Assembly: GCF_002243045.1 (NCBI RefSeq)
Contig: NZ_MBKP01000004.1
Location: 62,001-126,000 of the forward strand
Source: Methanolobus psychrotolerans
GTDB lineage: Archaea; Halobacteriota; Methanosarcinia; Methanosarcinales; Methanosarcinaceae
Reading direction: 5' to 3'
DNA: 64,000 nucleotides
Position 1 is the stretch's first letter, and each line of letters starts with the position of its first letter. The notes beneath the pieces are model-generated. The model did no database searches. It was given only the letters and a program-made list of their open reading frames with translations, and had not been told where the DNA came from. Positions 1 through 64,000 of this stretch are shown here, in pieces. The translations under genes were made by a program, and so were the position numbers.

Positions 1-808
1 TGCCTACTGCATATTCGATTCTATAATCCACTCCAAATGTAGGGGGTGCCTGCTCGGTATTTGAAAAGCCGGTTGCAAGTTTCTGGTCTGCATCAATAGA
101 TATCCAGCCGCTGATATCTTCTCCGTAAGAATATCCGCTAGGTTCTATATTGTGGTTGTAGGTTATCTCAAGGTTCAGGACACCATTCGTTACACTAGCA
201 CTGACCTCTTCAATGTCACCTGAGCTGCTGTCTCCGGTTCTATCGCTAATACTTCCGCCTCTCAGGTTGGGACCTGTTGTTTCAACTTCTCCGCTTGCAG
301 TGTTGAAGATTCCATGATCAGGTGCCCGATCAAATTCGAGGGCTTTTACTATTTGGTCATGGACTGCAACAAAAACATTGACGTTTCCATCGTCATTGCC
401 CAGTATCGAAAGGGGCAGTGTGATGAAAATATTGTTTCCTTGTGCTTGCAGTGTGTTCATGTACAGCGTATCATCGTTCAGTGTCGTAGTTATTATGGGG
501 TCAGAATAGATTATGCTCATGTAACTGAACTGGTATACGTAATCTGCTCCGTTGTCAGAATATCCGGTCCGGCTGTTCTGGTCAGTGTCAACAAACACCG
601 CCCCATAGAAACTATAATCTGCGACATCCTCTGTGCATGTTATCACTATATTGAGATTATTTCCATCATTTGAAACCTCAAGTGAACTTATATCTGGAGA
701 ATAAAAGTCTCCGATAGTGTCAGAAATGGCTGCAAATGCCGTGGTTGCCATCCCAATATATATCGTAATAACTATTCCTGTAAATAATATTTTTTTAAAT
801 ATCATCAT
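1..808 (-). CDS. secreted two-repeat protein, C-terminus beyond window
   Basis: The frame runs off the left edge, leaving about 269 N-terminal residues. It opens at ATG 806-808 (a second ATG follows directly) just behind GGTGGT. Residues 5-26 form a lysine-led signal peptide ending TAFA. The mature part shows two related units, one starting near residue 28 and one near residue 187, each beginning ISD-x-x-GD followed by DI and a later LN-x-x-IT strand; the first also has DTD and GADY turns like those of calcium-binding beta-sandwich domains. This is an exported, probably surface-anchored protein; I do not recognise a named family. The anchoring end is not visible. Confidence 0.8.
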   Translation of the reverse strand, partial: MMIFKKILFTGIVITIYIGMATTAFAAISDTIGDFYSPDISSLEVSNDGNNLNIVITCTEDVADYSFYGAVFVDTDQNSRTGYSDNGADYVYQFSYMSIIYSDPIITTTLNDDTLYMNTLQAQGNNIFITLPLSILGNDDGNVNVFVAVHDQIVKALEFDRAPDHGIFNTASGEVETTGPNLRGGSISDRTGDSSSGDIEEVSASVTNGVLNLEITYNHNIEPSGYSYGEDISGWISIDADQKLATGFSNTEQAPPTFGVDYRIEYAVG

Positions 809-917
809 ACCACCAAAAAACTATATTTATCAAATCATTTTAATCTAATTTAATTAAAATAGTAATTGGTTGGTATTTATCATTTGTGTAATTGTTTAGG
901 GAACAGCATAAACCGGA

Positions 918-1568
918 TTATAAGTAAGCGGCAATATGGTTTGTGTAGGCCATCCACAAGCCTGCAAGTACAAGTATCAATCCTGCCGCTTTTTTCATTT
1001 CAATGTCATATTTGGATAATCTGCTAAGTCTGTCGCCGGATATTTTTGCAGAATATGCAATGAGGATCATTGGGATGGCAAAACCTAGGGAGTATATAAA
1101 TAGAAGTCCTGCACCGTAAAGGATATCACTTTCCATTGCCACCAATGTGAGAATGGAGGCAAGAATGGGTCCCACACATGGGACCCAGACAATTCCAAGT
1201 GAGATCCCAACGATTATTCCTCCCAGAAGTCCTTTTCCTTCAGTATGGAATTTTCCTGTGTAATGTGAAAAAAAACCAAACATGTCTTTTTCGATAAGCA
1301 TTGAAATTCCGATGGAAATTATCATGACCTCTGCAATTATTCTAAGCTTGCTAATATGAGTCCATAGCAATGTCCCAAAAGCAGAAGCTGCAATGCCCAT
1401 GACTGTAAATGATACGGTAAGCCCAATTATTATTGCAACAGGACGAAATTTGCTGTCGCCTGTTGAATAGGCAAGCACTATTGGTAGCAATGGGAGTACG
1501 CAAGGCGATAGTACGCTCACAATCCCGGCAAAAAAAATCGCAAGTGGTGTGAATGAACTCGCTTCCAT
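918..1568 (-). CDS. ccdA: CcdA-type cytochrome c biogenesis / thiol transport membrane protein
   Basis: A 216-residue protein with about six hydrophobic helices. The two reactive-cysteine helices typical of the CcdA/DsbD transmembrane domain are visible: SPCVLPLLP near residue 23 and VPCVGPILA near residue 130. Family members move reducing equivalents from cytoplasmic thioredoxin across the membrane to extracytoplasmic thioredoxin-like proteins. The gene lies 19 bases downstream of, and on the same strand as, a membrane-tethered thioredoxin-like gene that is the obvious redox partner, so the two form a small disulfide-reducing module. The length matches stand-alone CcdA proteins. The physiological substrate (cytochrome c maturation or other exported thiols) cannot be told from the sequence. 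Confidence 0.9.
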   Translation of the reverse strand: MEASSFTPLAIFFAGIVSVLSPCVLPLLPIVLAYSTGDSKFRPVAIIIGLTVSFTVMGIAASAFGTLLWTHISKLRIIAEVMIISIGISMLIEKDMFGFFSHYTGKFHTEGKGLLGGIIVGISLGIVWVPCVGPILASILTLVAMESDILYGAGLLFIYSLGFAIPMILIAYSAKISGDRLSRLSKYDIEMKKAAGLILVLAGLWMAYTNHIAAYL

Positions 1569-1587
1569 TATTTTACCTGCCTATTAA

Positions 1588-2061
1588 TCATTGCCTATAA
1601 TCAATTGCTGCATCAAGAAGATTTGTCAGTGTTTTCCTGGCAGTCAGGCCTATGAACCTTGCTTCATTTCGATTATTTGTTGTTTGTCCATCTGTTTTCA
1701 TGTAGATGTAGCCATCGTCACTCTTTGCAGCAATGACAAAGATGTCAGGAATAGAATATATATTGAAGCTGCCAGCTAAAGCCGGGCTTTTCCCGGAATT
1801 AATATATATAACGGTGGCTTTGCCCCGATAATCGTTTGCAATATCTATCATGATAGGTTTTTGAGCAATGCATGCAGGGCATGTATCTGTGCCAATTTCT
1901 ACTAGAACAGGACCTTCTTTAAGGGCATCATTTAATTGCTGTATGTTGCTAACAGTGGTGAGTGCACTGTTTTCATTTGCTTCTTTATTGTCTCCTATAA
2001 GTCCGACAGCAATGAAAAGTACAGATATGATAAATATTACAGGCAGAATTGTCTTGTTCAT
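1588..2061 (-). CDS. membrane-anchored thioredoxin-like protein
   Basis: A 157-residue protein with an N-terminal hydrophobic anchor (residues 5-22) and a thioredoxin fold. The active site is C61-P-A-C64 in the context TDTCPAC, and the cis-proline loop SIPDIF sits near residue 105. The anchor places the thioredoxin domain outside the cell. Downstream in the same direction is CcdA, which would reduce this protein; the target oxidised proteins are unknown. CPAC differs from the usual CGPC, as is common in exported variants. TATA-like sequence precedes the gene around 2085-2100, so the pair probably forms one transcript starting here. Confidence 0.85.
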   Translation of the reverse strand: MNKTILPVIFIISVLFIAVGLIGDNKEANENSALTTVSNIQQLNDALKEGPVLVEIGTDTCPACIAQKPIMIDIANDYRGKATVIYINSGKSPALAGSFNIYSIPDIFVIAAKSDDGYIYMKTDGQTTNNRNEARFIGLTARKTLTNLLDAAIDYRQ

Positions 2062-2177
2062 GGTATCACTTTTACTTGCCTAATATAGCATGTATTTATT
2101 TATAAGTTGTGTGGTGTTTTGGGGAAGTCGCACTAAACCATATATTGTACTATTTTATTATATACGATATAACTAAG

Positions 2178-2858
2178 CTATCTTACAAGTACTTTCCATT
2201 TCAAGAGAATGCCGTGTTCTATTTTTTCGGCATCGATGAGCTCAAGTTTCAAAAGCTCTTTTTCCGGGAAACCTTCACCATCAACAAAGGTCGGAGAACT
2301 ATTTCCACCGATTATAAGGTTTCCTACAAAGATATATATCTCATCGACAAGACCATTGGATAGCATTCCCCAGTTAAGTGTTGCTCCACCTTCCACCATT
2401 AACCGGTTGATACCCCGTTTCCTGAGTTCATGCATGGCTTGCAGAAGATCTACTTTATCCTTCCCGCTTACAATTATGTCTGCCTTTTCCTGAAGCTTGG
2501 TCACTTTCTCATCAGGGGCTGATTCAGAAACGATTATAATTCGTTTCCCTTCCCCTTTTTTGAAAATATCGGCATCAAAGGGTGTTTTTGCTTTACTGTC
2601 TACAATAATCCTCACAGGATTTTCATTGAGCCCTGCCTTTATCCTGTTTTCCCGAAGTTCTGGTGATTTTACAGTAAGGCTGGGATTATCTGCAAGAACG
2701 GTTCCAATACCTACCATAATAGCATCAGACTCTGCCCGGAGTTTATCCATGCGGTTAAAATCGACTTTGCCGGATATTCTAACCTGTTTTCTCTCCTTTG
2801 TGGATATCTTGCCATCAGCAGACATCGCTGAATTTATGAATGTAAAAGGGCGTTCCAT
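2178..2858 (-). CDS. 2,5-diamino-6-ribosylamino-pyrimidinone 5'-phosphate reductase
   Basis: A RibD C-terminal-type reductase of about 226 residues. In archaeal riboflavin and F420 precursor synthesis this NAD(P)H enzyme reduces the ribosyl side chain to ribityl before deamination. Family features seen: the N-terminal strand TFINSAMSADGKIS, the VGIGTVLADNPSLTV segment, RIIVDSKAKTP, and the late MVEGGATLNWGML glycine-rich nucleotide-binding stretch. The frame is open a few codons further upstream, but ATG at 2856-2858 is preferred because GGTGAT lies just ahead of it. No deaminase domain is present, which agrees with the archaeal/fungal pathway order. It stands just upstream of the thioredoxin gene but with a separate intergenic space. 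Confidence 0.88.
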   Translation of the reverse strand: MERPFTFINSAMSADGKISTKERKQVRISGKVDFNRMDKLRAESDAIMVGIGTVLADNPSLTVKSPELRENRIKAGLNENPVRIIVDSKAKTPFDADIFKKGEGKRIIIVSESAPDEKVTKLQEKADIIVSGKDKVDLLQAMHELRKRGINRLMVEGGATLNWGMLSNGLVDEIYIFVGNLIIGGNSSPTFVDGEGFPEKELLKLELIDAEKIEHGILLKWKVLVR

Positions 2859-2914
2859 CAGAATCACCAAATAAAAAAAGGATTTCGGGTACTACTACCC
2901 AAAAGTATATCTTA

Positions 2915-3766
2915 TTAGTAGTCTACGATTGCCTTCATAATATTACGATCACGTAGAAGTCCAAGGAATCTCTGGTTAGCATTGACTATCGGAATCTGGT
3001 CAACCTTATTCCTCTTCATCTTCAATGCACACTCGCTAACCCCTGAGATATATGCAGCTTTAACAAGTTCTTTGACCATAACATCCTTTACGGGTACATC
3101 AGGTACCTTTACTCTTGAAACACTATAGTAAATGCTCATGGTGTCTCTCATGGACTCCCATGTCCACTCATCGTCATCCGAACCATTGGACATGTCGGAC
3201 ATTTCCACGGAGTCCTCAATGACACTGGCACTTATAATGTCACGGTCTGTAATTATGCCAACGACTTCAAGATTGCTATCAATGACAGGGGCTGCTTTGG
3301 ACTTTGCAAGCTCCATTATTCTGGCGGCAACATTCAATGGAGTATCTGTCCATACAGGTAAAACCGTAGGATTAAGATATTGCCCTACATGGTCGGTAAT
3401 ATCCATTTCTGCAATAGAGGCGACAATGTCAGCAACAGAAACGATTCCCACCAGTTTTTCATCCTTTACGACAGGTAGCCTTCTGATATTGTTCTCCAGA
3501 AGGATCTTTGCTGCAACTGTCATGTCCGCATCAGGGTCTATTACTATGGGGTTGCGTGTCATCAAAAGAGCTAATTGCTCTTCTTCAGGATTCTTAAGAA
3601 GGTTCGCCCTGCTGACGACTCCAACAATCTTCCCGTCTTTTAATACAGGAACTCCGGATACTTTTTTCTCTTTAAGCAGGGTATGGACTTCATCCCTTGA
3701 GCCAGGGAGGGTTGCATAGGCAACACTAGTCCTCATTATGTCAGAAACTTTGATGTTTTTTGGCAT
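2915..3766 (-). CDS. four-CBS-domain protein
   Basis: A 283-residue soluble protein built almost wholly of four CBS motifs (two Bateman pairs), each with the GVVSRANLL / GIVSVADIV / GIITDRDII / LRDRNIM type of ending. CBS pairs bind adenosine nucleotides or S-adenosylmethionine and act as energy or metabolite sensors; no catalytic domain is attached. An acidic linker (SNGSDDDEWTWESM) separates the third and fourth motifs. It sits 12 bases downstream of a universal stress protein gene, a common archaeal pairing suggesting joint nucleotide sensing. A second four-CBS protein is encoded at 49697-50497. Confidence 0.9.
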   Translation of the reverse strand: MPKNIKVSDIMRTSVAYATLPGSRDEVHTLLKEKKVSGVPVLKDGKIVGVVSRANLLKNPEEEQLALLMTRNPIVIDPDADMTVAAKILLENNIRRLPVVKDEKLVGIVSVADIVASIAEMDITDHVGQYLNPTVLPVWTDTPLNVAARIMELAKSKAAPVIDSNLEVVGIITDRDIISASVIEDSVEMSDMSNGSDDDEWTWESMRDTMSIYYSVSRVKVPDVPVKDVMVKELVKAAYISGVSECALKMKRNKVDQIPIVNANQRFLGLLRDRNIMKAIVDY

Positions 3767-3778
3767 TAGTAAAACTCC

Positions 3779-4237
3779 TTATTTATCCTCTTCGGAGTCA
3801 CCCCGTACTACAAGTACAGGTACCTTTGAGTTTCTTGTAATCTTTTCGGCAACACTTCCAAGCAGGAATCTGTCAAATCCGGTTTTTCCAAGAGTGCCCA
3901 TTACTATCAGGTCTATGTTATTATTGTCCGCAAATTCAATGATCTCATGACTTGGGTTTCCTTCAAGGATCACTGTCTCAAAAGCAATGCCTGCATCCAG
4001 TGCCATTTTTTCAACGGATTCTGTCGCAATATTTGCTTCCTTTTCAAGGAGCTCATACATCATTTCCCATCCGGCATCCATTGGAATAGAAGCAAAAGCT
4101 GCAGTATCGACAACATATCCTGCATACAATTTTGCCCCACTCAATTTCGCAAGTTCAATACTGTGCTGAACTGCTTTTCGGTTTGGTTTGGATCCATCGG
4201 TTGCAATAAATATATTTTTATACAGAGTACTTGTCAT
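3779..4237 (-). CDS. universal stress protein (UspA family)
   Basis: A 152-residue single-domain Usp. The ATP-binding signature G-2x-G-9x-G(S/T) is visible in the segment MGTLGKTGFDRFLLGS, followed by the usual PVLVV strand. Members bind ATP or AMP and influence stress survival through partner proteins. The gene is cotranscribed with the CBS protein 12 bases downstream and lies 29 bases behind an amidohydrolase gene. The start at 4235-4237 gives the normal N-terminal strand FIATDGS. Partner and stimulus are unknown. Confidence 0.92.
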   Translation of the reverse strand: MTSTLYKNIFIATDGSKPNRKAVQHSIELAKLSGAKLYAGYVVDTAAFASIPMDAGWEMMYELLEKEANIATESVEKMALDAGIAFETVILEGNPSHEIIEFADNNNIDLIVMGTLGKTGFDRFLLGSVAEKITRNSKVPVLVVRGDSEEDK

Positions 4238-4266
4238 AATCCCTCTCCTGTGTGAATATTTCCCTG

Positions 4267-5367
4267 TTATATAATCACTGATAGTATATCATCAGGTCGC
4301 CCTCTCCTAACAATTCCACTGATCGGGTCTTTTATACCTGTGAGATTATTTGAATTTCCATTAATGATCATTATTTTTGCTATATTTCCTTCCAGAATAG
4401 AACCTGTTGTCTCAAGTCCTAATATTGCTGCTCCCATAAGCGTACACATCATAAATACTTGTCTGTCGTCTATTCCGAAAATTTTAGACAATAACTCCAT
4501 TTCAGCAAACATATTGACTGAATTCAACATTACATTGTCTGTTCCAACTGCAACTTTGATCCCGTTATCAAGCATTTCAATAATAGGAGCCATCCCCACT
4601 CCGGTTATGAAATTCGATCGGGGACAAACCACCACCGGTATATCCATATCAGCAACTCCCCTGAGATCCTGGTTTGTTGCCTTTGTCATATGTATAAGAA
4701 TATCAGGGTCAAAGGTTAATGCCTTTTCGATATCATCACGGCTGCTTTCTCCAGCATGTATTGCAAAGGTCTTATTTCTTTTTAAAGAATGTTGCCTTGC
4801 TGTTTCCAGGATAGTAATATCCATGTCATTTGCGCCACTCATGCCAAGTCCGTCTGAATTGATAAGCAATTCTTCCAGTTCTTCTGAGATGTCTCTTTTC
4901 TCTTTGCAGTTCCCTGGTCTTCCAAAGATCTTAGCATTAATGTCTGAAGATTCCAGTGCTTCTTTTAATGCAATAACTCCCTTGATCCCTCCTTCTCTGA
5001 AATCTGCAAATGCATATGTGCCGGTGTTATTCATATCCATCAGGGAGTTCTTCATTGCTTGCACCATTTTTTTATGTGATGTCCTAGCCAGTATCCTGTG
5101 TTTTAGTCCATGTGGAGGTTGTACCAATTGACTCAGATCCCTCTCCACATAATGTCCTCTCACCTTTCCAAGGACCGGATCCTTATAGATAGAATCGCCG
5201 ATATGGGTATGTGCGTTAACAAAGCAGGGTGCAATGATATGTCCAGAATCATTCCGTTTTTCTTCCACTTCCTTTATTATTCCATCTTCGACTAAGATAT
5301 AACCTTCAATGACCTCTGCTTCAGGTCCGTATATTATTTTTCCGTAGATGGTCTGTTGACAGGGCAT
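4267..5367 (-). CDS. amidohydrolase (ATZ/TRZ, cytosine-deaminase-like superfamily)
   Basis: A 366-residue metal-dependent hydrolase. The metal-binding HxH is at H53/H55 (NAHTHIGD), a second metal histidine is in IHAGES near residue 200, and the catalytic aspartate is in GTDN near residue 275. This layout matches deaminases acting on purine- or S-adenosyl-type substrates; archaeal relatives are often annotated as cytosine or S-adenosylhomocysteine deaminases, but the substrate is not readable here. The N- and C-terminal beta-sandwich segments are present (GKIIYG, LEGNIAKIMIING), so the protein seems complete. It heads a same-strand run with the Usp and CBS genes. Confidence 0.8.
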   Translation of the reverse strand: MPCQQTIYGKIIYGPEAEVIEGYILVEDGIIKEVEEKRNDSGHIIAPCFVNAHTHIGDSIYKDPVLGKVRGHYVERDLSQLVQPPHGLKHRILARTSHKKMVQAMKNSLMDMNNTGTYAFADFREGGIKGVIALKEALESSDINAKIFGRPGNCKEKRDISEELEELLINSDGLGMSGANDMDITILETARQHSLKRNKTFAIHAGESSRDDIEKALTFDPDILIHMTKATNQDLRGVADMDIPVVVCPRSNFITGVGMAPIIEMLDNGIKVAVGTDNVMLNSVNMFAEMELLSKIFGIDDRQVFMMCTLMGAAILGLETTGSILEGNIAKIMIINGNSNNLTGIKDPISGIVRRGRPDDILSVII

Positions 5368-5434
5368 GGACTATAATTTATGGTTTTTATTGTTTATAAG
5401 CGCATCAGGACTGCGTGGATATCGAAGACGCTAC

Positions 5435-5443
5435 CTTTATATG
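5435..5443 (+). promoter_or_regulatory. TATA box ahead of folded RNA candidate
   Basis: CTTTATATG matches an archaeal TATA element. A start of transcription about 25 bases downstream would fall at 5464-5468, immediately before the first helices of the folded segment. Inference from sequence only. Confidence 0.4.
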
Positions 5444-5463
5444 TCTCATCTGTAGTATTGTAT

Positions 5464-5662
5464 GTGCGTATTGTTAGGTCCTTGCATGAGAGTATGGCAG
5501 AGCCTATCTGTGATTGTACAGACAACCTCAATGCGATACACCGGATAGTGCGATAAAGCCTGTCACGAGGGAAACTGGGAAGGACAGCGGAAATTCCATA
5601 GGATGATCTCCCGGAGTTAGTGCGTCAGACGACAGCATTATCCTATCCATTATTCTCTATTT
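5464..5662 (+). ncRNA. candidate structured non-coding RNA
   Basis: This stretch has no open frame of note but is dense in complementary arms. Seen directly: GCATGAG (5484-5490) pairs with CTCAATGC (5527-5534), enclosing TCTGT/ACAGA; CAC/GTG near 5540-5551; CTGTC (5560-5564) with GACAG (5583-5587); a ten-pair helix of 5598-5607 with 5637-5646 that encloses TGCGTC-AGAC-GACAGCA; then a T-rich run at 5648-5663. A TATA box lies 21 bases upstream. It does not carry the conserved cores of RNase P, SRP or 5S RNA. It could equally be the long leader of the DUF167 gene starting at 5705. Confidence 0.42.
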
Positions 5663-5704
5663 TGAGTTGCATGTTATTGTATTGGAATGTCAGCGGTGCT
5701 GTGA

Positions 5705-6031
5705 ATGTCTTTTGAGGATGCATTAAAAAATGTGGATGGCGGAGTTATCATTGATATAGAGGTTACTCCGGGTTCAAAGAGTCTTTGTGTCCCAAGTGGT
5801 TACAATCTATGGAGGAAGCGCATTGAAGTGCGTTTGTCCCAGAATGCCCAAAAAGGAAAGGCCAATGAACAACTTATTGGCAGTATCGCAGACCTTTTCG
5901 GACTGAGACCTTCTGATATCTCCATTGTAAATGGTATGCATAATTCAAAAAAATCCCTTCTTTTAGGGAATGCTGAGTATTCTGTCATCATTAGCATCCT
6001 AAATGATAAGTTGCCCGCTCATTGTGATTAG
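5705..6031 (+). CDS. DUF167 (YggU family) protein
   Basis: A 108-residue small protein. The family pattern is clear: DIEVTPGSKS at the N-terminus, the RLSQNAQKGKANEQLI segment (compare the usual P-x-x-GKAN), and S-x-x-KSLL near the end. The family is widespread in archaea and bacteria and has no agreed function. It ends in TAG at 6029-6031; the length is normal for the family, so this TAG acts as a stop. Its 5' side is the folded segment at 5464-5662, which may be its leader. Confidence 0.85.
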   Translation: MSFEDALKNVDGGVIIDIEVTPGSKSLCVPSGYNLWRKRIEVRLSQNAQKGKANEQLIGSIADLFGLRPSDISIVNGMHNSKKSLLLGNAEYSVIISILNDKLPAHCD

Positions 6032-6084
6032 TTGCCTGTTCTCCCAAATTGCGGCTCGAATACTTTCACCGTGCTTGCCTTCGC

Positions 6085-6093
6085 TTAATATAC
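6085..6093 (+). promoter_or_regulatory. TATA box of the 26-codon gene
   Basis: TTAATATAC lies about 34 bases upstream of the small gene's GAGGTG ribosome binding site (6115-6120), the spacing expected for an archaeal promoter with a short leader. Confidence 0.4.
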
Positions 6094-6126
6094 ACTGATG
6101 ACAATCTAGTATCTGAGGTGAAATAC

Positions 6127-6207
6127 ATGGATGAATATTTCGAAAATCTGGTAGAAAGGGCAATCCACTACGAACAATTTGAAGAATTCGTTCGTTATTA
6201 CAAGTGA
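6127..6207 (+). CDS. small acidic protein of 26 residues
   Basis: An ATG behind a strong GAGGTG site opens a 26-codon frame ending TGA. The peptide begins MDEYFENLV and ends FVRYYK; it is rich in glutamate and aromatic residues (three Tyr or Phe pairs) and would form one amphipathic helix. It has no cysteine and no membrane segment. A TATA-like element is at 6085-6093. Small proteins of this size with regulatory roles are known in Methanosarcina (for example sP26, which binds glutamine synthetase), but I cannot establish any relation from memory. Translation is supported by the promoter and binding site only. Confidence 0.45.
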   Translation: MDEYFENLVERAIHYEQFEEFVRYYK

Positions 6208-6410
6208 ATATCATTTCCCTGTCAAAAAAAGTACCCTCCAATCCCAAAAAGTTTGCTTTTTATTATGACAGGGCATTTACTTGTGAACTTACTTTATTAA
6301 CGTTTCCTATGTGTTGTGGATGGTTATATCTGAATCCAAAGGTCAGTCTTTAATCTGATGAAAGGCTACTCTCAATCAGGATTTTAAAAAAGATTTAATC
6401 GGATATTTTC

Positions 6411-6878
6411 ATGCAAAGAAATAATTCACATTCCAAAAGAACATTAAAGGTATCTTTTGATATTTATCAGAAAAGGCTGGAAAAGATCGAAGACTTGCTG
6501 GATGAATTGCAGGAATTTGTCAGAGATGGCTCGATCATTGTTGTTGAGGGGAAAAGGGACATATTTGCTCTTAATGCCCTGGGTCTTAATGGGGATTTTC
6601 GTCTTGCAACTCACCACTCTCTTATCAATTTCTGTGAGGAGCTATCAGTGAGTGGTCAAAAGATTGTCATTCTTACAGACTGGGACCGAAGGGGGAATAT
6701 GCTGGCTTCAAAGCTACTAGAAAACCTGCAGTCTCTAAATACAAATCCTGATACGAGAGTAAGGGATCTTATTGTTTCCCTTGTCCAGAAAGAGATTAAA
6801 GATGTTGAAAGCTTGCCTGGCTATGTCCGAAAGCTACGGGAGATTACCAAAGCTACGGATGTTACGGATACTTTCTAG
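6411..6878 (+). CDS. Toprim-domain protein, UPF0292 family
   Basis: A 155-residue protein with a Toprim fold: the catalytic glutamate strand IIVVEGKRD near residue 43 and the acidic pair ILTDWDRRG near residue 87. Toprim domains occur in primases, topoisomerases and RNase M5-like nucleases; this stand-alone archaeal family (UPF0292) has no settled role, though nucleic acid cleavage or ligation is plausible. It ends in TAG. The gene converges with the DUF356 gene 15 bases away. Confidence 0.82.
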   Translation: MQRNNSHSKRTLKVSFDIYQKRLEKIEDLLDELQEFVRDGSIIVVEGKRDIFALNALGLNGDFRLATHHSLINFCEELSVSGQKIVILTDWDRRGNMLASKLLENLQSLNTNPDTRVRDLIVSLVQKEIKDVESLPGYVRKLREITKATDVTDTF

Positions 6879-6893
6879 GCCCATTCCTCATTT

Positions 6894-7262
6894 TCAGTGG
6901 TGTTGGGGTTCAAAACTGCGCTCAAATTCAGGATATAGTTCAGATTTATCCATGAGTTCTTCATAGATCTCATGTCTTGGACTTACTATTACCACGTGAG
7001 CTGGTGGATGTATCTTTCTTAATTTGCTGATGGCAGCACCTGCATTGTTGTCAAGCTCAACCAATGCGGCAGAATTGCATTTTGCCCTTAGTGGCACACC
7101 TGCAACACTAACCAGCAGATTGTCGGCATAAACCGGTTCGATCCTTTTTGGTTTTGATACGAATCTCATTCGACCATAATGTTCAAGATCATGTAACGCC
7201 ACATTGACCTTGTCAGCATTATCGCCCCGGATTACGGCAAAAGATTTAACTCCAATCCCCAT
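6894..7262 (-). CDS. DUF356 protein, methanogen-conserved
   Basis: A 122-residue soluble protein that I recognise as DUF356, a family found essentially in methanogens. It has alternating strands and helices (KSFAVIRGDNADKVNVAL, HVVIVSPRHEIYEELM) and no metal-binding cysteine cluster. No reaction is known. The gene is convergent with the Toprim gene and separated from ProC by about 170 bases of AT-rich sequence that should hold its promoter. Confidence 0.8.
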   Translation of the reverse strand: MGIGVKSFAVIRGDNADKVNVALHDLEHYGRMRFVSKPKRIEPVYADNLLVSVAGVPLRAKCNSAALVELDNNAGAAISKLRKIHPPAHVVIVSPRHEIYEELMDKSELYPEFERSFEPQHH

Positions 7263-7431
7263 TCCAGAAAATCCCCTTGTGTAATTTTTTCATAATGTTT
7301 TCTCTTTATTTACGTTTTTTAGGTTCCCGCACCTAATATGCCTGGATTTCCTAGCTTAATGATAATTAAAACTTATTAATATAATAAACTTTTCTATCCG
7401 GGTGATGTGCAGGATTTTTATATGAGTGTAA

Positions 7432-8247
7432 TTATTTTGCCAACTCTTTTGAACGGTTCGATGACTCGATAACAGCTTTCATAAAAGCCGCTCTGACGCC
7501 ACATTCTTCCAGAACTCTAATCCCTCGGATAGTTGTTCCTGCAGGTGAAGTTACCATATCCTTGAGTTCTCCGGGGTGCATTCCTGTCTCAAGTACCATT
7601 TTTGCAGCACCAATTACGGTTTGTGCTGCAAGGATAAGAGCACTATTCCTGTCTAGTCCTTCATATACAGCGCCATCTGCCATGGCCTCTATTATTGGGA
7701 ATATATAAGCTGGTCCACTGCCAGACAGGCCGGTCACTGCATCCATCAGATTTTCAGAGACCTGAATAGCACTTCCGACTGAACGGAATATTGAAAGTGC
7801 ATCTTCTGCATCTTCATTTGATGCATTCTTTCCCTGGGTAATAGCGGAAGCGGCCTCCGCAACTGTTGCAGCTATGTTTGGCATAACTCTTACAACACGG
7901 GTACCCTCGTCGAATTCCTTTTCGATATCTTCCAGTTTGACACCGGCAGCAATTGAGATTATTAACTTGTTTCCAGTTACATCTTCTTTCATGGCTGCTA
8001 TAACTGGCCTGAGTATCTGGGGCTTGACGGCAAGGACAATTATATCGGAATTGGTGACCGTAACTTTATTGTCAGTGGATACATTGATGCCAGTGTTCTG
8101 TTTCAAATCCTCAAGGGATGGTTCATAAAGGTCACTTGCATAAACATCGGATGGGGTAAAAAGTCCTGCACCACATATTCCTTTTATCAATGCACTGCCC
8201 ATTTTACCGGTTCCTATAAATCCCAGTTTTTTACCTTGCAGACTCAT
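7432..8247 (-). CDS. proC: pyrroline-5-carboxylate reductase
   Basis: A 271-residue enzyme for the last step of proline synthesis, reducing pyrroline-5-carboxylate with NAD(P)H. The Rossmann glycine motif GFIGTGKMGSA is at residues 9-19, VRVMPNIAA in the middle, and the C-terminal signature TVIGAAKMV followed by LKDMVTSPAGTTIRG is intact. Length is normal. It lies 19 bases downstream of the aMBF1 gene on the same strand, so the two may be cotranscribed from the palindromic promoter at 8794-8812. Confidence 0.95.
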   Translation of the reverse strand: MSLQGKKLGFIGTGKMGSALIKGICGAGLFTPSDVYASDLYEPSLEDLKQNTGINVSTDNKVTVTNSDIIVLAVKPQILRPVIAAMKEDVTGNKLIISIAAGVKLEDIEKEFDEGTRVVRVMPNIAATVAEAASAITQGKNASNEDAEDALSIFRSVGSAIQVSENLMDAVTGLSGSGPAYIFPIIEAMADGAVYEGLDRNSALILAAQTVIGAAKMVLETGMHPGELKDMVTSPAGTTIRGIRVLEECGVRAAFMKAVIESSNRSKELAK

Positions 8248-8266
8248 TTTATCACTTATATTATTC

Positions 8267-8755
8267 TCATTTGCGTTTGATTGTCACGATATCACCAAGT
8301 GTAGTACCACGGTTCAGGCGGTCACCACTCCAGTCACTATCGCCGGTTCTTTCAGTGAGCTTGATGTCGAGGGCTTTTTCTATCTTCTGGCGAACATCAT
8401 CTTCAGGTACGATTTCCCCGCGTTCTATTTTCTTTATCAGCGTTGCTTTTTCCTTTATAGATAAAGCTAGCTGTTCATGTGTCCATTTCTTGTTTTCTCT
8501 TGCTTCCTTTATCACATGTTCATAATTATCAATAAGTTCATCGACTACCATTCCTGGGGCTTTTCTTGGTGGTCTGCGGACTCCTGATGTCAAAGGGCCA
8601 CGGCTGACCGGTGCAACTTTCTTTGATACGGGGGTACGCTTACCAGTTGTGTTTCCGTATTGTGAACACCTTCCACATACAGTAAGTTCACTTCCATCAA
8701 TACTAACTTTAAAAGAATCGCCTCTTATTTCAGCGCCACATATTTCACACTGCAT
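8267..8755 (-). CDS. archaeal multiprotein bridging factor 1 (aMBF1)
   Basis: A 162-residue transcription factor with an N-terminal zinc ribbon (CEICG near the start and a second C-x-x-C in TVCGRCS), a basic linker rich in Lys, Arg and Pro, and a C-terminal Cro-type helix-turn-helix (THEQLALSIKEKATLIKKIERG). aMBF1 binds promoters or ribosomal subunits in archaea. ATG 8753-8755 is chosen because the zinc ribbon begins directly after it; three more codons are open upstream. It is transcribed divergently from PAN, and both share the palindromic TATA element at 8794-8812. Confidence 0.9.
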   Translation of the reverse strand: MQCEICGAEIRGDSFKVSIDGSELTVCGRCSQYGNTTGKRTPVSKKVAPVSRGPLTSGVRRPPRKAPGMVVDELIDNYEHVIKEARENKKWTHEQLALSIKEKATLIKKIERGEIVPEDDVRQKIEKALDIKLTERTGDSDWSGDRLNRGTTLGDIVTIKRK

Positions 8756-8793
8756 AGATCTCAACTCATATAGGGTCTAATCTCTTCTTTACG

Positions 8794-8812
8794 AAAGGGC
8801 TATATACCCTTT
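8794..8812. promoter_or_regulatory. palindromic TATA element shared by aMBF1 and PAN
   Basis: AAAGGG (8794-8799) and CCCTTT (8807-8812) are perfect inverted arms around CTATATA. The TATA core reads the same on both strands and is about 32 bases from the PAN ATG on one side and about 46 bases from the aMBF1 ATG on the other, so one TATA box could serve both genes. A dimeric regulator on the arms would cover the TATA box and shut both. Confidence 0.5.
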
Positions 8813-8837
8813 GCACTTAAATAGTATTCGGAGGCAC

Positions 8838-10127
8838 ATGAACGAGACTACTGGCAGTGACTTTGAGCACAGAAGGTATGATTTTACATCTGTGAACAAG
8901 GCAGACTATGAATATGTCGGTTCAGATAATGAGGAAGATTTTTCCAAATATCTGTTAGATCGTATGAGGCAATTAGAGTCAAGGAATAATCTCCTTAAAG
9001 AACAATGTGATCAGATTGAATCTGAAAAACGTTTTGTTGAGAGTCAGAAACTCAAATACGAACGTGAGGTACGCAGGTTGCAGGCGGAGATTGATCGTCT
9101 GAAGACAGTTCCTCTTGTTGTGGCAACTGTAATGGAGGTCATTAGTGAGGAAAAGGTCCTTGTAAGAAGTTCCACCGGTCCGCAGTTTATGGTAAATGTA
9201 TCACAGTACCTTACAGAGGATTCACTGGTTCCAGGTGCAAAGGTTGCATTGAACCAGCAGACACTTGCTATTGTAGAGGTAATTCCTACGACTGAAGATC
9301 CTGCAGTTTCAGCAATGGAGGTATTGGAGTCACAGGATGTTGACTACGAAGATATTGGAGGACTGGAAGTGCAGATACAGGAACTGATAGAATCCGTTGA
9401 GTTGCCTTTAACAAAACCGGAATCTTTCTCACGCATAGGCATCACACCTCCAAAAGGTGTTCTTCTCTATGGTGATCCCGGTACTGGAAAAACCTTACTG
9501 GCAAAGGCTGTTGCACATAGGACAGAGGCCACTTTCATAAGAGTGGTAGGTTCGGAGCTGATACAAAAATACATTGGTGATGGCGCAAAACTTGTCCGGG
9601 AACTTTTCGACATGGCAAGGAAAAAATCCCCAACTATCCTTTTCATAGATGAACTGGATGCAATTGCTTCAAGACGCCTGAATGACACCAACGGTGCAGA
9701 CAGGGAAGTCCAGAGGACTCTTATGCAGTTGCTTGCAGAAATGGATGGGTTTGATAACAGGGGTGACATAAGAATAATTGCAGCCACCAACAGGCTGGAT
9801 GTTCTTGACCCTGCAATACTCAGGCCCGGAAGATTTGACAGGATCGTCAATGTACCAATGCCGGATGAAGTGGCTCGTGAGAATATATTCAGGATACACA
9901 CACGTTTCATGTCCGTTGCAGATGACATTGACTTTAAGAAACTGGCAAAACTTACTGAAAGTGCAAGCGGTGCAGACCTTAATGCAATTGCGATGGAGGC
10001 TGGTATGCTTGCTGTCAGATTCGATAAGGAGTCTGTAGGTATGGCTGATTTCCTTGAATCCGTGCAGAAAGTAATGTCTAAGAAAGAAACTCAAAAGGAA
10101 GTTCTTCCGGAAGGAATGTTCATTTAG
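8838..10127 (+). CDS. pan: proteasome-activating nucleotidase (PAN)
   Basis: A 429-residue AAA ATPase that unfolds substrates for the 20S proteasome. Order: N-terminal coiled coil (residues 45-90), OB-fold interdomain, then the AAA module with Walker A GDPGTGKT near residue 212, the pore loop KYIGDGA, Walker B LFIDELDA, and the RPGRFDR arginine-finger region. The start ATG 8838 follows GGAGGC. The C-terminus ends MFI, an HbYX-like gate-opening tail with Phe in place of Tyr, and the stop is TAG. The shared promoter with aMBF1 links its expression to that factor. Confidence 0.95.
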
Positions 10128-10176
10128 GCCTTCTTACTGGTAAGTTACTTCAGTACCCTCTTTCATATTATTTTTT

Positions 10177-10767
10177 GTGCAAGGACATTTTCATATTAAA
10201 AACGAGATCCGCATATTGGGAATAGATGACTCTGCGCTTATAAGTGATTCTATCACGATAGTCGGGGCTTTTTTCCGTGGTGGTATGTGGCTTGACGGCG
10301 TACTTCGTTCTGAAATTATTCGTGATGGGATGAATGCAACGGAGCGCATAGTTGAAATGGTTCTCCAGAGTAAGCATTTTCCACAGATTCGAGTAATTAT
10401 GCTGGATGGCGTCACATACGGAGGCTTTAATCCTGTGGATATTGTTATTCTTTATGAAAAAACAGGAATCCCGGTGATTGTCCTAATGCGAAACCTTCCG
10501 GATTTTGAAAAGATAGAAGTTGCTCTTTTGAATCTCCCTGAAAAAGAGAAGCGGATGGAAATCATCCGAAAAGCTGGCAGAATCTGTAAAGTGGTTACAA
10601 AGGATGAGTCAAATCCTGTATTCATACAATGCTGTGGGATAGATCCAAAATTAGCTGCCCGTATCGTTGAGATATCTTCAACAAGGAGCAATATTCCTGA
10701 GCCACTCAGGGTGGCTCATCTTATTGCAACAGGAATTGTCCTTGGTGAATCAAGAGGTAAGGCCTGA
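10177..10767 (+). CDS. DUF99 (UPF0215) family protein
   Basis: A 196-residue protein recognised by IRILGIDDSA near the start, VIMLDGVTYGGFN in the middle and EPLRVAHLIATG at the end. DUF99 proteins are archaeal, resemble endonuclease V in fold, and have no proven activity; the conserved acidic residues IDD and LDG fit a metal site. The start is GTG 10177; no better ATG exists upstream in frame. Its TGA abuts the TGA of the convergent GlmM gene with no base between them (TGATCA). Confidence 0.85.
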   Translation: MQGHFHIKNEIRILGIDDSALISDSITIVGAFFRGGMWLDGVLRSEIIRDGMNATERIVEMVLQSKHFPQIRVIMLDGVTYGGFNPVDIVILYEKTGIPVIVLMRNLPDFEKIEVALLNLPEKEKRMEIIRKAGRICKVVTKDESNPVFIQCCGIDPKLAARIVEISSTRSNIPEPLRVAHLIATGIVLGESRGKA

Positions 10768-12108
10768 TCACTTTGACCTGTTAACAAGTTCAACTCCTTT
10801 TTTCATTAGGTCATCTGCTCTTTCCTTTGTTTTAGATTCTGCAAATATACGGATAATTGGCTCTGTTCCGGATGGTCGTATAAGCACCCAGCCATCGTTA
10901 TGCCATACCTTCACACCGTCGGTTGTATCGACTTCATTGCCTTTGGAGAGCACTTCTTTTTTGACCTTTTCCATGGTTTTTGGGAGGTCATCTGCTCTGA
11001 CCTTCGTTTTTGAATTGAAGTATGCAGGTACGCTCTGGGCAAGCTCCGACAACTTCTGTCCGTTTGCGATGATCTCCAGGAATTTAGCGCAGGCCATTGC
11101 ACCGTCACGGCAGTACTGGTGTTCGGGGAAAATAAGTCCTCCGTTTCCTTCTCCTCCAAAGACCGCACCGGTGTCCATCATCTTGCGAGCCACATTGATA
11201 GAACCTACAGCAGTCCACACCAGTTCCACGCCTGCCTCCTTTGCAACATCGAGCATGCGTGAAGACGAACTTACGGGTGTGACAACAGGGCCTTTTTTCC
11301 TTTCAAGCACATATTTTGCCATCATTGCAAGCAGGACCTCTTCCTCAATGAAATCGCCATTCTCATCAAAGAATACTGCACGGTCTGCATCTCCATCCTG
11401 TGCGACTCCCATGTTAGCTCCTGAGCTCTTAACTATGCCTGCCAGTTCTGTGAGCACATCGGGAGTTGGCTCTGGATTTCTCCACGGGAATGTTCCATCT
11501 ACCTGTCCATTAAGGGTCATAACCTCACATCCGAGTTTCTGGAGGAGGAACGGGAGCGTAACTGACCCTGCACCGCATCCTGTGTCTATTACGACCTTAA
11601 ACTTTTTTCCGCGTATCAGTTCGTGGTCAACGGAATTGATAATTCCTCTGATGTAGTACTCATTGGCATTGTCATCATGGCGTAAGTCCCCTGTTTTTTG
11701 CCAGGGTGCGGCACTGAACTCTTTCGAATAGTATATCTTTTCGATTTCTTTTTCTCCGTCCCTTGAAAGTTCAGTTCCGTCGCCTGCTATTAATTTGATT
11801 CCATTGTATTCCCTTGGGTTGTGGGATGCAGTTATAACAATTCCTGCGTCTGCATATTCTTTCACATAGTACTGTACAGAAGGCGTAGGGCATATGCCTA
11901 TGTCAATTACAGTAAGACCTGCAGAAAGTGCACCGGCAATTGCTGCAGATTTTAGCATCTCGCCTGAAGCTCTTGTATCCCTGCCGATAGCAACTACTCC
12001 GCTTGATCCCATGTATGTTCCAAGGCTTCTTGCAACATCGATTGCCAGTTGCGGAGTTATGTATTCATTTGCTATTCCCCTTACTCCATTAGTTCCAAAA
12101 AATGCCAT
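10768..12108 (-). CDS. glmM: phosphoglucosamine mutase / phosphohexomutase
   Basis: A 446-residue alpha-D-phosphohexomutase. The phosphorylated serine lies in TASHNPREYNG (S95), the magnesium loop is DGDADR near residue 235, the sugar loop GGEGNGG near residue 320, and the phosphate-binding loop RPSGTEPIIRI near residue 415. Archaeal members interconvert glucosamine 6- and 1-phosphate (GlmM) and often other hexose phosphates, feeding UDP-GlcNAc and surface glycan synthesis. Length and domain order are normal. Substrate preference between glucosamine and mannose/glucose phosphates is inferred, not seen. Confidence 0.9.
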   Translation of the reverse strand: MAFFGTNGVRGIANEYITPQLAIDVARSLGTYMGSSGVVAIGRDTRASGEMLKSAAIAGALSAGLTVIDIGICPTPSVQYYVKEYADAGIVITASHNPREYNGIKLIAGDGTELSRDGEKEIEKIYYSKEFSAAPWQKTGDLRHDDNANEYYIRGIINSVDHELIRGKKFKVVIDTGCGAGSVTLPFLLQKLGCEVMTLNGQVDGTFPWRNPEPTPDVLTELAGIVKSSGANMGVAQDGDADRAVFFDENGDFIEEEVLLAMMAKYVLERKKGPVVTPVSSSSRMLDVAKEAGVELVWTAVGSINVARKMMDTGAVFGGEGNGGLIFPEHQYCRDGAMACAKFLEIIANGQKLSELAQSVPAYFNSKTKVRADDLPKTMEKVKKEVLSKGNEVDTTDGVKVWHNDGWVLIRPSGTEPIIRIFAESKTKERADDLMKKGVELVNRSK

Positions 12109-12211
12109 CCGTTATCACCATTGTTAAAAGTATTACAAGTTATACGCTTGAATCCTATTTTATGTTTTGTGAGAATATGCTTAATAATTATACTCCACAT
12201 ATTCTTCCTGG

Positions 12212-13012
12212 ATGGTCAATGAAAAACTGGAATTAATAAAGCAAGGCATATACGAGAAAGGGAGTGTCCTGATCGCCTTTTCCGGAGGAGTTGACAGTGC
12301 CACTCTTGCATCGATAGCTTATGATGTCCTTGGTAACAATGCGGTTGCTGTAACTGTCAAAATTCATTCATTTCCAGAAAGGGAAATGGAATTTGCTCGA
12401 AAAATTGCTGCTGAAATAGGTATTGAGCACAGGGTCATTTATTTGAATGAATTGAGTGTGCCCCTTATATCCGAAAACAGTTCAAACCGATGTTATCACT
12501 GCAAAAAGGAGATTCTTAAGACTTTAAAATCCATGAAGGATAAACTGGGTTTTAACGTAATCCTTGAGGGGAGCAATAGTTCAGATCTCAATTCTTACAG
12601 GCCGGGAAAAAGGGCGATAGATGAAGCAGGAGATGATGTTTACTCTCCTTTTATTGAATTTGATGTGAGCAAGGGAGAAATAAGGCAGATTGCAGGAGAA
12701 CTCGGACTTTCTGTTGCAGACAAGCATCCTTCTCCATGTCTGGCATCTCGTTTTCCATATGATGATGCTTTGACTGAGGAGGCCATTAAAAGAGTGGAAA
12801 TGGCAGAGGACTATCTGATCAAACTGGGTTTTCAGGAGTTAAGAGTGCGGGACCACAGGGGCATTGCACGCATAGAGATTCCTCCCGCTGACATGCCGGC
12901 ATTGTTACAAATGCGAAATGACGTTGTATTTTACATGAAGGGACTTGGTTTTAGTTACATCACTCTGGATATGGAAGGTTTCAGGAGTGGAAGCATGGAT
13001 GAGGTATTATGA
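12212..13012 (+). CDS. larE: LarE-type ATP-dependent sulfur transferase
   Basis: A 266-residue PP-loop ATPase. The nucleotide loop FSGGVDSA covers residues 23-30. Three cysteines stand out: C94 and C97 in NRCYHCKK, and C176 in PSPCLASR. LarE adenylates a nicotinate-derived carboxylate and donates sulfur for the nickel-pincer cofactor; the classical enzyme sacrifices the cysteine at the C176 position, while three-cysteine versions are known to hold an iron-sulfur cluster that carries the sulfur. No LarB, LarC or LarA gene is in the window, so another sulfur-acceptor is possible. Its stop overlaps the start of the GNAT gene by four bases. Confidence 0.87.
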   Translation: MVNEKLELIKQGIYEKGSVLIAFSGGVDSATLASIAYDVLGNNAVAVTVKIHSFPEREMEFARKIAAEIGIEHRVIYLNELSVPLISENSSNRCYHCKKEILKTLKSMKDKLGFNVILEGSNSSDLNSYRPGKRAIDEAGDDVYSPFIEFDVSKGEIRQIAGELGLSVADKHPSPCLASRFPYDDALTEEAIKRVEMAEDYLIKLGFQELRVRDHRGIARIEIPPADMPALLQMRNDVVFYMKGLGFSYITLDMEGFRSGSMDEVL

Positions 13013-13461
13013 CCTGTGACATGACCTATGATGTAAAAATCAGGAAGGCACATAACGAAGATGAGGTGGCTATTGAGGTGCTGATGTCCACCTATTTCCT
13101 TGATATCGAAGGTACCGAAGTCGATGATTTCATTGTTGCAACAATTGATGGCCGGATAATTGGGGCAGCATGCCTTGAAACTGGAAAATTCCCGGAGGTT
13201 CACTCTATAGCTGTCCATCCGAATCATCGCGGGAAAGGAATAGGACGGCTGTTGCTTGATGCTCTGGTTTCAGATTTAAGTGGTGAGAAATTCCTTTTTG
13301 CAAGGACCACTTCACCAGTGTTTTTTGAAAAAGCCGGTTTTATCAGGCTTGATGATTCTGAAAAGAGGGAAATATGGGATGATTGTGCGCAGTGCAATAG
13401 GTTTAATACTTGTAAGCAATCTGTGTTGCGTCTGGAGATCAAAGATAATACCAGGTATTAG
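13009..13461 (+). CDS. GNAT N-acetyltransferase
   Basis: A 150-residue single GNAT domain. The acetyl-CoA loop is HPNHRGKGIGRLLLDAL near residue 73, preceded by the strand VHSIAV. The C-terminus carries three cysteines (DDCAQCNRFNTC), reminiscent of small ArgA-type N-acetylglutamate synthases and possibly a metal site. The start ATG overlaps the LarE stop (ATGA), so translation is coupled. It ends in TAG. The acceptor could be an amino acid such as glutamate; this is inference. Confidence 0.82.
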   Translation: MTCDMTYDVKIRKAHNEDEVAIEVLMSTYFLDIEGTEVDDFIVATIDGRIIGAACLETGKFPEVHSIAVHPNHRGKGIGRLLLDALVSDLSGEKFLFARTTSPVFFEKAGFIRLDDSEKREIWDDCAQCNRFNTCKQSVLRLEIKDNTRY

Positions 13462-13471
13462 GTGATATTTT

Positions 13472-14008
13472 TTGCTGACATTAGGAATTGTTAATACTTA
13501 TGATAAGATCAAAGTGTTGGATGCTCATTACAGGGCAATAGCAAGGGCGGCACCCATATGCCATGCATTTGGATTTTCTCTTGCTCTTTTTGATTTTCCT
13601 TTTAAGATGACTCCAGATGAGCTTGTAGAATATGTGGCAGATAAGACCACTATTGGTGAATCTGGCAAGTACCTGAAGTTGTTGCATGATGAGCATCATT
13701 TGTTCGTTTTTGACTTGCCTAAGAAGGGATTCCAGTCGCAGTTAGGCTCGGTGGTCGTGACAACATCAAAACCTGAAAAGAAATTATCCATCACCGCAGA
13801 TGCCTTTGCAGATGAGATACTGCATAACAGATCTTTCCTCGTACTTGTGGGACTTGGTCATAAAGGGCTGCCTAAAGACCTTTTTAGCCTTGCCAGATAC
13901 CATCTTGACATCACATCAAAGGGTGTTTCTCTTGAAACATGCACGGCAATTGGCTGTATACCTGCTTATCTTATGGGTATAGTTCATTCAAAAGGTACAG
14001 GAAAATAA
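13472..14008 (+). CDS. DUF531 protein, SPOUT-like, methanogen-conserved
   Basis: A 178-residue protein matching DUF531, an archaeal family. The C-terminal region LVLVGLGHKGLPKD and SLETCTAIGCIPAYLMGIV resembles the knotted, cofactor-binding end of SPOUT RNA methyltransferases, but that assignment is inference. The start is TTG 13472 behind GGTGAT, ten bases after the GNAT stop, making a LarE-GNAT-DUF531-DUF166 run on one strand. Confidence 0.75.
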   Translation: MLTLGIVNTYDKIKVLDAHYRAIARAAPICHAFGFSLALFDFPFKMTPDELVEYVADKTTIGESGKYLKLLHDEHHLFVFDLPKKGFQSQLGSVVVTTSKPEKKLSITADAFADEILHNRSFLVLVGLGHKGLPKDLFSLARYHLDITSKGVSLETCTAIGCIPAYLMGIVHSKGTGK

Positions 14009-14048
14009 GCAGGGAACTTTATTTAGTATCATATGTATACTATGTTGC

Positions 14049-14795
14049 ATGCGTCTGAGTGTTTTTTATTCAGGAGAGTTTGGAAAGAAGGTTGTTGGTA
14101 ACCTTGTCAATTCCGATAGTTTTTGCGTATCATGTGGTGACGTGTGTGATCACTGCCGCGAACCAAGGGCAAGCTTTGCATCTATGATAGTGGGTCTGTT
14201 TGAATTGCGCACAGATCTTCCTGATTTTGTAGAAGAACCTATGGAATATATTCCTGATAACTTGCCGCTGTCAGATCTCATTATTGCTATAGATCTGCAT
14301 CCGGACATTTTGATGGCTGTTCCGGATATTGTGGCAATGACTGGTGCAAAAGCTGTCATAATACCGATAGACGATTCCAGGCTGGTGCCGGCTGGTCTTG
14401 CAGAGCAGGTAAAAAATAAGCTTGAATCTCAGGGTGTGGAATGCGCATGTCCAAAGCCTTTCTGCTCACTTGAACTCACGGGAAAATCACTTATTGATGA
14501 TTTCGTAAAAATGGGATTTGGTCGTCCGTTGCTAAAGATTGATGCTGACCACGTGAACGGACTTTTCACTCACATGGAGGTCCTTAGGGATGCTCCATGC
14601 GGTGCAACATGGTTTGTTGCCAAGAAACTGAAATGGTCTGACCTGAAAGACTACAAAGAGACTATTTCAAGTGCTCATCACTCATATCCCTGTACAGCAA
14701 GCATGGAAAAAGATACACAGATAGGCGATACTATACTGCATGAAGCAGGATATATCATACGAAAAAGCGTAGAAGAAGTTATGGAAAGCAACTAA
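14049..14795 (+). CDS. DUF166 family protein
   Basis: A 248-residue archaeal protein of the DUF166 (COG1810) family. It begins with a Rossmann-like strand (MRLSVFYSGEFGKKV) and has a cysteine cluster CVSCGDVCDHC at residues 27-37 plus later C-A-C-P-K-P-F-C and APCGAT sites; eight or more cysteines suggest iron-sulfur or zinc binding. Some databases label the family thymidylate synthase, which the sequence does not support. A radical or metal-dependent redox role is possible but unproven. It closes the LarE-led run. Confidence 0.78.
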   Translation: MRLSVFYSGEFGKKVVGNLVNSDSFCVSCGDVCDHCREPRASFASMIVGLFELRTDLPDFVEEPMEYIPDNLPLSDLIIAIDLHPDILMAVPDIVAMTGAKAVIIPIDDSRLVPAGLAEQVKNKLESQGVECACPKPFCSLELTGKSLIDDFVKMGFGRPLLKIDADHVNGLFTHMEVLRDAPCGATWFVAKKLKWSDLKDYKETISSAHHSYPCTASMEKDTQIGDTILHEAGYIIRKSVEEVMESN

Positions 14796-14833
14796 CCAGC
14801 CGAATCTAAAAATGAAGGTTTAAAGGAGTATGA

Positions 14834-15301
14834 TTACTCCTTTCTGCGCTGGAAGAAGAAAGCCAGTCCAAGGATTGCAGCTATTGGGAGTGCAATGGTT
14901 GGGAATTCCGGGATTTCTCCATTTTTACCAGGGCAGTAGTCGGAAATGACAAACTGTGTGTTACCTAGTGTTCCATTGTAGTTGAAAGTAGCAGAGAGTC
15001 CTTCTACCTCGTAGTAAGGAGTGAATATACTAAGTGCTCCTCCATTAATTTCATATTCTGTATATTGATCTCCATTAACAACGAGCTCAGCGTCTGTGAC
15101 CTCACTTGCTCCTGTGATTATCCAGTGAATCCATCCAGCTTCGGTGCGTTCGGGGCTTTCACCAAGCTTATCGCATCGAAGTGAATCTGCACCTTGTCCA
15201 TTCCATACCAATTGTCCATCCCATTCCGCAACAACTGCCATCGCCAATGGCATACATGCTACTAGCATAAGTATCATCGATATAGTTAATACTTTTCTCA
15301 T
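14834..15301 (-). CDS. small PEF-CTERM surface protein
   Basis: A 155-residue exported protein. Residues 1-22 are a Sec signal peptide ending AMA. The C-terminus shows the full tripartite sorting signal: the PEF motif (EIPEFPTIALPI), one membrane helix, and a basic tail QRRKE. In methanogens PEF-CTERM proteins are processed by archaeosortase C and attached to the cell envelope. The mature domain has two cysteines (one in LRCDKLG, one in DYCPG) and a compact beta-rich composition with no family I know. No archaeosortase gene lies in the window. Confidence 0.85.
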   Translation of the reverse strand: MRKVLTISMILMLVACMPLAMAVVAEWDGQLVWNGQGADSLRCDKLGESPERTEAGWIHWIITGASEVTDAELVVNGDQYTEYEINGGALSIFTPYYEVEGLSATFNYNGTLGNTQFVISDYCPGKNGEIPEFPTIALPIAAILGLAFFFQRRKE

Positions 15302-15511
15302 TTTCGTACCGCCTTCCTATGAGTTAATAGTCTTTTCAGTAGACTAGTATATTATCTCTTCTTCTTTGTTCTTATACTTACCGAATATGTTCATAAAGTT
15401 ATTATACTCATAATAATAATGTGGTATCTTATATAGTTCACATAAGTCCCTTCTTTCCACTCATCGCAATCTTCAATACTTATTTTAATCCTCCATCCTT
15501 ACATATCATGT

Positions 15512-16633
15512 ATGGTTTCCAAAGTATCTATTGTTCGATGTGATGATTATTCCACATCTGGAGTCGCGGTGGCTGAAGCAATATCCCTTATTGGTATTCT
15601 GGAGTCCATAATTTCCGAAGGTGACCGCGTACTCCTCAAGCCCAATGTGCTCGCGGCCCGCAAACCGGAGGATGCTGTCACAACTCATCCTTCTATCGTT
15701 GCTGCAATGTGTTATCTCGTAAAGGATGCCGGCGGTATCCCGTTCATCGGTGATGGTTCAGGCATGACCCATCCAGGAGCAACAGCTGAAGCTTTCAGAA
15801 TCTCAGGTATTGAAGATGTGGCAAAGGCTCACAATGTTGAACTCATAAATTTCCAGACCGCAGGATATCTAGAAGTTGAAGTCCCGGATGCAGTCCATTT
15901 TCCAAAACTGCATATTTCAAAAGCCGTACTTGATGCAGATGTAATCATATCCCTGCCTAAGATGAAGACCCACGAACTGACTCGTTATACAGGTGCTGTC
16001 AAGAACATGTTTGGAGCATTACCCCTCAGAACCCGGAAGGAAATGCACCTTCTGGCCGACAGGAAACTGTTTGGTGAAGCGGTCATCGATTTGTACTCGG
16101 TAGCAAAGCCTCATCTTGCGGTCATGGATGCCGTTGTGGGTATGGAAGGCAACGGTCCTTCTCATGGCACGCCAGTGAATACCGGAGCGATCATGGCATC
16201 ATATGATTGCGTTTCTCTCGATGTAGTAGCCTCAGGTATCATGGGTCTTGACCCCATGACAGTCCCGACCACAGTTGCAGCTCTGGAAAGAGGTTTTGGT
16301 GAAAACAACCCTGAAGTAGTAGGGGTTGATCCAAACAATGCAAAAATGAGTTATAAGCCATCAAGTGGAGGTATACTGTTCAACATACCACCTTATTTAA
16401 CCAGGTTTTTTGGAAGGTACTTTGAAATGAGGCCGAAGATAGACACTTCCAGATGTATCCGATGTGATGCATGTGTCATTAACTGCTCAGCCCATGCAAT
16501 TGAAGATATTGATGGGCATCTTGAAATTAACAGGCAGAAATGCATTTTGTGTTATTGCTGTCGGGAACTCTGTCCGCAGGATTCGGTGGATATTGAAAAA
16601 TCACTTCTTGCAAAGGTCATCACAAGAAGATGA
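15512..16633 (+). CDS. DUF362 protein with C-terminal 2x[4Fe-4S] ferredoxin domain
   Basis: A 373-residue protein. The N-terminal DUF362 domain shows LLKPNVLAARKPEDAVTTHP, the KMKTHELTRYTGAVKN segment and IMGLDP. The C-terminus holds two ferredoxin motifs: C-IR-C-DA-C-VIN-C near residue 314 and C-IL-C-YC-C-REL-C near residue 345. The combination occurs in many anaerobes with unknown redox role, presumably coupling electron transfer to a small-molecule or protein substrate. A TATA-like TTATTTTAA precedes it near 15480. Confidence 0.88.
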   Translation: MVSKVSIVRCDDYSTSGVAVAEAISLIGILESIISEGDRVLLKPNVLAARKPEDAVTTHPSIVAAMCYLVKDAGGIPFIGDGSGMTHPGATAEAFRISGIEDVAKAHNVELINFQTAGYLEVEVPDAVHFPKLHISKAVLDADVIISLPKMKTHELTRYTGAVKNMFGALPLRTRKEMHLLADRKLFGEAVIDLYSVAKPHLAVMDAVVGMEGNGPSHGTPVNTGAIMASYDCVSLDVVASGIMGLDPMTVPTTVAALERGFGENNPEVVGVDPNNAKMSYKPSSGGILFNIPPYLTRFFGRYFEMRPKIDTSRCIRCDACVINCSAHAIEDIDGHLEINRQKCILCYCCRELCPQDSVDIEKSLLAKVITRR

Positions 16634-16660
16634 TGCGCAAAGAACAAAAAGATGAATAAC

Positions 16661-16704
16661 GTATGCCAGTTCAAAGCTGGCATACCTGGCTCTTGCGGAG
16701 CCAG
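16661..16704. terminator. tandem hairpins between convergent DUF362 and pheS
   Basis: Two perfect hairpins lie side by side: GTATGCCAG/CTGGCATAC (16661-16669 with 16677-16685) and CTGGCTC/GAGCCAG (16686-16692 with 16698-16704). They overlap the last codons and stop of pheS and could end transcription from both sides, although neither is followed by a strong T-run. Confidence 0.45.
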
Positions 16705-18149
16705 TCAATGTCTGAATGGTACAACTGGCGCAGGTCCTTAAGCCCCAATTTCAGCATGGCAAGGCGGCTAACTCCAAGTCCCCATGCAAGTACGGGATAT
16801 TTGATTCCCAGCGGGTGTGTAACTTCTTTCCTGAAAACGCCTGCTCCTCCGAGTTCAACCCATCCAAGGCCGTCCACGTATACTTCAGGCTCAACACTTG
16901 GTTCGGTGTATGGGAAGTATCCCGGCCTGAACCGTACATCCTCAAAGCCCATCCTGTGATAGAACTCAGAAAGACATCCTAATAAATTTGAGAATGACAT
17001 GTCTTTGTCCATCACAACACCTTCGAGCTGTTCGAACTCGGGTGTGTGTGTAGGGTCGATAGTTTCCCTGCGGTATGCCCTGTCTATTGAGAAAGCCTTT
17101 ATAGGAGGTTCCGGGTTGTCTGCAAGGTATTTGATTGTCAATGCAGTTGTATGTGTTCTTAAGACATTCTTGCAGGCAATCTCCTCGCTCCATTTACTCC
17201 CCCATCCGGTTGATCCCGTCTCTCCGCCGTGCTCATGCATGGCACATACATTATCCTTGTATTCTTCTGGAAGTTCTGATGTGCTGGAAAGGTGGAAAGT
17301 ATCCTGCATTTCCCTTGCAGGGTGGTCTTGTGGCTGGAACAGTGAATCGAAGTTCCAGAATGAACTCTGTATTGCCTCTCCCTTGATCTCAGTGAATCCC
17401 ATATCCAGGAAAATACGTCTCATCTCATCGATAAGGCGCTGGTATGGATGTATCTTTGCTCCGTATACTGGTTTTGGAGTTGTATGAATGTTATAGGGTC
17501 TGAACTTCTTATTTTTCCACTCGCCACTCTTCAGGAGTTCGGATGTTATCTGCGCAAGCTCTTCTTCGATCACGATACCTGCGGCAGCAAGTTTTTTTCC
17601 ATCTGCCGTGACCTTGATCTTCCTTTGTTTGTTCTCGCTCTTTGCCACAAGCTTGCGTTTGATGAGGTCGTTGATAATTCCTTCATCTGCTCCAAGATCA
17701 TCGAACGCCTTCTCTCCCCCTGCAAATGCAACCAGTGTTTTTTCATCAGCACCTGTTTGAGCGTCTCCTATTGGAATTATCATACCTTTGTCGATCCCTG
17801 CCCATCCTTTGCGGCGCAGCCACCCAGTAGCAATGCCCACAAGGGCCGGTGAGAACTTTTCTTTAAGTTCCTCCATGGATGCAGGTTCGAATATGGCATT
17901 GATAATCTGTCTTTCAGGAAGTCCTTCTTCAGCGTACTTCTTTCCTTCTGCAGTAAGTCCAAAAATGTCGGTAACAGTTTCCTCTACCTGCACAAGCCCT
18001 TTCTCTTCAAGCAAAAAGGCGGCTTGCATTGCAGTTTCCATTTTCATTCCGGCCTTTTCAGCTAACTCACCGGGGCTTGCATCATCTAGATTTTCCAATG
18101 TTATCAATACATTCTTCTCATTGGATGTAAGGTTGTACTGGGAGCTCAT
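16671..18149 (-). CDS. pheS: phenylalanyl-tRNA synthetase alpha subunit
   Basis: A 492-residue class II synthetase subunit of the archaeal/eukaryal type. Two or three winged-helix modules fill the first 200 residues; the catalytic core follows with [11 protein letters not shown] (motif 2 region), [12 protein letters not shown] and [12 protein letters not shown], and motif 3 in [12 protein letters not shown]. It forms an alpha2-beta2 enzyme with PheT, which is not in the window. It begins 11 bases after the stop of trpS on the same strand, so the two synthetases form an operon. Its last codons form the hairpins described at 16661-16704. Confidence 0.95.
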
Positions 18150-18160
18150 AATTACACCTG

Positions 18161-19462
18161 TTAAATTGATACGTATTCATCAAGTCTGTCTCTGGCAACT
18201 TCACGCAGTTCCTGATGCTCTTTGAGGAATTTTTCTGTCCTCTCAGCTGCAAGGGCTTTGCAGTTTCCACAAACTCTGCTACCCTGACGGCATTCTGTGT
18301 AGATCTGTGCCAGTTCCTCATCGTCTTCCACAAGATGGAAAAGGAACATTTCATAGACAGAACATTTCTCTGGTTCGCCACCAAGTTTCTTCTGTTCTTC
18401 AAGTGTCATCCTGCCGCCGGTCTTTGCCCTCTTCACCTTCTTTGCTGCACCAGCCGGGTTTTCAGTGAGTGATATATAACTTTCAGGAACACTGCTTGAC
18501 ATCTTTCCGCCCTGCAATCCTGACATAAAACGGTGATATGTTGAGGAGGGTGGTACGAATGCATACCCTCCTGCTTCAAGTTCTACTTCCCTTACAGTCT
18601 TCAGAAGCAGTTCATAATTATCAGTATCAAAGATATCAACATGTCCATCAAAGAGTTTTGTCTTTCCGGGGATACGCTCACTCAGTTCTTTCAGGGCTTC
18701 TTCTGGAGCTGCCTTGCTGCGGACACTTAAGTATTTATTTCCTTTATTGTCTTCCCTGCCTTCTATCTTGAACATGTTCATCTTGTGGCCCAGACCTCTT
18801 GTCAGGCGAATGTGCGGGTCCTGGTCTGCACCAACAGGTATGACAGTTGGTTTTGGTCCGCCGTACTCTTCAAGCTGAGGGTGGAGTATGTCTGCACTCT
18901 GGGTGACTGCGCTGAGCATGTGTGAGACGCTGGTCTCACCTGTGAATCCGTAGATAGCACTAAGTTCCGAGAAATTTGCCTTTGAGCCAAGTTCAAATGC
19001 AAGGTCTTTGACCTGCTCTGATCCTGACTGGAAGTAAATATGTCCATCAGGTTCAAAACCAAGGGCAATGAGACTGATTATGTATTCGTTTATGCCTATG
19101 TCCCTGCATTTTTCCCATGACATTCCCCTGACTGAATGTGCTTCACGGTCCGCGATGCCGACAAAGGCATCTCCGCCCTGTTGCTGATGCCATATGATCT
19201 CTTCCATCACCATTTTGTGTCCGAGGTGTATCTTCCCGGAAGGCATGAACCCGCTCATGACCGAGAACGGTTTTTTATTCTTCATTGCATCGTTTATCAG
19301 GTCATAACTGCGGTGTCCGAAAATGATCTTACGGTTCATGAACTTGTGAGGATTCTCTATCTCCCGGACCATTTCATCAAATGGCAGTATTCCAAATTCA
19401 TCGAATAACTTGGAATAATCGTCAATGTTCAATGCGCTCCATGGGTCGATCTTCATGTTCAT
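18161..19462 (-). CDS. trpS: tryptophanyl-tRNA synthetase
   Basis: A 433-residue class I synthetase. The HIGH-like motif is in [14 protein letters not shown] near residue 75 and the KMSKS loop is KMSSSVPES near residue 320. The C-terminal region has a C-G-x-C pair (RVCGNCKAL). The length fits archaeal TrpS with its N-terminal extension. ATG 19460-19462 is chosen because AGAGGA lies five bases ahead. It is the first gene of the trpS-pheS operon. Confidence 0.95.
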
Positions 19463-19684
19463 ATATGTCCTCTTAGCTTTCCGGTTCTCGGATATCTTTT
19501 TTACTTAGTGTCAGGCACTTAAAATTGTTAGTAAAAATACCTTGTGATATGTAAAGGTTCTTATTGCAGCTTTGCAGTCAACACTATAATATTAATTTAA
19601 TTTATCGTAAATATTAAGTATAATTAACGTAATTTCTTACTGTTCATTTTTACTTGCTAGTGTGGATTACGTGAGGATTAAGGC

Positions 19685-20227
19685 ATGGATATAACTTTCT
19701 TTCATTTTGGAGCATTGTTCTTTGGTTTGGTGGCATTATATAATTTGTATTCTGCGCATAAATATGGGGAAAGCTATTTGCCTGTGATCGTGGGTACGAT
19801 GATGTTCATTTCATTAGTATTAATCATCATTTTTCCCTGGCAATATGGCTACATTGCTTTCATGCTTACTGCAATATTCTCTGTTACAAAATACAGAAGG
19901 GTCCACGATATTAATAAAAAGAAAATGAAAAGGTATATGGACGATTCAAAAAACAATGAATCATTAAAACCTATAGATTATTTCACTGGATGGAAATTAC
20001 TTCATCGTTTAAATAAAAAATATGGTCCCAATAAAGCTTCACTTATCAACTCATTCTTTATGTGGGTGTTCGGTATCCTTCTGATATGTATATCCCGATA
20101 TATGTGGCCTGACATATTCTCAAATCTCCGTTACATTGCATTTATCATGACATTGGTGGTGCTTGGATTTTACTGGCAGAACAAAAAGCTTCTTGAAAGT
20201 CTTGATTCAGGCGATGCCAGCAAGTAA
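19685..20227 (+). CDS. membrane protein of unknown function
   Basis: A 180-residue protein with four predicted membrane helices: two at residues 4-24 and 30-50 plus a closely following third, then a long basic cytoplasmic loop rich in Lys and Asp (residues 75-125), then two late helices. No motif recalls a known transporter or enzyme. The upstream 220 bases are AT-rich and should hold the promoter. It converges with the radical SAM gene 17 bases away. Confidence 0.7.
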   Translation: MDITFFHFGALFFGLVALYNLYSAHKYGESYLPVIVGTMMFISLVLIIIFPWQYGYIAFMLTAIFSVTKYRRVHDINKKKMKRYMDDSKNNESLKPIDYFTGWKLLHRLNKKYGPNKASLINSFFMWVFGILLICISRYMWPDIFSNLRYIAFIMTLVVLGFYWQNKKLLESLDSGDASK

Positions 20228-20244
20228 AAGAAAAGTAAAAATGA

Positions 20245-21447
20245 TTAGGATTGAACCTTATCGATATCATAAGGCTTCGATGCATCTTCAGGTATCTTGT
20301 CCACAAGAAGCAGATACTCTTTTTCCTGCATCAGGCATGTTCCGCGCTGGCCTCGGAATCGTTTATCCTTACGTATCTTGCTCCATACATCCTTTATGGA
20401 GCTGTCCTGTATGTTACCATAGCTGAATGGAATGTAGGGGCAGGGTTTTACCAAACCGTCAACGCATACATGCATCCACCTCTGGCCTGCCATGCAGCCA
20501 AGCATCTTTCCCTCAAAGTAAGAGTTAGCAAAAATGCGTGGTCCACCTTTGGTGGAATTGATGCGGTGATACATCTCAAGTACTTTCTGCCTATCGTCTT
20601 GGGATATTATGGGGTCATCTTTCTTCTTTGGAACGGATTCCCACAGAGAAAACTCATGAACTCCTATATCTTTTGCCAGCTCGTACATTGCAGGAAGTTC
20701 ATCTATGTTCTTTGGTGAGACGTGGGTTGCCATTGTAACAAGTAACCCAGCTTCAAGTCCCATTCTCATTGCATTTGTCGCTATCTCAAAAGCACCGTCC
20801 AGGCGACGTACTGCATCATGCTTTGAAGGGTCTGTGGAATATATGCTGACAAGCAGGTTGTATAATCCTGCTTCCTTGAGGCGCCTTGCAGTCTCAGACG
20901 TCATCTCAGTACCCGGGGTGTACATATTGACAATAGCACGCTCCTTGTCAACGTAACTGATGAGCTCGTAGATATCTTCCCGTAGCATTGGGTCCCCTTC
21001 AGTGAATACAATGACCATTGCTCCCATGTCAAGCACGTCATCTATGGCCTTTTTTATAGTTTCGATGTCCAGGTCCCCTTCTCCTCCGCTGACCACGCAA
21101 TGCTCACAATTGCATTTGCAGTTGCGTGTTATCTCAAAGGAAACAGTTTCAGGGACATATCTTCCCAATGCTATCTGTGTTTCGGCCAGCAGTAACCGGT
21201 TGAACGCTTTACTGGGTATGGGTGGCACCCATGTGGATGCTATTACTGTATCGTCATCCACAAAAGCAGGTTTTTCCTCCTTTAACCTTTCATTGATCTT
21301 CTTTAAAAAAGAATCACAAGCCTTGCGTAAAGCTCCATATGCCTTAAGCTGAACAAAGTCCGCTTTTTTATCCATTTTGATTGAAAGTCCGGGTATTGAA
21401 ACCAATGTAATATCTTTGTTATCTGAACCTTTCTGATCGGCTTTCAT
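20245..21447 (-). CDS. radical SAM protein with SPASM-like C-terminus
   Basis: A 400-residue enzyme. The radical SAM cluster motif C-x3-C-x2-C is C110, C114, C117 (NCKCNCEHC; C112 is extra), followed by TEGDP as the SAM-binding GGE-like strand. The C-terminus has CMAGQRWMHVCVDGLVKPCPY and a last cysteine in RGTCLM, as in SPASM/twitch auxiliary-cluster enzymes related to heme (AhbD/NirJ) and peptide-modifying proteins. The substrate is unknown. The start codon follows the stop of the KaiC-like gene without a gap (TAA ATG), so the two are translationally coupled. Confidence 0.88.
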   Translation of the reverse strand: MKADQKGSDNKDITLVSIPGLSIKMDKKADFVQLKAYGALRKACDSFLKKINERLKEEKPAFVDDDTVIASTWVPPIPSKAFNRLLLAETQIALGRYVPETVSFEITRNCKCNCEHCVVSGGEGDLDIETIKKAIDDVLDMGAMVIVFTEGDPMLREDIYELISYVDKERAIVNMYTPGTEMTSETARRLKEAGLYNLLVSIYSTDPSKHDAVRRLDGAFEIATNAMRMGLEAGLLVTMATHVSPKNIDELPAMYELAKDIGVHEFSLWESVPKKKDDPIISQDDRQKVLEMYHRINSTKGGPRIFANSYFEGKMLGCMAGQRWMHVCVDGLVKPCPYIPFSYGNIQDSSIKDVWSKIRKDKRFRGQRGTCLMQEKEYLLLVDKIPEDASKPYDIDKVQS

Positions 21448-22233
21448 TTACTCTTCCCCTAAAATCGAAAATCTTTCCAAGGAGAATACGTCCGCTTCCT
21501 TGCTGATAACAGATTCAGATGGGTACACAATAATGCCTTTATCAGTTATCACATATGGCCGAAGCGCTTCATCATGTTTGACGCCCCGCATTTTCAGTAT
21601 CTCAAGGGACCTGATCCGTTCTCCACCAATCCTGAATACCTTAAGGCAGATAACTCCTTCGGCAAGGTATTCCTCTACACTGAAATTGTTAGGGTCTTTA
21701 TTTACCTCGCTCGTTATTATGGTGGTACAATCAAAACTTTCAACATTTTTTATGAATTCGAGGATAATATGTCTCACATTTACAGGGTCAGGGGATATCT
21801 TAAGCGATGTCATTGAATCAATAAAAAGACGTTTAGCATCAATTTCCCGGATGCTTGCGTATATTTGTTTCAGCACGGTTTCAAGGGTTGCGTTCTCATG
21901 ATCTTCCTGCTTGTCAGGTTCCATGGTTTTTTTTATATAACGGCCATATGCAATGGGGTCGACCCTTATTAAGCGGAGTTTGTTTTCCTTAATGAGACGT
22001 TCCATATCCCATCCGTATCTCCACATATTTCTCATAATGCGTCCGGGCGTCTCTTCAAAAGTGACATAGACTCCCGGCTCATTGTAATTAGTTATTCCCG
22101 AATACAGGTAATGTGAGCCAAAAGTAGATTTTCCTGCGCCAGGTCCTCCTGTCAGGAGAATTACATCGTTTTCAATAAATCCGCCTTCGATAAGTTCATC
22201 AAAGCCTGGTATTCCTGTAGGTACTCGTGCCAT
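21448..22233 (-). CDS. KaiC-like / RAD55 family ATPase
   Basis: A 261-residue single RecA-fold domain. Walker A is TGGPGAGKST near residue 28, the catalytic glutamates follow in VTFEETPGR near residue 60, and Walker B ends the strand KRLFIDSM near residue 140. KaiC-like archaeal ATPases act in signalling and often partner other enzymes. Its stop abuts the radical SAM start, a strong hint of a shared process. A basal element TTTATATAAAC lies upstream near 22283-22295 on this strand. Confidence 0.85.
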   Translation of the reverse strand: MARVPTGIPGFDELIEGGFIENDVILLTGGPGAGKSTFGSHYLYSGITNYNEPGVYVTFEETPGRIMRNMWRYGWDMERLIKENKLRLIRVDPIAYGRYIKKTMEPDKQEDHENATLETVLKQIYASIREIDAKRLFIDSMTSLKISPDPVNVRHIILEFIKNVESFDCTTIITSEVNKDPNNFSVEEYLAEGVICLKVFRIGGERIRSLEILKMRGVKHDEALRPYVITDKGIIVYPSESVISKEADVFSLERFSILGEE

Positions 22234-22341
22234 ATATTTCCTCGGGAAATTATTTAGAGCGGTTTAATAGAATTCCCGCGCAATTTATATAAACAATTGC
22301 TTCTGAAAAAAAGAGATAATTGATACCTGTTTGCTCAGGTA

Positions 22342-22950
22342 TCACACTTTCTCGGCAAATGCAAGGGTTCCGCTGATTCTCTTGACTCTGATCTTGAGAG
22401 TTTCACCCTTTGCAGCACCTGGTACAAATATGGTGAATTTGTCCATCTTTGCAATTCCATCGCCTTTGGAACCGACTGCATCAATACGAACATCGTATTC
22501 TTTACCTTCTTCAATGGAGTCTTGTTTGACAGGTGCACTGGCACGTCTTTTCTTCACAGGTCTGTGTGCTCCGCAAGCTGAGCACTTCAACACTATGATC
22601 CTGTCCATCTTCATAAGCTGGGTATCCGGTCTTCCACATTCTGAACACATGACAAACTCTTCTACATATGCTTCGATGTTCGACTGGAACTGCTCCTTTG
22701 AGAACCTTCCCTGGAATATAGCTCTCATTCCATCTATCTTACCTGCAGTACCCATTTCACGTGTAAGGTACTTCATCAGATGGTCAGGGTCCCTGTTCAC
22801 AACATCTGCAATGTTGTTGAAATTATCAAGGATCGTGGTCTTACCTTCCACCATAATTTTAGGTTCAGGGATTACGAAACGGGCATCCGTAGTCTCCATG
22901 TCAGGTAAGTTTGCTATTGCACGATCCAGAAGCGCTTCGTAATCTTCCAT
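22342..22950 (-). CDS. translation initiation factor aIF2 beta with TRAM domain
   Basis: A 202-residue protein. The aIF2-beta part has the helical N-terminus, the core [17 protein letters not shown] and a C4 zinc ribbon (C-x2-C near residue 99, CSACG near residue 117). A C-terminal TRAM domain follows ([11 protein letters not shown] ... TLKIRVKRI), an RNA-binding addition seen in Methanosarcina relatives. aIF2 carries initiator tRNA to the small subunit. It lies 27 bases downstream of L10e on the same strand. Confidence 0.93.
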
Positions 22951-22977
22951 CTTTAATCCCTCGTTGTTATCTAATAC

Positions 22978-23496
22978 TTACTTTACAAGTTCCTGTCCCT
23001 GATCTACTACAATCCTGACAGGTGTTGGCAGTTTATGGCCTGCTTTTCGAAGTGCATCTTTTGCCATTACAAAGTGCTCTTTGTTTACAGAGATTGTAAA
23101 TATCTTCTGGCCGGCTGAAACTCTTGCTGCAGTTCCGACGTTCTTTCCGTATGCACCACGCATACCACTTGATACACGGTCTGCACCTGCTCCGGTAGCT
23201 TGCTTGTTCTCCCTGAGAACCTCGTGTGGGTAAACTCTCAGTTTGATGTGGAAACCCGTACGTCCTGCAGCGTTCGTCATTGCCCTGTTGGCAGTTATAC
23301 GTGCAGCTTCAAGTGAAGTGTGACGTAACTGGCATCTTTCGTTTGCTATAAGTGTGACCTTTATAGGGAACTCTGCACTTTTGTTGCCCATGTCGTAGTG
23401 AATAACCTGACTTCCAGGTACTCCACCCATGTATTTCCTTCTTGTGAATGAACGTTGTCTGACGTTCCTATACATACTTGCTGGTTTTCTTACCAT
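22978..23496 (-). CDS. rpl10e: 50S ribosomal protein L10e
   Basis: A 172-residue protein of the L10e (L16) family with the typical basic start [20 protein letters not shown] and central [19 protein letters not shown]. The loop [17 protein letters not shown] lies at the ribosomal peptidyl-transferase side. It leads an operon with aIF2-beta. The 185 bases upstream include TATA-like segments near 23580-23590. Confidence 0.96.
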
Positions 23497-23681
23497 GAAC
23501 TAAAATCTCCTCGAATTGATTATTGCAATAAAGCATGATACTATTAAAAGTACCGCTGGTTTTTCCGCATCTTAATTGATATGTATATATTTGTATTTGT
23601 TGATGTTGCTTATCAACAATATAGCGTAATCTCGATGGCTGTTCTCATACTACCTTGGTGTTTATAAGCCTTATCACCGGA

Positions 23682-24746
23682 TCAAAGGTCTCCCTTTAAA
23701 TGGGAGGTCAGCAATCCGTAACAACCAGAGAGCATCATATTTCCAAAAGGTGCTGCAAAATGAAGTTTTTCCCATATATTTCGTTCCCTGTCTTCATCTC
23801 TCATGTTCTGCAGGATGTTGCGCCTGGGGCCCGTGATCATTATTGAATGAATTGCTTTTAATCCCATGCTTTCTTTTATATAACATCCGTGTCCGCCTTC
23901 ATTGTAAATATCTTCAAATTTTAGGTTTCCGCAGGCAAAGTCATTGATATGCTGTTGGAGTTTTATTCCGTCAAGGGCTGAAGTGTGATGTTCAAAAAGA
24001 GCTACAATCCTGTTATTGTCAACTATTGCCGCAAGGGTATGTCCGTTCCCTATATTCACGACAATTGCTGGTTGTATGGCTTTAGGATCAAGGAGTGCAC
24101 CAAATATCGCTGCAGGTCCGGTGTCCATTATAACACTATCCTTTTTGCCAATTGTGCGTGACACCGATGCCATGCGGGTGAACTCTTCAGGAATTGCATC
24201 TCCTTTATAGGCAAACCTGCCAAAGTCTCCTCCTTCATCAATCAGTCTTTCAAATATCCTGAACCTATAAATGCGGTTACTTATGTCCGGCGAATTTCCG
24301 TGGTCCTGCACAGCCACAGCAACTTTGTCAGGCATATCCTCCCCAAAACTCTGAAGTGCATTCTCTATTGCATTGAGGTCAATGTCCTGTAAAAATATCT
24401 CTTCCAGTTCATCAGGTATGTTCTCACTATCTTTTAATATAATAATTCCCAGTGCTCTTACTTTTTCAAGATCATCCTTTATTGTAAGGGCTGCGTTTTC
24501 AGTAGCGTATACTTTGCAACCCTTTTTAATGTGATCCTTGATAGCTCTTACAGAAGGTCCTCCTCCCATTACATCTCCTTTAAGAACTATATCATGTCCC
24601 ATTTTAGTCGCTTTCTTGATCCTGCCAGCAATAATAACAGTTGGTGATGGCATAACCATCACAAAGCTGTTCTCTACTTCTCTTTCAGTATCGTGCAGGA
24701 GTATGTCCTGAGTACCGGTGCCTACATCAATCGCAAGTATTCTCAT
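23682..24746 (-). CDS. DUF1786 protein, actin-like ATPase fold
   Basis: A 354-residue protein recognised as DUF1786. It begins ILAIDVGTGTQDILL, a phosphate-1 loop of the actin/sugar-kinase fold, has MDTGPAAIFGALLD and VNIGNGHTLAAIV as the second phosphate and adenosine-type strands, and ends with ITGPRRN. The family is found in methanogens and some bacteria; a link to activating enzymes has been suggested by annotation but no activity is proven. It is divergent from MoaB with a 47-base gap. Confidence 0.8.
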   Translation of the reverse strand: MRILAIDVGTGTQDILLHDTEREVENSFVMVMPSPTVIIAGRIKKATKMGHDIVLKGDVMGGGPSVRAIKDHIKKGCKVYATENAALTIKDDLEKVRALGIIILKDSENIPDELEEIFLQDIDLNAIENALQSFGEDMPDKVAVAVQDHGNSPDISNRIYRFRIFERLIDEGGDFGRFAYKGDAIPEEFTRMASVSRTIGKKDSVIMDTGPAAIFGALLDPKAIQPAIVVNIGNGHTLAAIVDNNRIVALFEHHTSALDGIKLQQHINDFACGNLKFEDIYNEGGHGCYIKESMGLKAIHSIMITGPRRNILQNMRDEDRERNIWEKLHFAAPFGNMMLSGCYGLLTSHLKGDL

Positions 24747-24793
24747 GCTTATATCGAGTGATTCTTATACTTATTCAGGTATAAATACTTCGT

Positions 24794-25333
24794 ATGAGCA
24801 GCCCAACAACAAGAGAACATAAAAAAGATGCAGAGGGTTCTTATTCTTTTTACCTGATCACAATTTCAACTTCAAGGTATGAGAAACATGGAAGTGTTTT
24901 ATCTCCCGATGATGCAGAAGACGTTTCTGGAAAACTGATGCATGATCTCGTCCTTTCAAAAGGTCATCATGTTTCAAAATATGAGCTTGTTCCAGATAAC
25001 CCTTCGGTTATAATCGGTTCTGTGCACCATGCTCTTGACTCAGATGCAGATATTATAATAACAAGTGGCGGTACAGGACTAGCTTCAAAGGATGTGACTA
25101 TAGAATCACTTGTGCCCATGTTTGAAAAAGAAATTCCCGGATTTGGTGAACTGTTCAGGTATAAAAGTATAGGACAGATCGGAAGTTCAGTTATCCTTAC
25201 GCGGGCATCAGCTGGCTTGCTTAAAGGCAAAATTATCTTCTGCCTTCCAGGTTCCCCTTCAGCAGTCGAACTTGCGTTGAGTGAGATTATCCTTCTGGAG
25301 GCTGGCCATCTTGTGAAACATGCTCGTCAGTAA
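24794..25333 (+). CDS. moaB: molybdopterin adenylyltransferase-like MoaB
   Basis: A 179-residue MoaB/MogA-fold protein. The molybdopterin-binding signature ITSGGTGLASKDVT is near residue 97 and FCLPGSPSAVELAL near residue 155. It adenylates molybdopterin or prepares it for metal insertion by MoeA, which is encoded at 29369-30553. Methanogens need molybdo- or tungstopterin for formylmethanofuran dehydrogenase. The N-terminal region is about ten residues longer than usual. Confidence 0.92.
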   Translation: MSSPTTREHKKDAEGSYSFYLITISTSRYEKHGSVLSPDDAEDVSGKLMHDLVLSKGHHVSKYELVPDNPSVIIGSVHHALDSDADIIITSGGTGLASKDVTIESLVPMFEKEIPGFGELFRYKSIGQIGSSVILTRASAGLLKGKIIFCLPGSPSAVELALSEIILLEAGHLVKHARQ

Positions 25334-25512
25334 CCAAAAAAGGTTTATAGTGTGTCCTTTATTTAAGCAAGGTGTGCTAAAAGGCACTTTTATATATGTT
25401 AGTATTTATATATTGTACAGGATTTCATATATATCTCAATCATTCCTTTACCGCAAATCGGGAATTTCGTTAAAGGGTAAATCCTATATACAATCCCAAT
25501 GAAGAGGGAAAC

Positions 25513-26211
25513 ATGTCCGGCTACTCTTTAGGTATCAAGGAACTGGATGAACTGCTTGGCAGTATCCGGGAAGGAACCAATCTGATGATGATAGGTCCTC
25601 CTATGAGCCGCAAAGATGATCTGCTGAATGCAATTATTTATAATAGTTACAGTTCGGATGATTCCGCCATTCTTGTTTCCACTCGCGAACCAGGGGAACG
25701 CGTACTTGGTTGGTTTGAGGATAACGGTATGGACATTTCAAATGCCGATATTGGTGTCGTTGACTGTGTAACCAAAACGCTTGGGCTGAGTGCAGGCGAT
25801 ACTGATAAGATCAAGAGGGCGTCAAGTCCTGTCGACCTTACAGGTATTGGGGTCAAGATCAGTCAGTTCTTTGAAGAAATGCTGGTGAGAAAGCAGAAGC
25901 AAAAAATACATCTGTGTATTAATTCGCTGTCTACCATTCTCATGTATTCGAACATACAGACAGTTTTCAGGTTCCTTCACGTATTTACCGGACGCGTCAA
26001 AGCAGCTAATGGATTTGGTCTTTATGTTGTAGAGGACGAGATGCATGATGTACAGACCATAGCTACGCTGAAACAGCTCTTTGATGGTATGATCGAGATA
26101 AAGGCAGTAGGAGATGCTTATGCCATGAGGGTAGTAGGAATGACCTCAAAACCTACGCCATGGTTTGAGTACAGTATTGACGGGAAGGATATATCCCTCA
26201 AGAGAACATAA
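25513..26211 (+). CDS. degenerate RAD55/KaiC-like protein
   Basis: A 232-residue RecA-fold protein beginning SLGIKELDELLG as KaiC-like proteins do. The Walker A region is IGPPMSRKDD near residue 27: the lysine remains but the second glycine and the following Ser/Thr are Arg and Asp, so ATP turnover is doubtful. The catalytic-glutamate strand is STREPGER. Such proteins appear as signalling partners in archaea. A GAGGG site precedes the ATG, and the 180 bases upstream carry several TATA-like runs. Possibly a nucleotide-insensitive partner of other KaiC-like ATPases. Confidence 0.75.
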   Translation: MSGYSLGIKELDELLGSIREGTNLMMIGPPMSRKDDLLNAIIYNSYSSDDSAILVSTREPGERVLGWFEDNGMDISNADIGVVDCVTKTLGLSAGDTDKIKRASSPVDLTGIGVKISQFFEEMLVRKQKQKIHLCINSLSTILMYSNIQTVFRFLHVFTGRVKAANGFGLYVVEDEMHDVQTIATLKQLFDGMIEIKAVGDAYAMRVVGMTSKPTPWFEYSIDGKDISLKRT

Positions 26212-26340
26212 TATCTTCTCAAATACCTGAATCTTTAATGTTTCCGGTATATTGCTCATTTTATCTTTTTGAATGGACATGCTTTTTATAGTATCTTACA
26301 ATTGAATCATTTATAGTGGACTATTATCAGGTGTATTATT

Positions 26341-26601
26341 ATGGATAAAGAAAAGTTATATCAGTTAAAAGTTGAAGCCACAAAAATCAAACCGCTTATT
26401 AATATCGGAAAGAACGGTATGACTGAGTCTGTTGTGGAAGAGATTAAAAAGCAGGTAAAGGCAAACCATCTGGTCAAGATAAAAATGTTAAAGACCAGTG
26501 TGGAAGGCGAAGATATCAAAGTATCTGCGGAAAAGCTTGCAGAGGCAACCAAAACAACCCTTATAGATGTAAGGGGAAGCACAGTGGTGCTCTACAAGTA
26601 A
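26341..26601 (+). CDS. YhbY/CRS1-type RNA-binding protein
   Basis: An 86-residue CRM-domain protein. The family pattern is clear: LKVEATKIKPLINIGKNG at the start and LVKIKMLK in the middle, with VRGSTVVLYK at the end (compare the usual G-x-x-x-VLYR). Bacterial YhbY associates with the 50S precursor; archaeal relatives likely bind rRNA. It stands alone and converges with DUF190. Confidence 0.9.
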   Translation: MDKEKLYQLKVEATKIKPLINIGKNGMTESVVEEIKKQVKANHLVKIKMLKTSVEGEDIKVSAEKLAEATKTTLIDVRGSTVVLYK

Positions 26602-26610
26602 TCAGCAAAT

Positions 26611-26943
26611 CTAAATATCTTCTTTAAAACCTTCTCCCGAAACGACCTCTGTCTCCTGGACCATCATCAGTTCCGTTGGCAACATTTCCTTAAGTTTTGG
26701 AATAAGGTTCCTTATTTTTTCTTCCTTGTCCACTGCCTGCACGATCACCGGAAGGTCTATTCCAAGCCTTAGCACGCTTGCAGTGTGTATTTTATGATGG
26801 ATCCCATATCCTTCTATACAATGATGAACCGTGGCACCTGCAATTCCTTCATCCTTCAGGAATTCTATAACGGCATGGTGTGCAGTTTTTCCGTGGTATT
26901 TATCGTTCTCACTAAGATATATCCTCAAAAGCAATGTTCTCAT
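26611..26943 (-). CDS. DUF190 protein, PII-like fold
   Basis: A 110-residue protein of the DUF190 family: LLLRIYLSENDKYHGKTAHHAVIEFL at the start, GIAGATVHHCIEGYG in the middle. Structures of the family resemble the PII signalling trimer. DUF190 genes are often next to or fused with CrcB fluoride channels, and two crcB genes lie 1.7 kb to the right, so a role in anion channel control is a reasonable inference. Confidence 0.88.
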   Translation of the reverse strand: MRTLLLRIYLSENDKYHGKTAHHAVIEFLKDEGIAGATVHHCIEGYGIHHKIHTASVLRLGIDLPVIVQAVDKEEKIRNLIPKLKEMLPTELMMVQETEVVSGEGFKEDI

Positions 26944-27093
26944 GGCCGATTTCCTCTGCTGTATTATATAATGCTTTTAAACGTAACAATACTACATTTG
27001 TTTCCTGGTTATAATTAGTAAAGCCATTCTCAAGTACTTATTGTTCATTCTATTCAGCAACGTTTATAGCATAAATGCGATTACCATATTACT

Positions 27094-27519
27094 ATGGAAA
27101 AAAGTAAACCCATAGTTGTCGCATCGCTGGCAGTTGTTGTATGTGCAAGTATTGTGGGTGCATATATGGTGCTTGGCCCCGGGGTCAATGGTCCGGATAT
27201 CACTTCATCCCAGGCAATTGATATCGTTATGAGCAATCCGAATGCGTCTGAATACTTTTCGTCCCTTTACAAGGTTGAAGACTGGAGAGTTACAACTACA
27301 ACACTTGTTGAATCCTCTCCAAACGGCAATGCTTCCGAAGTTGGGGTATGGAAAGTTGAGATCCTGGAACGCACTTGTGCCTGTGCAGGTGTAAAGCCCC
27401 TGAATGTGATAGAAGGATATGTATCAGCCAGCACCGGTGAGCTTCTGGAAATCAGTGTTGGATACGCTTCCGAAAGTGAATATGATAAGAACACATGTTC
27501 ATCAACAGCCTGTCACTAA
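27094..27519 (+). CDS. exported cysteine-containing protein
   Basis: A 141-residue protein with an N-terminal membrane segment (residues 6-28) and a small extracytoplasmic domain resembling PepSY-type repeats (WKVEI, then GYVSASTGELLEI). Four cysteines are exposed: C95 and C97 (TCACAG) and C135 and C140 near the end. It is followed within six bases by a thioredoxin-CcdA fusion gene, so these cysteines are the likely target of that system, by metal binding or disulfide exchange. No family named with confidence. Confidence 0.75.
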   Translation: MEKSKPIVVASLAVVVCASIVGAYMVLGPGVNGPDITSSQAIDIVMSNPNASEYFSSLYKVEDWRVTTTTLVESSPNGNASEVGVWKVEILERTCACAGVKPLNVIEGYVSASTGELLEISVGYASESEYDKNTCSSTACH

Positions 27520-27524
27520 AAGAT

Positions 27525-28598
27525 ATGAGCAGGATAGTTTTTACTCTGATCCTATTTTTATTGCTTTCAGCCGGAATAGGCAGGGCTGGAAATACATCGG
27601 TCGAATATTTCTATGAGGGCGGATGCCTCAAATGTGAGCAAGCTTCGCCGGTAATTGAGAACGTAATTTCTCAGAATTCAGCCATCGATTTCTTTGCATA
27701 CGAGATTGCTTCCTCATTCAGCATTGCCAGACAATATGGCGTAAAAACAGTTCCTGCGGTTGTCATTAACAGGAGCCTTGTCATAAGCTATGACGACTAT
27801 AAAGGGGACATGGTGTTGTTTGAAACGCTGCTTTCAGAAGGCATTGAAACAGCATCCCCCATTACAGGTGCAACTCCCTCTGAGCTTCCAAATTCTTCAG
27901 CAGCATGGATTACCGATACGCAAACGCCTCTGCTTATATTCATTGCAGGTCTGCTTGCAGGATTCAACCCATGTCTCATTGCAGTGATGGCCTTCCTTGC
28001 ATCAGTTGTAGTATCATCTGCTGGTTCACGCAAAGACATGCTTGTGCTAGTAACAGGTTTTTGTGCTGGTATATTTGTGACCTACATGGTTGTTGGTTTT
28101 GGTATACTGAACACTATCAGTTACTTCCCTGGAATTAGGAAAACGATTACAACTCTAATGGTCCTGTCGGTAGCATTCCTTGGGTTGTGGCATCTTTATG
28201 ATGCATACTATATAAGAAGACACTTAAAATCGTCATTCAAAACCCCTCGATACTTCGTAGACTTCATGAGCAAGGCAGATGGCAAGAATATTCTGCTAAT
28301 ATCATTTGTTGGTGGCGGTCTTTTTTCCCTTGTCAAAGCTCCATGCGTGGGTGCAGTTTATCTCATGATTCTTGAGATGCTAATAACAGGTGACGATCTT
28401 GTAAAAGGTACTCTGTATATGGGTCTTTATAATCTGGGTGTCATTTTGCCGATATTGATTCTTGGTGCTCTCCTTGCTTTTGGTCTCGATCCGAAAAAAG
28501 TTCATGATTTCAGGGAGAAAAAGCGTGTGGAGGTACGCCTCATAACCGGTGTGATCCTTATACTCCTGGCTATACTTCTTAATTTCAATATAATCTGA
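27525..28598 (+). CDS. thioredoxin-fold/CcdA fusion membrane protein
   Basis: A protein of about 357 residues. A signal peptide (residues 1-20) leads into an extracytoplasmic thioredoxin-like domain with C34-L-K-C37 and the cis-proline strand KTVPAVV; a membrane part of about seven helices follows with the CcdA-type cysteine helices GFNPCLIAV and KAPCVGAVYL. It would carry electrons across the membrane to its own thioredoxin domain, like a compact DsbD. ATG 27525 is preferred to an ATG 30 bases upstream because it gives a clean signal peptide; neither has a good binding site. Together with the 27094 gene it is a second thiol-redox module. Confidence 0.83.
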   Translation: MSRIVFTLILFLLLSAGIGRAGNTSVEYFYEGGCLKCEQASPVIENVISQNSAIDFFAYEIASSFSIARQYGVKTVPAVVINRSLVISYDDYKGDMVLFETLLSEGIETASPITGATPSELPNSSAAWITDTQTPLLIFIAGLLAGFNPCLIAVMAFLASVVVSSAGSRKDMLVLVTGFCAGIFVTYMVVGFGILNTISYFPGIRKTITTLMVLSVAFLGLWHLYDAYYIRRHLKSSFKTPRYFVDFMSKADGKNILLISFVGGGLFSLVKAPCVGAVYLMILEMLITGDDLVKGTLYMGLYNLGVILPILILGALLAFGLDPKKVHDFREKKRVEVRLITGVILILLAILLNFNII

Positions 28599-28631
28599 CT
28601 AACAGTGTTGTTTGAGGGTGGCCAGATAAGC

Positions 28632-28988
28632 CTATGGCATAATTATCCGGTATGCAAGGAGTGCTGCACTCAGGCACACTGTTATGTTGAGGATGATATT
28701 CAGCAGGAAATACTTGTTTTCTCCTTCTTCCAGCAATCTGAAACTTTCGTATGCAAAGGTCGAGAAGGTTGTAAAGGAACCTAGCATTCCGGTGCAGATA
28801 AAAAAACCGAGGGATCCTTCAACAGATGTGAAAGTCATTAATGCCAGCACAAAACTCCCGATGGAATTTACGGCCAGGGTTCCTGTGGGAATTTCATTTA
28901 CTCTGGGAATTGCACCGGACACAAGGTATCGGAGTATGGCACCGATAAATCCACCTGTGCCAACAAATATTATTTCAGAGACCACCGC
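28632..28988 (-). CDS. crcB: fluoride ion channel CrcB/Fluc, copy 1
   Basis: A protein of about 118 residues with four membrane helices. Family marks: GGFIGAILRY, TLAVNSIGSF and GSFTTFSTFAYE. Fluc channels export fluoride as dual-topology dimers; paired genes usually make heterodimers with fixed opposite orientation. The start chosen is GTG 28986-28988, nine bases after GGAGG, and it overlaps the end of the second crcB gene. Same operon as moeA. Confidence 0.9.
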   Translation of the reverse strand, partial: AVVSEIIFVGTGGFIGAILRYLVSGAIPRVNEIPTGTLAVNSIGSFVLALMTFTSVEGSLGFFICTGMLGSFTTFSTFAYESFRLLEEGENKYFLLNIILNITVCLSAALLAYRIIMP

Positions 28989-29385
28989 TTTCTTCCCTCC
29001 TTTTAACCACATAAAGGACAATTCCTCTTCCTGTGAACACACCGGCAAGGGTCAGGCAAACATTTGCAAGAATATTGAATGCTGCTTCAATAATATGCAT
29101 CTGGAACGTCTGCATAGTAAATGCAGAAAAAGTGGTAAGTGAACCTAAAAATCCAATTCCGAAGAACATCCGGATTCTGGGAGATACATATCCCAGGTAC
29201 TCGGAGTTATACATAAGAAAACCAAGCAGTATGCTCCCAAGCACATTAACTGCAAGAGTGCCTGATGCAGGTTCTAAGAGCCCTGCTACAAGGTATCTTG
29301 CAATTGCCCCGAGGAATCCTCCGATTCCGATGGTAAGGATTTCAAGACCTTTGTCTATAGAAGAATTGTTATTCAATGAGCACAA
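28975..29385 (-). CDS. crcB: fluoride ion channel CrcB/Fluc, copy 2
   Basis: A 136-residue four-helix protein with GGFLGAIARY, TLAVNVLGS and GSLTTFSAFTMQT. It is the likely heterodimer partner of copy 1, with which it overlaps by 14 bases. Its start is uncertain: TTG at 29383-29385 lies within the last codons of moeA, and a second TTG follows nine bases later. The overlap with moeA shows tight translational coupling to a molybdopterin enzyme, which is an unusual neighbour. Confidence 0.88.
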   Translation of the reverse strand: MCSLNNNSSIDKGLEILTIGIGGFLGAIARYLVAGLLEPASGTLAVNVLGSILLGFLMYNSEYLGYVSPRIRMFFGIGFLGSLTTFSAFTMQTFQMHIIEAAFNILANVCLTLAGVFTGRGIVLYVVKRREESGGL

Positions 29386-30553
29386 CGTCCACTTTGTTTC
29401 CTTCTTCGTATCCTTCTACGTTCTCCGGGATAATCACAAATCCATCGGATTTCGCAATGGAACTTAGTATGCCGGCACCTGCTGTCATAAGTGGATGAGC
29501 TACATCTCCTTCTAGTATGACCCTTGCATAACTAAGGTATCCTTCCCTGGACATTATTTTCCCGCTAAGGGTTGCTTTTACCTTTGTATCAGGTATATCT
29601 GGTATATTTCCGGCTTTTCTAAGTGCAGGTTTCCCAAATGCAAAGAGAGCTACAAGGCCTGCAGCCGGATATCCTGGCATACAGAGGATAGGGACGTTGT
29701 CCGCAACTCCCAGTGCAGTGGGTTTTCCAGGGCTGAGCCCTACGCCGTGAACAAGCTTCTTTCCCAGTTTTTCAACAATTCCAGGTACATAATCCTTATC
29801 TCCCACAGAAGTTCCGCCTGAAACAACTATCATGTCAGCGTCAAGATTAGTTTTGATGGCCTCTTCTATGAGTTGTTTGTTCTCAGGAACAATTTCACAG
29901 TAACGTGCAATTCCGCCCCACTTCTTTACATATTCTCCTATCATGAGGCTGTTGATATCCAGTGTCTTGCCGGGTGGCAGGACATCATCACCGGGCAATG
30001 GCAGAAGGTCGTTACCTGTGGGAACAATGGCAACAACAGGTTTTGCATATACTTTCACATCATTGATCCCAAGGGATGCGAGTACGGCAACATCGCATGG
30101 CCTGAGAAAGTGACCTTTGTTGAAGATTATCTCTTTCTTCCTTACATCTTCTCCAATCTCGCCCACGTTCTTGCCCGGATGAACCTGTGCCCGGATCTCT
30201 ATCATATCGCCGATAGATATTGTATCTTCCATCATAAGCACAGCATCAGCTTCATCAGGGACATAATCCCCTGTATTTACCGGAGCGCATGTGCTTTCCA
30301 TCACTTCATCTGATACCTGCAGCATCACAGGGTTTGTGGGTGAAGCTCCAATAAGGTCAACAGACCTGACGGCAAAGCCGTCCATGGCGGAACGGCGGTA
30401 ATGAGGTACGTTACGGGGTGCAAGTATGCTTGTTGAAAGCACCCGGCCAATCGATGATGTCGCAGGAAGTTGTTCTGTTCTGTCCATACTTTTAATTTCA
30501 TCAAGGAACAGTTCCTTTGCTTTTCCTACGTCAGTACGTTCTCTGAATAACAT
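29369..30553 (-). CDS. moeA: molybdopterin molybdenumtransferase
   Basis: A 394-residue MoeA. Domain marks: RSAMDGFAVRS near residue 55, the GDYVPDEADAVLMME segment, VSGGTSVGDKDYV near residue 255 and CMPGYPAA near residue 310. MoeA inserts molybdate (or tungstate) into adenylated molybdopterin made by MoaB. It stands 28 bases downstream of a MoaD-like gene and overlaps crcB, forming a four-gene run. Confidence 0.94.
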   Translation of the reverse strand: MLFRERTDVGKAKELFLDEIKSMDRTEQLPATSSIGRVLSTSILAPRNVPHYRRSAMDGFAVRSVDLIGASPTNPVMLQVSDEVMESTCAPVNTGDYVPDEADAVLMMEDTISIGDMIEIRAQVHPGKNVGEIGEDVRKKEIIFNKGHFLRPCDVAVLASLGINDVKVYAKPVVAIVPTGNDLLPLPGDDVLPPGKTLDINSLMIGEYVKKWGGIARYCEIVPENKQLIEEAIKTNLDADMIVVSGGTSVGDKDYVPGIVEKLGKKLVHGVGLSPGKPTALGVADNVPILCMPGYPAAGLVALFAFGKPALRKAGNIPDIPDTKVKATLSGKIMSREGYLSYARVILEGDVAHPLMTAGAGILSSIAKSDGFVIIPENVEGYEEGNKVDVVLIE

Positions 30554-30581
30554 TGTACTTCCTCTTTTTTACGTATGATAA

Positions 30582-30863
30582 TCATCCGCCTGAAACCGGG
30601 GGGAAAACTCCCATTTCATCGCCGTCACTGAGGATTGTATCCAATCCTTCCATGTGTTTTATGTTGTTCCCGTTGAGGAATACGTTGATGTAACCGCAAA
30701 GTTTCACCTCTTTACCGGACTGGAATATGAGTTCATTCAAAGGTGGATATTGTTCTGTAAGGGAAAGCAGAACTTCTTTTACAGTATCTCCTGATATTGT
30801 TAGAGAAGACGTTTGTGCAATCTCTCTCAGATTTGCAAAAAGTTTCACATTAATGTTTGCCAT
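30582..30863 (-). CDS. MoaD/ThiS-like ubiquitin-fold protein (SAMP type)
   Basis: A 93-residue beta-grasp protein ending in the di-glycine needed for adenylation and thiocarboxylation (PPVSGG). Start region NVKLFANLREIA is typical of MoaD. Archaeal members serve in molybdopterin synthesis as sulfur carriers or in protein conjugation as SAMPs; location before moeA favours the cofactor role. No MoaE or E1-like gene is in the window. Confidence 0.9.
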   Translation of the reverse strand: MANINVKLFANLREIAQTSSLTISGDTVKEVLLSLTEQYPPLNELIFQSGKEVKLCGYINVFLNGNNIKHMEGLDTILSDGDEMGVFPPVSGG

Positions 30864-30975
30864 GGGGACATTATTCCCCGCGGATATGTTATAAAACTAA
30901 TCCATGTAAAAAATCAAGCAACGGTCAGGTAAACTGCGAAATTACATATATCACAAAAGATAGCATAAAAAGTTA

Positions 30976-31053
30976 TGGTGGGATAGCGCGGATTTGAACC
31001 GCGGTCCAAGCGTCCCAAACGCTCGAGGATGGACCAAGCTACCCTACTATCCC
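30976..31053 (-). tRNA. tRNA-Pro (anticodon TGG)
   Basis: On the minus strand the acceptor arms GGGATAG and CTATCCC pair, the anticodon stem GAGCG/CGCTT closes the loop TTTGGGA (anticodon TGG), and the T-arm GCGG-TTCAAAT-CCGC is canonical. The discriminator A and an encoded CCA follow at 30976-30979. The D-arm has a weak G-T pair. A TTTTTATGC element lies upstream near 31095-31103. Confidence 0.95.
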
Positions 31054-31199
31054 AGTCAGCTTAAGAAGGGTAGCTCTGCAATAGCATTTATTGCATAAAA
31101 AGGTTTCGTGAGAATAAGGATACTATGGATAAAATATGGGCAAAAACACGGTAATATCTATGAAAAAAGCAGTTTTTTGATCACTGATCCTCTGCCCGG

Positions 31200-31442
31200 T
31201 CAAAAGCCCTGCTTCAACTTCCTATACTCACCAATAACAAAGACTGTGATAACTGTCACCGATAGCTCAATGGGTATTTCTGAGCTGTCAAGCAGCATTT
31301 ATCTCAGGGCTTCCACTCCGTATGCCAGAGGGTTGAGGTGAACCGGAGTGCTCAGCCACCCGGAGATTCTATCATTGATGCAAGTGTTATGCCAAGCCCG
31401 ATGGATCCAAGCCTCATTCTGAGCATTCTCGGGGTACAGGGC
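31200..31442 (-). pseudogene. relic of an ABC-2 transporter permease
   Basis: Read on the minus strand, two pieces of an ABC-2 permease survive in different frames. The first (near 31442-31365) gives GLGITLASMIESPGG followed by TGA, matching the segment before the reentrant region. The second (near 31362-31200) gives STPVHLNPLAYGVEALR, a TAA, then MLLDSSEIPIELSVTVITVF, matching the conserved NPLTYGVDALR end and last helix. The region between, normally about 30 residues, is deleted. No ATPase partner is nearby. The relic fills most of the gap between the UbiX gene and tRNA-Pro. Confidence 0.7.
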
Positions 31443-31465
31443 AGTTTTCTCAAGAACGGCCCATA

Positions 31466-32017
31466 TCATTCCCAGCGCTTGAAAACCTCGTTGTCAATGC
31501 CAATCAGGTCAAGGGCACGTCCTGCCATTGAGTCTACCAGATCATTAATAGTCTGTGGTCTAGAATAGAACCCCGGGCATGCAGGAAGTATGATCCCGCC
31601 AGCTCTTTCCAGCCTGAGCATATTCTCAAGGTGTATCTGGTTCAGGGGTGTTTCACGTGGCATCAGGATGAGTTTTCTTCTCTCTTTCAGGCAGACATCT
31701 GCAACCCTGCCAATCAGGTTATCTGACATGCCACCTGCAATCTCTCCAAGCGTCTTCATACTGCAAGGGGCAACAACCATCCCGTCAAACCTGTGGGAAC
31801 CGCTTGCAATGGGAGCTGTGAAATCGCTTTCATCATAAACTACGTCTGCCAGTCCTTCGACATAGCTGATGTCATAGTCTGTCTCTATCTCAATTATTTG
31901 TTTTGCAGATCTTGTTATGATCAGGTGGGTCATTATATCTGTCTCTGCAAGTATTTCCAGTAACCTTATCCCGTAAGCAGAGCCTGATGCTCCGCTGATG
32001 CCTATTACTATTTCCAT
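31466..32017 (-). CDS. ubiX: UbiX-type flavin prenyltransferase
   Basis: A 183-residue flavoprotein. The FMN loop GISGASGSAYGIRLLE opens the chain, and GMVVAPCSMKTLGEIAGGMSDNLI plus LMPRETPLNQIHLENM are the classic family blocks. UbiX makes prenylated FMN from dimethylallyl phosphate and FMN for UbiD decarboxylases. The start overlaps the last base of the LpdD-like gene upstream. No UbiD gene lies in the window. Confidence 0.93.
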   Translation of the reverse strand: MEIVIGISGASGSAYGIRLLEILAETDIMTHLIITRSAKQIIEIETDYDISYVEGLADVVYDESDFTAPIASGSHRFDGMVVAPCSMKTLGEIAGGMSDNLIGRVADVCLKERRKLILMPRETPLNQIHLENMLRLERAGGIILPACPGFYSRPQTINDLVDSMAGRALDLIGIDNEVFKRWE

Positions 32018-32376
32018 TAGAAGCCCTCCTGAATTATAACCGACAGCTCATCGATCATTTCCCTGGAAACAGAGACAATTTCCTCTATCTCCTTTTTTGT
32101 AATATTGTCCAGATGGATCCCAACTATAAATACAGATGCAGATTTGCTGGCCTCACTGATTACCTTTGCTCCAAGTAATGCAATATCTGTTTCCCTGTGT
32201 CCCGGATTTGTTATCACCGAAGAGGAAGATCGTCCTGAACTCTTATCGTAGAATCCCACGGCAACTGCTCCCACATGCTCATCTCCGCCCATGAGGCAGA
32301 CAATGTGGTCTTTTCCTGCCTTATTCCATTCTATATGGAGGCTTATCCTAGCTGCAATTTTCTTTATCTGGTACAT
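32017..32376 (-). CDS. LpdD-like protein, possible prenyl-FMN chaperone
   Basis: A 119-residue small protein with no membrane segment. It has two beta-rich halves, the GHRETDIALLGAKV block after a short serine run, and VFIVGIHLDNITKKEIEEI. I recognise it as related to LpdD, a small partner of UbiD-type gallate decarboxylases thought to help prenylated flavin delivery; the overlap with ubiX by one base supports this. The family assignment is from memory and moderately sure. Confidence 0.6.
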   Translation of the reverse strand: MYQIKKIAARISLHIEWNKAGKDHIVCLMGGDEHVGAVAVGFYDKSSGRSSSSVITNPGHRETDIALLGAKVISEASKSASVFIVGIHLDNITKKEIEEIVSVSREMIDELSVIIQEGF

Positions 32377-32377
32377 C

Positions 32378-33580
32378 CTACCCCTCTATTTCACTCAGAC
32401 GAAACTGTTTTGTTGTTCTTTTTACATCAAAGAAATTCCTGGCGGCTTTGGCTACTTCTTCCCTGTGTTCTTTAGGAGTGTAGACTCCCATCTTCCAGTT
32501 ATCACGGTGAGCCTGTTCAAGTGTTGCAACGATGTTTGAAGCTTCATCCAGGCGCAACATTCTGTTATTCACCTTCACCAATGCCTTCATTTCAGCTATT
32601 TCAGGACTCTTTGGAATATCGATTAGCACGCTTTCCGGGTCAATACCCACGTCTTCCGCAATCTCGGCCTCAACTCGTGTGATATTCTTGCGGTGTCTTA
32701 ACACACCTTCACCTACTTCATCAAATCCTACGTACAATGCTCTTTTGTAGAGTTTCCTGTTGTCCAGTTTATTTGCCAGTTCTCCTGCGTAACCATCATC
32801 ATTGCGTATCATTTCAAAAAGCCTTGAATCATCTATCTTCCGCAGGTCAAAGGGGTCTAATATTTTCTTTTGTATAAGGTCATCCACTGCCCTTATGAAC
32901 ATGGTTTCAGCTATCCTTGAAACGTGGTGATAGTAAACGGATGGATGCATCAGGAACCTGGATACTAATAATGATTCTGCTGCCTTGACACCGCCTGCGG
33001 TGACAACAAGTTTGTTCTCATAGAACTTCATTTCATTGATGAGCCTGACATGGTCGACAAGACCGAAAGCAACTCCTGTGTAATGCGAGTCCCTGACAAG
33101 ATAGTCCATCCTGTCAACATCGATCTCACTGTTGAGTATCTTCCCAAGGTCTGTCTTTCCTTGTATGTGGTCCTCGATGGTTGCCGGATTCAAACCATGC
33201 TCGTTCAGTATCTCCCCAAGCTCGCCTTTTTTCAGAATTGCCCTGACATCCTCATGCCTTTGCCTTGTATAATGTTTAGTAAGGCTTTCTGTAACATGCG
33301 AAAAAGGACCGTGTCCAACATCATGAAGAAGGGCAGAAACTCTCAGTTCCTTTTTTTCTTCATCAGTCACAGAATCTATCTTCTCTGTGAGCATGGTGGC
33401 AAGATGCATCACACCAAGGGAATGTTCAAAACGCGTATGGTTTGCTCCGGGATACACAAGGTTTGAGAGCCCAAGCTGGCTTATTCTTCTCAGGCGTTGC
33501 ATCTGCGGTGAATCTATTAGCGATAACGTAAGAGTATCAAGCTCAATATAACCATGAATCGGGTCACGGATGACTTTCAT
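32378..33580 (-). CDS. HD-domain phosphohydrolase, SAMHD1/YdhJ-like
   Basis: A 400-residue HD hydrolase. The metal-binding HD pair is in ALLHDVGHGPFSH near residue 87, preceded by NHTRFEHSLGV and followed by IDVDRMDYLVRDS. Members of this COG1078 group cut dNTPs or other nucleotides. The gene begins the HD-LpdD-UbiX run with one or two bases between genes, although a functional link with prenyl-FMN is not obvious. It is divergent from cofD. Confidence 0.9.
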   Translation of the reverse strand: MKVIRDPIHGYIELDTLTLSLIDSPQMQRLRRISQLGLSNLVYPGANHTRFEHSLGVMHLATMLTEKIDSVTDEEKKELRVSALLHDVGHGPFSHVTESLTKHYTRQRHEDVRAILKKGELGEILNEHGLNPATIEDHIQGKTDLGKILNSEIDVDRMDYLVRDSHYTGVAFGLVDHVRLINEMKFYENKLVVTAGGVKAAESLLVSRFLMHPSVYYHHVSRIAETMFIRAVDDLIQKKILDPFDLRKIDDSRLFEMIRNDDGYAGELANKLDNRKLYKRALYVGFDEVGEGVLRHRKNITRVEAEIAEDVGIDPESVLIDIPKSPEIAEMKALVKVNNRMLRLDEASNIVATLEQAHRDNWKMGVYTPKEHREEVAKAARNFFDVKRTTKQFRLSEIEG

Positions 33581-33637
33581 ATATTTTAAATATGCGTCAT
33601 CTTATAATGATATTCCGATAAACAGGAAGAGTAAAAA

Positions 33638-34561
33638 ATGATAATTTTCTCAGGCGGTACCGGTACTCCCAAATTACTGAATGGTCTTCGGGAAGTGATT
33701 CCGGAGGAAGAAATAACAGTCGTAGTCAACACAGCGGAGGATATATGGGTATCCGGCAACCTGATAACGCCGGACATTGACACTGTACTCTATCTGTTTT
33801 CAGGCAGGATCGACAGTTCCCGCTGGTGGGGGGTCAAAGGTGACACATACAGGACACATGAAGCCATGAAAGCACTCGGGCACAATGAGGTCATGATGCT
33901 TGGTGACCAGGATCGTGCAACCCACATCATGCGCTCTGATTATCTCCGTAGTGGAATGACTCTTACAGAAGCCACAACTCAGCTTTGCAGTTCTTTTGGG
34001 GTTAAAGCAACGGTGTTACCCATGTCCGATGATCCTGTATCTTCAATAGTAAGCACACCAGAGGGAAAAATGCATTTCCAGGATTTCTGGGTAGGAAAAC
34101 ATGGAGAACCTGAGGTTCTGGACGTGTGTCAGGAAGGTATTGAAACTGCTTCCATCTCTCCGGCTGTTATGGATGCACTTGAGGACGAAGATGAGGTTCT
34201 TATAGGCCCCAGCAATCCGATTACAAGCATCGGTCCTGTAATTGAGCTACCTGGGATGCGGAATATTCTCAAAAACAAAAAGGTCATAGCTGTAAGTCCT
34301 ATAATCGGCAATGAACCGGTAAGCGGACCGGCTGGTAAGTTAATGGCCGCAAGGGGAATTGAAGTTTCATCCTATGGGGTTGCCTCCTATTATTCTGATT
34401 TCCTTGATCTTATTGTCATCGATAAGCGTGATCGTATTGATGACAACATGTTCATTAAGCTCGGTTGTCATGTCTCAAGAGCGGATACTTTGATGAAGTC
34501 GGCAAATATAAGCACCAATTTATCTATTTTTATCAAACAAATATTCAGGGATATGAAATAG
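33638..34561 (+). CDS. cofD: 2-phospho-L-lactate transferase (F420 synthesis)
   Basis: A 307-residue CofD. It opens with FSGGTGTPKLLNGL, has NTAEDIWVSGNLITPDIDTVLY and LGDQDRATH, and the IGPSNPITSIGPV block near residue 190. The enzyme joins the lactyl-, enolpyruvyl- or glyceryl-phospho moiety to Fo to make F420-0, the hydride carrier of methanogenesis. It ends in TAG. The family length is about 305, so it is complete. Confidence 0.96.
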   Translation: MIIFSGGTGTPKLLNGLREVIPEEEITVVVNTAEDIWVSGNLITPDIDTVLYLFSGRIDSSRWWGVKGDTYRTHEAMKALGHNEVMMLGDQDRATHIMRSDYLRSGMTLTEATTQLCSSFGVKATVLPMSDDPVSSIVSTPEGKMHFQDFWVGKHGEPEVLDVCQEGIETASISPAVMDALEDEDEVLIGPSNPITSIGPVIELPGMRNILKNKKVIAVSPIIGNEPVSGPAGKLMAARGIEVSSYGVASYYSDFLDLIVIDKRDRIDDNMFIKLGCHVSRADTLMKSANISTNLSIFIKQIFRDMK

Positions 34562-34697
34562 CCTTCTCTATTTCTATTTTTATTGCCATCTACACCGCTA
34601 AATATTTTAATAGGTATATTTTTATTATTTTAAAGCATATATTCGATATCTTCAATCAGAGGGTATAGATCACAAAACAGACTCTCAAGGTGAAATT

Positions 34698-35105
34698 TTG
34701 GGTGATGAATGGAAAATCGATATGAATCTCCCTGATATAGGGATGATGGTCACGCTTATGACAACTGCTATATGCTCGGTAATAATGGGCGCCGCAGAAA
34801 TAGCTTACACTATGTTATGGATCACAGCTTCGTACGTGAGGCACGGAAAAGACTTTTTTCTTGATCTCTTAAATGCAAAAGCTCTTACATGGACTGCAGA
34901 ATATATCCTTGTAGCAGGATCACTGTTGCTGCTGTCATCGATGTTGTTCCTGTTGAGTACGTCATTTTCTTTGTATGAACTTAACGGGCTTGCGAAGAAG
35001 GCAGAAAAAAAAGTACACATCAGAATAGTGTTTGGTTTTTTTGCAGGAGGGCTTTTACTCTTGTTCCTGGCTCTCATTTCTGCGATAATCCTAAGGTATC
35101 TGTAA
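34698..35105 (+). CDS. small membrane protein, unknown
   Basis: A 135-residue protein with three hydrophobic helices: residues 15-45, 70-92 and 108-133. A small basic loop (KKAEKKVHIR) lies between the last two. The start is TTG 34698, chosen because AGGTGA lies five bases upstream. It sits 59 bases before the chelatase-like AAA gene. No family recognised. Confidence 0.6.
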   Translation: MGDEWKIDMNLPDIGMMVTLMTTAICSVIMGAAEIAYTMLWITASYVRHGKDFFLDLLNAKALTWTAEYILVAGSLLLLSSMLFLLSTSFSLYELNGLAKKAEKKVHIRIVFGFFAGGLLLLFLALISAIILRYL

Positions 35106-35164
35106 ATGCAGCCAACTGTTAACAAGTTACAATATGCAAGATTTCATTAGAGAAAGGCGATAAT

Positions 35165-36286
35165 ATGAGTTCAAGTATCACCGGGACAATTAAAGAAGTT
35201 CCAAAAACAGCAGAAGTACCTTCTCAATATCTGGAAGATGTAGCCCGCAAGGCCACAAGAACAGAAAGGGTGCTCTATCCTATATCTGCCATAGTCGGGC
35301 AGGAAAAAATGCTCAGGGCACTTATACTGAACACTATCAATCCTTCAATTGGTGGTGTACTTATACGTGGGCAGAAAGGTACGGCCAAGTCAACAGCAGT
35401 CAGAGGTCTGGCAGAGATATTGCCAGAGATCGAGGTTGTAGAGGGTTGCAAGTTCAACTGTGACCCGAAAGATTCTGAGAATTTCTGCTGGGAATGTATA
35501 GAGAAGAAAAGAAAAGGCATGCTTCATGTCAATAAGCGCCAGATGAAGGTTGTTGATCTTCCAGTGGGTGCTACTGAAGACCGCGTTGTCGGCAGTCTGG
35601 ATATTGAAAAAGCTGTGCGCCAGGGTGTTCAGGCATTTGATCCTGGTATTCTTGCCCAGGCAAACCGTGGTATCCTTTACGTTGATGAGATCAACCTGCT
35701 GGATGATTTTGTCGTTGATGCACTTCTCGATGCTGCAGCCATGAACGTCAACACTGTTGAGCGTGAAGGTGTGAGTGTCAGCCACCCTGCTAATTTCATC
35801 ATTGTTGGTAGCATGAACCCTGAAGAAGGAGAGCTTCGTCCTCAACTGCTTGACAGGATAGCATTACAGGTGGAGGTCACAGGTATCTATGATGTTGAAC
35901 AGCGTATTGAGATTGTAGAGAGGCGAAACAGGTTCAATGACGAACCCAAACAGTTCATACGTGAATTTGAAGCTGAGCAGGAAAAGCTGCGTTCAAAGAT
36001 AGTAAAGGCTATTCATGTGCTTCCAAGAGTAACCACAACCAGAGACAATCTGCGGACGATCGCAGAGATATGTATAGCTTTTAATGTGGACGGGCACCGT
36101 GCAGACATCATGATAGAGCGCGCAGCCCGCACAAATGCGGCTTATGAGGGCAGGGAACGCATAACCAATGATGACATCATTGAGTCATCAGAGATGGTCC
36201 TGCCGCACAGGATGCGCAAGAAGCCATTTGAAGAAGAAGAGTTCAGCGTAGACCAGCTAAGGGCAGTTGTCGACGGAAAGGTATGA
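35165..36286 (+). CDS. ChlI/BchI-type AAA chelatase subunit
   Basis: A 373-residue AAA protein of the magnesium/cobalt chelatase family. Walker A is GQKGTAKST near residue 66, Walker B is [10 protein letters not shown] near residue 175, and the sensor [17 protein letters not shown] follows. A four-cysteine insert lies at residues 98-118 (CKFNC then CWEC), as in the cobaltochelatase-linked group. It works with the VWA protein encoded immediately downstream. No CobN/ChlH-type large subunit is in the window, so the metal and tetrapyrrole (cobalt for B12, nickel for F430, or other) stay open. Confidence 0.88.
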
Positions 36287-36299
36287 GCGGGGTGCGGGA

Positions 36300-37901
36300 A
36301 TGAGCGAGATCGAACTTGTTCAGCGCCTGCGCAGGAATCTTCCTCGCAATTACGGTATAAAAGTGATGCACATAGGTGTTCCTGTGCTCGGGTTGCGTAT
36401 CCCCAGAAACTCGGTATCTGAATTCTCAAAGGATGACACTGAGATCCTGTATGATAACCTGTATTCTAATATGGAGCAGATAAGGCCTGATGAGGTAGAG
36501 AACATTTACATTGTTGCTGATTCAGACCATATAGTAATGGAACCTGCTGTTTTCTTCAAACCTTTGATCGGTGTATCCGATTCGGCAGTTGTAGCAGTTT
36601 TCAAAAGTTCACAGGATAATATACCATCAGATGACACTCTTGTACTGCCGGCAGATGTTGCAGAGCCGGATATTTCTTTAGTGTCTAATGTAATTCCGGA
36701 AGATACTTTTGCTCAGGTTCCAAAAAAAGATATTGATAACGATCTATCTGAAAAGTCTGTTTTTTCAGGAATGTTGGAGCATGAAGGGAATGCTACTGTC
36801 AACGATACTGATGAAGAGTTTGAAGAGTTTTCATTTGAAGTGCCACCTCCTGCATCGGATGTTATATTTGAAGAGCATGCTTTAAAGGCTTCATCTCCCG
36901 TTTGTCTTTATGAATCTGAAGTCCTTGTGGAGCTGACGCCTAAGGAATACGTACCTATTCTCTGTCATGATGACCTGGAAGCAGAATTTAAAAATGAATC
37001 TGGCGTTACCAGCAAGAGGTCTGGCTCTGAGAAAATGTTTGAAGACCTGAAAGATGACAAAACAGTTGGCAAGATACTCAATGACTTTGCCCGCAATTCT
37101 CAGAATAAAAGACTTGCAACAGGCAGGTTAAAATCAGGAAGGCGTGCTGAGGTCCTTACCAAAAGCAAACGTGGGCGTTATGTGAGATACAGGATGCCCG
37201 GTGAAAAGATCACAGACATTGCCATTGCTCCTACGGTCCGTGCAGCAGCGCACCATGCAAAGGACGGGAAGATCGAGATAAAAAAGAGCGATATCCGGGA
37301 AAAGGTAAGAAGGAGGCGTATCTCCAGCCTGATAAATATCGTTTTTGATACTTCAGGCTCCATGGATGAGCAGGAAAAGGTACAGATAACAACCAGTGTG
37401 GTTCTTGCACTCCTGAAGGATGCATATCAACGCAGGGACAGGGTTTCGCTTGTAACATACAGTGGGCGCAGCGGTGAACTGGTCCTTCCATTCACATCAT
37501 CAGTGGAAGCTGCAAAGCGTTATCTTGAGAAGGTGCCTTTTGGTGGCACAACTCCAATGGCTTCAGGACTGCTGAGGGGAATGGATACTCTTGTCAGGGA
37601 AGTGAAAAAAGAGCCATCTGCCGTTCCAATCATGATACTTGTCACCGACGGGACTGCAAACTCTCCTCTTCATCTTGGGGGCAATATAAGGCGAGAGGTG
37701 ATACAGATCTGCAAACAGATAGCTTCCAATCATGTCAACATCCTTGTGGTTGATATAAGTGATACCGGCTCCAGGCTTGCTAAGGAAGTTGCCATGCAAA
37801 GCAATGGAAGTTACTATCATCCAAAATCACTGAGCAAGGAAGCCCTGTATTCTGCTATAACACAGGAACGGGACCAGAAAACAGCATTTGTTGCAGTATG
37901 A
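36300..37901 (+). CDS. ChlD-type von Willebrand A chelatase subunit
   Basis: A protein of about 533 residues. A short N-terminal domain and an acidic low-complexity linker (residues 100-230) lead to a basic segment and then a C-terminal VWA domain with intact MIDAS: DTSGSMD near residue 350, TTPMASG near 420 and VTDGTAN near 450. It pairs with the AAA subunit just upstream; ATG 36300 follows GGGGTG and starts 13 bases after that gene's stop. The AAA-like domain usual in ChlD is not evident, so it is a shortened form. Insertion of metal into a tetrapyrrole is the inferred role. Confidence 0.82.
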   Translation: MSEIELVQRLRRNLPRNYGIKVMHIGVPVLGLRIPRNSVSEFSKDDTEILYDNLYSNMEQIRPDEVENIYIVADSDHIVMEPAVFFKPLIGVSDSAVVAVFKSSQDNIPSDDTLVLPADVAEPDISLVSNVIPEDTFAQVPKKDIDNDLSEKSVFSGMLEHEGNATVNDTDEEFEEFSFEVPPPASDVIFEEHALKASSPVCLYESEVLVELTPKEYVPILCHDDLEAEFKNESGVTSKRSGSEKMFEDLKDDKTVGKILNDFARNSQNKRLATGRLKSGRRAEVLTKSKRGRYVRYRMPGEKITDIAIAPTVRAAAHHAKDGKIEIKKSDIREKVRRRRISSLINIVFDTSGSMDEQEKVQITTSVVLALLKDAYQRRDRVSLVTYSGRSGELVLPFTSSVEAAKRYLEKVPFGGTTPMASGLLRGMDTLVREVKKEPSAVPIMILVTDGTANSPLHLGGNIRREVIQICKQIASNHVNILVVDISDTGSRLAKEVAMQSNGSYYHPKSLSKEALYSAITQERDQKTAFVAV

Positions 37902-37960
37902 CCGTGGAGTTTTCCTCCAACGGTCGGTTTTTATATATTGGCAGGTAGTAAGCGGTAACT

Positions 37961-38524
37961 ATGTTAAATATACTTCGTGAATCCCTTTTGAATGCACCAA
38001 TTGTACGCAGGGGCGATTACTATTATTTTATCCATCCTATTTCAGATGGTGTTCCACAGCTTGAACCAGAGCTGCTTGAGGAGATCACATGGCATATACT
38101 GGGAATGGTGAGCAAGGACTTTGACAAAATACTTGCAATAGAAGCCATGGGTATTCCCCTTGCCACAGCGCTTTCTATGAAAACCGGTATTCCTTTCACA
38201 ATTATCAGGAAAAGGCCATATGGGCTTGAAGGTGAGGTCAGGCTTTCCCAGGAAACTGGCTACTCAAAGGGTGAACTTTACGTAAATAATGTCAGAAAAG
38301 GTGACAGGGTTCTTATCGTTGATGATGTGATAAGCACAGGTGGCACTCTTGTATCACTGATAAAGGCCTTAGAGGGTATTGGTGCTGTTATCACTGGTAC
38401 TATAGTTGTTATCGAGCGTGGTAACGGTGTTTCCAGATTAAAGGATCTGGGAATTGATGTAAAGACTCTTATCTGTATCGATGTGACTGAAAAAGGTGTT
38501 TCCATAGAGGCTGTTCATGAGTGA
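37961..38524 (+). CDS. hpt: hypoxanthine/guanine phosphoribosyltransferase
   Basis: A 187-residue enzyme for purine salvage. The PRPP loop is [13 protein letters not shown] near residue 113, and [13 protein letters not shown] plus [12 protein letters not shown] fit the archaeal Hpt group. It converts hypoxanthine or guanine with PRPP to the nucleotide. The last seven bases overlap the dph2 start, coupling the two. Confidence 0.9.
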
Positions 38525-39512
38525 GATAGAAGCATTCGATTTCCAGCTGGCTCGTATCATTTCCGTCATAAAGGATACCGGTGCAAAGGTCATAGGATTG
38601 CAGTTTCCGGAAGGTTTTAAGAGACGGTCATTGGGGATTGCCTCAGGAATAGAGTCTGAAACTGGTACCAGTGTGATCATATCGGGAAATCCTTGTTTCG
38701 GGGCATGTGATCTTGACGTTGCTTTATTGAATGATGTGGAGATTCTTTTCCATTTCGGGCATGCACACCTTGACGATAACAAGCTTTCACAAAAGGTATA
38801 TTTCATTGAGACACGGTCAGCAGTCGATGTAAAGGATGTTGTAAAGCTGGCTGTTCCTGAACTCCGGGGGCAGAAGATCGGTCTGATAACTACGGTTCAG
38901 CATGTGCATAAACTTGAAGATGCAACTTCAATTCTAAGGGAACATGGGAAAGAGTGCGTCATATGTTCAGGCGACAGCAAGATAGCATATCCGGGGCAAG
39001 TGCTGGGGTGCAATTTCTCAGCTGCAAGGGAGGAAATGTGTGACGAGTATCTATACATCGGGAGCGGTCAGTTCCATCCTCTTGGTGTTTCCTTGGCAAC
39101 AAAGAGGCGAGTCCTGATCGCAGATCCTTTTGTCAATGAACTTCGTGAGGTAGACAGTTCCAGGGTTCTCAGGCAAAGAAGTGCAGTAATTGCAAAGTCA
39201 ATTGATGCTGAAGTATTTGGTATTGTTGTGTCAACAAAGCCAGGACAGGAACGTATGGCACTGGCAGAGGAACTGAAGGAAATGGCAAAGAAGCATGGTA
39301 GGAATGCATATGTTTTCACAATGGACCTTGTGACTCCGGACCAGTTGTTACAATTCAAGGTGGATGCGTTTGTAAATACAGCATGTCCCCGACTTGCTGT
39401 GGATGAGGTTGGAAGGTTTCACGCACCAATGCTGACTCCCATGGAGTTTGAGATCGTTCTTGGTGAAAGGGAATGGGAAGACCTCATATTTGATGAGATT
39501 ACAGGTGAGTGA
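38517..39512 (+). CDS. dph2: diphthamide synthase, Dph2
   Basis: A 331-residue non-canonical radical SAM enzyme that moves the 3-amino-3-carboxypropyl group of SAM to the histidine of elongation factor 2. Its three cluster cysteines come from separate domains and are all visible: GNPCFGAC near residue 60, LGCNFSAA near 163, [11 protein letters not shown] near 287. Length is normal. It sits between hpt and a methyltransferase with short overlaps on both sides. Confidence 0.93.
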
Positions 39513-40102
39513 ACTTGAAGCAGCGAAAGCTTGAGATCCTGCTTGAACAGGTGGAGGGTTTTGATTCTCCCAGTGTGTCTCTTGAACAGTATGCAACCCC
39601 TGCACTGCTTGCAGCCGAAATGCTGCACTTTGCTTACATGCAGGGTGACCTTGAAGGTACTGTTTTTGATCTTGGGTGCGGGACAGGGATGCTTGCTATC
39701 GGGGCAAAGTTACTGGGAGCTGAGAAAGTAGTTGGTTTTGATATTGATCGGAAGGCTCTGGAAATTGCCCGGAGGAATGCTGAAAGACTTGGGGTGGATG
39801 TTGAGTTTGTCCACAATGATGTATTTGAGGTTGAAGGGCATGCCGATACGGTTGTAATGAATCCTCCGTTTGGTGCACAGGCTAAGGGCAATGATCGACC
39901 GTTTCTTTTAAGTGCGTTGAAAACCAGTGATGTGGTATATTCCATTCATAATTGCGGGAGCCATGATTTTATTAGTAAGTTCATAGGTGATGCCAGGATT
40001 ACAGATTGGTACTCAACGGCATTTCCAATGAAACGAACATTTAAATTTCATAAGAAAGAAGTAGAAATGGTAAAGGTAGAGATCTATCGTATAGTGCGAT
40101 AA
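39509..40102 (+). CDS. METTL5-like N6-adenine RNA methyltransferase
   Basis: A 197-residue class I methyltransferase. The SAM loop is [14 protein letters not shown] near residue 53, the ribose acid strand VVGFDID near 76, and the amino-methylating catalytic motif NPPFG near residue 117. The group (COG2263) contains METTL5, which methylates an adenine of small-subunit rRNA. The start is GTG 39509 behind AGGTGA and overlaps dph2 by four bases, so it belongs to the hpt-dph2 operon. Confidence 0.85.
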
Positions 40103-40160
40103 CACTTTAAGATATGTGGTTCTTACTTGAAATTGAAAAATATCATGGATTTTGTGCACT

Positions 40161-40170
40161 TTTATATATT
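40161..40170 (+). promoter_or_regulatory. TATA box upstream of csl4
   Basis: TTTATATATT predicts transcription starting near 40188-40195. That is about 130 bases ahead of the first ordinary start codon of the csl4 frame, leaving an open leader that continues the protein's acidic and basic composition. Confidence 0.45.
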
Positions 40171-40322
40171 GATTTCAGATTATAAGAGGGATTCTTATTA
40201 GGATTAGAAATAGACGAAAGACTTCACGTAGGAAGATCAAATCATCCAATTCCGCAGACCAGCAGGTTGGCGAAGAAGAGGTTCCTGTAAAAGGGCCGGA
40301 AGCAACAGGTGCACCAAAAAAG

Positions 40323-41012
40323 GTGGCAGCGGATTCCGCTGAAGCTGAAAAGGAACCGGTCCAAAGCAGTGAAGCAGGAAAAAAGAATATAAAGCCCAAA
40401 AAAGGGTCTACTGGAGAAGATGACATGGATACAGAAGATGACGTTAACCCAGAAGAAAGCGTTTTTGTAATGCCCGGTGATTTTGTAGGTACTACGGAAG
40501 AATTCAGGGCAGGTAATGGAACCTATGTCAACGTGGCAGACATCCATTCACTAGGTACCGGGTATGTGAACATTGACAGGAAATCAAGAACAATATCCAT
40601 TGTTTCACAGACAAGTACTCCTCCCCAGATAAATGAAGGCGATATCGTCGTTGGAAGTGTTGTCAATATGCGCGATTCTGTTGTGTTGGTGGAGATTGGA
40701 GCTATTAAAGGTAAAGGTGAGCGTGAGTTCCAGACCAATGGGGCAGCAGCTATTCACGTTTCCAATGTGAGGGATTCCTATGTCAAGAACCTTGGCCAGG
40801 AGTTTTCCCTTTCAGACGTTGTAAAGGCAAAGGTCATTAATACACAGAACATGCGTCTGAGTACTGACGGTAAGTCCCTTGGCGTTATGAAGGCTTATTG
40901 TTCAAAATGCAGGTCTGGTCTTGTAATGGACAACGACAGGTTAAAATGTCCGGAATGTGGCCGCATAGAGAGAAGAAAGATTTCTTCGGACTATGGAACA
41001 GGAATTATCTGA
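40323..41012 (+). CDS. csl4: exosome RNA-binding subunit Csl4
   Basis: The core begins SVFVMPGDFVGTTEEF, followed by an S1 domain (GDIVVGSVVNMRDSVVLVEI) and a C-terminal zinc ribbon (C-SK-C near the end, then CPEC). Csl4 caps the archaeal exosome and recruits DnaG. Start uncertain: GTG 40323 is the first ordinary start codon; ATG 40424, eight bases behind GGAG, would give a short protein beginning at the core; yet the frame is open upstream to a TGA at 40170-40172 with Lys/Arg- then Glu-rich codons, which suggests a longer N-terminus using a rare start such as ATT 40197. Confidence 0.85.
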   Translation: MAADSAEAEKEPVQSSEAGKKNIKPKKGSTGEDDMDTEDDVNPEESVFVMPGDFVGTTEEFRAGNGTYVNVADIHSLGTGYVNIDRKSRTISIVSQTSTPPQINEGDIVVGSVVNMRDSVVLVEIGAIKGKGEREFQTNGAAAIHVSNVRDSYVKNLGQEFSLSDVVKAKVINTQNMRLSTDGKSLGVMKAYCSKCRSGLVMDNDRLKCPECGRIERRKISSDYGTGII

Positions 41013-41042
41013 AAATGGCGTATATTTTAGGGTGAGATTAAG

Positions 41043-41321
41043 ATGGAATTGAAGATAATTGATAAAACTGATGATGAGATGCACCTTGAGATCATAGGCG
41101 AGAATCACACTCTTCTCAACATGCTCAAGTCGGCTCTGCTCGATGACAAAAGGGTTCAGATAGCAACATATGACATGAAACACGTATCAATAAGTGATCC
41201 TATACTTTTTGTGAAAACAGACGGTACAGATCCTATTGATGTTGTGAAGGATGCTGCAGGCAGTATGATCTCCCAGTGTGACGAATTCATGTCAGTTTTC
41301 AGGACAGCTATAGATATCTGA
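41043..41321 (+). CDS. rpoL: DNA-directed RNA polymerase subunit L
   Basis: A 92-residue alpha-like assembly subunit. The fold marks are MHLEIIGENHTLLNMLKSALL and the polar segment DPILFVKTDG. RpoL pairs with RpoD to nucleate the archaeal polymerase. It lies 30 bases after csl4 behind GGTGAG, so exosome cap and polymerase subunit are cotranscribed, a known archaeal arrangement. Confidence 0.94.
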   Translation: MELKIIDKTDDEMHLEIIGENHTLLNMLKSALLDDKRVQIATYDMKHVSISDPILFVKTDGTDPIDVVKDAAGSMISQCDEFMSVFRTAIDI

Positions 41322-41436
41322 GTAGTCTGAATTAGCACTTTATGGTGCTTTTTTTCTTTTGTTTTTCGTTCTTTGTCCAACCAGAGCTATGATTTAGTGA
41401 CAACATATTAAACTAATTTTCGATGAACATTTTTAA

Positions 41437-42648
<1,212 letters not shown>

Positions 42649-42788
42649 ACTGTCTTTTCTATATACTTTATTTTCCTTTCTTTTTTGCCGGTTTCAACTC
42701 GCCTTTCTAAATAAGTAAAGTATATCGCTAAGATGAATGTTCTTAGTTATGATCTGATCTCTTGATAGTGCAAGTACGGAGCTGAAGT

Positions 42789-43706
42789 ATGGGTGAGAAT
42801 TCTTCACGTAAGAGCCTGATGAATGTTAAGTCAAAGTTGGTGCACAAGTTGCTGAACAAAGTCTTCCTGTTCTTTGTATTCATGATAATTGTTGCACTTG
42901 TATTCATTCACGTAGCTGAAACGCAAATAATACAAGTTCCTGTTGTTTTTACAGAGTCTCTGAGTGCACTGGTCACTATTTTTATGTCATATGCTCTTGC
43001 AACACTTTTCATAAAACTCACCGTTAATCATATCCTTGATCACTTTAAGGGTCTGGGGCATATTGAGGAACGAATACTCATTGGCAAGATGTACCTTGCT
43101 TTTGTATATCTTCTTGCGACCCTGGTAATTTTCTGGCAGTTTAATATCACCATACAGAATATAGCTATCTTCCTTGGATTGATGACCACAGGATTTGCTT
43201 TTGCTATAAGGGATGTGATCCTTTCCTATTTCATATGGTTTATTCTGCTTACCAAAAAACCCTTCAAGATTGGTGATTACATTAGGGTGGGAGAGGATGG
43301 TGACATGGAAGGACTGGTAAAGCATATCGGCCTGTTCTATGTGGTAGTTGACCCGACACCCGATAGTTACGAGGATTATTTCAAGATACCAAACAAGACT
43401 TTCCTTGAGAAACCCATCAAGAATTATGGCAGGGATAAGTTCAGGAATGAGTTTGAAATGTATTTTGATATGGATGACCTCCCGTCTGATCTTGCTTCAA
43501 AGATCGAGATCCTGAAAGAGAAAGTATGGAACAGTATCGATGTTGATGTAAGTTTCTTCCTGGGCTCTGACCGTGACGGCGTGAAGGTCACTGTTTATTA
43601 CAAGTCAACTTTTGAGCGTCGTGAGCAGATCCGGCACCAGCTAACGGTCATGATGCTCAGTGAGTTGAAGATGGGAAATGCCAATGAACTTCCTTCTATG
43701 ACTTAA
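42789..43706 (+). CDS. MscS-type mechanosensitive channel, copy 1
   Basis: A 305-residue protein with four N-terminal helices and the MscS pore/beta domain: the helix NIAIFLGLMTTGFAFAIRDVI followed by KPFKIGDYIRV. The C-terminal vestibule domain is present but short. Such channels release solutes on hypo-osmotic shock. The gene stands alone between SepCysS and a J-domain gene. A second member is at 55424-56395. Confidence 0.85.
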   Translation: MGENSSRKSLMNVKSKLVHKLLNKVFLFFVFMIIVALVFIHVAETQIIQVPVVFTESLSALVTIFMSYALATLFIKLTVNHILDHFKGLGHIEERILIGKMYLAFVYLLATLVIFWQFNITIQNIAIFLGLMTTGFAFAIRDVILSYFIWFILLTKKPFKIGDYIRVGEDGDMEGLVKHIGLFYVVVDPTPDSYEDYFKIPNKTFLEKPIKNYGRDKFRNEFEMYFDMDDLPSDLASKIEILKEKVWNSIDVDVSFFLGSDRDGVKVTVYYKSTFERREQIRHQLTVMMLSELKMGNANELPSMT

Positions 43707-43800
43707 TCCTCCCCTCAAAAGAGATTCTGGATTGTGCATATGGTTATATAAATGAGCATAGTACTAGTGAAGTCTTCAAAAACGAAAATGAGTGAATAAA

Positions 43801-44334
43801 ATGCTTAAAATAAAAGGACATGACATTGGTTCAGTAGTTGTTAAGGGCGCTAGTAACAGAAGAGCCATACAATTTCAGAATAACATTATTACGATCCTAA
43901 AAAAGATTGGTGTTAACGAAAATGATATTGATATCCCTCTTGAGCGCCTGTCAATGAAAAAAGTAAAAGCTTCTGCAACCTGGTGGATATCAGATCATCG
44001 CATGCATTACAGCCACAACATGCAAAAAAATTATGTAGAGAATCTCTATGTCCTATCCAGGGTAATTGAGATTGAAGCAAACCGGGTTCTTTCAGAGGAC
44101 ATCACACTATCTGAGTTCATTTTAGAGTTCAAAGAGGATTCTGATATTTATGATAAACGCCAAGAGGCGCGAGAATTCTTTGGCTGTGATCACGATGAGA
44201 CTGATTTTGAGCTCATTAATAAAAAATATAAGCTCATGTCAAAAGAATTGCATCCGGATATGCCAACCGGGGACACTGAGAAATTCAAGCAGCTAAATGT
44301 CGCACATAAGATCCTGAAGAGGGAGCTGACATAA
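43801..44334 (+). CDS. J-domain protein with unknown N-terminal domain
   Basis: About 177 residues. The C-terminal 60 residues are a J domain: FFGCDHDETDFELINKKYK, then the HPD motif in KELHPDMPTGD, and FKQLNVAHKIL. The N-terminal 110 residues are unlike DnaJ and carry a Trp-Trp pair (TWWISDHRMHYSH). J domains stimulate DnaK-type ATPases; no DnaK gene is in the window. A GTG nine bases upstream is an alternative start. Confidence 0.8.
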   Translation: MLKIKGHDIGSVVVKGASNRRAIQFQNNIITILKKIGVNENDIDIPLERLSMKKVKASATWWISDHRMHYSHNMQKNYVENLYVLSRVIEIEANRVLSEDITLSEFILEFKEDSDIYDKRQEAREFFGCDHDETDFELINKKYKLMSKELHPDMPTGDTEKFKQLNVAHKILKRELT

Positions 44335-44440
44335 GATCAGTTTCAACTTACCAGTTTTTGCCTGTAAGTCCTGGAATACACTCCGTTCTAATCGCGAAAA
44401 AGACAGGAATACTCTTCATTTGAGTATTCCAATCTCATCC

Positions 44441-45175
44441 CTATTCTTGATCGAAATAGTCAACAGTTGATGATACTGAACTGACTATTACTGTAGAATT
44501 ATTCCTGATAACGTACTCGCTCAGCCCGACATCACTGTCGGGATCTCCCCAATCGTATGTGTATCCCAGTCTGCTCCACGGGTACTGATCATAGGTGGTA
44601 TTTTTAAGGGAATTGAACCATTCTGCATGTTCCTGTGAGACGTTCTCATAAAATTCAAGTTGGGACTGAGTATCTGTGATCTCAGGATCAGGAGATGGTC
44701 TGAAAAGGTCATCCGGTCTGACCCACATTTCTACAAAATACTCATTCCCGTCCTCATAAGGAAGGCCGATGAGCTGTTCCAGTCTGAGTGTTAGATCATC
44801 ATCCTGGATATCATTTTGCTCAACGAAGTCTTTCAACTCAGGAATGACCATCACCCATGTGTCTCCCCACCATGTGGACACGTTTGAATTGACAGTGTAG
44901 CTCTCAGGATACTTGGTCCATGTGACAACAAGGACATATTTGTCACCGGACTCTTCCATCCATTGAAGTTCAGTATTAGACTCGATTATCGGGGACAGTT
45001 CTGTGTATATCTCATCCTCTTCAGCTACGATTGCATCTTTTATTGCAGTCCTGTACATTAGTTCAAGGTCTGTTATTTCAGATGGGAATGTATCCTGATA
45101 ATCATCAAGAGCACATCCTGCAGATAGTATAGCCAGCAGATATGGATAATACTAACAATAAATTGTATTTTTCAT
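44441..45175 (-). CDS. lipoprotein with in-frame TAG in the signal peptide
   Basis: The soluble part (ATG at 45056-45058 onward, 205 residues) is acidic, Trp-rich and unlike any family I know. Upstream in the same frame lies a textbook lipobox LLAILSAGC, and further a start ATG 45173-45175 with AAAGGA eight bases ahead and K2. Between them, codon 8 is TAG (45152-45154). Read through, the signal peptide is 20 residues with Cys21 as the lipid site. In pyrrolysine-using Methanosarcinaceae the TAG may be decoded as pyrrolysine; alternatively a pair of frameshifts or decay explains it, since another frame reads LLLVLSIS. Gene follows the TPR lipoprotein gene by 83 bases. Confidence 0.6.
45152..45154 (-). 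other. in-frame amber codon inside lipoprotein leader
   Basis: TAG at codon 8 of the frame that joins the ribosome binding site and ATG to the lipobox. No ATG, GTG or TTG lies between it and the lipobox, so without readthrough the signal peptide cannot be made. Confidence 0.6.
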
Positions 45176-45258
45176 TTATTTTTCCTTTGTTTTTCTTTTA
45201 TGGTATTGGTCTGCGTTCGTTAATCGAGTCTCTAATGAATGCTTATGATCGTTTTAGC

Positions 45259-46470
45259 CTAAGAGCTAAGTTCTCCTGCTTTTTTATAGCATTCATTTGC
45301 TTCATCGGACCTGCCAAGTTCGTTAAGAGTATCTCCTTTTCCTTCCCATGCACCGGCATATTCCGGATCGATCTCTATTGCATTATCGTAACATTGGATT
45401 GCCTCGTCATATCTACCAAGTTTGTAGAGTGCATACCCTTTTTCTTTCCATGCAGAGGCAAATTCCGGATAGATCTCTATTACTTTATCGTAGCATTCTA
45501 TTGCTTCATCATATCTTTCAAGTATACCAAGCATATACCCTTTATTTCCACATGCATAGGCATCTTCCGAATTAATTTCTATTGCTTTATCAAAGTGGTT
45601 GATGGCTTCATCATATCTCTCGAGTTTGTAAAGTGCATATCCTTTTCCTATCCATGCATAGGCAAATTCTGGATAGAGTTCTATTGCTTTGTCATAGTAT
45701 TGGATTGCTTCATCATATCTTTCGAGTTCAATAAGTGCATCTCCTTTTCCTTCCCATGCATAAGCATCTCCCAGGTTGAGCTCTATTGCTTTCTCATAGG
45801 ATTCTATTGCTTCGTCATATCTGCCGAGTTCAATAAGTGCATATCCTTTTCCTATCCACGCAAAAGCAAATTCCGGATTGAGCTCTATTGCCTTCTCATA
45901 GCATTCGAGTGACTCGTTGTTCTTGTTTTCGAGGTATGAATAAGATACTCCTTTGTTATACCATGGCTCATAATTATCCGGGTCAGAGTTTACCCTTTTG
46001 TCAGAATATTCTATTGCCTTCTCAAAGTATTCTGATGATTCATTATACCCGTAATTATAATACAGGACCATTCCTTTTCCTTCCCATGCTTCATCAAATT
46101 CCGGATCGATCTCTATTGCTTTGTCGTAGCATGCGTCTGCTTCGTCATAATTATAAAGTTCGAGAAAAGAGTCGCCTTTGTAAACCCATGCATCCATGTT
46201 CTCGGGCTCTATCTCTATTACTTTATTGTAACATTCGATTGCTTCATCATACCTGTTAAGTGCGTAGAGGGATTCTCCTTTATAGTTCTGGGCATCGGTA
46301 TAGTATGGATCATCTGCCTGTATGCTATCCGCCGATGCAATTGCTTCCTCATACATGCTTGCCTTGTAAAGTTCACCCGTGTTTGGAACCTGCTGTTCCT
46401 CTTCGATGCATCCGGCAGAAAAACCCGCTATCAATAAAATGATCAAAATAAATGTTTTTACTAATTTCAT
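45259..46470 (-). CDS. TPR-repeat lipoprotein
   Basis: A 403-residue exported protein. The leader MKLVKTFILIILLIAGFSAGC ends in a lipobox at Cys21. The rest is about ten tetratricopeptide repeats with the frequent pattern ALYKLERYDEAI and KAIELYPEFAYAW; neighbouring repeats are almost identical, so the array grew by recent duplication. TPRs form a protein-binding superhelix on the outside of the cell. The neighbouring 44441-45175 lipoprotein is a candidate partner. Confidence 0.9.
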   Translation of the reverse strand: MKLVKTFILIILLIAGFSAGCIEEEQQVPNTGELYKASMYEEAIASADSIQADDPYYTDAQNYKGESLYALNRYDEAIECYNKVIEIEPENMDAWVYKGDSFLELYNYDEADACYDKAIEIDPEFDEAWEGKGMVLYYNYGYNESSEYFEKAIEYSDKRVNSDPDNYEPWYNKGVSYSYLENKNNESLECYEKAIELNPEFAFAWIGKGYALIELGRYDEAIESYEKAIELNLGDAYAWEGKGDALIELERYDEAIQYYDKAIELYPEFAYAWIGKGYALYKLERYDEAINHFDKAIEINSEDAYACGNKGYMLGILERYDEAIECYDKVIEIYPEFASAWKEKGYALYKLGRYDEAIQCYDNAIEIDPEYAGAWEGKGDTLNELGRSDEANECYKKAGELSS

Positions 46471-46743
46471 AATTTGTCTCCTGTTCTGCTGTCATGATAT
46501 TTTGTTTAGCAGAAATCTATGTAAAATATCCATTTACTTAATTAATATATTACTATTTATTATATCGTGCACATTCAATCTATTCTGCAAGTAATTATCA
46601 AAAGATCACCGAGGTTCCAAAAGATACAAAATCCGAAATCCTCTCTTTCACACAAAACATTATATGCAAACTCTTTGATTGCTCTCCTTACCAAAAAATC
46701 TATAATCTCAGACGTAATATTACAGACTATAATTTTTCGATGT

Positions 46744-46815
46744 GCGGCTGTGGTTTAGTGGCTATGACCGTGGCTTCCCAAGCCATGAACCCGGGTTCGA
46801 ATCCCGGCAGCCGCA
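46744..46815 (+). tRNA. tRNA-Gly (anticodon CCC)
   Basis: Acceptor arms GCGGCTG and CAGCCGC pair; the anticodon stem GTGGC/GCCAT closes TTCCCAA (anticodon CCC); the T-arm CCGGG-TTCGAAT-CCCGG is canonical. The discriminator is A and CCA is not encoded. Confidence 0.96.
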
Positions 46816-47005
46816 TGAGGATTTTTATGGGGTATGAGTAAGTCCAAAAAACCGAACAGTATAAATAATTACACTAAACACACACATCCAAATTTAATTC
46901 ATTGTTGATGTATAAAAACCAAATAAATCTACTATTGAGATAGTGTTATTTTCAATATATGGACTCAATGATAGGAACCAATATAGTAACAATGTAAATT
47001 ATTAT
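46816..47005. other. AT-rich spacer, nothing recognised
   Basis: Follows tRNA-Gly. No frame, hairpin or promoter stands out beyond a few TATA-like runs. The following 360 bases, up to the hydrolase start at 47364, hold only the weak minus-strand gene at 47006-47281. Confidence 0.4.
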
Positions 47006-47281
47006 TCATATCATCAATGAAACAATGATGAAACTCATTTTATTTGTTCTAAACAAATGAGCTAGCAATGGATCTAGTGAATTCTTGCTATCTTTTATTT
47101 CTATGTTTTTGTCATCACCAAATTCGTCTATCAAATTAAAAACCACTCCACTCATTTTCTGTATTCTGCAACGTATCCTAAAATCTTGCAGATCGTGGAG
47201 TTGGTTTATTACTACAATTGTTGATAAGAAGGCATATATTCCTGTCAGGAATAATATTATTTGTTCTTGCTTTTGTTGCAT
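47006..47281 (-). CDS. possible small membrane protein
   Basis: A minus-strand frame of about 91 residues from the ATG at 47279-47281. It has one good membrane helix (QIILFLTGIYAFLSTIVVI) and a charged tail (EFGDDKNIEIKDSKNS), with a second hydrophobic stretch at the end. The composition looks protein-like, but no ribosome binding site precedes it, and in-frame starts upstream are possible. It is oriented against the dehalogenase-like gene. Support is weak. Confidence 0.3.
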   Translation of the reverse strand: MQQKQEQIILFLTGIYAFLSTIVVINQLHDLQDFRIRCRIQKMSGVVFNLIDEFGDDKNIEIKDSKNSLDPLLAHLFRTNKMSFIIVSLMI

Positions 47282-47363
47282 TTTTGTCGGATACGACGAA
47301 GATAAGAATATTTTCATTGATCTTGATTGTAAAATCTGGGGTGTAAAATCTGGGGTGGAAAAT

Positions 47364-48260
47364 ATGGATAATGAGGATGATATGGATAGTGCGAATAATC
47401 CGGCATGGATCGATACAAATGAATATCCGTTCAGATCGCATTTTTTTAGGACATCTGTTGGGAACATGCACTATGTTGACGAAGGGGAAGGGGATCCGGT
47501 GGTCTTCATACATGGCAATCCTTCATGGTCGTTTGAATTCAGGGGTCTGATCAAAGAGCTGTCAAAGAGCCACAGGTGCATTGCGCCTGACCATATCGGT
47601 TTTGGTTTGTCGGACAAACCGGGGCACTTTTCATATTTACCGGTGGACCATGCTATAAATCTTGATGCTTTTCTGGAGTCGCTGGATCTGGAGAACATCA
47701 CTTTGTTTTTTGGGGACTGGGGCGGGCCGATCGGATTATCCTATGCATTAAATCATCCTGAAAAGGTAAAGAATATCGTGATCACCAATACCTGGATGTG
47801 GTCTGTAAGATCAGATTGGTATTATCAGGCATTCAGCAATTTTGTAGGAGGGCCGAGTGGAAGATATCTCATCAAAAAGCATAATTTCTTTGCTAAGAAT
47901 GTTGTCAGGTCGGTTTTTGGTGACAAAAGCAAACTGACCCCGCAGATCCATAAACATTATTTGATGCCACTGGATGATCCGAAAAAAAGGAAAGGGTCCT
48001 GGATATTCCCAAAACAAATAATCGGCTCAGCGGATTGGTTACAATCCATGTGGGATGAAATACATGTCCTGAAGGATAAAAATATACTGATAGCCTGGGG
48101 CATGAAGGACATCGCTTTCAGGAAAAAGGAACTGGATCGATGGGCAGGAGCATTCCCGGATGCAAAAGTCATCAGATTTCCCAATGCAGGTCACTTTATT
48201 TCGGAAGAGGAGCCGGATGAGTTGATTGCAGTTATCAAAGGATTCATTCCGGATCAATGA
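47364..48260 (+). CDS. haloalkane-dehalogenase-like alpha/beta hydrolase
   Basis: A 298-residue hydrolase with all residues expected of haloalkane dehalogenases: HGNPSW (oxyanion region; N52 as halide-binding Asn), the nucleophile D118 followed by W119 in FFGDWGGPIG, acid D249 in WGMKDIAF, and H277 in NAGHFISEEEP. Known enzymes cut carbon-halogen bonds by an aspartyl-ester route. ATG 47364 follows GGGGTGG; the open frame upstream is low-complexity and not family-like. Natural substrates in a methanogen are unknown; a plain esterase or epoxide hydrolase is the alternative, but those usually lack the D-W pair. Confidence 0.85.
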   Translation: MDNEDDMDSANNPAWIDTNEYPFRSHFFRTSVGNMHYVDEGEGDPVVFIHGNPSWSFEFRGLIKELSKSHRCIAPDHIGFGLSDKPGHFSYLPVDHAINLDAFLESLDLENITLFFGDWGGPIGLSYALNHPEKVKNIVITNTWMWSVRSDWYYQAFSNFVGGPSGRYLIKKHNFFAKNVVRSVFGDKSKLTPQIHKHYLMPLDDPKKRKGSWIFPKQIIGSADWLQSMWDEIHVLKDKNILIAWGMKDIAFRKKELDRWAGAFPDAKVIRFPNAGHFISEEEPDELIAVIKGFIPDQ

Positions 48261-48381
48261 CATGTGGGGCATTAAAAACAGGCTTTTCTAAGATAATAGA
48301 AAAAGCCAGTGATGCTACTGACCAGGTTGTTGCGTGGTTATTTAAATCAATGGTGCTATCTTTATACTGAAGAGGAATACC

Positions 48382-48513
48382 ATGCCTAGATATTGTAAAG
48401 TATGCGGACAAAAAAGTGGCAGATGCAATCATCTGATGGTAGATTTTGGTGAAAGGGAAGAGCACAAGGAAGAAAAGAAGGAGGAATCCGGGGGTTCGGG
48501 AAGTCAAAAATAA
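48382..48513 (+). CDS. small zinc-finger-like protein (43 residues)
   Basis: ATG behind GAGG and a TTTATACT promoter-like run opens 43 codons. The peptide starts MPRYCKVCGQKSGRCNHL: C5, C8, C15 and H17 form a plausible single zinc knuckle, and the tail is highly charged with Glu and Lys. It lies between the dehalogenase-like and carbonic anhydrase genes. No family named. Confidence 0.6.
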   Translation: MPRYCKVCGQKSGRCNHLMVDFGEREEHKEEKKEESGGSGSQK

Positions 48514-48561
48514 TCATTATCCGTTTTGGGCACTTTATTGTAGTTATTTGAAGTGATTCAC

Positions 48562-49077
48562 ATGATTCTGAAATTCAAAGATACTAATCCTAAAATCTCT
48601 CCAACAGCTTTTGTAGCTGCAAATGCAACGGTAATTGGTGATGTTAGCATCTCAGACCAGTCTAGTGTCTGGTTCAATGCGGTTATCCGGGGTGATAGTG
48701 GTGCGGTCAAAATAGGTGAGAGGACAAGCATACAGGACAACGTTGTCATTCACACGGATGCGCCGCAGAGGGTTAAGATTGGGGACGATGTCACTGTCGG
48801 GCACGGGGCTGTACTGCATGGGTGCAATATAGGCAACAATGTACTCATCGGGATGAACGCCACGGTACTTGATGGCGCAGAGATAGAAGATAACTGCATC
48901 ATTGGGGCAAATGCACTTGTGCCGCCGGGGAAGAAGATACCTGCGGGAAGTCTTGTTGTCGGAGTGCCGGGAAAAGTACAGAGGCAGCTCACAGATGATG
49001 ACATCGCCCATATACGGGAGAATGCGGCGGAATATGTCCGATTGCTCAAAGAATATAAAAGTATGCAGGATGAATGA
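48562..49077 (+). CDS. gamma-class carbonic anhydrase family protein
   Basis: A 171-residue left-handed beta-helix protein with hexapeptide repeats (SVWFNAVIRGD, VKIGDDVTVGHGAVLHG). The three zinc-ligand histidines lie in VVIHTD, VGHGAVLHG. Cam, the prototype, comes from Methanosarcina; this short form lacks the Cam acidic loop and resembles CamH/YrdA proteins, which may or may not hydrate carbon dioxide. ATG 48562 is chosen over GTG 48553. Confidence 0.9.
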   Translation: MILKFKDTNPKISPTAFVAANATVIGDVSISDQSSVWFNAVIRGDSGAVKIGERTSIQDNVVIHTDAPQRVKIGDDVTVGHGAVLHGCNIGNNVLIGMNATVLDGAEIEDNCIIGANALVPPGKKIPAGSLVVGVPGKVQRQLTDDDIAHIRENAAEYVRLLKEYKSMQDE

Positions 49078-49107
49078 CTCCATCATGCCAGATTGGCTCT
49101 GCTAAAA

Positions 49108-49485
49108 TTATATGATAGCTAGCACAAACGCGATTATTCCAACTGCGAACAAAGCTGTGAATATCATGATCGTCTTTTTTCTCAGGTCTCTCTCTTTTTG
49201 CGTAAGAGGCCTTAATTCATGTTCGTGTTTCTTTTCCATATTTGATCCTACAAAGGTGCCGATGACCAGGCCGACAATATATCCTGTAAAGATACTTTCC
49301 AGCACAATAGCTATTGGTATCCCTATTGCAATGCCGATTGCAAGTCCACGTCCCATATAATGGCCCCTGGGGTACTTGCCGGTAGCCTTGTACTCTTCTC
49401 TTTTAAGCTTGAATGCAAAAAATGACATAACAAGCCCTGCAAGGAGCAGCGCAAGGATTATGATCAGAACAAAAGAATATGCCAT
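49108..49485 (-). CDS. small membrane protein, glycine-zipper-like
   Basis: A 125-residue protein with three or four helices. Helix two has a glycine-rich face (GRGLAIGIAIGIPIAIVL ... GLVIGTFVGS), as in glycine-zipper oligomers, then a charged segment (EKKHEHELRPLTQKERDLRKK) and a last helix. Function unknown. It is alone and convergent with the carbonic anhydrase gene. Confidence 0.65.
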   Translation of the reverse strand: MAYSFVLIIILALLLAGLVMSFFAFKLKREEYKATGKYPRGHYMGRGLAIGIAIGIPIAIVLESIFTGYIVGLVIGTFVGSNMEKKHEHELRPLTQKERDLRKKTIMIFTALFAVGIIAFVLAII

Positions 49486-49696
49486 GCATCTGGTTTTGTA
49501 TCCTTTAACTTAATAGTTTGCGGACAGGGGAAGTTATCATTGGCGTGACATCGCCGGTATTTAGTTTCAAATACTAGTGATGCGTAATATAATATATGGA
49601 GTAAATGGCATCCTGCGTTCTCAGTTAGGGCGAAAATGCAGGAATCAGCCTTAAAAAGGGCTTATCTTTTATAGAGTGGAACCAAGGAGTGAAACA

Positions 49697-50497
49697 ATGA
49701 TAGTTGGGGATATAATGACTAAAGACCCGGTATGTGTAAAAGAAAATGATCTGATGACACATGCCAGGCAGGTATTGCGTGATAATCATCTGCATGGCCT
49801 TCCTGTACTGGATGAAAATGGCCGCGTAGTGGGGATGCTGGATGTCCAGGACGTCCTCAGGTTACAGTCGGGAAGGTCTGAAGTAACAGTAGGAGGTTAT
49901 GCGCGTGAATTCCCGTTTATCATTCCCCAGACCGGGGTAAGAGAGGCTGCAAAACTACTGATCGATGCACAGCAACACCGCTCTCCGGTCTTGAACTCAT
50001 CAACAGACAAAACTATCGCAGGCATACTGAGTGATACCAATCTGTTGCGACAAGTCCATCTATCAAAGCTCCCTCAAAAGACAGTGGGGGAGATAATGAA
50101 CAAAAATGTAAAGACTGCTTATCCAGATGACAGTGTAGCTAAGATATGGGGCAACATGCTGGAATGGGATTACACAGGAATACCTGTTGTATCTCATGAT
50201 GATGAAGTCATAGGAATAATCACCCGGAGCGATATCATAAAAGTAGGGTTTGCCAGAGTAGTTACCCGTTCCGGTGATTTCCATGACAATGGTTCCGGGG
50301 ATAGCCCTAAAGTAGAAAAGCTAATGTCTACACCGCTTTATTCGATCAGTTCCGGCACAACCATCTCCAAAGCCATCGAAGCCATAATTCACTACGATGT
50401 TGGTCGCATATGCGTCACAGATAACAAACATCTCATAGGCATTGTTGACAGGTTTTCCCTTCTGAAAGAATGTCTTTCAGGCCACGGTTTTGAATGA
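49697..50497 (+). CDS. four-CBS-domain protein, copy 2
   Basis: A 266-residue protein of four CBS motifs beginning DIMTKDPVCVKENDLMTHA, with GMLDVQDVLRL, GILSDTNLL, GIITRSDII and GIVDRFSLL marking the motif ends. ATG 49697 follows AAGGAGTG; seven more codons are open upstream. It is not adjacent to any transporter or kinase. It is a sensor by family knowledge, with nucleotide binding inferred. Confidence 0.88.
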   Translation: MIVGDIMTKDPVCVKENDLMTHARQVLRDNHLHGLPVLDENGRVVGMLDVQDVLRLQSGRSEVTVGGYAREFPFIIPQTGVREAAKLLIDAQQHRSPVLNSSTDKTIAGILSDTNLLRQVHLSKLPQKTVGEIMNKNVKTAYPDDSVAKIWGNMLEWDYTGIPVVSHDDEVIGIITRSDIIKVGFARVVTRSGDFHDNGSGDSPKVEKLMSTPLYSISSGTTISKAIEAIIHYDVGRICVTDNKHLIGIVDRFSLLKECLSGHGFE

Positions 50498-50834
50498 TTT
50501 CCTACTTTCCCACCATTTTTTTATAATTTTGCATCTGCCAGAGTTTTACAAAGGCGATTTTATCATTGTTTTTCATTCAATCAGGTCAATGCAGGGTCTT
50601 TTCAAAAACACCACTTTCAATATTCATATTATGTAGGCTTGTTTCTATGGCATTAATTCCTTCAATATTACCTTTATTTCATAATTTACTATCATATTTG
50701 TCACTAAATCATAATTTATCATGATTATTTCCTTTTTTCCCACTCAAAACATCTATATCCTCCTTATCTTCCTATATACTGCAATTTATTGAATTATACA
50801 GGTAAAAAAGATGTAATTGGAGATATATCGACTT
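50498..50834 (+). promoter_or_regulatory. AT-rich upstream region with direct repeat
   Basis: No gene. TCATAATTTA occurs at 50679-50688 and again at 50709-50718, exactly 30 bases apart and thus on the same face of the helix; a TATA-like CTATATACT follows near 50792. The repeats could bind a regulator of the YkgJ-kinase-HAD run. The rest holds nothing I recognise. Confidence 0.4.
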
Positions 50835-51443
50835 ATGGAATCCAGTATGACGGTAAAAAAGGCTATTCATTATAATGTGATACAGAACATTCTGCGATAT
50901 TATGAATGTCCCGATACATGCAAGGCATATTGTTGCAAGAACGGCCGGGTTCACATGCTCGAAGATGAGTTCAGGTTCCTTACAGAAAAGGACCAGGAGA
51001 AAGCAAAGAATATTATAAGCGATTCCAATATCCCTCATCTCTATATGATGAACACCCCATGCTCTTTTTTGAATATGATCGACAGGTGCGATATCTATGA
51101 CAAAAGGCCTACTGTCTGCGGTCTGTATCCATTTAAAGTAAATAATTCCGGCGTCTCACTAGGATTACAGCCATGCCCTCTGGGTTTTTTGATAATCAGA
51201 GACTTCTCATCATGGATAATGGACACCATCTCAAGATCAAATATCCCGGAAGATGAAAAGGCCGGGAAGATCAAGGAATGGCAGAATAATCTGGATTCCT
51301 ATGAAACCGAACTTTCTGAATTCCACATAAAACCGATCCTGAAAGAAATGCAGATACCCTTTGATGAACTTGATATACTGTCAATGTTCCTGTTCTCTAA
51401 AAATGCGTTGAAAAACATTCCCCTATGTACTCCTACACTTTAA
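50835..51443 (+). CDS. YkgJ-type cysteine cluster protein
   Basis: A protein of about 202 residues with the family pattern C-x3-C-x3-CC (CPDTCKAYCC) near residue 28, then PCSFLNMIDRCDIYDKRPTVCGLYPF near residue 90. These proteins bind zinc or an iron-sulfur cluster and some are oxygenase-like or involved in metal insertion; function is not settled. The start is uncertain (ATG 50835 or ATG 50847). It opens a three-gene run. Confidence 0.85.
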   Translation: MESSMTVKKAIHYNVIQNILRYYECPDTCKAYCCKNGRVHMLEDEFRFLTEKDQEKAKNIISDSNIPHLYMMNTPCSFLNMIDRCDIYDKRPTVCGLYPFKVNNSGVSLGLQPCPLGFLIIRDFSSWIMDTISRSNIPEDEKAGKIKEWQNNLDSYETELSEFHIKPILKEMQIPFDELDILSMFLFSKNALKNIPLCTPTL

Positions 51444-51516
51444 CAGATAGACACATATAGTCATACATAGAAGTGCATAGAGTATATACCAACTCAAACA
51501 ACGGGGAAATGCGGTT

Positions 51517-52458
51517 TTGAAATATTATGTGAACACTCTTTATCCGGGAGACCGTTTCAGGGACTGGCTTGTCGGACTGCTTGGTGACAGGATACATAAT
51601 AAGAATTGTATGGTTGATGTTTTCAAGTATGATCCATCCTCGCATACCGTATGCAGGTACAAGTTCAGAGGAGAACGGTATAGTGTTGTAGCCAAGTTCT
51701 TTGCCGAGCCGCGTGGGAAAATGAAAAGATACGATGCATGTGAGGCAATGACGAATGAATATACCAATCTGAAAAGAGTGGAGCAATTCATAAACGTTGC
51801 AAAGCCCATAGCAATGAACCGGGATTTTAATTGTGTCCTCGTAACTGAGTATATATCAGGCAAATCTCTTTTCCGTTACATGGAAAACGAAAGGAATCTT
51901 TATGATCGTCTTACATCGGTTGCGCACATGCTTCGCCGCCTCCATGATTCCACAGAAGGCTACTATAACAGGGCGCGGGAATTTGCAAATTTCCATCATG
52001 TTCTGGATCAGCTCCATCTCGATCATTTCACAAGACAGGTTTTTAATGAACTGCTGGGAAGATGGTGGTACAGTCCGCTCCTTGACCGTTACTGCGGCTG
52101 CATGGTTCACAGGGATGCAACTCCTTCCAATTATATTTTCAGGAAAAGTGTTCCGTATGCTCTTGATTTTGAAAGTTCTTGGGAGAACGGCAATGCTGTG
52201 AGGGATCTGGGTATATTGTGCTCTGAACTGAAGAATTATTTTGAATATAACAAGGGTTCAGGAACAAGCGCTGAGCCTTATATTGGGCATTTCCTCTGGC
52301 ATTACAGCAGGAATGAGGAAGATTTCCATTATATTACAAAGGTATTGCCTTTCTTCATGAGCCTTGGGCTCATAAGGTCTGCCCGGTTGCACAGGCGATA
52401 TCCACATTATAATTATCTCATTAAGGAGGCTATTGAATGTCTGAAGGCTCCCAGATAA
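51517..52458 (+). CDS. APH-like small-molecule kinase
   Basis: A 313-residue kinase-fold protein. The ATP lysine is probably in YSVVAKFF; the catalytic motif is VHRDATPSNYIF near residue 195 and the metal aspartate is in ALDFESSW near residue 212, where DFE replaces DFG as in aminoglycoside/choline kinases. The acceptor is unknown. Its last 22 bases overlap a HAD phosphatase gene, so a kinase and a phosphatase are translationally coupled. Confidence 0.82.
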   Translation: MKYYVNTLYPGDRFRDWLVGLLGDRIHNKNCMVDVFKYDPSSHTVCRYKFRGERYSVVAKFFAEPRGKMKRYDACEAMTNEYTNLKRVEQFINVAKPIAMNRDFNCVLVTEYISGKSLFRYMENERNLYDRLTSVAHMLRRLHDSTEGYYNRAREFANFHHVLDQLHLDHFTRQVFNELLGRWWYSPLLDRYCGCMVHRDATPSNYIFRKSVPYALDFESSWENGNAVRDLGILCSELKNYFEYNKGSGTSAEPYIGHFLWHYSRNEEDFHYITKVLPFFMSLGLIRSARLHRRYPHYNYLIKEAIECLKAPR

Positions 52459-53138
52459 AGGGTTTGATATTTGATTGTTACCACACGCTGATAGATATCC
52501 AGACAGATGAGAGCAGTTTCTCAACCTATGATGCTGTGAGCAAGTGGTTGCAGTACCGGGGTGTGAAGGTAGATCCTTCTGTATTGAAAGAGGAATATCG
52601 CAACAGGACAAAGTACATAGTTGAAACTTCAGCAGAGTTCCACCCGGAAATAAAGATAGAGGAAGTCTTTGAGTCTATCTGCAATGATCATTCGATGTGG
52701 GATATCGATGCAAAGGAACTGGGAATTGAAACCTCTATTGTTTTCAGATCTGCATCCTTGCGCAAGATAGAGGCTTATCCGCAAAGCCGGATGGTCCTTG
52801 AAAAGTATAGGGATCTTCCTAAATGCATAGTATCTAACGGACAGCGCGTTTTCTCGGAGGTTGAATTGAAATTTCTGGGGCTTCATGAGTATTTTGATTT
52901 CATTATATTCTCCTCAGATGTGAGGTACAAGAAACCCGATACAAGGTTATTTGAAAAGGCGCTGGGTCTTCTGGGTCTTGAAGCGCATGAAGTGTTGTCC
53001 ATAGGTGACACCCCTGAGAATGATATCTTTCCGCCTCAGGAGCTTGGAATGCAGGCCATGCACATCCGGGATGCATGGAAAGAAGTTGCAGACATAGAAA
53101 ATAAAGGTGATGAAGCCGAAAATACAGAAGAGGCCTGA
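52437..53138 (+). CDS. HAD-superfamily hydrolase
   Basis: A 233-residue HAD protein. Motif I is FDCYHTLID with the second Asp replaced by Tyr (D-x-Y), as in haloacid-dehalogenase-like members; motif II is ivSNGQ; motif III KKPDTRLF supplies Lys; motif IV is SIGDTPENDI. Most relatives are phosphatases. It overlaps the kinase gene by 22 bases, suggesting the same metabolite pool. Confidence 0.85.
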   Translation: MSEGSQIKGLIFDCYHTLIDIQTDESSFSTYDAVSKWLQYRGVKVDPSVLKEEYRNRTKYIVETSAEFHPEIKIEEVFESICNDHSMWDIDAKELGIETSIVFRSASLRKIEAYPQSRMVLEKYRDLPKCIVSNGQRVFSEVELKFLGLHEYFDFIIFSSDVRYKKPDTRLFEKALGLLGLEAHEVLSIGDTPENDIFPPQELGMQAMHIRDAWKEVADIENKGDEAENTEEA

Positions 53139-53158
53139 ACCCTATGTTCTTTTATTTT

Positions 53159-53776
53159 TTATTTATCCCTTATCTGGCATGATTCACTGCACATCGACCT
53201 GATGAACTCAGAAACCTTATCATAATTCTCCTTTGTACAGAAAACGATGCTCTTTTCTCCGTATCCGGCTGAAAGTGTGATGGTGCTGCTGTATGGGTAG
53301 AATGTAGCCTTCCTGATCTTTTTCCATTTTATGTCCTGGTCCTGTCTGGAATTTGCAAGAAAACCTGCTCCTGTTGCTGTAGGATTCCTGGCAAGAAGTC
53401 CGATGATTATCAGCAGGAAATTCAATTTACTATTCTTGCTACGTTGTTCCACACGGCTGATGGTTCGCACACTGTTACTGTCCATTCTGTAGGAAAGCAT
53501 GTATTTGTTCCCGTAGTATACGAATATGAACACTGCTGTGAAAAAGAACAATAAGCCTATGAGTATCAACGCATATTTAATGTCACTCGCATTGCTGCTG
53601 TTGGAATAAAAGTTCCCGCTCAGAATCGAAGGAAGTGTTATTAAAAACACGATGCTAAACGTGATAAATGTTGCAATTCCCAGAACTTTTAGTAGTTCTT
53701 TCATGATGAACCTGTTAGTCAATATTGAAACGTCAATATCCCATTTGATCTCATTTTTCGTGTTTATATCCATCAC
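53159..53776 (-). CDS. membrane protein with PH-like domain
   Basis: A 205-residue protein. After IKWDIDVSILTNRFIMKEL come two close helices (residues 28-52 and 64-88), then a beta-rich domain (RISRVEQRSKNS ... STITLSAGYGEKSIVFCTKE) similar to bacterial PH-like domains on membrane proteins. Archaeal relatives occur singly in Methanosarcinaceae. No function known. Confidence 0.65.
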   Translation of the reverse strand: MMDINTKNEIKWDIDVSILTNRFIMKELLKVLGIATFITFSIVFLITLPSILSGNFYSNSSNASDIKYALILIGLLFFFTAVFIFVYYGNKYMLSYRMDSNSVRTISRVEQRSKNSKLNFLLIIIGLLARNPTATGAGFLANSRQDQDIKWKKIRKATFYPYSSTITLSAGYGEKSIVFCTKENYDKVSEFIRSMCSESCQIRDK

Positions 53777-53915
53777 CAGCCATAACCACCTATCATTGTG
53801 AAACGACTAAATCCCTGCTGGATGAAGTCGATACTACAATGAAGCAACATCTATTAAATCATTTTTAATTTTAGAGGCAATGAAACTATTTGCCAGATAT
53901 GTACAGGCAGTTAGG

Positions 53916-54776
53916 TTATTTCCAGCATGAAGCTTCCGGTATTCTGTTCCTCAGTCTTTCTATCTGGAGTCTCTTTGCTTCGTTGTATCTTCTCCATAGC
54001 AAAAAAAAGCCGATCAATGCAACTGAGACCTGTCCAATGAAAACATTCACCACGGGCAGGGGACATATGGCTAAGACTTCGGGCAGTCCGTTCCAGAGCC
54101 CGTGAAGTATGGCAACTGTCAGATATGTGATGATGACCTTGTGGTTGATATGAAATATCCGTGGTCCGCTTTCCCTGAACATCACACTGACAAGGATGGC
54201 TGTCCATGTGCCATGTCCTATGGGGGCGATAACTCCTCTTATAAGGGTTATAAGGACTGTCTGGGAAAGGCTTCCCCCACTTGCCAGGAAGGCTGTAAAG
54301 GCGTAGCCTGTGCTTTCAAGTGCTGCAAAACCCATGCCCGATGCCGCGCCAAGAATGAGGCCGTCCATTTCGGAATCATGAAAGCAGCGCTTTGCGATAA
54401 TCAGGACCCCAAGTATTTTGGCAAATTCTTCTATCAGTCCGACCTCAAAGGAATAAAGCAATTTATGTTGGGATAAGAATATAGGTTCCAGTGTTGCTGC
54501 GGCCAGTACCCCAAGCAATCCACCATAGAAAAAAGCCCATGATGTTGTTGGTATATCGAGTTTGCTCAAATGTCTTCTCTGGTAGAAAAAGGCAACATAT
54601 GTGATGGGCACCAGAAAGTTCCCAAGCATAACGACTGTAGGGAATATATTGGAATTGCGGGTTGCTGCAAGTGTGAACACTCCGAATATATACAGAAGTA
54701 ATCCGCCTGTAAATACTTTAAGCCAAGAGAGTTTTCTCTCATCTTCCACTTCCTCGTAGATTTTTGTTTCTTTCAT
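53916..54776 (-). CDS. PrsW-family intramembrane metalloprotease
   Basis: A 286-residue protein with about eight helices. Catalytic marks of the PrsW/CPBP group are in place: E116-E117-x2-K120 (IEEFAK), E154 (AALES), H188 (GHGTW) and H225 (HGLWNG). PrsW cleaves anti-sigma factors in Bacillus; archaea have no sigma factors, so the target must differ, perhaps membrane-tethered regulators. It stands alone. Confidence 0.85.
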   Translation of the reverse strand: MKETKIYEEVEDERKLSWLKVFTGGLLLYIFGVFTLAATRNSNIFPTVVMLGNFLVPITYVAFFYQRRHLSKLDIPTTSWAFFYGGLLGVLAAATLEPIFLSQHKLLYSFEVGLIEEFAKILGVLIIAKRCFHDSEMDGLILGAASGMGFAALESTGYAFTAFLASGGSLSQTVLITLIRGVIAPIGHGTWTAILVSVMFRESGPRIFHINHKVIITYLTVAILHGLWNGLPEVLAICPLPVVNVFIGQVSVALIGFFLLWRRYNEAKRLQIERLRNRIPEASCWK

Positions 54777-54936
54777 GTATATAACATTAGTCAGTACTCT
54801 GGGAAGTTGTTCAAATTGACAAGTGCTATTTTGAAAGTCATTAAATGGTCCGCATCAAATTAAGCATAAATTCCAATTTGAATATATGGTGTTAAGGCAT
54901 ATAATTTACGACATCAAATTTGATCACAGGATGTAA

Positions 54937-55395
54937 TTGAAGATGCCGGATCCAGTAAAAGATGATACGATTTTGGAATGGGAAAGAAAACAGCTTCTTG
55001 CAGCATTGCATGCACGTCTTTTTTGGGTAGGCGAAGAAGTGCCCTATTCAGTTGATATAAAAGGGATAAAGTGTAAGCTACACGATCTGGTATGGGGGCT
55101 CATAAACAGGGATGAGATATCGGATGAGGACATAAAGCAGATCGAGAAATACATCTCTTATCTCAAAGAAAAGGAAACAGAGGATGAACTGCAGCTAGCA
55201 ACAAAAAAACTTACAAGGGACGAAGCAAAGAATCTTTTCGATGAAACTGCTGGTTTGCTCCGGGCAATAATGGACCTCCGGGAAATTGAAGATGGGACTG
55301 CAAAGGAGAAAGAAAAAGAGTTTCATGAAACTTTTTCCCGGGAGCGCGTGGCTGAAGTGCGTCGATGGCTTAGCTTCCTGAGAGATAATGGATGA
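54937..55395 (+). CDS. DUF5788 family protein
   Basis: A 152-residue charged helical protein recognised as DUF5788, an archaeal family. The conserved core is HARLFWVGEEVPYSV followed by KLHDLVWGLINRDEIS. The rest is coiled coil rich in Lys and Glu. No enzyme motif. AGGA sits five bases ahead of the TTG at 54937; ATG 54943 is the alternative start. Confidence 0.75.
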   Translation: MKMPDPVKDDTILEWERKQLLAALHARLFWVGEEVPYSVDIKGIKCKLHDLVWGLINRDEISDEDIKQIEKYISYLKEKETEDELQLATKKLTRDEAKNLFDETAGLLRAIMDLREIEDGTAKEKEKEFHETFSRERVAEVRRWLSFLRDNG

Positions 55396-55423
55396 TTAGT
55401 AGAAAACCTCACATCAAATTAAT

Positions 55424-56395
55424 TCAGGTGCCTGAATATGATCGGATATCCACTTCAGGCATTTTTGTAACTTCTACACTTGAAATACTTCCTATGATGA
55501 TATCCTGGTCATTGACAAAGACCTCAAGAAGACTCAGAACGATCATATCATTGAAATGTCTTCGTTTTTTAGGGTCAACTACGTATCTCAAGTGCATTTC
55601 TATCCTGTCGCCTTCAATTTGCATGAATACCCTTGTTTCAACATCATAGGACGTCAGCAAATATTTCTGTTCCATGCTGGCAAGTTCCTTTTTGGAATGT
55701 TCGACGTAGTCTTTTATAAGTTCATTTGTGATATCAAGTGCTATTTTTTTAGCTTTCTTCCAGTTACTTCCAGGGGCCAGTATGATTGTCACTTCATCCC
55801 ATATGAATGAGAAATCCTTTGTGTAGTTCTTTACTGTATTGTTCAGGATAAAGCTGTTTGGAACATTAAGTATCCTCCCGGAGTATTGATCCCCATCGAT
55901 CCATTCTCTGATTTCCATCAGGGTTGTATGGAAATATGCGATATCAAGTACATCTCCGTAGCATTCACCCATCTGTATCCTGTCACCTGCACGAAAGGAT
56001 TTTGAGAATAAGATGATGATACCACCTGCAAAGTTACGAAATACATCCTGCAGTGCGATGACAACTCCCGCACTGAAAATACCGTATGCAATTATAACGG
56101 TGGTTGTTTCCTTTAAAAACACTATCAGTACCAATCCCGCAGCAAGCAGAGTGATGAATATCGAGGAAGCCTTCTTAAGGGTGTACCTGTCCCTGGTGTC
56201 ATTTACTCTTTTCTGGATAATGTTTTCAAAAAAGGCATCCAGCAAATATGCAAACAAGACTATCAATGATGCCTGTATCAACTTTACAAGCAGGATCTCA
56301 TAGTTTTCAGTATAGCCTGTAAAATAATTGAAGTAAGAAAGTATCAGGATAATGATTGTAAATAGCAAAATTGCAAAATTGTTTCTTCCATTCAC
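55424..56395 (-). CDS. MscS-type mechanosensitive channel, copy 2
   Basis: A 323-residue channel with three or four helices and the MscS core: GIFSAGVVIALQDVFRNFAGG followed by KSFRAGDRIQMG. The beta domain and vestibule continue to LEVFVNDQDI. It differs clearly from copy 1 at 42789-43706. It follows a membrane protein gene on the same strand by 40 bases. Confidence 0.85.
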   Translation of the reverse strand: MNGRNNFAILLFTIIILILSYFNYFTGYTENYEILLVKLIQASLIVLFAYLLDAFFENIIQKRVNDTRDRYTLKKASSIFITLLAAGLVLIVFLKETTTVIIAYGIFSAGVVIALQDVFRNFAGGIIILFSKSFRAGDRIQMGECYGDVLDIAYFHTTLMEIREWIDGDQYSGRILNVPNSFILNNTVKNYTKDFSFIWDEVTIILAPGSNWKKAKKIALDITNELIKDYVEHSKKELASMEQKYLLTSYDVETRVFMQIEGDRIEMHLRYVVDPKKRRHFNDMIVLSLLEVFVNDQDIIIGSISSVEVTKMPEVDIRSYSGT

Positions 56396-56434
56396 ATAAT
56401 AATCTGGGATACTATATTATAATAGCTTAATCCA

Positions 56435-57382
56435 TCAGATACACTTAATGTTTGAACATGTATTTTGCCAGATACTGAATGCTATGCGATATATCCTGTT
56501 TCCTGCCAATATACAAAATGTGAATATAATTAATGATTGATTAACTTCACCTGATAGGATCCCTGTTCCACAAAAGAAAAGTATCGCCACAATTCTCGCT
56601 GATTTTATTCTTGCGGGGTCAAGAGATTTGCCGGTCCTGTCTCCAATGCTCTCTAATTTTTCCGGTCTTATAATTGCAGGCAGAAATAGGAGAGTCCCTA
56701 ATACAACAAGCAACACACTTTCCAATGAATATGTGAATGTCACTCCTCCCTTTTCAATGAAACTAAGGGCAGAAGCTATAAGTGTCAGAGTTCCTAACAA
56801 TAAATGATGTTTTGCCGGGTCATTTAATCTGCTATCTATTATAAATCCTGTAGCTGTCAGAACGCCGTATATGAAGAAAGCGTAGTGTGATAGTATTATC
56901 CCAATAAAGCTGACTAAGGACGAATCTATTACTCCAGCTGGCATACCGGTGGAATGATTAACGATTCTCAGGATGAGGAGGAACCAGACAAATGGCAGAA
57001 TGGAAGATGTTCCTGAAAAAATGATAACTACAAGTGCCAGAGATACATTTACGAAAGCTCCCCACTCCTTGTCGGGATCAAGTTCTCTTGAGATTGCCCA
57101 CAAAAGAAATACAAGCAAACCTGTTCTTATTCCGTTTGTCAGACTTGCATAGTTCGTTTCTCCATGGAATACGTTAAAAAGTGCAACAAAGGCAAATGTG
57201 AGGAAAGCAATAATGACTATCAATTTGTTTGTCACATATTTGAGGTCTAATGGGCGACCTATAGTGGTCATTTTGCTTAAATCCACTTTTGTAAAAAGTG
57301 CTGCAACCTGATCTCTAGTTATCTGATCATCTATTTTAGAGTTCAAAAGTACCTCATAATAATGATAACAATTATTCATCAT
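56435..57382 (-). CDS. multi-pass membrane protein, unknown
   Basis: A 315-residue protein with an N-terminal soluble stretch of about 50 residues, then seven to nine helices and no recognisable transporter signature. One loop carries RELDPDKEWG, another RPEKLESIGDRTGKSLDPAR. The unusual start region is rich in Tyr, Cys and Asn. It is upstream of the MscS-type gene and may be cotranscribed. Confidence 0.65.
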   Translation of the reverse strand: MMNNCYHYYEVLLNSKIDDQITRDQVAALFTKVDLSKMTTIGRPLDLKYVTNKLIVIIAFLTFAFVALFNVFHGETNYASLTNGIRTGLLVFLLWAISRELDPDKEWGAFVNVSLALVVIIFSGTSSILPFVWFLLILRIVNHSTGMPAGVIDSSLVSFIGIILSHYAFFIYGVLTATGFIIDSRLNDPAKHHLLLGTLTLIASALSFIEKGGVTFTYSLESVLLVVLGTLLFLPAIIRPEKLESIGDRTGKSLDPARIKSARIVAILFFCGTGILSGEVNQSLIIFTFCILAGNRIYRIAFSIWQNTCSNIKCI

Positions 57383-57519
57383 AGTATAGATATATTTATA
57401 TAGTATGTTTTATTTGTAGGTAATACAGTCACATAAGATGGACTGTGGCAGAATATCCCTGAAAATGGTACGATATGGGATTCATCAAACCCGCCAAAAA
57501 GCGGAAATTGGATTGCACA

Positions 57520-57586
57520 GGAATGTGGACTCATGATACTTTCCCCTCGGTATCCCCTAAAAACGTTTACACACGTCCACATTTCC
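57520..57586. repeat. imperfect long palindrome with nested hairpin
   Basis: GGAATGTGGAC (57520-57530) pairs with GTCCACATTTCC (57575-57586), eleven pairs with one bulge. Inside, GATAC/GTATC adds a smaller hairpin. On the minus strand this lies between the TPR gene and the 56435 membrane gene, so it may be an RNA leader, a terminator, or a remnant of a mobile element end. Confidence 0.45.
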
Positions 57587-57641
57587 TCCGTCAATTCATG
57601 TATTGGAGTATGAGCAAAAGGTAAGGAGTAATAAAGAGTAT

Positions 57642-57664
57642 GCATTCCGGTTTTTATGGAATGC
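57642..57664 (-). terminator. hairpin after the 820-residue TPR gene
   Basis: GCATTCC and GGAATGC pair perfectly around a nine-base loop, 20 bases beyond the TPR stop. On the minus strand it is followed by a T-richer run (ACTCTTTATTA). It is a plausible terminator. Confidence 0.45.
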
Positions 57665-57684
57665 GGGGTTATTGTCATTTCACT

Positions 57685-60147
57685 TTACTCAATGCCTTCT
57701 TCTATCTTTCTGGCATTTTCATACATCCACAATGCATCTTCTTTTCTTCCCATAAGTTCCAGTATATATCCAAGATTCTCAAGTGTAATTGTCACATTGG
57801 AGCGATACGTCTGGTTTTCAGGTTCTAGCTCCATTATTGCCGCATAGGTTTTCAAGGCATTCTCATAGCTTTTCTTTGCTTCAGCATGCATTCCATTGTT
57901 AATGAAGAAAGAACCCATTCCATCCAGCACCCCGGCATAATCCAGATGATGTGCTGTGTTTGAAGGGTTTGCATCCATCAATATCCCATAAGTTTCAAGA
58001 GATGTATCATATCTGGTCTTTGCCTCATCGCCATCCCCGACACTTGCAGCAAGTTCTGCGATCCTTGAGTGAAGTGCTGCAATTCTCTCAAGCGGGAAGA
58101 TGCTTTCCGGTTCCAGTTCTGCCAGTGTGGCATATGCTTCAAGTGAATATTTGTACATATATCCGGATTCTTCAGTTTCTCCTTTTTCTGAAAGGGTATG
58201 TGCTATGTTCTCAATAACAGATGCACGGTTGGCAACAATAGATACATCGTTCCCATTCATTTCCAGCAGGTTGTTATATCTTGAAAGCAGGAATTCAAGT
58301 ACTTCCAGTTTTTCAGATGCCTGTTGTTTCCCGGCGGACAGCTTAATCCTTTCAAGCAGCTTTACTATTTTAGGCATATATCGGTTTGAGTTATCTGTTT
58401 CCAGAAGGTGCTCATATACTTGAAGCGCCTCTCTTGTTTGTCCCATTGCTATCAGGATATCGGCTATCTTTTCCTGAAGTCCTTTTATCCGGTTTGAATT
58501 CTTCTCATGTTCATCTGGTACAAGCCCCAATAGTTCCGTTCTGATGCCGATTATCTTTTCATACTCTTTTTTCAGGCTTTCCACATTTCCTGTATTGTCT
58601 GCTTTCCTTTCCTCTTCAATCAGTATCTCATTTATCCTGTCAGCATATCCTCTAATGAATGTTCCTGTTTTTACAAGTTGCATATAACTGAACAAGGCAT
58701 CATCATCAAGTCCAAGGCTAAGCTGCGTTTGTGCAATGCATTCCAGAACCTCATTCATTTTGGAACAGTCTCCTGTTGCATGCCTGACTGTTTCATAGGT
58801 TGAAAAAGCCTTTTTGAAATTCTCAAGTGCTTCTGCATGAGCACCATTTTCAGCAAGCATCCTGCCTGTTTCATTGCATATTCCTGCCCTGATCAGTTCA
58901 AGTTCCAGGTTTTCCTGATTCACCATCTTTATCTTTCCTTCCAGTTTTTTGTAGAGATCAAGTTTTGTATCGGTACTATCAGCCAGTTCTATCAATACAA
59001 GCATGTCCTCTATTATGGATACTCCTGCCTGTAGGTTTGAACTGTCCTCATATTCAGTTTCAAGAATATTCAACACAATATCCGCTGATTCTTCTATTCT
59101 TTGAATTGCCTCTTCTATTCTGCCTTCGTCTTTGAGCAGGTTTCCCATAATATCCAGAGAGAAAGCTACATTCAGCTGGTAAGAGGTATTTGATGGCATT
59201 GAAGAAAGCAGTTTCCTGGACATTTCAAGTATTGATTCGTATTTTTCCAGCAATCTTTCTGAATGCTCGTCATTTTCCAGCAATCTGTTCATATCCCTAA
59301 GAAGGTCAATGAGCATCTTCCTGCTGGCAGGGTTATCTGGATCTTCATTAAACTGCTTTGAAATTATCACCAGTGCCTCTTCAAGTTTCAGGTACGATGC
59401 TTCTTTTTTTCCTTCTTTTTCAAGTATATGTGCAAAATTTTGTAAAGCTGTGGAGACTTTTACTGATTCTGTATTATTTTCATGGACCTCTGCAAGGTAC
59501 ATTTCCAGTAATTGGCCGTATCGTTCTTCATCCGGCCCGGTTGCACTCTCCACGGGGATATTCAGCAGGTTTTCAAGTATTGTGTTTCTCTTTTGCCTGT
59601 ATTCAACGACATCATTTTTGCTTTCAGCTGTCTGCTCATGGAAATTGAAAGCCTCTTCAAATACCTTGAATGCTTCCTCATTTTCTCCCATTTCTGCAAG
59701 TAATGCCCCCATATTGTTAAGAGTGGATACAGCATTTGAAATATGGGATATATTTGAAGGCTCCTTTTCAATGAGTTCCTTGTAATTCTGTGCGGATATC
59801 TCATATGTATTCCTGGCATCTTCCTTATTCTCCACATTCTCAAGAGCTGTTGCCATGTTACTGAACATACTTGCCCTTTGCTCAAGAGGTAGATATTTAA
59901 GGTTCCTTTTGAGGATATCTGAAGCAGCAAGATATCTTTCAAGTGCTTCTTCTTTTTTACCATATGAAAACAGAAGGTCTGCATATGTCTGCAATACTGC
60001 GACCTGTATCTGAGGTGATTCTGATTCTTTTGCCTGCTCTTCAGCATGCTTCAGGATTTCAAGTGCATCTTCATGCAGTCCTTTTTCGATGAGGCTTACT
60101 CCTTTGTTGAAGTGCCTAAATGCCATATCTCTTGCTTTTTTGGACAT
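57685..60147 (-). CDS. cytoplasmic TPR scaffold protein, 820 residues
   Basis: No signal peptide or membrane helix; the chain is helical repeats throughout, of TPR type with the frequent marks AYADLL, EALERY and ALKTYAAIMELEPEN. Repeats are degenerate in the middle and more regular at both ends, suggesting an old array. TPR rods bind protein partners; which ones is unknown. Many methanogens carry such families. It is flanked by the hairpin at 57642-57664. Confidence 0.85.
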   Translation of the reverse strand: MSKKARDMAFRHFNKGVSLIEKGLHEDALEILKHAEEQAKESESPQIQVAVLQTYADLLFSYGKKEEALERYLAASDILKRNLKYLPLEQRASMFSNMATALENVENKEDARNTYEISAQNYKELIEKEPSNISHISNAVSTLNNMGALLAEMGENEEAFKVFEEAFNFHEQTAESKNDVVEYRQKRNTILENLLNIPVESATGPDEERYGQLLEMYLAEVHENNTESVKVSTALQNFAHILEKEGKKEASYLKLEEALVIISKQFNEDPDNPASRKMLIDLLRDMNRLLENDEHSERLLEKYESILEMSRKLLSSMPSNTSYQLNVAFSLDIMGNLLKDEGRIEEAIQRIEESADIVLNILETEYEDSSNLQAGVSIIEDMLVLIELADSTDTKLDLYKKLEGKIKMVNQENLELELIRAGICNETGRMLAENGAHAEALENFKKAFSTYETVRHATGDCSKMNEVLECIAQTQLSLGLDDDALFSYMQLVKTGTFIRGYADRINEILIEEERKADNTGNVESLKKEYEKIIGIRTELLGLVPDEHEKNSNRIKGLQEKIADILIAMGQTREALQVYEHLLETDNSNRYMPKIVKLLERIKLSAGKQQASEKLEVLEFLLSRYNNLLEMNGNDVSIVANRASVIENIAHTLSEKGETEESGYMYKYSLEAYATLAELEPESIFPLERIAALHSRIAELAASVGDGDEAKTRYDTSLETYGILMDANPSNTAHHLDYAGVLDGMGSFFINNGMHAEAKKSYENALKTYAAIMELEPENQTYRSNVTITLENLGYILELMGRKEDALWMYENARKIEEGIE

Positions 60148-60261
60148 AGTGCTCTCGGTTTTTTGATGATGGTAATTAACAACATAGGTTATACTATTTA
60201 TTTTCTATCGGGGAAATAATTATTAATGATTGCATTGGTTCGCATTTTAGGTGGGAGTATC

Positions 60262-60858
60262 TTATTTAATAGTAACCCTGTTCTTAGTTGCATTTGTGAT
60301 TTTTTCTAAAAAAACAGCTTCAAGCTCTGACTCAATTTCTATGGTAAAAAGTGCGACATCGGAGTAATCCGTGTTCAGGACGGTGCCATATTCTGAAACA
60401 ACCTTGTTGACGATCTCAATGTCTGAATAATCCGATTCTATGTACATACATATCCTGTCACGAACTTCGATGGTTCCGGCATTATCTATTGCTTCGATTG
60501 CTGTTTCCTTGTATGCCTTTGCAAGTCCTCCAAAACCAAGTTTGATTCCTCCAAAATATCTGCTCACGACAACAGTCACGTTGCTGAGTTCCTTCATCTC
60601 CAGCACTCTGAATACCGGCTTGCCGGAGCTTCCGGCAGGTTCTCCATCGTCATCAGACCTCATTGCAATGATATTGCCTGAATTTATGAGATATGCAGAA
60701 ACATTGTGGTTTGCATCGCTATGCCGGTTTTTGATATTTTTGATGAACTCGGTTGCATTTTTTTCATCGTTTACAGGAATTGCATAGGCAATGAAGATTG
60801 AATTCTTAAACTCTTTTTGTGCCTGCCCAGGTCCTTTCAATGTTCTGAAGATTGACAC
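60262..60858 (-). CDS. IMPACT/YigZ family protein (UPF0029)
   Basis: A 198-residue protein. The family block RSDDDGEPAGSSGKPVFRVLE is at residues 68-88, then VVVSRYFGGIKLGFGGLAKAY. YigZ proteins have a ribosomal S5-like fold and a C-terminal ferredoxin-like domain; eukaryotic IMPACT regulates Gcn2. The archaeal role is unknown. Complete by length. Confidence 0.9.
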   Translation of the reverse strand: MSIFRTLKGPGQAQKEFKNSIFIAYAIPVNDEKNATEFIKNIKNRHSDANHNVSAYLINSGNIIAMRSDDDGEPAGSSGKPVFRVLEMKELSNVTVVVSRYFGGIKLGFGGLAKAYKETAIEAIDNAGTIEVRDRICMYIESDYSDIEIVNKVVSEYGTVLNTDYSDVALFTIEIESELEAVFLEKITNATKNRVTIK

Positions 60859-61004
60859 CTGTATCCTCCTTCATGCCTTTGTCTGCTATAATTATATATG
60901 GTTGTTTATACTATTTCTTTAGTTTCGATATATGTAAATACTTCAATTGCTATATTTACTATTCACAAGTGTTAGCATTCAACTTCTTATTATCTGGTAA
61001 TGTT

Positions 61005-64000
61005 ATGTCCTTTAAAACTCATGTTCGCTGTATAATAATCCTGCTGGCAGTCTTTTTTTTGTGTCCTTTAGCTGACAGTCTGGGACAGGAAGCCCAGGGT
61101 TTGAACTCAATAGCAGTTTCGATGACCCAGAATGGTACTTATGATGAGGCCATTGACTATTATGATAAAGCACTGGAAATAGAACCTGGTTATATTCTGG
61201 CGCTTGATAACAAAGGTTCAACTCTGTTCCTGATGGGGAATTACAGTGGGGCGTCAAAAATCTATGACCGGATACTTTCTACTTATCCAGATTCTCCAGC
61301 AGCCATTTATAAAAAAGGTCTTTCCCTTTCAAGGCAGGGTTATCATGAAGAAGCCCTTGTATGTTATAACCGGTCTCTACAATTGATTTTAAACGAAACG
61401 GTTTCTGATTATGAACCAATATTTGACATCGGCATGTTTTCCCTGAAGGGTGATTCTCAGGAATGTTATATACATAATGTGAACTATGATCCAAGAATTC
61501 CAAGTGTATGGTACCAGAAAGCCCTGTCACTTGAAGCTCTTGGAAGGCACAATGAATCTCTCTACTATTATGATCAGGTTATGGGTTTTGCAACATCATA
61601 TTCTGCTGATCTGTCAGGGCGTGCCGCCAGTTTATATGAGCTTGGAAAATATAATGAATCTATAAGTGTTTATGATGAAGCGCTTGGAATCGAGCCTGAT
61701 AATGCTGTTTATTGGTATGGTAAAGGACTTGCATACGATGGCTTAGGTGATTACCGGAATGCTGTGGATGCTTATGACAGGGTTATTGAGTTTGAACCTG
61801 GAAATGCCAATGCATATTTTAATAAGGCTCAGGCATTTGAGGCTTTGGGTGAGCCCGAACTTGCCGTACAGCAATATGATGCACTTCTGACACTGGATCC
61901 ATATGCTGTTAATGCCTGGTATAAAATGGGCAAAGTCTACCAGCAGCTTGGGAATTACGACTCCTCCCTGAAAGCCTATAATCAGGTTCTTGTCTATGAA
62001 CCTGAAAATAAAGAGGTATGGACTCTCAAAGGTGATATTCTGGATATTATGGGGAGGTACACAGAGGCTATAGAAGCTTACGATAAGGCACTACAGTTTG
62101 TATCTGATAGTTCGGGCGCAGGTTCTTTTGGGTATGGGGCTAAACTGTTTGGTGTGCCGGTAGAGGTTTCTGATTGTTATGGAAGCACTCCTGAATTCAA
62201 ATCAGATTCTGCTTTGCTGTGGTTCAACAAAGGTCTTGCTTTTTACAAGATGGCTGATTATGCACGCGCAATTGAGGCATTTGACAATGTAGTTTCGATA
62301 GAGCCTGATTTTCCAATGGTGTGGTATAAAAAGGCTAATGCATATGACAATCTTGAAGAATATGGTGAAGCCGTTAGATCATATGAGCAAGCTTTAAAGA
62401 TCGATAGTTCGTGTTCAAGAGTTTACTATGACCTTGCTCTTGATTATGATAGGCTCGGTGAGTATGGCTCTGCCCAAAAAACATACTCTAAAGCTGTAAA
62501 ACTGGAACCTAATTTCACAGCAGCTCATTATAACAGGGCTCTGGCTCTGGATAATCTAAAAAAACATAGTGAATCTGTAGAGGTATATGACCAAGTGCTT
62601 GAATTACATCCGGAGTCTGTTGATACATTGCTCAGGAAAGGTAATGCTTTGCATGAACTTGGCAGATATGAAGAAGCAATGGCTTGTTATGAACTGGTTC
62701 TTCAATTAAATCCAACTCATTCAGTGGCTCGATTCCAGTTAGGTTTAAATAAGAACTTACTTGATAACAAGGAAAACTCCGTTTCCGATTTCATAGGAAC
62801 TTCTTCTTTGTTTGGAGTTATGAATGCCAATCTTTTCAATTCGGATCTGTTCATCTGGTATGGTTCTGATTCTCTCTTAAATAGCAATTCCAATAACCTG
62901 AAAGATGCGGAAATACTTGGCGACTTTATAACTTATGACAGGGTATGGGTCTCAAGGGGTTCTTTCTTTGAAAGTATGTCTATGCCAGACGTTGCCCTTG
63001 TTTCTTATCAGAAAGCAATACTTCTCAACCCGGATTCTGCTGAGGCATGGACCCGTATGGCCTCATCTTATGATTCGCTTGGAAATTACGCTGATGCTGT
63101 CACAAGTTATGAACAGGCGGTATTGCTTGATACCGGTAATCTGGATGCCTGGTTCAATAAAGGTCTCTCACATTACAATAATGGGGACAATCAGCTAGCA
63201 GTTGACTCCTTTAAGAAAGTACTTCAAAAAGAACCTTCCAATCAGAAAGCTCTCTACTTTGAGGCTTTAGCTTATGATAATCTTGGCATGTATGCCGAAT
63301 CCCTTCATATCTATGGATCCATACTGCAAAAGGACATCCAGAATACCGATGTCTGGTATCGGGCAGGCTATGCTTCATACCACCTAGGATCTTATGAACA
63401 GTCCATTGATGCGTTTAGCCATGTTTTGAAATACGACCCTGGAAACATCACGGCTCTTAAATTACAGAGCACATCAGCTGAAAATATTGGACTGTATGAA
63501 ACAGCACTAAGCTCATATGAAAGAATACTGGATATTACTCCTACAGATTCAATTGCAATGTTTGGGAAAGCCTCAGTATACGAGAAACTTGGGAGATATG
63601 AGGATGCTCTTGCAACCTATGATAGCATACTTGAACTAGAGCCCGGTAATTCAAGGGCTTTGAACAGCAAAGGCTTCACCTACTATCTTATGGGTGATCT
63701 GGCAAGTGCATCATCAATGTTTGAGATGACAGTAGCTGCTGATCCTTCAAGTGAATCTGCATGGTATCATCTGGGCATGCTGTCGTATCTGAGAAGCAGC
63801 TATGCCGGTTCCATCTATTACTATGATAAGGCACTGGAACTGGATCCATCATGCACTACTGCCTGGTATAACAAAGGTTTCATCCTTAATATCCTGGGAA
63901 AGGTTGATGATGCAGTCATATGTTACGACAAGGTACTGGCAATCGATCCAAATTCAACCTCTGCTCTCTACAACAAGCAGTTTGCATTGTATCGTATTGG
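61005..64000 (+). CDS. very large exported TPR protein, C-terminus beyond window
   Basis: The frame from ATG 61005 stays open to the right edge, giving at least 998 residues. Residues 1-24 form a signal peptide (hydrophobic run IIILLAVFFLCP). The rest is more than 20 TPR units with the mark YDEALGIEPDN and GNALHELGRYEEAM. Three non-TPR inserts break the array: near residues 135-165 (NETVSDYEP ... ECYIHNVNYDP), near 365-395 (FGYGAKLFGVPVEV) and near 590-640 (LFNSDLFIWYGSD). The protein would form a long extracellular scaffold. Its repeats resemble those of the lipoprotein at 45259-46470. Confidence 0.85.
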   Translation, partial: MSFKTHVRCIIILLAVFFLCPLADSLGQEAQGLNSIAVSMTQNGTYDEAIDYYDKALEIEPGYILALDNKGSTLFLMGNYSGASKIYDRILSTYPDSPAAIYKKGLSLSRQGYHEEALVCYNRSLQLILNETVSDYEPIFDIGMFSLKGDSQECYIHNVNYDPRIPSVWYQKALSLEALGRHNESLYYYDQVMGFATSYSADLSGRAASLYELGKYNESISVYDEALGIEPDNAVYWYGKGLAYDGLGDYRNAVDAYDRVIEFEPGNANAYFNKAQAFEALGEPELAVQQYDALLTLDPYAVNAWYKMGKVYQQLGNYDSSLKAYNQVLVYEPENKEVWTLKGDILDIMGRYTEAIEAYDKALQFVSDSSGAGSFGYGAKLFGVPVEVSDCYGSTPEFKSDSALLWFNKGLAFYKMADYARAIEAFDNVVSIEPDFPMVWYKKANAYDNLEEYGEAVRSYEQALKIDSSCSRVYYDLALDYDRLGEYGSAQKTYSKAVKLEPNFTAAHYNRALALDNLKKHSESVEVYDQVLELHPESVDTLLRKGNALHELGRYEEAMACYELVLQLNPTHSVARFQLGLNKNLLDNKENSVSDFIGTSSLFGVMNANLFNSDLFIWYGSDSLLNSNSNNLKDAEILGDFITYDRVWVSRGSFFESMSMPDVALVSYQKAILLNPDSAEAWTRMASSYDSLGNYADAVTSYEQAVLLDTGNLDAWFNKGLSHYNNGDNQLAVDSFKKVLQKEPSNQKALYFEALAYDNLGMYAESLHIYGSILQKDIQNTDVWYRAGYASYHLGSYEQSIDAFSHVLKYDPGNITALKLQSTSAENIGLYETALSSYERILDITPTDSIAMFGKASVYEKLGRYEDALATYDSILELEPGNSRALNSKGFTYYLMGDLASASSMFEMTVAADPSSESAWYHLGMLSYLRSSYAGSIYYYDKALELDPSCTTAWYNKGFILNILGKVDDAVICYDKVLAIDPNSTSALYNKQFALYRI

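Follow-up and report, generated by a model that had tools for sequence, protein, structure and literature searches.

A reduced two-hairpin homologue of the HgcG guide RNA, predicted in Methanolobus psychrotolerans and its relatives

The locus and its conserved block

The window analyzed here, a 64,000-nucleotide stretch of the Methanolobus psychrotolerans genome (NZ_MBKP01000004.1, positions 62,001 to 126,000 of the forward strand), carries a conserved block at positions 5464–5643 of its plus strand, upstream of a DUF167 gene. When 49 non-redundant homologues were aligned, the mean column identity was found to be 0.79–0.88 inside the block and 0.42–0.45 in the flanks. This alignment was derived from 67 fetched loci, 66 of which gave a blastn match (L045 gave none), after two loci cut by contig ends (L039 and L067) had been dropped and 15 duplicates collapsed. 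The preliminary description of the locus, made from the sequence alone, had set the 3′ end at 5662, about 20 bases too far, since conservation stops at 5643. Ahead of the block, a TATA element (5436–5442) with a BRE-like CGCTA was found, the two forming a putative promoter element (CGCTA..TTTATAT, 5429–5442, plus strand) about 28 nt before the RNA start. A TATA-like hexamer is present 27–31 nt ahead of the RNA start in 38 of the 49 homologues, and the 20 bases that hold the TATA element reach an identity of 0.64, a local peak in a poorly conserved upstream flank; in the window, the promoter element is the sole conserved part of the 60 bases that precede the first hairpin. The upstream TATA box of the preliminary description is borne out by these results, and its T-rich end was also recognized in the 3′ flank, though no terminator was found there by a scan of bacterial type that, like the sigma-70 scan, is unsuited to archaea.

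Three open reading frames of 40–58 aa cross 5464–5662, and could suggest that what is conserved is DNA as such, or a short coding sequence on one strand or the other, with no RNA involved. None of the three gave a match in a Pfam search, the homologue alignment contains single-base insertions and deletions, and the compensatory changes described below contradict this explanation, which is extremely improbable; a protein-coding gene at 5464–5662 was rejected because the crossing frames lack Pfam matches, in line with the earlier reading of a stretch without a gene. The search for tRNAs found none at 5464–5662, and Rfam gave no match at 5300–5800 up to E = 10; these absent matches ruled out a tRNA or any Rfam family, and RNase P RNA was discarded as an identity because it is located elsewhere in the genome. 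At another place in the window (30976–31053), a tRNA-Pro was called by ARAGORN that is absent from the matches of the Rfam tRNA model at its cut-off. Literature searches listed no paper on the RNA of the conserved block in Methanosarcina or Methanolobus.

The neighboring gene suggests a further explanation, in which the block would be a cis-acting leader, or riboswitch-like element, of DUF167. In 39 of the 49 loci a DUF167 gene lies downstream in the same orientation, but a search of the surroundings found none for the other 10 (L028, L065 and eight f2/f5 loci), and other genes were the neighbors in the three of these that were scanned (L051, L052 and L028), which argues for a trans-acting gene. 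Additionally, conservation stops about 60 nt short of the DUF167 start, and the structure is explained by the H/ACA anatomy and the homology to HgcG presented below. A leader of DUF167 was consequently rejected on the 10 loci without that gene and the other neighbors in the three scanned, and is considered extremely unlikely.

Covarying structure and hairpin anatomy

The folding of the single sequence was unexceptional (z = −1.31, with 19 of 200 shuffles equally good); therefore, the case for a structured RNA rests on comparison. In the alignment of 49 sequences, 91.5% of 2040 cells were paired in a structure of two hairpins, whereas a control in which the partners were slid by 1–3 columns gave 32–45%. 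Changes on both sides of a pair were found in 23 of 43 pairs, against 12.2 in shuffles, and are the stronger evidence because a structure read off an alignment favors itself on the number of cells paired. A second, phylum-wide alignment, fitted to the model, was composed of 46 matches (the window, six earlier loci and 39 of 40 loci picked from covariance-model matches), 39 of which lie outside the first alignment; there, both-side changes were found in 39 of 40 pairs and 88.4% of 1569 cells were paired. The ten-pair helix 5598–5607/5637–5646, which the preliminary description had put forward as its main helix, can form in the window, yet across the 49 homologues no more than 65.7% of its 490 cells are paired, and its outer pair forms in 14. 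In comparison with the 91.5% of the covarying structure, it was rejected as a conserved structure. Substitutions that break helices, named in the same description as evidence that would tell against it, were thus found for this helix and not for the RNA as a whole. The proposal of a structured RNA gene was upheld by the conserved block, the covariation and the promoter element, while the helix that it singled out was not, and the class of the RNA, box H/ACA, had gone unrecognized. This comparison of sequences strongly supports a structured non-coding RNA that has a promoter element of its own.

The predicted gene (5464–5643, plus strand), delimited by the conservation boundaries and the covariation, scored 201.6 bits with model R1, the window being a member of that model's own alignment. 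Each of its hairpins presents, in order, a lower stem, an internal loop, an upper stem, opposed UGA/GA K-turn motifs, a small terminal stem and an ACA box, and these features are listed for archaeal H/ACA RNAs in the accounts given in PMC2584109 and PMC4652768. Hairpin 1 (5467–5535) is composed of a lower stem (5467–5473/5529–5535), a guide pocket (5474–5480 and 5522–5528), an upper stem (5481–5486/5515–5521) and a terminal stem (5496–5498/5502–5504), with 97.7, 86.0 and 85.7% of cells paired in helices 1, 2 and 3, respectively, each with both-side changes. Its K-turn (5487–5513), in which UGAG (5487–5490) stands opposite GUGA (5510–5513), brackets the terminal stem, with GA present in 48 and UGA in 49 of the 49 homologues. 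The ACA box (5538–5540) follows 2 nt past the lower stem and was found in 45 of 49 sequences of the first alignment and 39 of 46 of the phylum-wide one. Hairpin 2 (5558–5630; helices 5–8, with 82.3–99.3% of cells paired) has a lower stem (5558–5562/5626–5630, with one C-A mismatch in the window) that is extended by 5564–5566/5620–5622, a guide pocket (5567–5574 and 5615–5619), an upper stem (5575–5582/5607–5614) and a terminal stem (5589–5591/5595–5597). Both halves of its K-turn (5583–5606), GA (5583–5584) opposite UGA (5604–5606), are present in 49 of 49 homologues. The second ACA box (5632–5634), 1 nt past the lower stem, was found in 49 of 49 and in 37 of 46 sequences, respectively, the remaining nine phylum-wide rows having ATA or AAA. 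The guide strands are nearly invariant across homologues, and the GUUAG strand of hairpin 2 is invariant in 49 of 49.

Canonical guides end a few bases past the ACA box. Here, a non-canonical helix, P4, encloses hairpin 2 along with its ACA box, its 5′ strand (5544–5551) pairing with a 3′ strand (5635–5642) just past the box. In the first alignment, 91.4% of its cells were paired and covariation was observed, with both-side changes in four of eight pairs; the two or three innermost pairs are found across that whole alignment, and the outer pairs are absent from many rows from outside the Methanosarcinaceae. In the phylum-wide alignment the region is gapped in 27–35 of the 46 rows.

The dimensions of the hairpins were also counted on the window. 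Going up from the closing pair as far as the second G-A pair, the upper stem of hairpin 2 is 10 layers long, a mismatch among them, and that of hairpin 1 has nine layers plus a bulge; the length of productive guides is given as 10 in PMC4652768. The spacing from the closing pair to ACA, by hand count, is 16 nt for hairpin 1 and 17 nt for hairpin 2 (15 nt for hairpin 2 of L052), and the range described in the same paper is 14–16 nt, with productive folds at 14–15.

Two covarying hairpins that both combine a pocket with a K-turn and an ACA box point to an archaeal box H/ACA guide RNA. The genes for Cbf5 (469.8 bits) and Nop10 (68.1 bits) were found in the genome. In each hairpin, the K-turn would be expected to bind L7Ae, and the pocket with the ACA box to bind Cbf5-Nop10-Gar1; the two guide strands of the pocket would base-pair with the rRNA flanking an unpaired U-N, whose U would then be isomerized to pseudouridine. 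We infer that the RNA is transcribed, that it assembles into an RNP and that rRNA is modified through it.

Distribution and relationship to HgcG

A blastn search with 5380–5704 gave a match in 51 of 60 related genomes at E ≤ 1e-3; the tally of 60 of 60 holds at E ≤ 10, with chance matches included. Of the 392 genomes of the phylum that were searched with the covariance model built from the alignment of 49 sequences, 233 gave matches at E ≤ 0.1. According to a hand count, one match was present in 217 genomes, two in 16 and none in 159, the search filters being liable to lose weak matches. Among the genomes with two matches, G060 (f7; contigs C24 and C9, loci L153 and L154) carries two full-length copies that are both strong matches (119.4 and 115.7 bits). 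In the other 15, where the best E-values range from 2.5e-7 to 3e-4, the two matches could be the two hairpins matched apart.

The Rfam model of HgcG (RF00064) gave no match in the window or its genome. The same model was applied to 16 relatives with matches to the new model, and seven of them were matched at E ≤ 0.01. Two passed the HgcG cut-off of 77 bits, namely L164 (98.4 bits) and L166 (82.1 bits), with L179, L167, L149, L147 and L052 below it; at E ≤ 1, no match was found in the other nine of the 16, including L050 and L061. Both L164 and L166 were first found with the new covariance model, and constitute the chain of homology to HgcG. Since neither the window nor its genome reaches the HgcG cut-off score, the RNA is called a homologue here and is not filed as an Rfam HgcG member. 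On this chain of matches, the window RNA is homologous, in a reduced form, to two hairpins of HgcG/Pab40/Pf7, to Afu4 and to the Haloferax RNAs Hvo1/Hvo2; RNAs of this kind have been described in other archaea, but the present copy escapes the standard RNA database.

The matches to HgcG extend 84–133 bases further upstream than those of the new model, which leaves room for a first hairpin, and that upstream stretch was found to contain, in all five f3 loci, a conserved hairpin that has a K-loop and ends in ACA. In L061 this third hairpin, with a UGA..UGA K-loop and ACA, lies at 1985–2043, directly upstream of the two hairpins, with equivalents in L062, L063, L064 and L066. Its pocket fitted best at 23S U2519 of G036 (about E. 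coli 2496), where it scored 24.5 and the runner-up in the same 23S 18.0; on the 23S of the f3 contig itself the best score was 19.0, the part equivalent to U2519 seemingly lying outside that contig. In the Methanosarcinaceae and the f2 loci, a TATA-like element is mostly found directly before hairpin 1, and hairpin I, therefore, appears to have been lost in these two sets of loci.

Taken with the anatomy, this relationship makes it very probable that the conserved block encodes an independently transcribed two-hairpin box H/ACA sRNA, homologous to the HgcG, Afu4 and Hvo1-Hvo2 hairpins, that would guide the formation of rRNA pseudouridines. A gene at which Rfam is silent in this window would thereby gain a name, a structure and candidate rRNA targets, with relatives in the 51 genomes mentioned above. 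An H/ACA-like fold could also belong to a regulatory sRNA acting on mRNAs with no role in rRNA modification, and targets outside the ribosome are raised for H/ACA and H/ACA-like RNAs in PMC4652768. Nevertheless, the guide strands of this RNA, in addition to being so little varied, are complementary to conserved rRNA positions, and the homologues are reported as rRNA pseudouridylation guides in PMC2584109 and PMC4652768, so that a regulator of mRNAs is judged very unlikely.

Candidate rRNA targets and comparison with known guides

Targets in 23S rRNA were sought among the U positions invariant in nine genomes with a full-length plus-strand 23S, each paired with its own RNA, and column-permuted pockets were used as the null. 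No 23S was found in the assembly of the window, and the RNA of the window was paired with the rRNA of G001, from the same genus. The E. coli numbers of the 23S sites were set by conserved motifs, with what we take to be the E. coli sequence. Two-part complementarity around an unpaired U-N was found for hairpin 1, whose two top sites were U2586 and U2555, in an order that varied with the genome set and the scoring. Its best score was reached by none of 200 permuted pockets with the nine genomes, by 1/200 with the eight that remain without G231, and by 0/200 when one mismatch per arm was allowed, while in G231 alone it was reached by 53/200. By this complementarity, hairpin 1 would most likely guide U2586, in the peptidyl transferase center, and/or U2555, in the A-loop. 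It can be asked specifically if a single pocket serves as the guide for two positions at the active center of the ribosome.

For hairpin 2, with one mismatch per arm, the top 23S site was U1915, with a score of 22.9 compared with 14.9 for the next one, and 2 of 200 permutations reached it. With no mismatch, the best score was reached by 30/200 (nine genomes), 80/200 (eight genomes) and 13/200 (G231 alone). In the genus of the window, the 5′ guide of hairpin 2 is GAGGGAAA, with mismatches adjoining U1915, and the complementarity at U1915 is weak. A 16S site was also compared with U1915 for hairpin 2 in nine genomes, with G109 lacking a matched 16S motif, and hence a 16S score, and with G038 contributing 16S only. 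This site (U1265, in the numbering of G036) was the top one in a 16S scan of two genomes (25.0 compared with 17.25 for the next). It suggests that the RNA may be of the same kind as its homologues, with hairpin 2 having moved in Methanolobus from helix 69 to 16S U1265. On the rRNA of G001, the RNA of the window scored 21 at the 16S site and 11 at U1915, and the 16S site was likewise the better one in G036 (31.5 versus 25) and G067 (27 versus 25), and marginally so in G106, where both were poor (10 versus 7.5). In G042, G039 and G103, however, hairpin 2 pairs better with U1915, which agrees with the target reported for the homologues, and the invariant GUUAG strand can be explained by both sites. 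A shift to 16S is, consequently, possible but on balance doubtful, and the family target of hairpin 2 would, by homology, probably be U1915 and perhaps U1917, in helix 69; in Methanolobus itself, either helix 69 or the 16S site may be the target.

A more far-reaching arrangement, put forward tentatively and rather improbable, would have the one pocket of hairpin 1 work in two registers (U2555 and U2586) and hairpin 2 serve helix 69 along with, in Methanolobus and part of its relatives, the 16S site. If true, one RNA of 180 nt, derived by reduction from an ancestor with three hairpins and held by P4 as a clamp around its second ACA box, would set several pseudouridines in the functional core of the small and the large ribosomal subunit.

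The RNA of the window resembles HgcG/Pab40/Pf7 of the Thermococcales (RF00064) in its tandem H/ACA hairpins in the same order, its K-turns and its ACA boxes, and Pab40.3 is described with the target L2016, equivalent to 1915 (PMC4652768, PMC2584109). HgcG has three hairpins, whereas the window has two, hairpin I being apparently absent and the promoter element lying directly before hairpin 1. The two also differ in that Pa40.2 is paired with another site, L1932, in PMC4652768, where Pa35.1 is listed with L2672; the latter would correspond to 2555 provided that U2669 is 2552, an equivalence given in PMC2584109. In P. abyssi, the equivalent of 2586 was not found to be modified, according to PMC2584109, and Pab40 and Afu4 are described there as producing in vitro the 1915 equivalent and not that of 1917. 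Afu4 of Archaeoglobus fulgidus (Af4.1–4.3), which is likened here by its published description and not by Archaeoglobus sequence, also has three hairpins in place of two. PMC4652768 presents Af4.2b as the guide for L2601 and Af4.3 as able to guide L1970, which corresponds to U1915. The 631 nt that separate L1970 from L2601 match the distance between U1915 and U2555 (14 23S sequences were examined and both sites located in 12, with 630–634 nt in 11 of these), so that L2601 is, by spacing, U2555. Two hairpins are also present in Haloferax volcanii (Hvo1 and Hvo2), where PMC2584109 gives hairpin 1 for Ψ2621 (E. coli 2586) and hairpin 2 for Ψ1956/1958 (E. coli 1915/1917), both hairpins being treated in PMC4652768 as well; unlike those of the window, the Haloferax hairpins are separated by a long spacer (PMC2584109). 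In G231, taken for a haloarchaeon, the guide of hairpin 1 is without complementarity to U2555. Through the homologue described here, the thermococcal HgcG, Afu4 of Archaeoglobus and the haloarchaeal Hvo1/Hvo2 are linked with a methanogen lineage that appears to be one hairpin short.

Follow-up and report, generated by a model that had tools for sequence, protein, structure and literature searches.

Does the signal peptide of a putative lipoprotein of Methanolobus psychrotolerans contain pyrrolysine (Pyl), or has its gene lost the reading frame? The gene lies in a stretch of 64,000 nucleotides, here called the window, to which all coordinates refer unless another sequence is named, and its eighth codon is TAG. 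The original prediction offered two explanations for this codon: a Pyl residue in the hydrophobic core of the signal peptide, which would couple export to the supply of Pyl, or a frameshift. Here we compare the gene with its orthologs at the DNA level and examine how TAG is used in the rest of the genome.

Results

Layout of the gene

The gene is encoded on the minus strand, which had not been specified before; the plus strand read from 44441 contains many stops across the interval. As described in the original prediction, a ribosome binding site, an ATG followed by a lysine codon (AAA, codon 2) and the lipobox LLAILSAGC share one frame, which TAG interrupts at codon 8. The LLLVLSIS noted earlier in another frame is also there, and that frame reads EKYNLLLVLSIS. 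The features, in order along the minus strand, are as follows.

45183..45186, minus strand: probable ribosome binding site AGGA, 7 nt 5' of the ATG, predicted from the upstream sequence
45175, minus strand: start codon ATG, read directly from the sequence
45113..45175, minus strand: disrupted leader of 21 codons, from the sequence and the ortholog alignment
45163..45169, minus strand: site of a 1-nt deletion relative to the orthologs, exact base ambiguous, from pairwise alignments with G007, G002 and G014
45152..45154, minus strand: in-frame TAG, codon 8; the orthologs use these bases, in another frame, for Leu-Leu-Val/Ile codons
45138..45164, minus strand: 27-nt stretch AATTTATTGTTAGTATTATCCATATCT, which G002 has letter for letter as its codons for NLLLVLSIS; in the window gene neither the ATG nor the mature part shares this frame
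45131..45140, minus strand: site of a 2-nt deletion relative to the orthologs, exact bases ambiguous; the frame of the mature part is restored here
45113..45115, minus strand: Cys21 codon of the lipobox, the end of LLAILSAGC (codons 13-21)
44444..45115, minus strand: intact mature part, 224 amino acids from Cys21, conserved and under purifying selection
44441..44443, minus strand: terminal TAG stop, up to which the mature frame is open
44406..44430, minus strand: weak terminator-like stem-loop with a T-rich tail just 3' of the gene (the consensus scan found 1 against 0.7 expected)

The leader codons are ATG AAA AAT ACA ATT TAT TGT TAG TAT TAT CCA TAT CTG CTG GCT ATA CTA TCT GCA GGA TGT, and reading through the TAG would give MKNTIYC-(TAG)-YYPYLLAILSAGC. 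Two other ways of starting translation were considered and rejected. The NLLLVLSIS frame offers no ATG, GTG or TTG upstream of its hydrophobic stretch as far back as the previous stop, and the first downstream start in the mature frame, the ATG at 45058, would give a leaderless product.

Upstream on the same strand lies a gene for a TPR-repeat lipoprotein (45259-46470); the ortholog of G002 likewise directly follows the coding sequence for the C-terminus of such a TPR protein. The mature protein itself has no relative in Pfam, NCBIfam or the PDB, and no plasmid-borne relatives were found. AlphaFold run with three sequences gave an unusable model (mean pLDDT of 35) because there were too few sequences. 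A protein of the bacterial MAG Candidatus Tritonobacter lacicola (L014) shows about 40% identity and has a signal-like start, MKSTISKIVVLAIFVGLGC; export of this domain is therefore not peculiar to methanogens. This exported bacterial protein, encoded at L014:4432-6123, has the same uncharacterised domain followed by ARNPSPLARDLW-type repeats and matches nothing in Pfam or NCBIfam.

Orthologs and the origin of the TAG

The gene is present in six other genomes of the Methanosarcinaceae, four from the same genus (G007, G002, G014 and G015) and two from another genus of the family (G028 and G041). The mature parts are 75-82% identical, and because the 224 residues have orthologs in six genomes the window gene is not a chance ORF. 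The closest ortholog is that of G007; the nearest named one is that of G014 (L013), which belongs to Methanolobus sp. Soudan_27, a MAG. In all six an uninterrupted leader of 22-24 residues stands directly 5' of the mature part (MKNSNLLLIFSISMVAILSTGC, MKNGNLLLVLSISLVAIVSAGF, MKIRNLLLILSISLVFIVSAGF, MKKINLLLLLSLSLAAILYVGF, MNKTNLLLILSIPLVLLALLSAGF and MNKSNLLLILSIPLVLLALLSTGF). The Methanolobus orthologs (L013, G007, G002 and G015) share the mature protein with the window gene and differ from it in having an intact leader. Two short contigs of G041, C1 and C3 (L008 and L011), match identically and at equal offsets, which probably reflects a duplication in the assembly. Only remnants of the gene, in two frames and with an internal TGA, are found in G038 (C120; L010 and L012), from another genus of the family, and the gene seems to decay in this second lineage too.

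Alignment of the window leader with that of G007 shows two gaps in the former, one of 1 nt near codon 4 and one of 2 nt near codon 14. Neither gap is divisible by three, several orthologs are intact, and the window leader measures 63 nt against 66 nt for the shortest orthologous leaders. Between the gaps, 27 nt are identical to those of G002, which read AAT TTA TTG TTA GTA TTA TCC ATA TCT (NLLLVLSIS). In the ATG frame of the window these bases are shifted by one position and become ATT TAT TGT TAG TAT, so that the TAG consists of the end of the Leu codon TTA and the start of the Val codon GTA. What is conserved around the TAG is thus the NLLLVLSIS frame and not the frame in which Pyl would be read. 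None of the six orthologs has an in-frame TAG, all having sense codons, and none carries a Lys-like or charged residue at this position. When the orthologs are themselves read one position off, five of the six run into a stop at the place of codon 8 (TAG once, TGA twice, TAA twice), and the resulting peptides resemble that of the window, for instance KTVIYC(stop)YYPYL in G002 and KIATYY(stop)YFPYLWW in G007. A stop at codon 8 is therefore the usual outcome of a frameshift in this leader. Which stop it is, here TAG and not TGA or TAA, is an accident of the third base of a Leu codon adjoining the first base of the next codon. Taken together, the alignments indicate with little doubt that the TAG arose by frameshift through two small deletions. 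Sense codons with a one-base shift had been named in advance as incompatible with Pyl; the alignment returned exactly these, plus a second shift of two bases that restores the frame.

The 3' end of the gene reads GAA TAG GGA TGA (44435-44443, minus strand; TGA at 44437-44435). In all six orthologs the frame goes on for two more codons and stops at the equivalent TGA, so the ancestral frame of the window gene contains two TAG codons.

The read-through leader had been credited with a perfect length, a description that does not hold. Even the shortest orthologous leader exceeds it by one residue, and its hydrophobicity is far lower: the core has a mean Kyte-Doolittle value of 1.08 when Pyl is treated as Lys, against 2.39-2.76 in the five orthologs for which it was calculated, and the best 11-residue stretch of the leader reaches 1.63 against 2.66-3.14. 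Since LLAILSAGC is intact, the leader might still function, though poorly. The lipobox is SAGC in the window, where the leader is out of frame, and STGC in G007, the only one of the six intact ortholog leaders with the Cys; the other five end in Phe (SAGF, STGF or YVGF). With Cys in only the window and G007, lipidation would therefore not be a conserved property of the exported protein.

Mutation or consensus error

The two deletions are probably a real mutation in the organism. The main competing explanation is a local error of the consensus or assembly, in which case the true leader would be intact with 22 codons and both gaps would be artefacts. We consider this unlikely, although it deserves some weight: the genome is a draft (3.16 Mb in 106 contigs), the mature part is intact and constrained, and the homologous leaders of six other genomes are intact. 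However, the contig is nearly free of frameshifts. Of the 139 genes compared with their orthologs in G007, 129 keep a single frame over the full length, and one is a frameshift candidate. Moreover, two independent errors inside about 30 nt would be unusual, and the deletions lie outside any long homopolymer. A possible frameshift relative to G007 is located at about 8762 of the window (G000:C81:70762, plus strand), near the 3' end of a gene.

Every pairwise comparison of the mature part with the window gene gives a dN/dS between 0.15 and 0.28. Amino acid changes on the window branch and the G007 branch number 20 versus 12 or 14 with G002 or G014 as the outgroup, 14 versus 14 with G028 and 14 versus 18 with G015, which amounts at most to a slight excess on the window branch. 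As the mature part is still constrained and shows little branch excess, any inactivation would be recent.

Pyrrolysine and the use of TAG

A profile search of the genome identified PylS (E=9.8e-114). From their order and sequence we take the adjoining ORFs after pylS to be pylB, pylC and pylD and a ramA-like gene. A tRNA-Pyl gene with the anticodon CTA is present at G000:C88:6974-7003 (L056 ~1468-1539), on a different contig from pylSBCD; in the vicinity of pylS, ARAGORN found no tRNA-Pyl. With pylSBCD and tRNA-Pyl in hand, the objection foreseen in the original prediction, that the pyl genes could be absent, does not apply. There are also two mtmB genes, each with one internal TAG, so Pyl is genuinely used in this organism.

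In 420 kb of the genome, TAG terminates 34 of the 331 non-overlapping ORFs of at least 150 amino acids (about 10%). For 12 TAG-ended genes, among them the leader-disrupted gene, a comparable ortholog was available in the 400 kb of G007 used for the comparison, and all 12 end no more than 5 residues from the TAA or TGA end of the ortholog. The distance to the next in-frame stop is similar for TAG-ended and TAA- or TGA-ended genes. The genome does not bear the marks of a genome-wide code in which TAG means Pyl: TAG is not avoided, and TAG-ended genes are not extended relative to their orthologs. TAG here serves as an ordinary stop and is read as Pyl in particular genes. A limited literature search found no paper on an archaeal code of the TAG=Pyl type.

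It is conceivable that the double frameshift is tolerated: insertion of Pyl at UAG would yield a certain amount of full-length protein, which would still be exported and lipidated despite the low hydrophobicity of its leader, MKNTIYC-Pyl-YYPYLLAILSAGC. We regard this as improbable. The Pyl machinery and the Pyl-type mtmB genes would allow it, the two deletions add up to three bases and leave a conserved mature part in frame, the sole stop in the shifted stretch is a codon that the organism can decode, and the terminal TAG sits two codons before the conserved TGA position. On the other hand, two indels sum to a multiple of three in about one third of cases by chance, TAG acts as a stop genome-wide, the hydropathy of the leader falls well below that of the orthologs, and no ortholog has TAG or a charged residue at the site. 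Slightly less probable still is the reading that Pyl decoding rescues the double frameshift, with some exported lipoprotein still being made and the machinery buffering mutations that would otherwise inactivate the gene.

The Pyl genes of the Methanosarcinaceae (mtmB, mtbB and mttB) share with the window gene an in-frame TAG in a host with Pyl machinery. The difference is that the TAG of mtmB lies within a long conserved frame, whereas that of the window leader occurs in a single genome and derives from out-of-frame Leu-Val codons. That Pyl evolved as a residue of the signal peptide and made export dependent on its supply, as originally proposed for the hydrophobic core, is hardly credible even with the pyl genes present: no ortholog has TAG or a Lys-like residue there, the deletions account for this TAG base by base, and TAG is an ordinary stop. 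Programmed ribosomal frameshifting from the ATG into NLLLVLSIS and back to LLAILSAGC, two pieces that are both conserved in sequence, can practically be dismissed, as it needs two opposite shifts inside about 30 nt, no canonical slippery heptamer was seen at either place and the orthologs require no shift.

Discussion

The reading we prefer is that a conserved and normally exported protein of the Methanosarcinaceae has had the sequence of its signal peptide thrown out of frame by the loss of 1 nt and of 2 nt; because the two losses compensate each other, the ATG and the mature part still share one frame. The roughly nine codons between the deletions are ancestral NLLLVLSIS DNA read in the wrong frame, in which TTA GTA yields the TAG. 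Translation from the ATG would then mostly end at codon 8, and little or no exported protein is expected; the gene may be a recently inactivated or a leaderless allele. A full-length product, if there is any, would require incidental insertion of Pyl at UAG. The deletions relative to the orthologs, the origin of the TAG and the intactness of the mature part are shown by the sequence comparison.

The finding is an ordinary one. Small indels, a premature stop and an intact, constrained downstream part are what frameshift-disrupted genes, whether recent pseudogenes or leader mutations, have in common with this one. It differs from the usual case in that the lengths of the two indels add up to a multiple of three, which leaves the mature part in frame with the start.

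For an archaeon that decodes Pyl, this means that orthologs should be aligned at the DNA level before an in-frame TAG is called pyrrolysine, and this caution holds even when the pyl genes are present and the frame looks good on either side of the TAG. If rescue by Pyl were nonetheless true, it would be a case of an expanded genetic code buffering the damage done by a frameshift.
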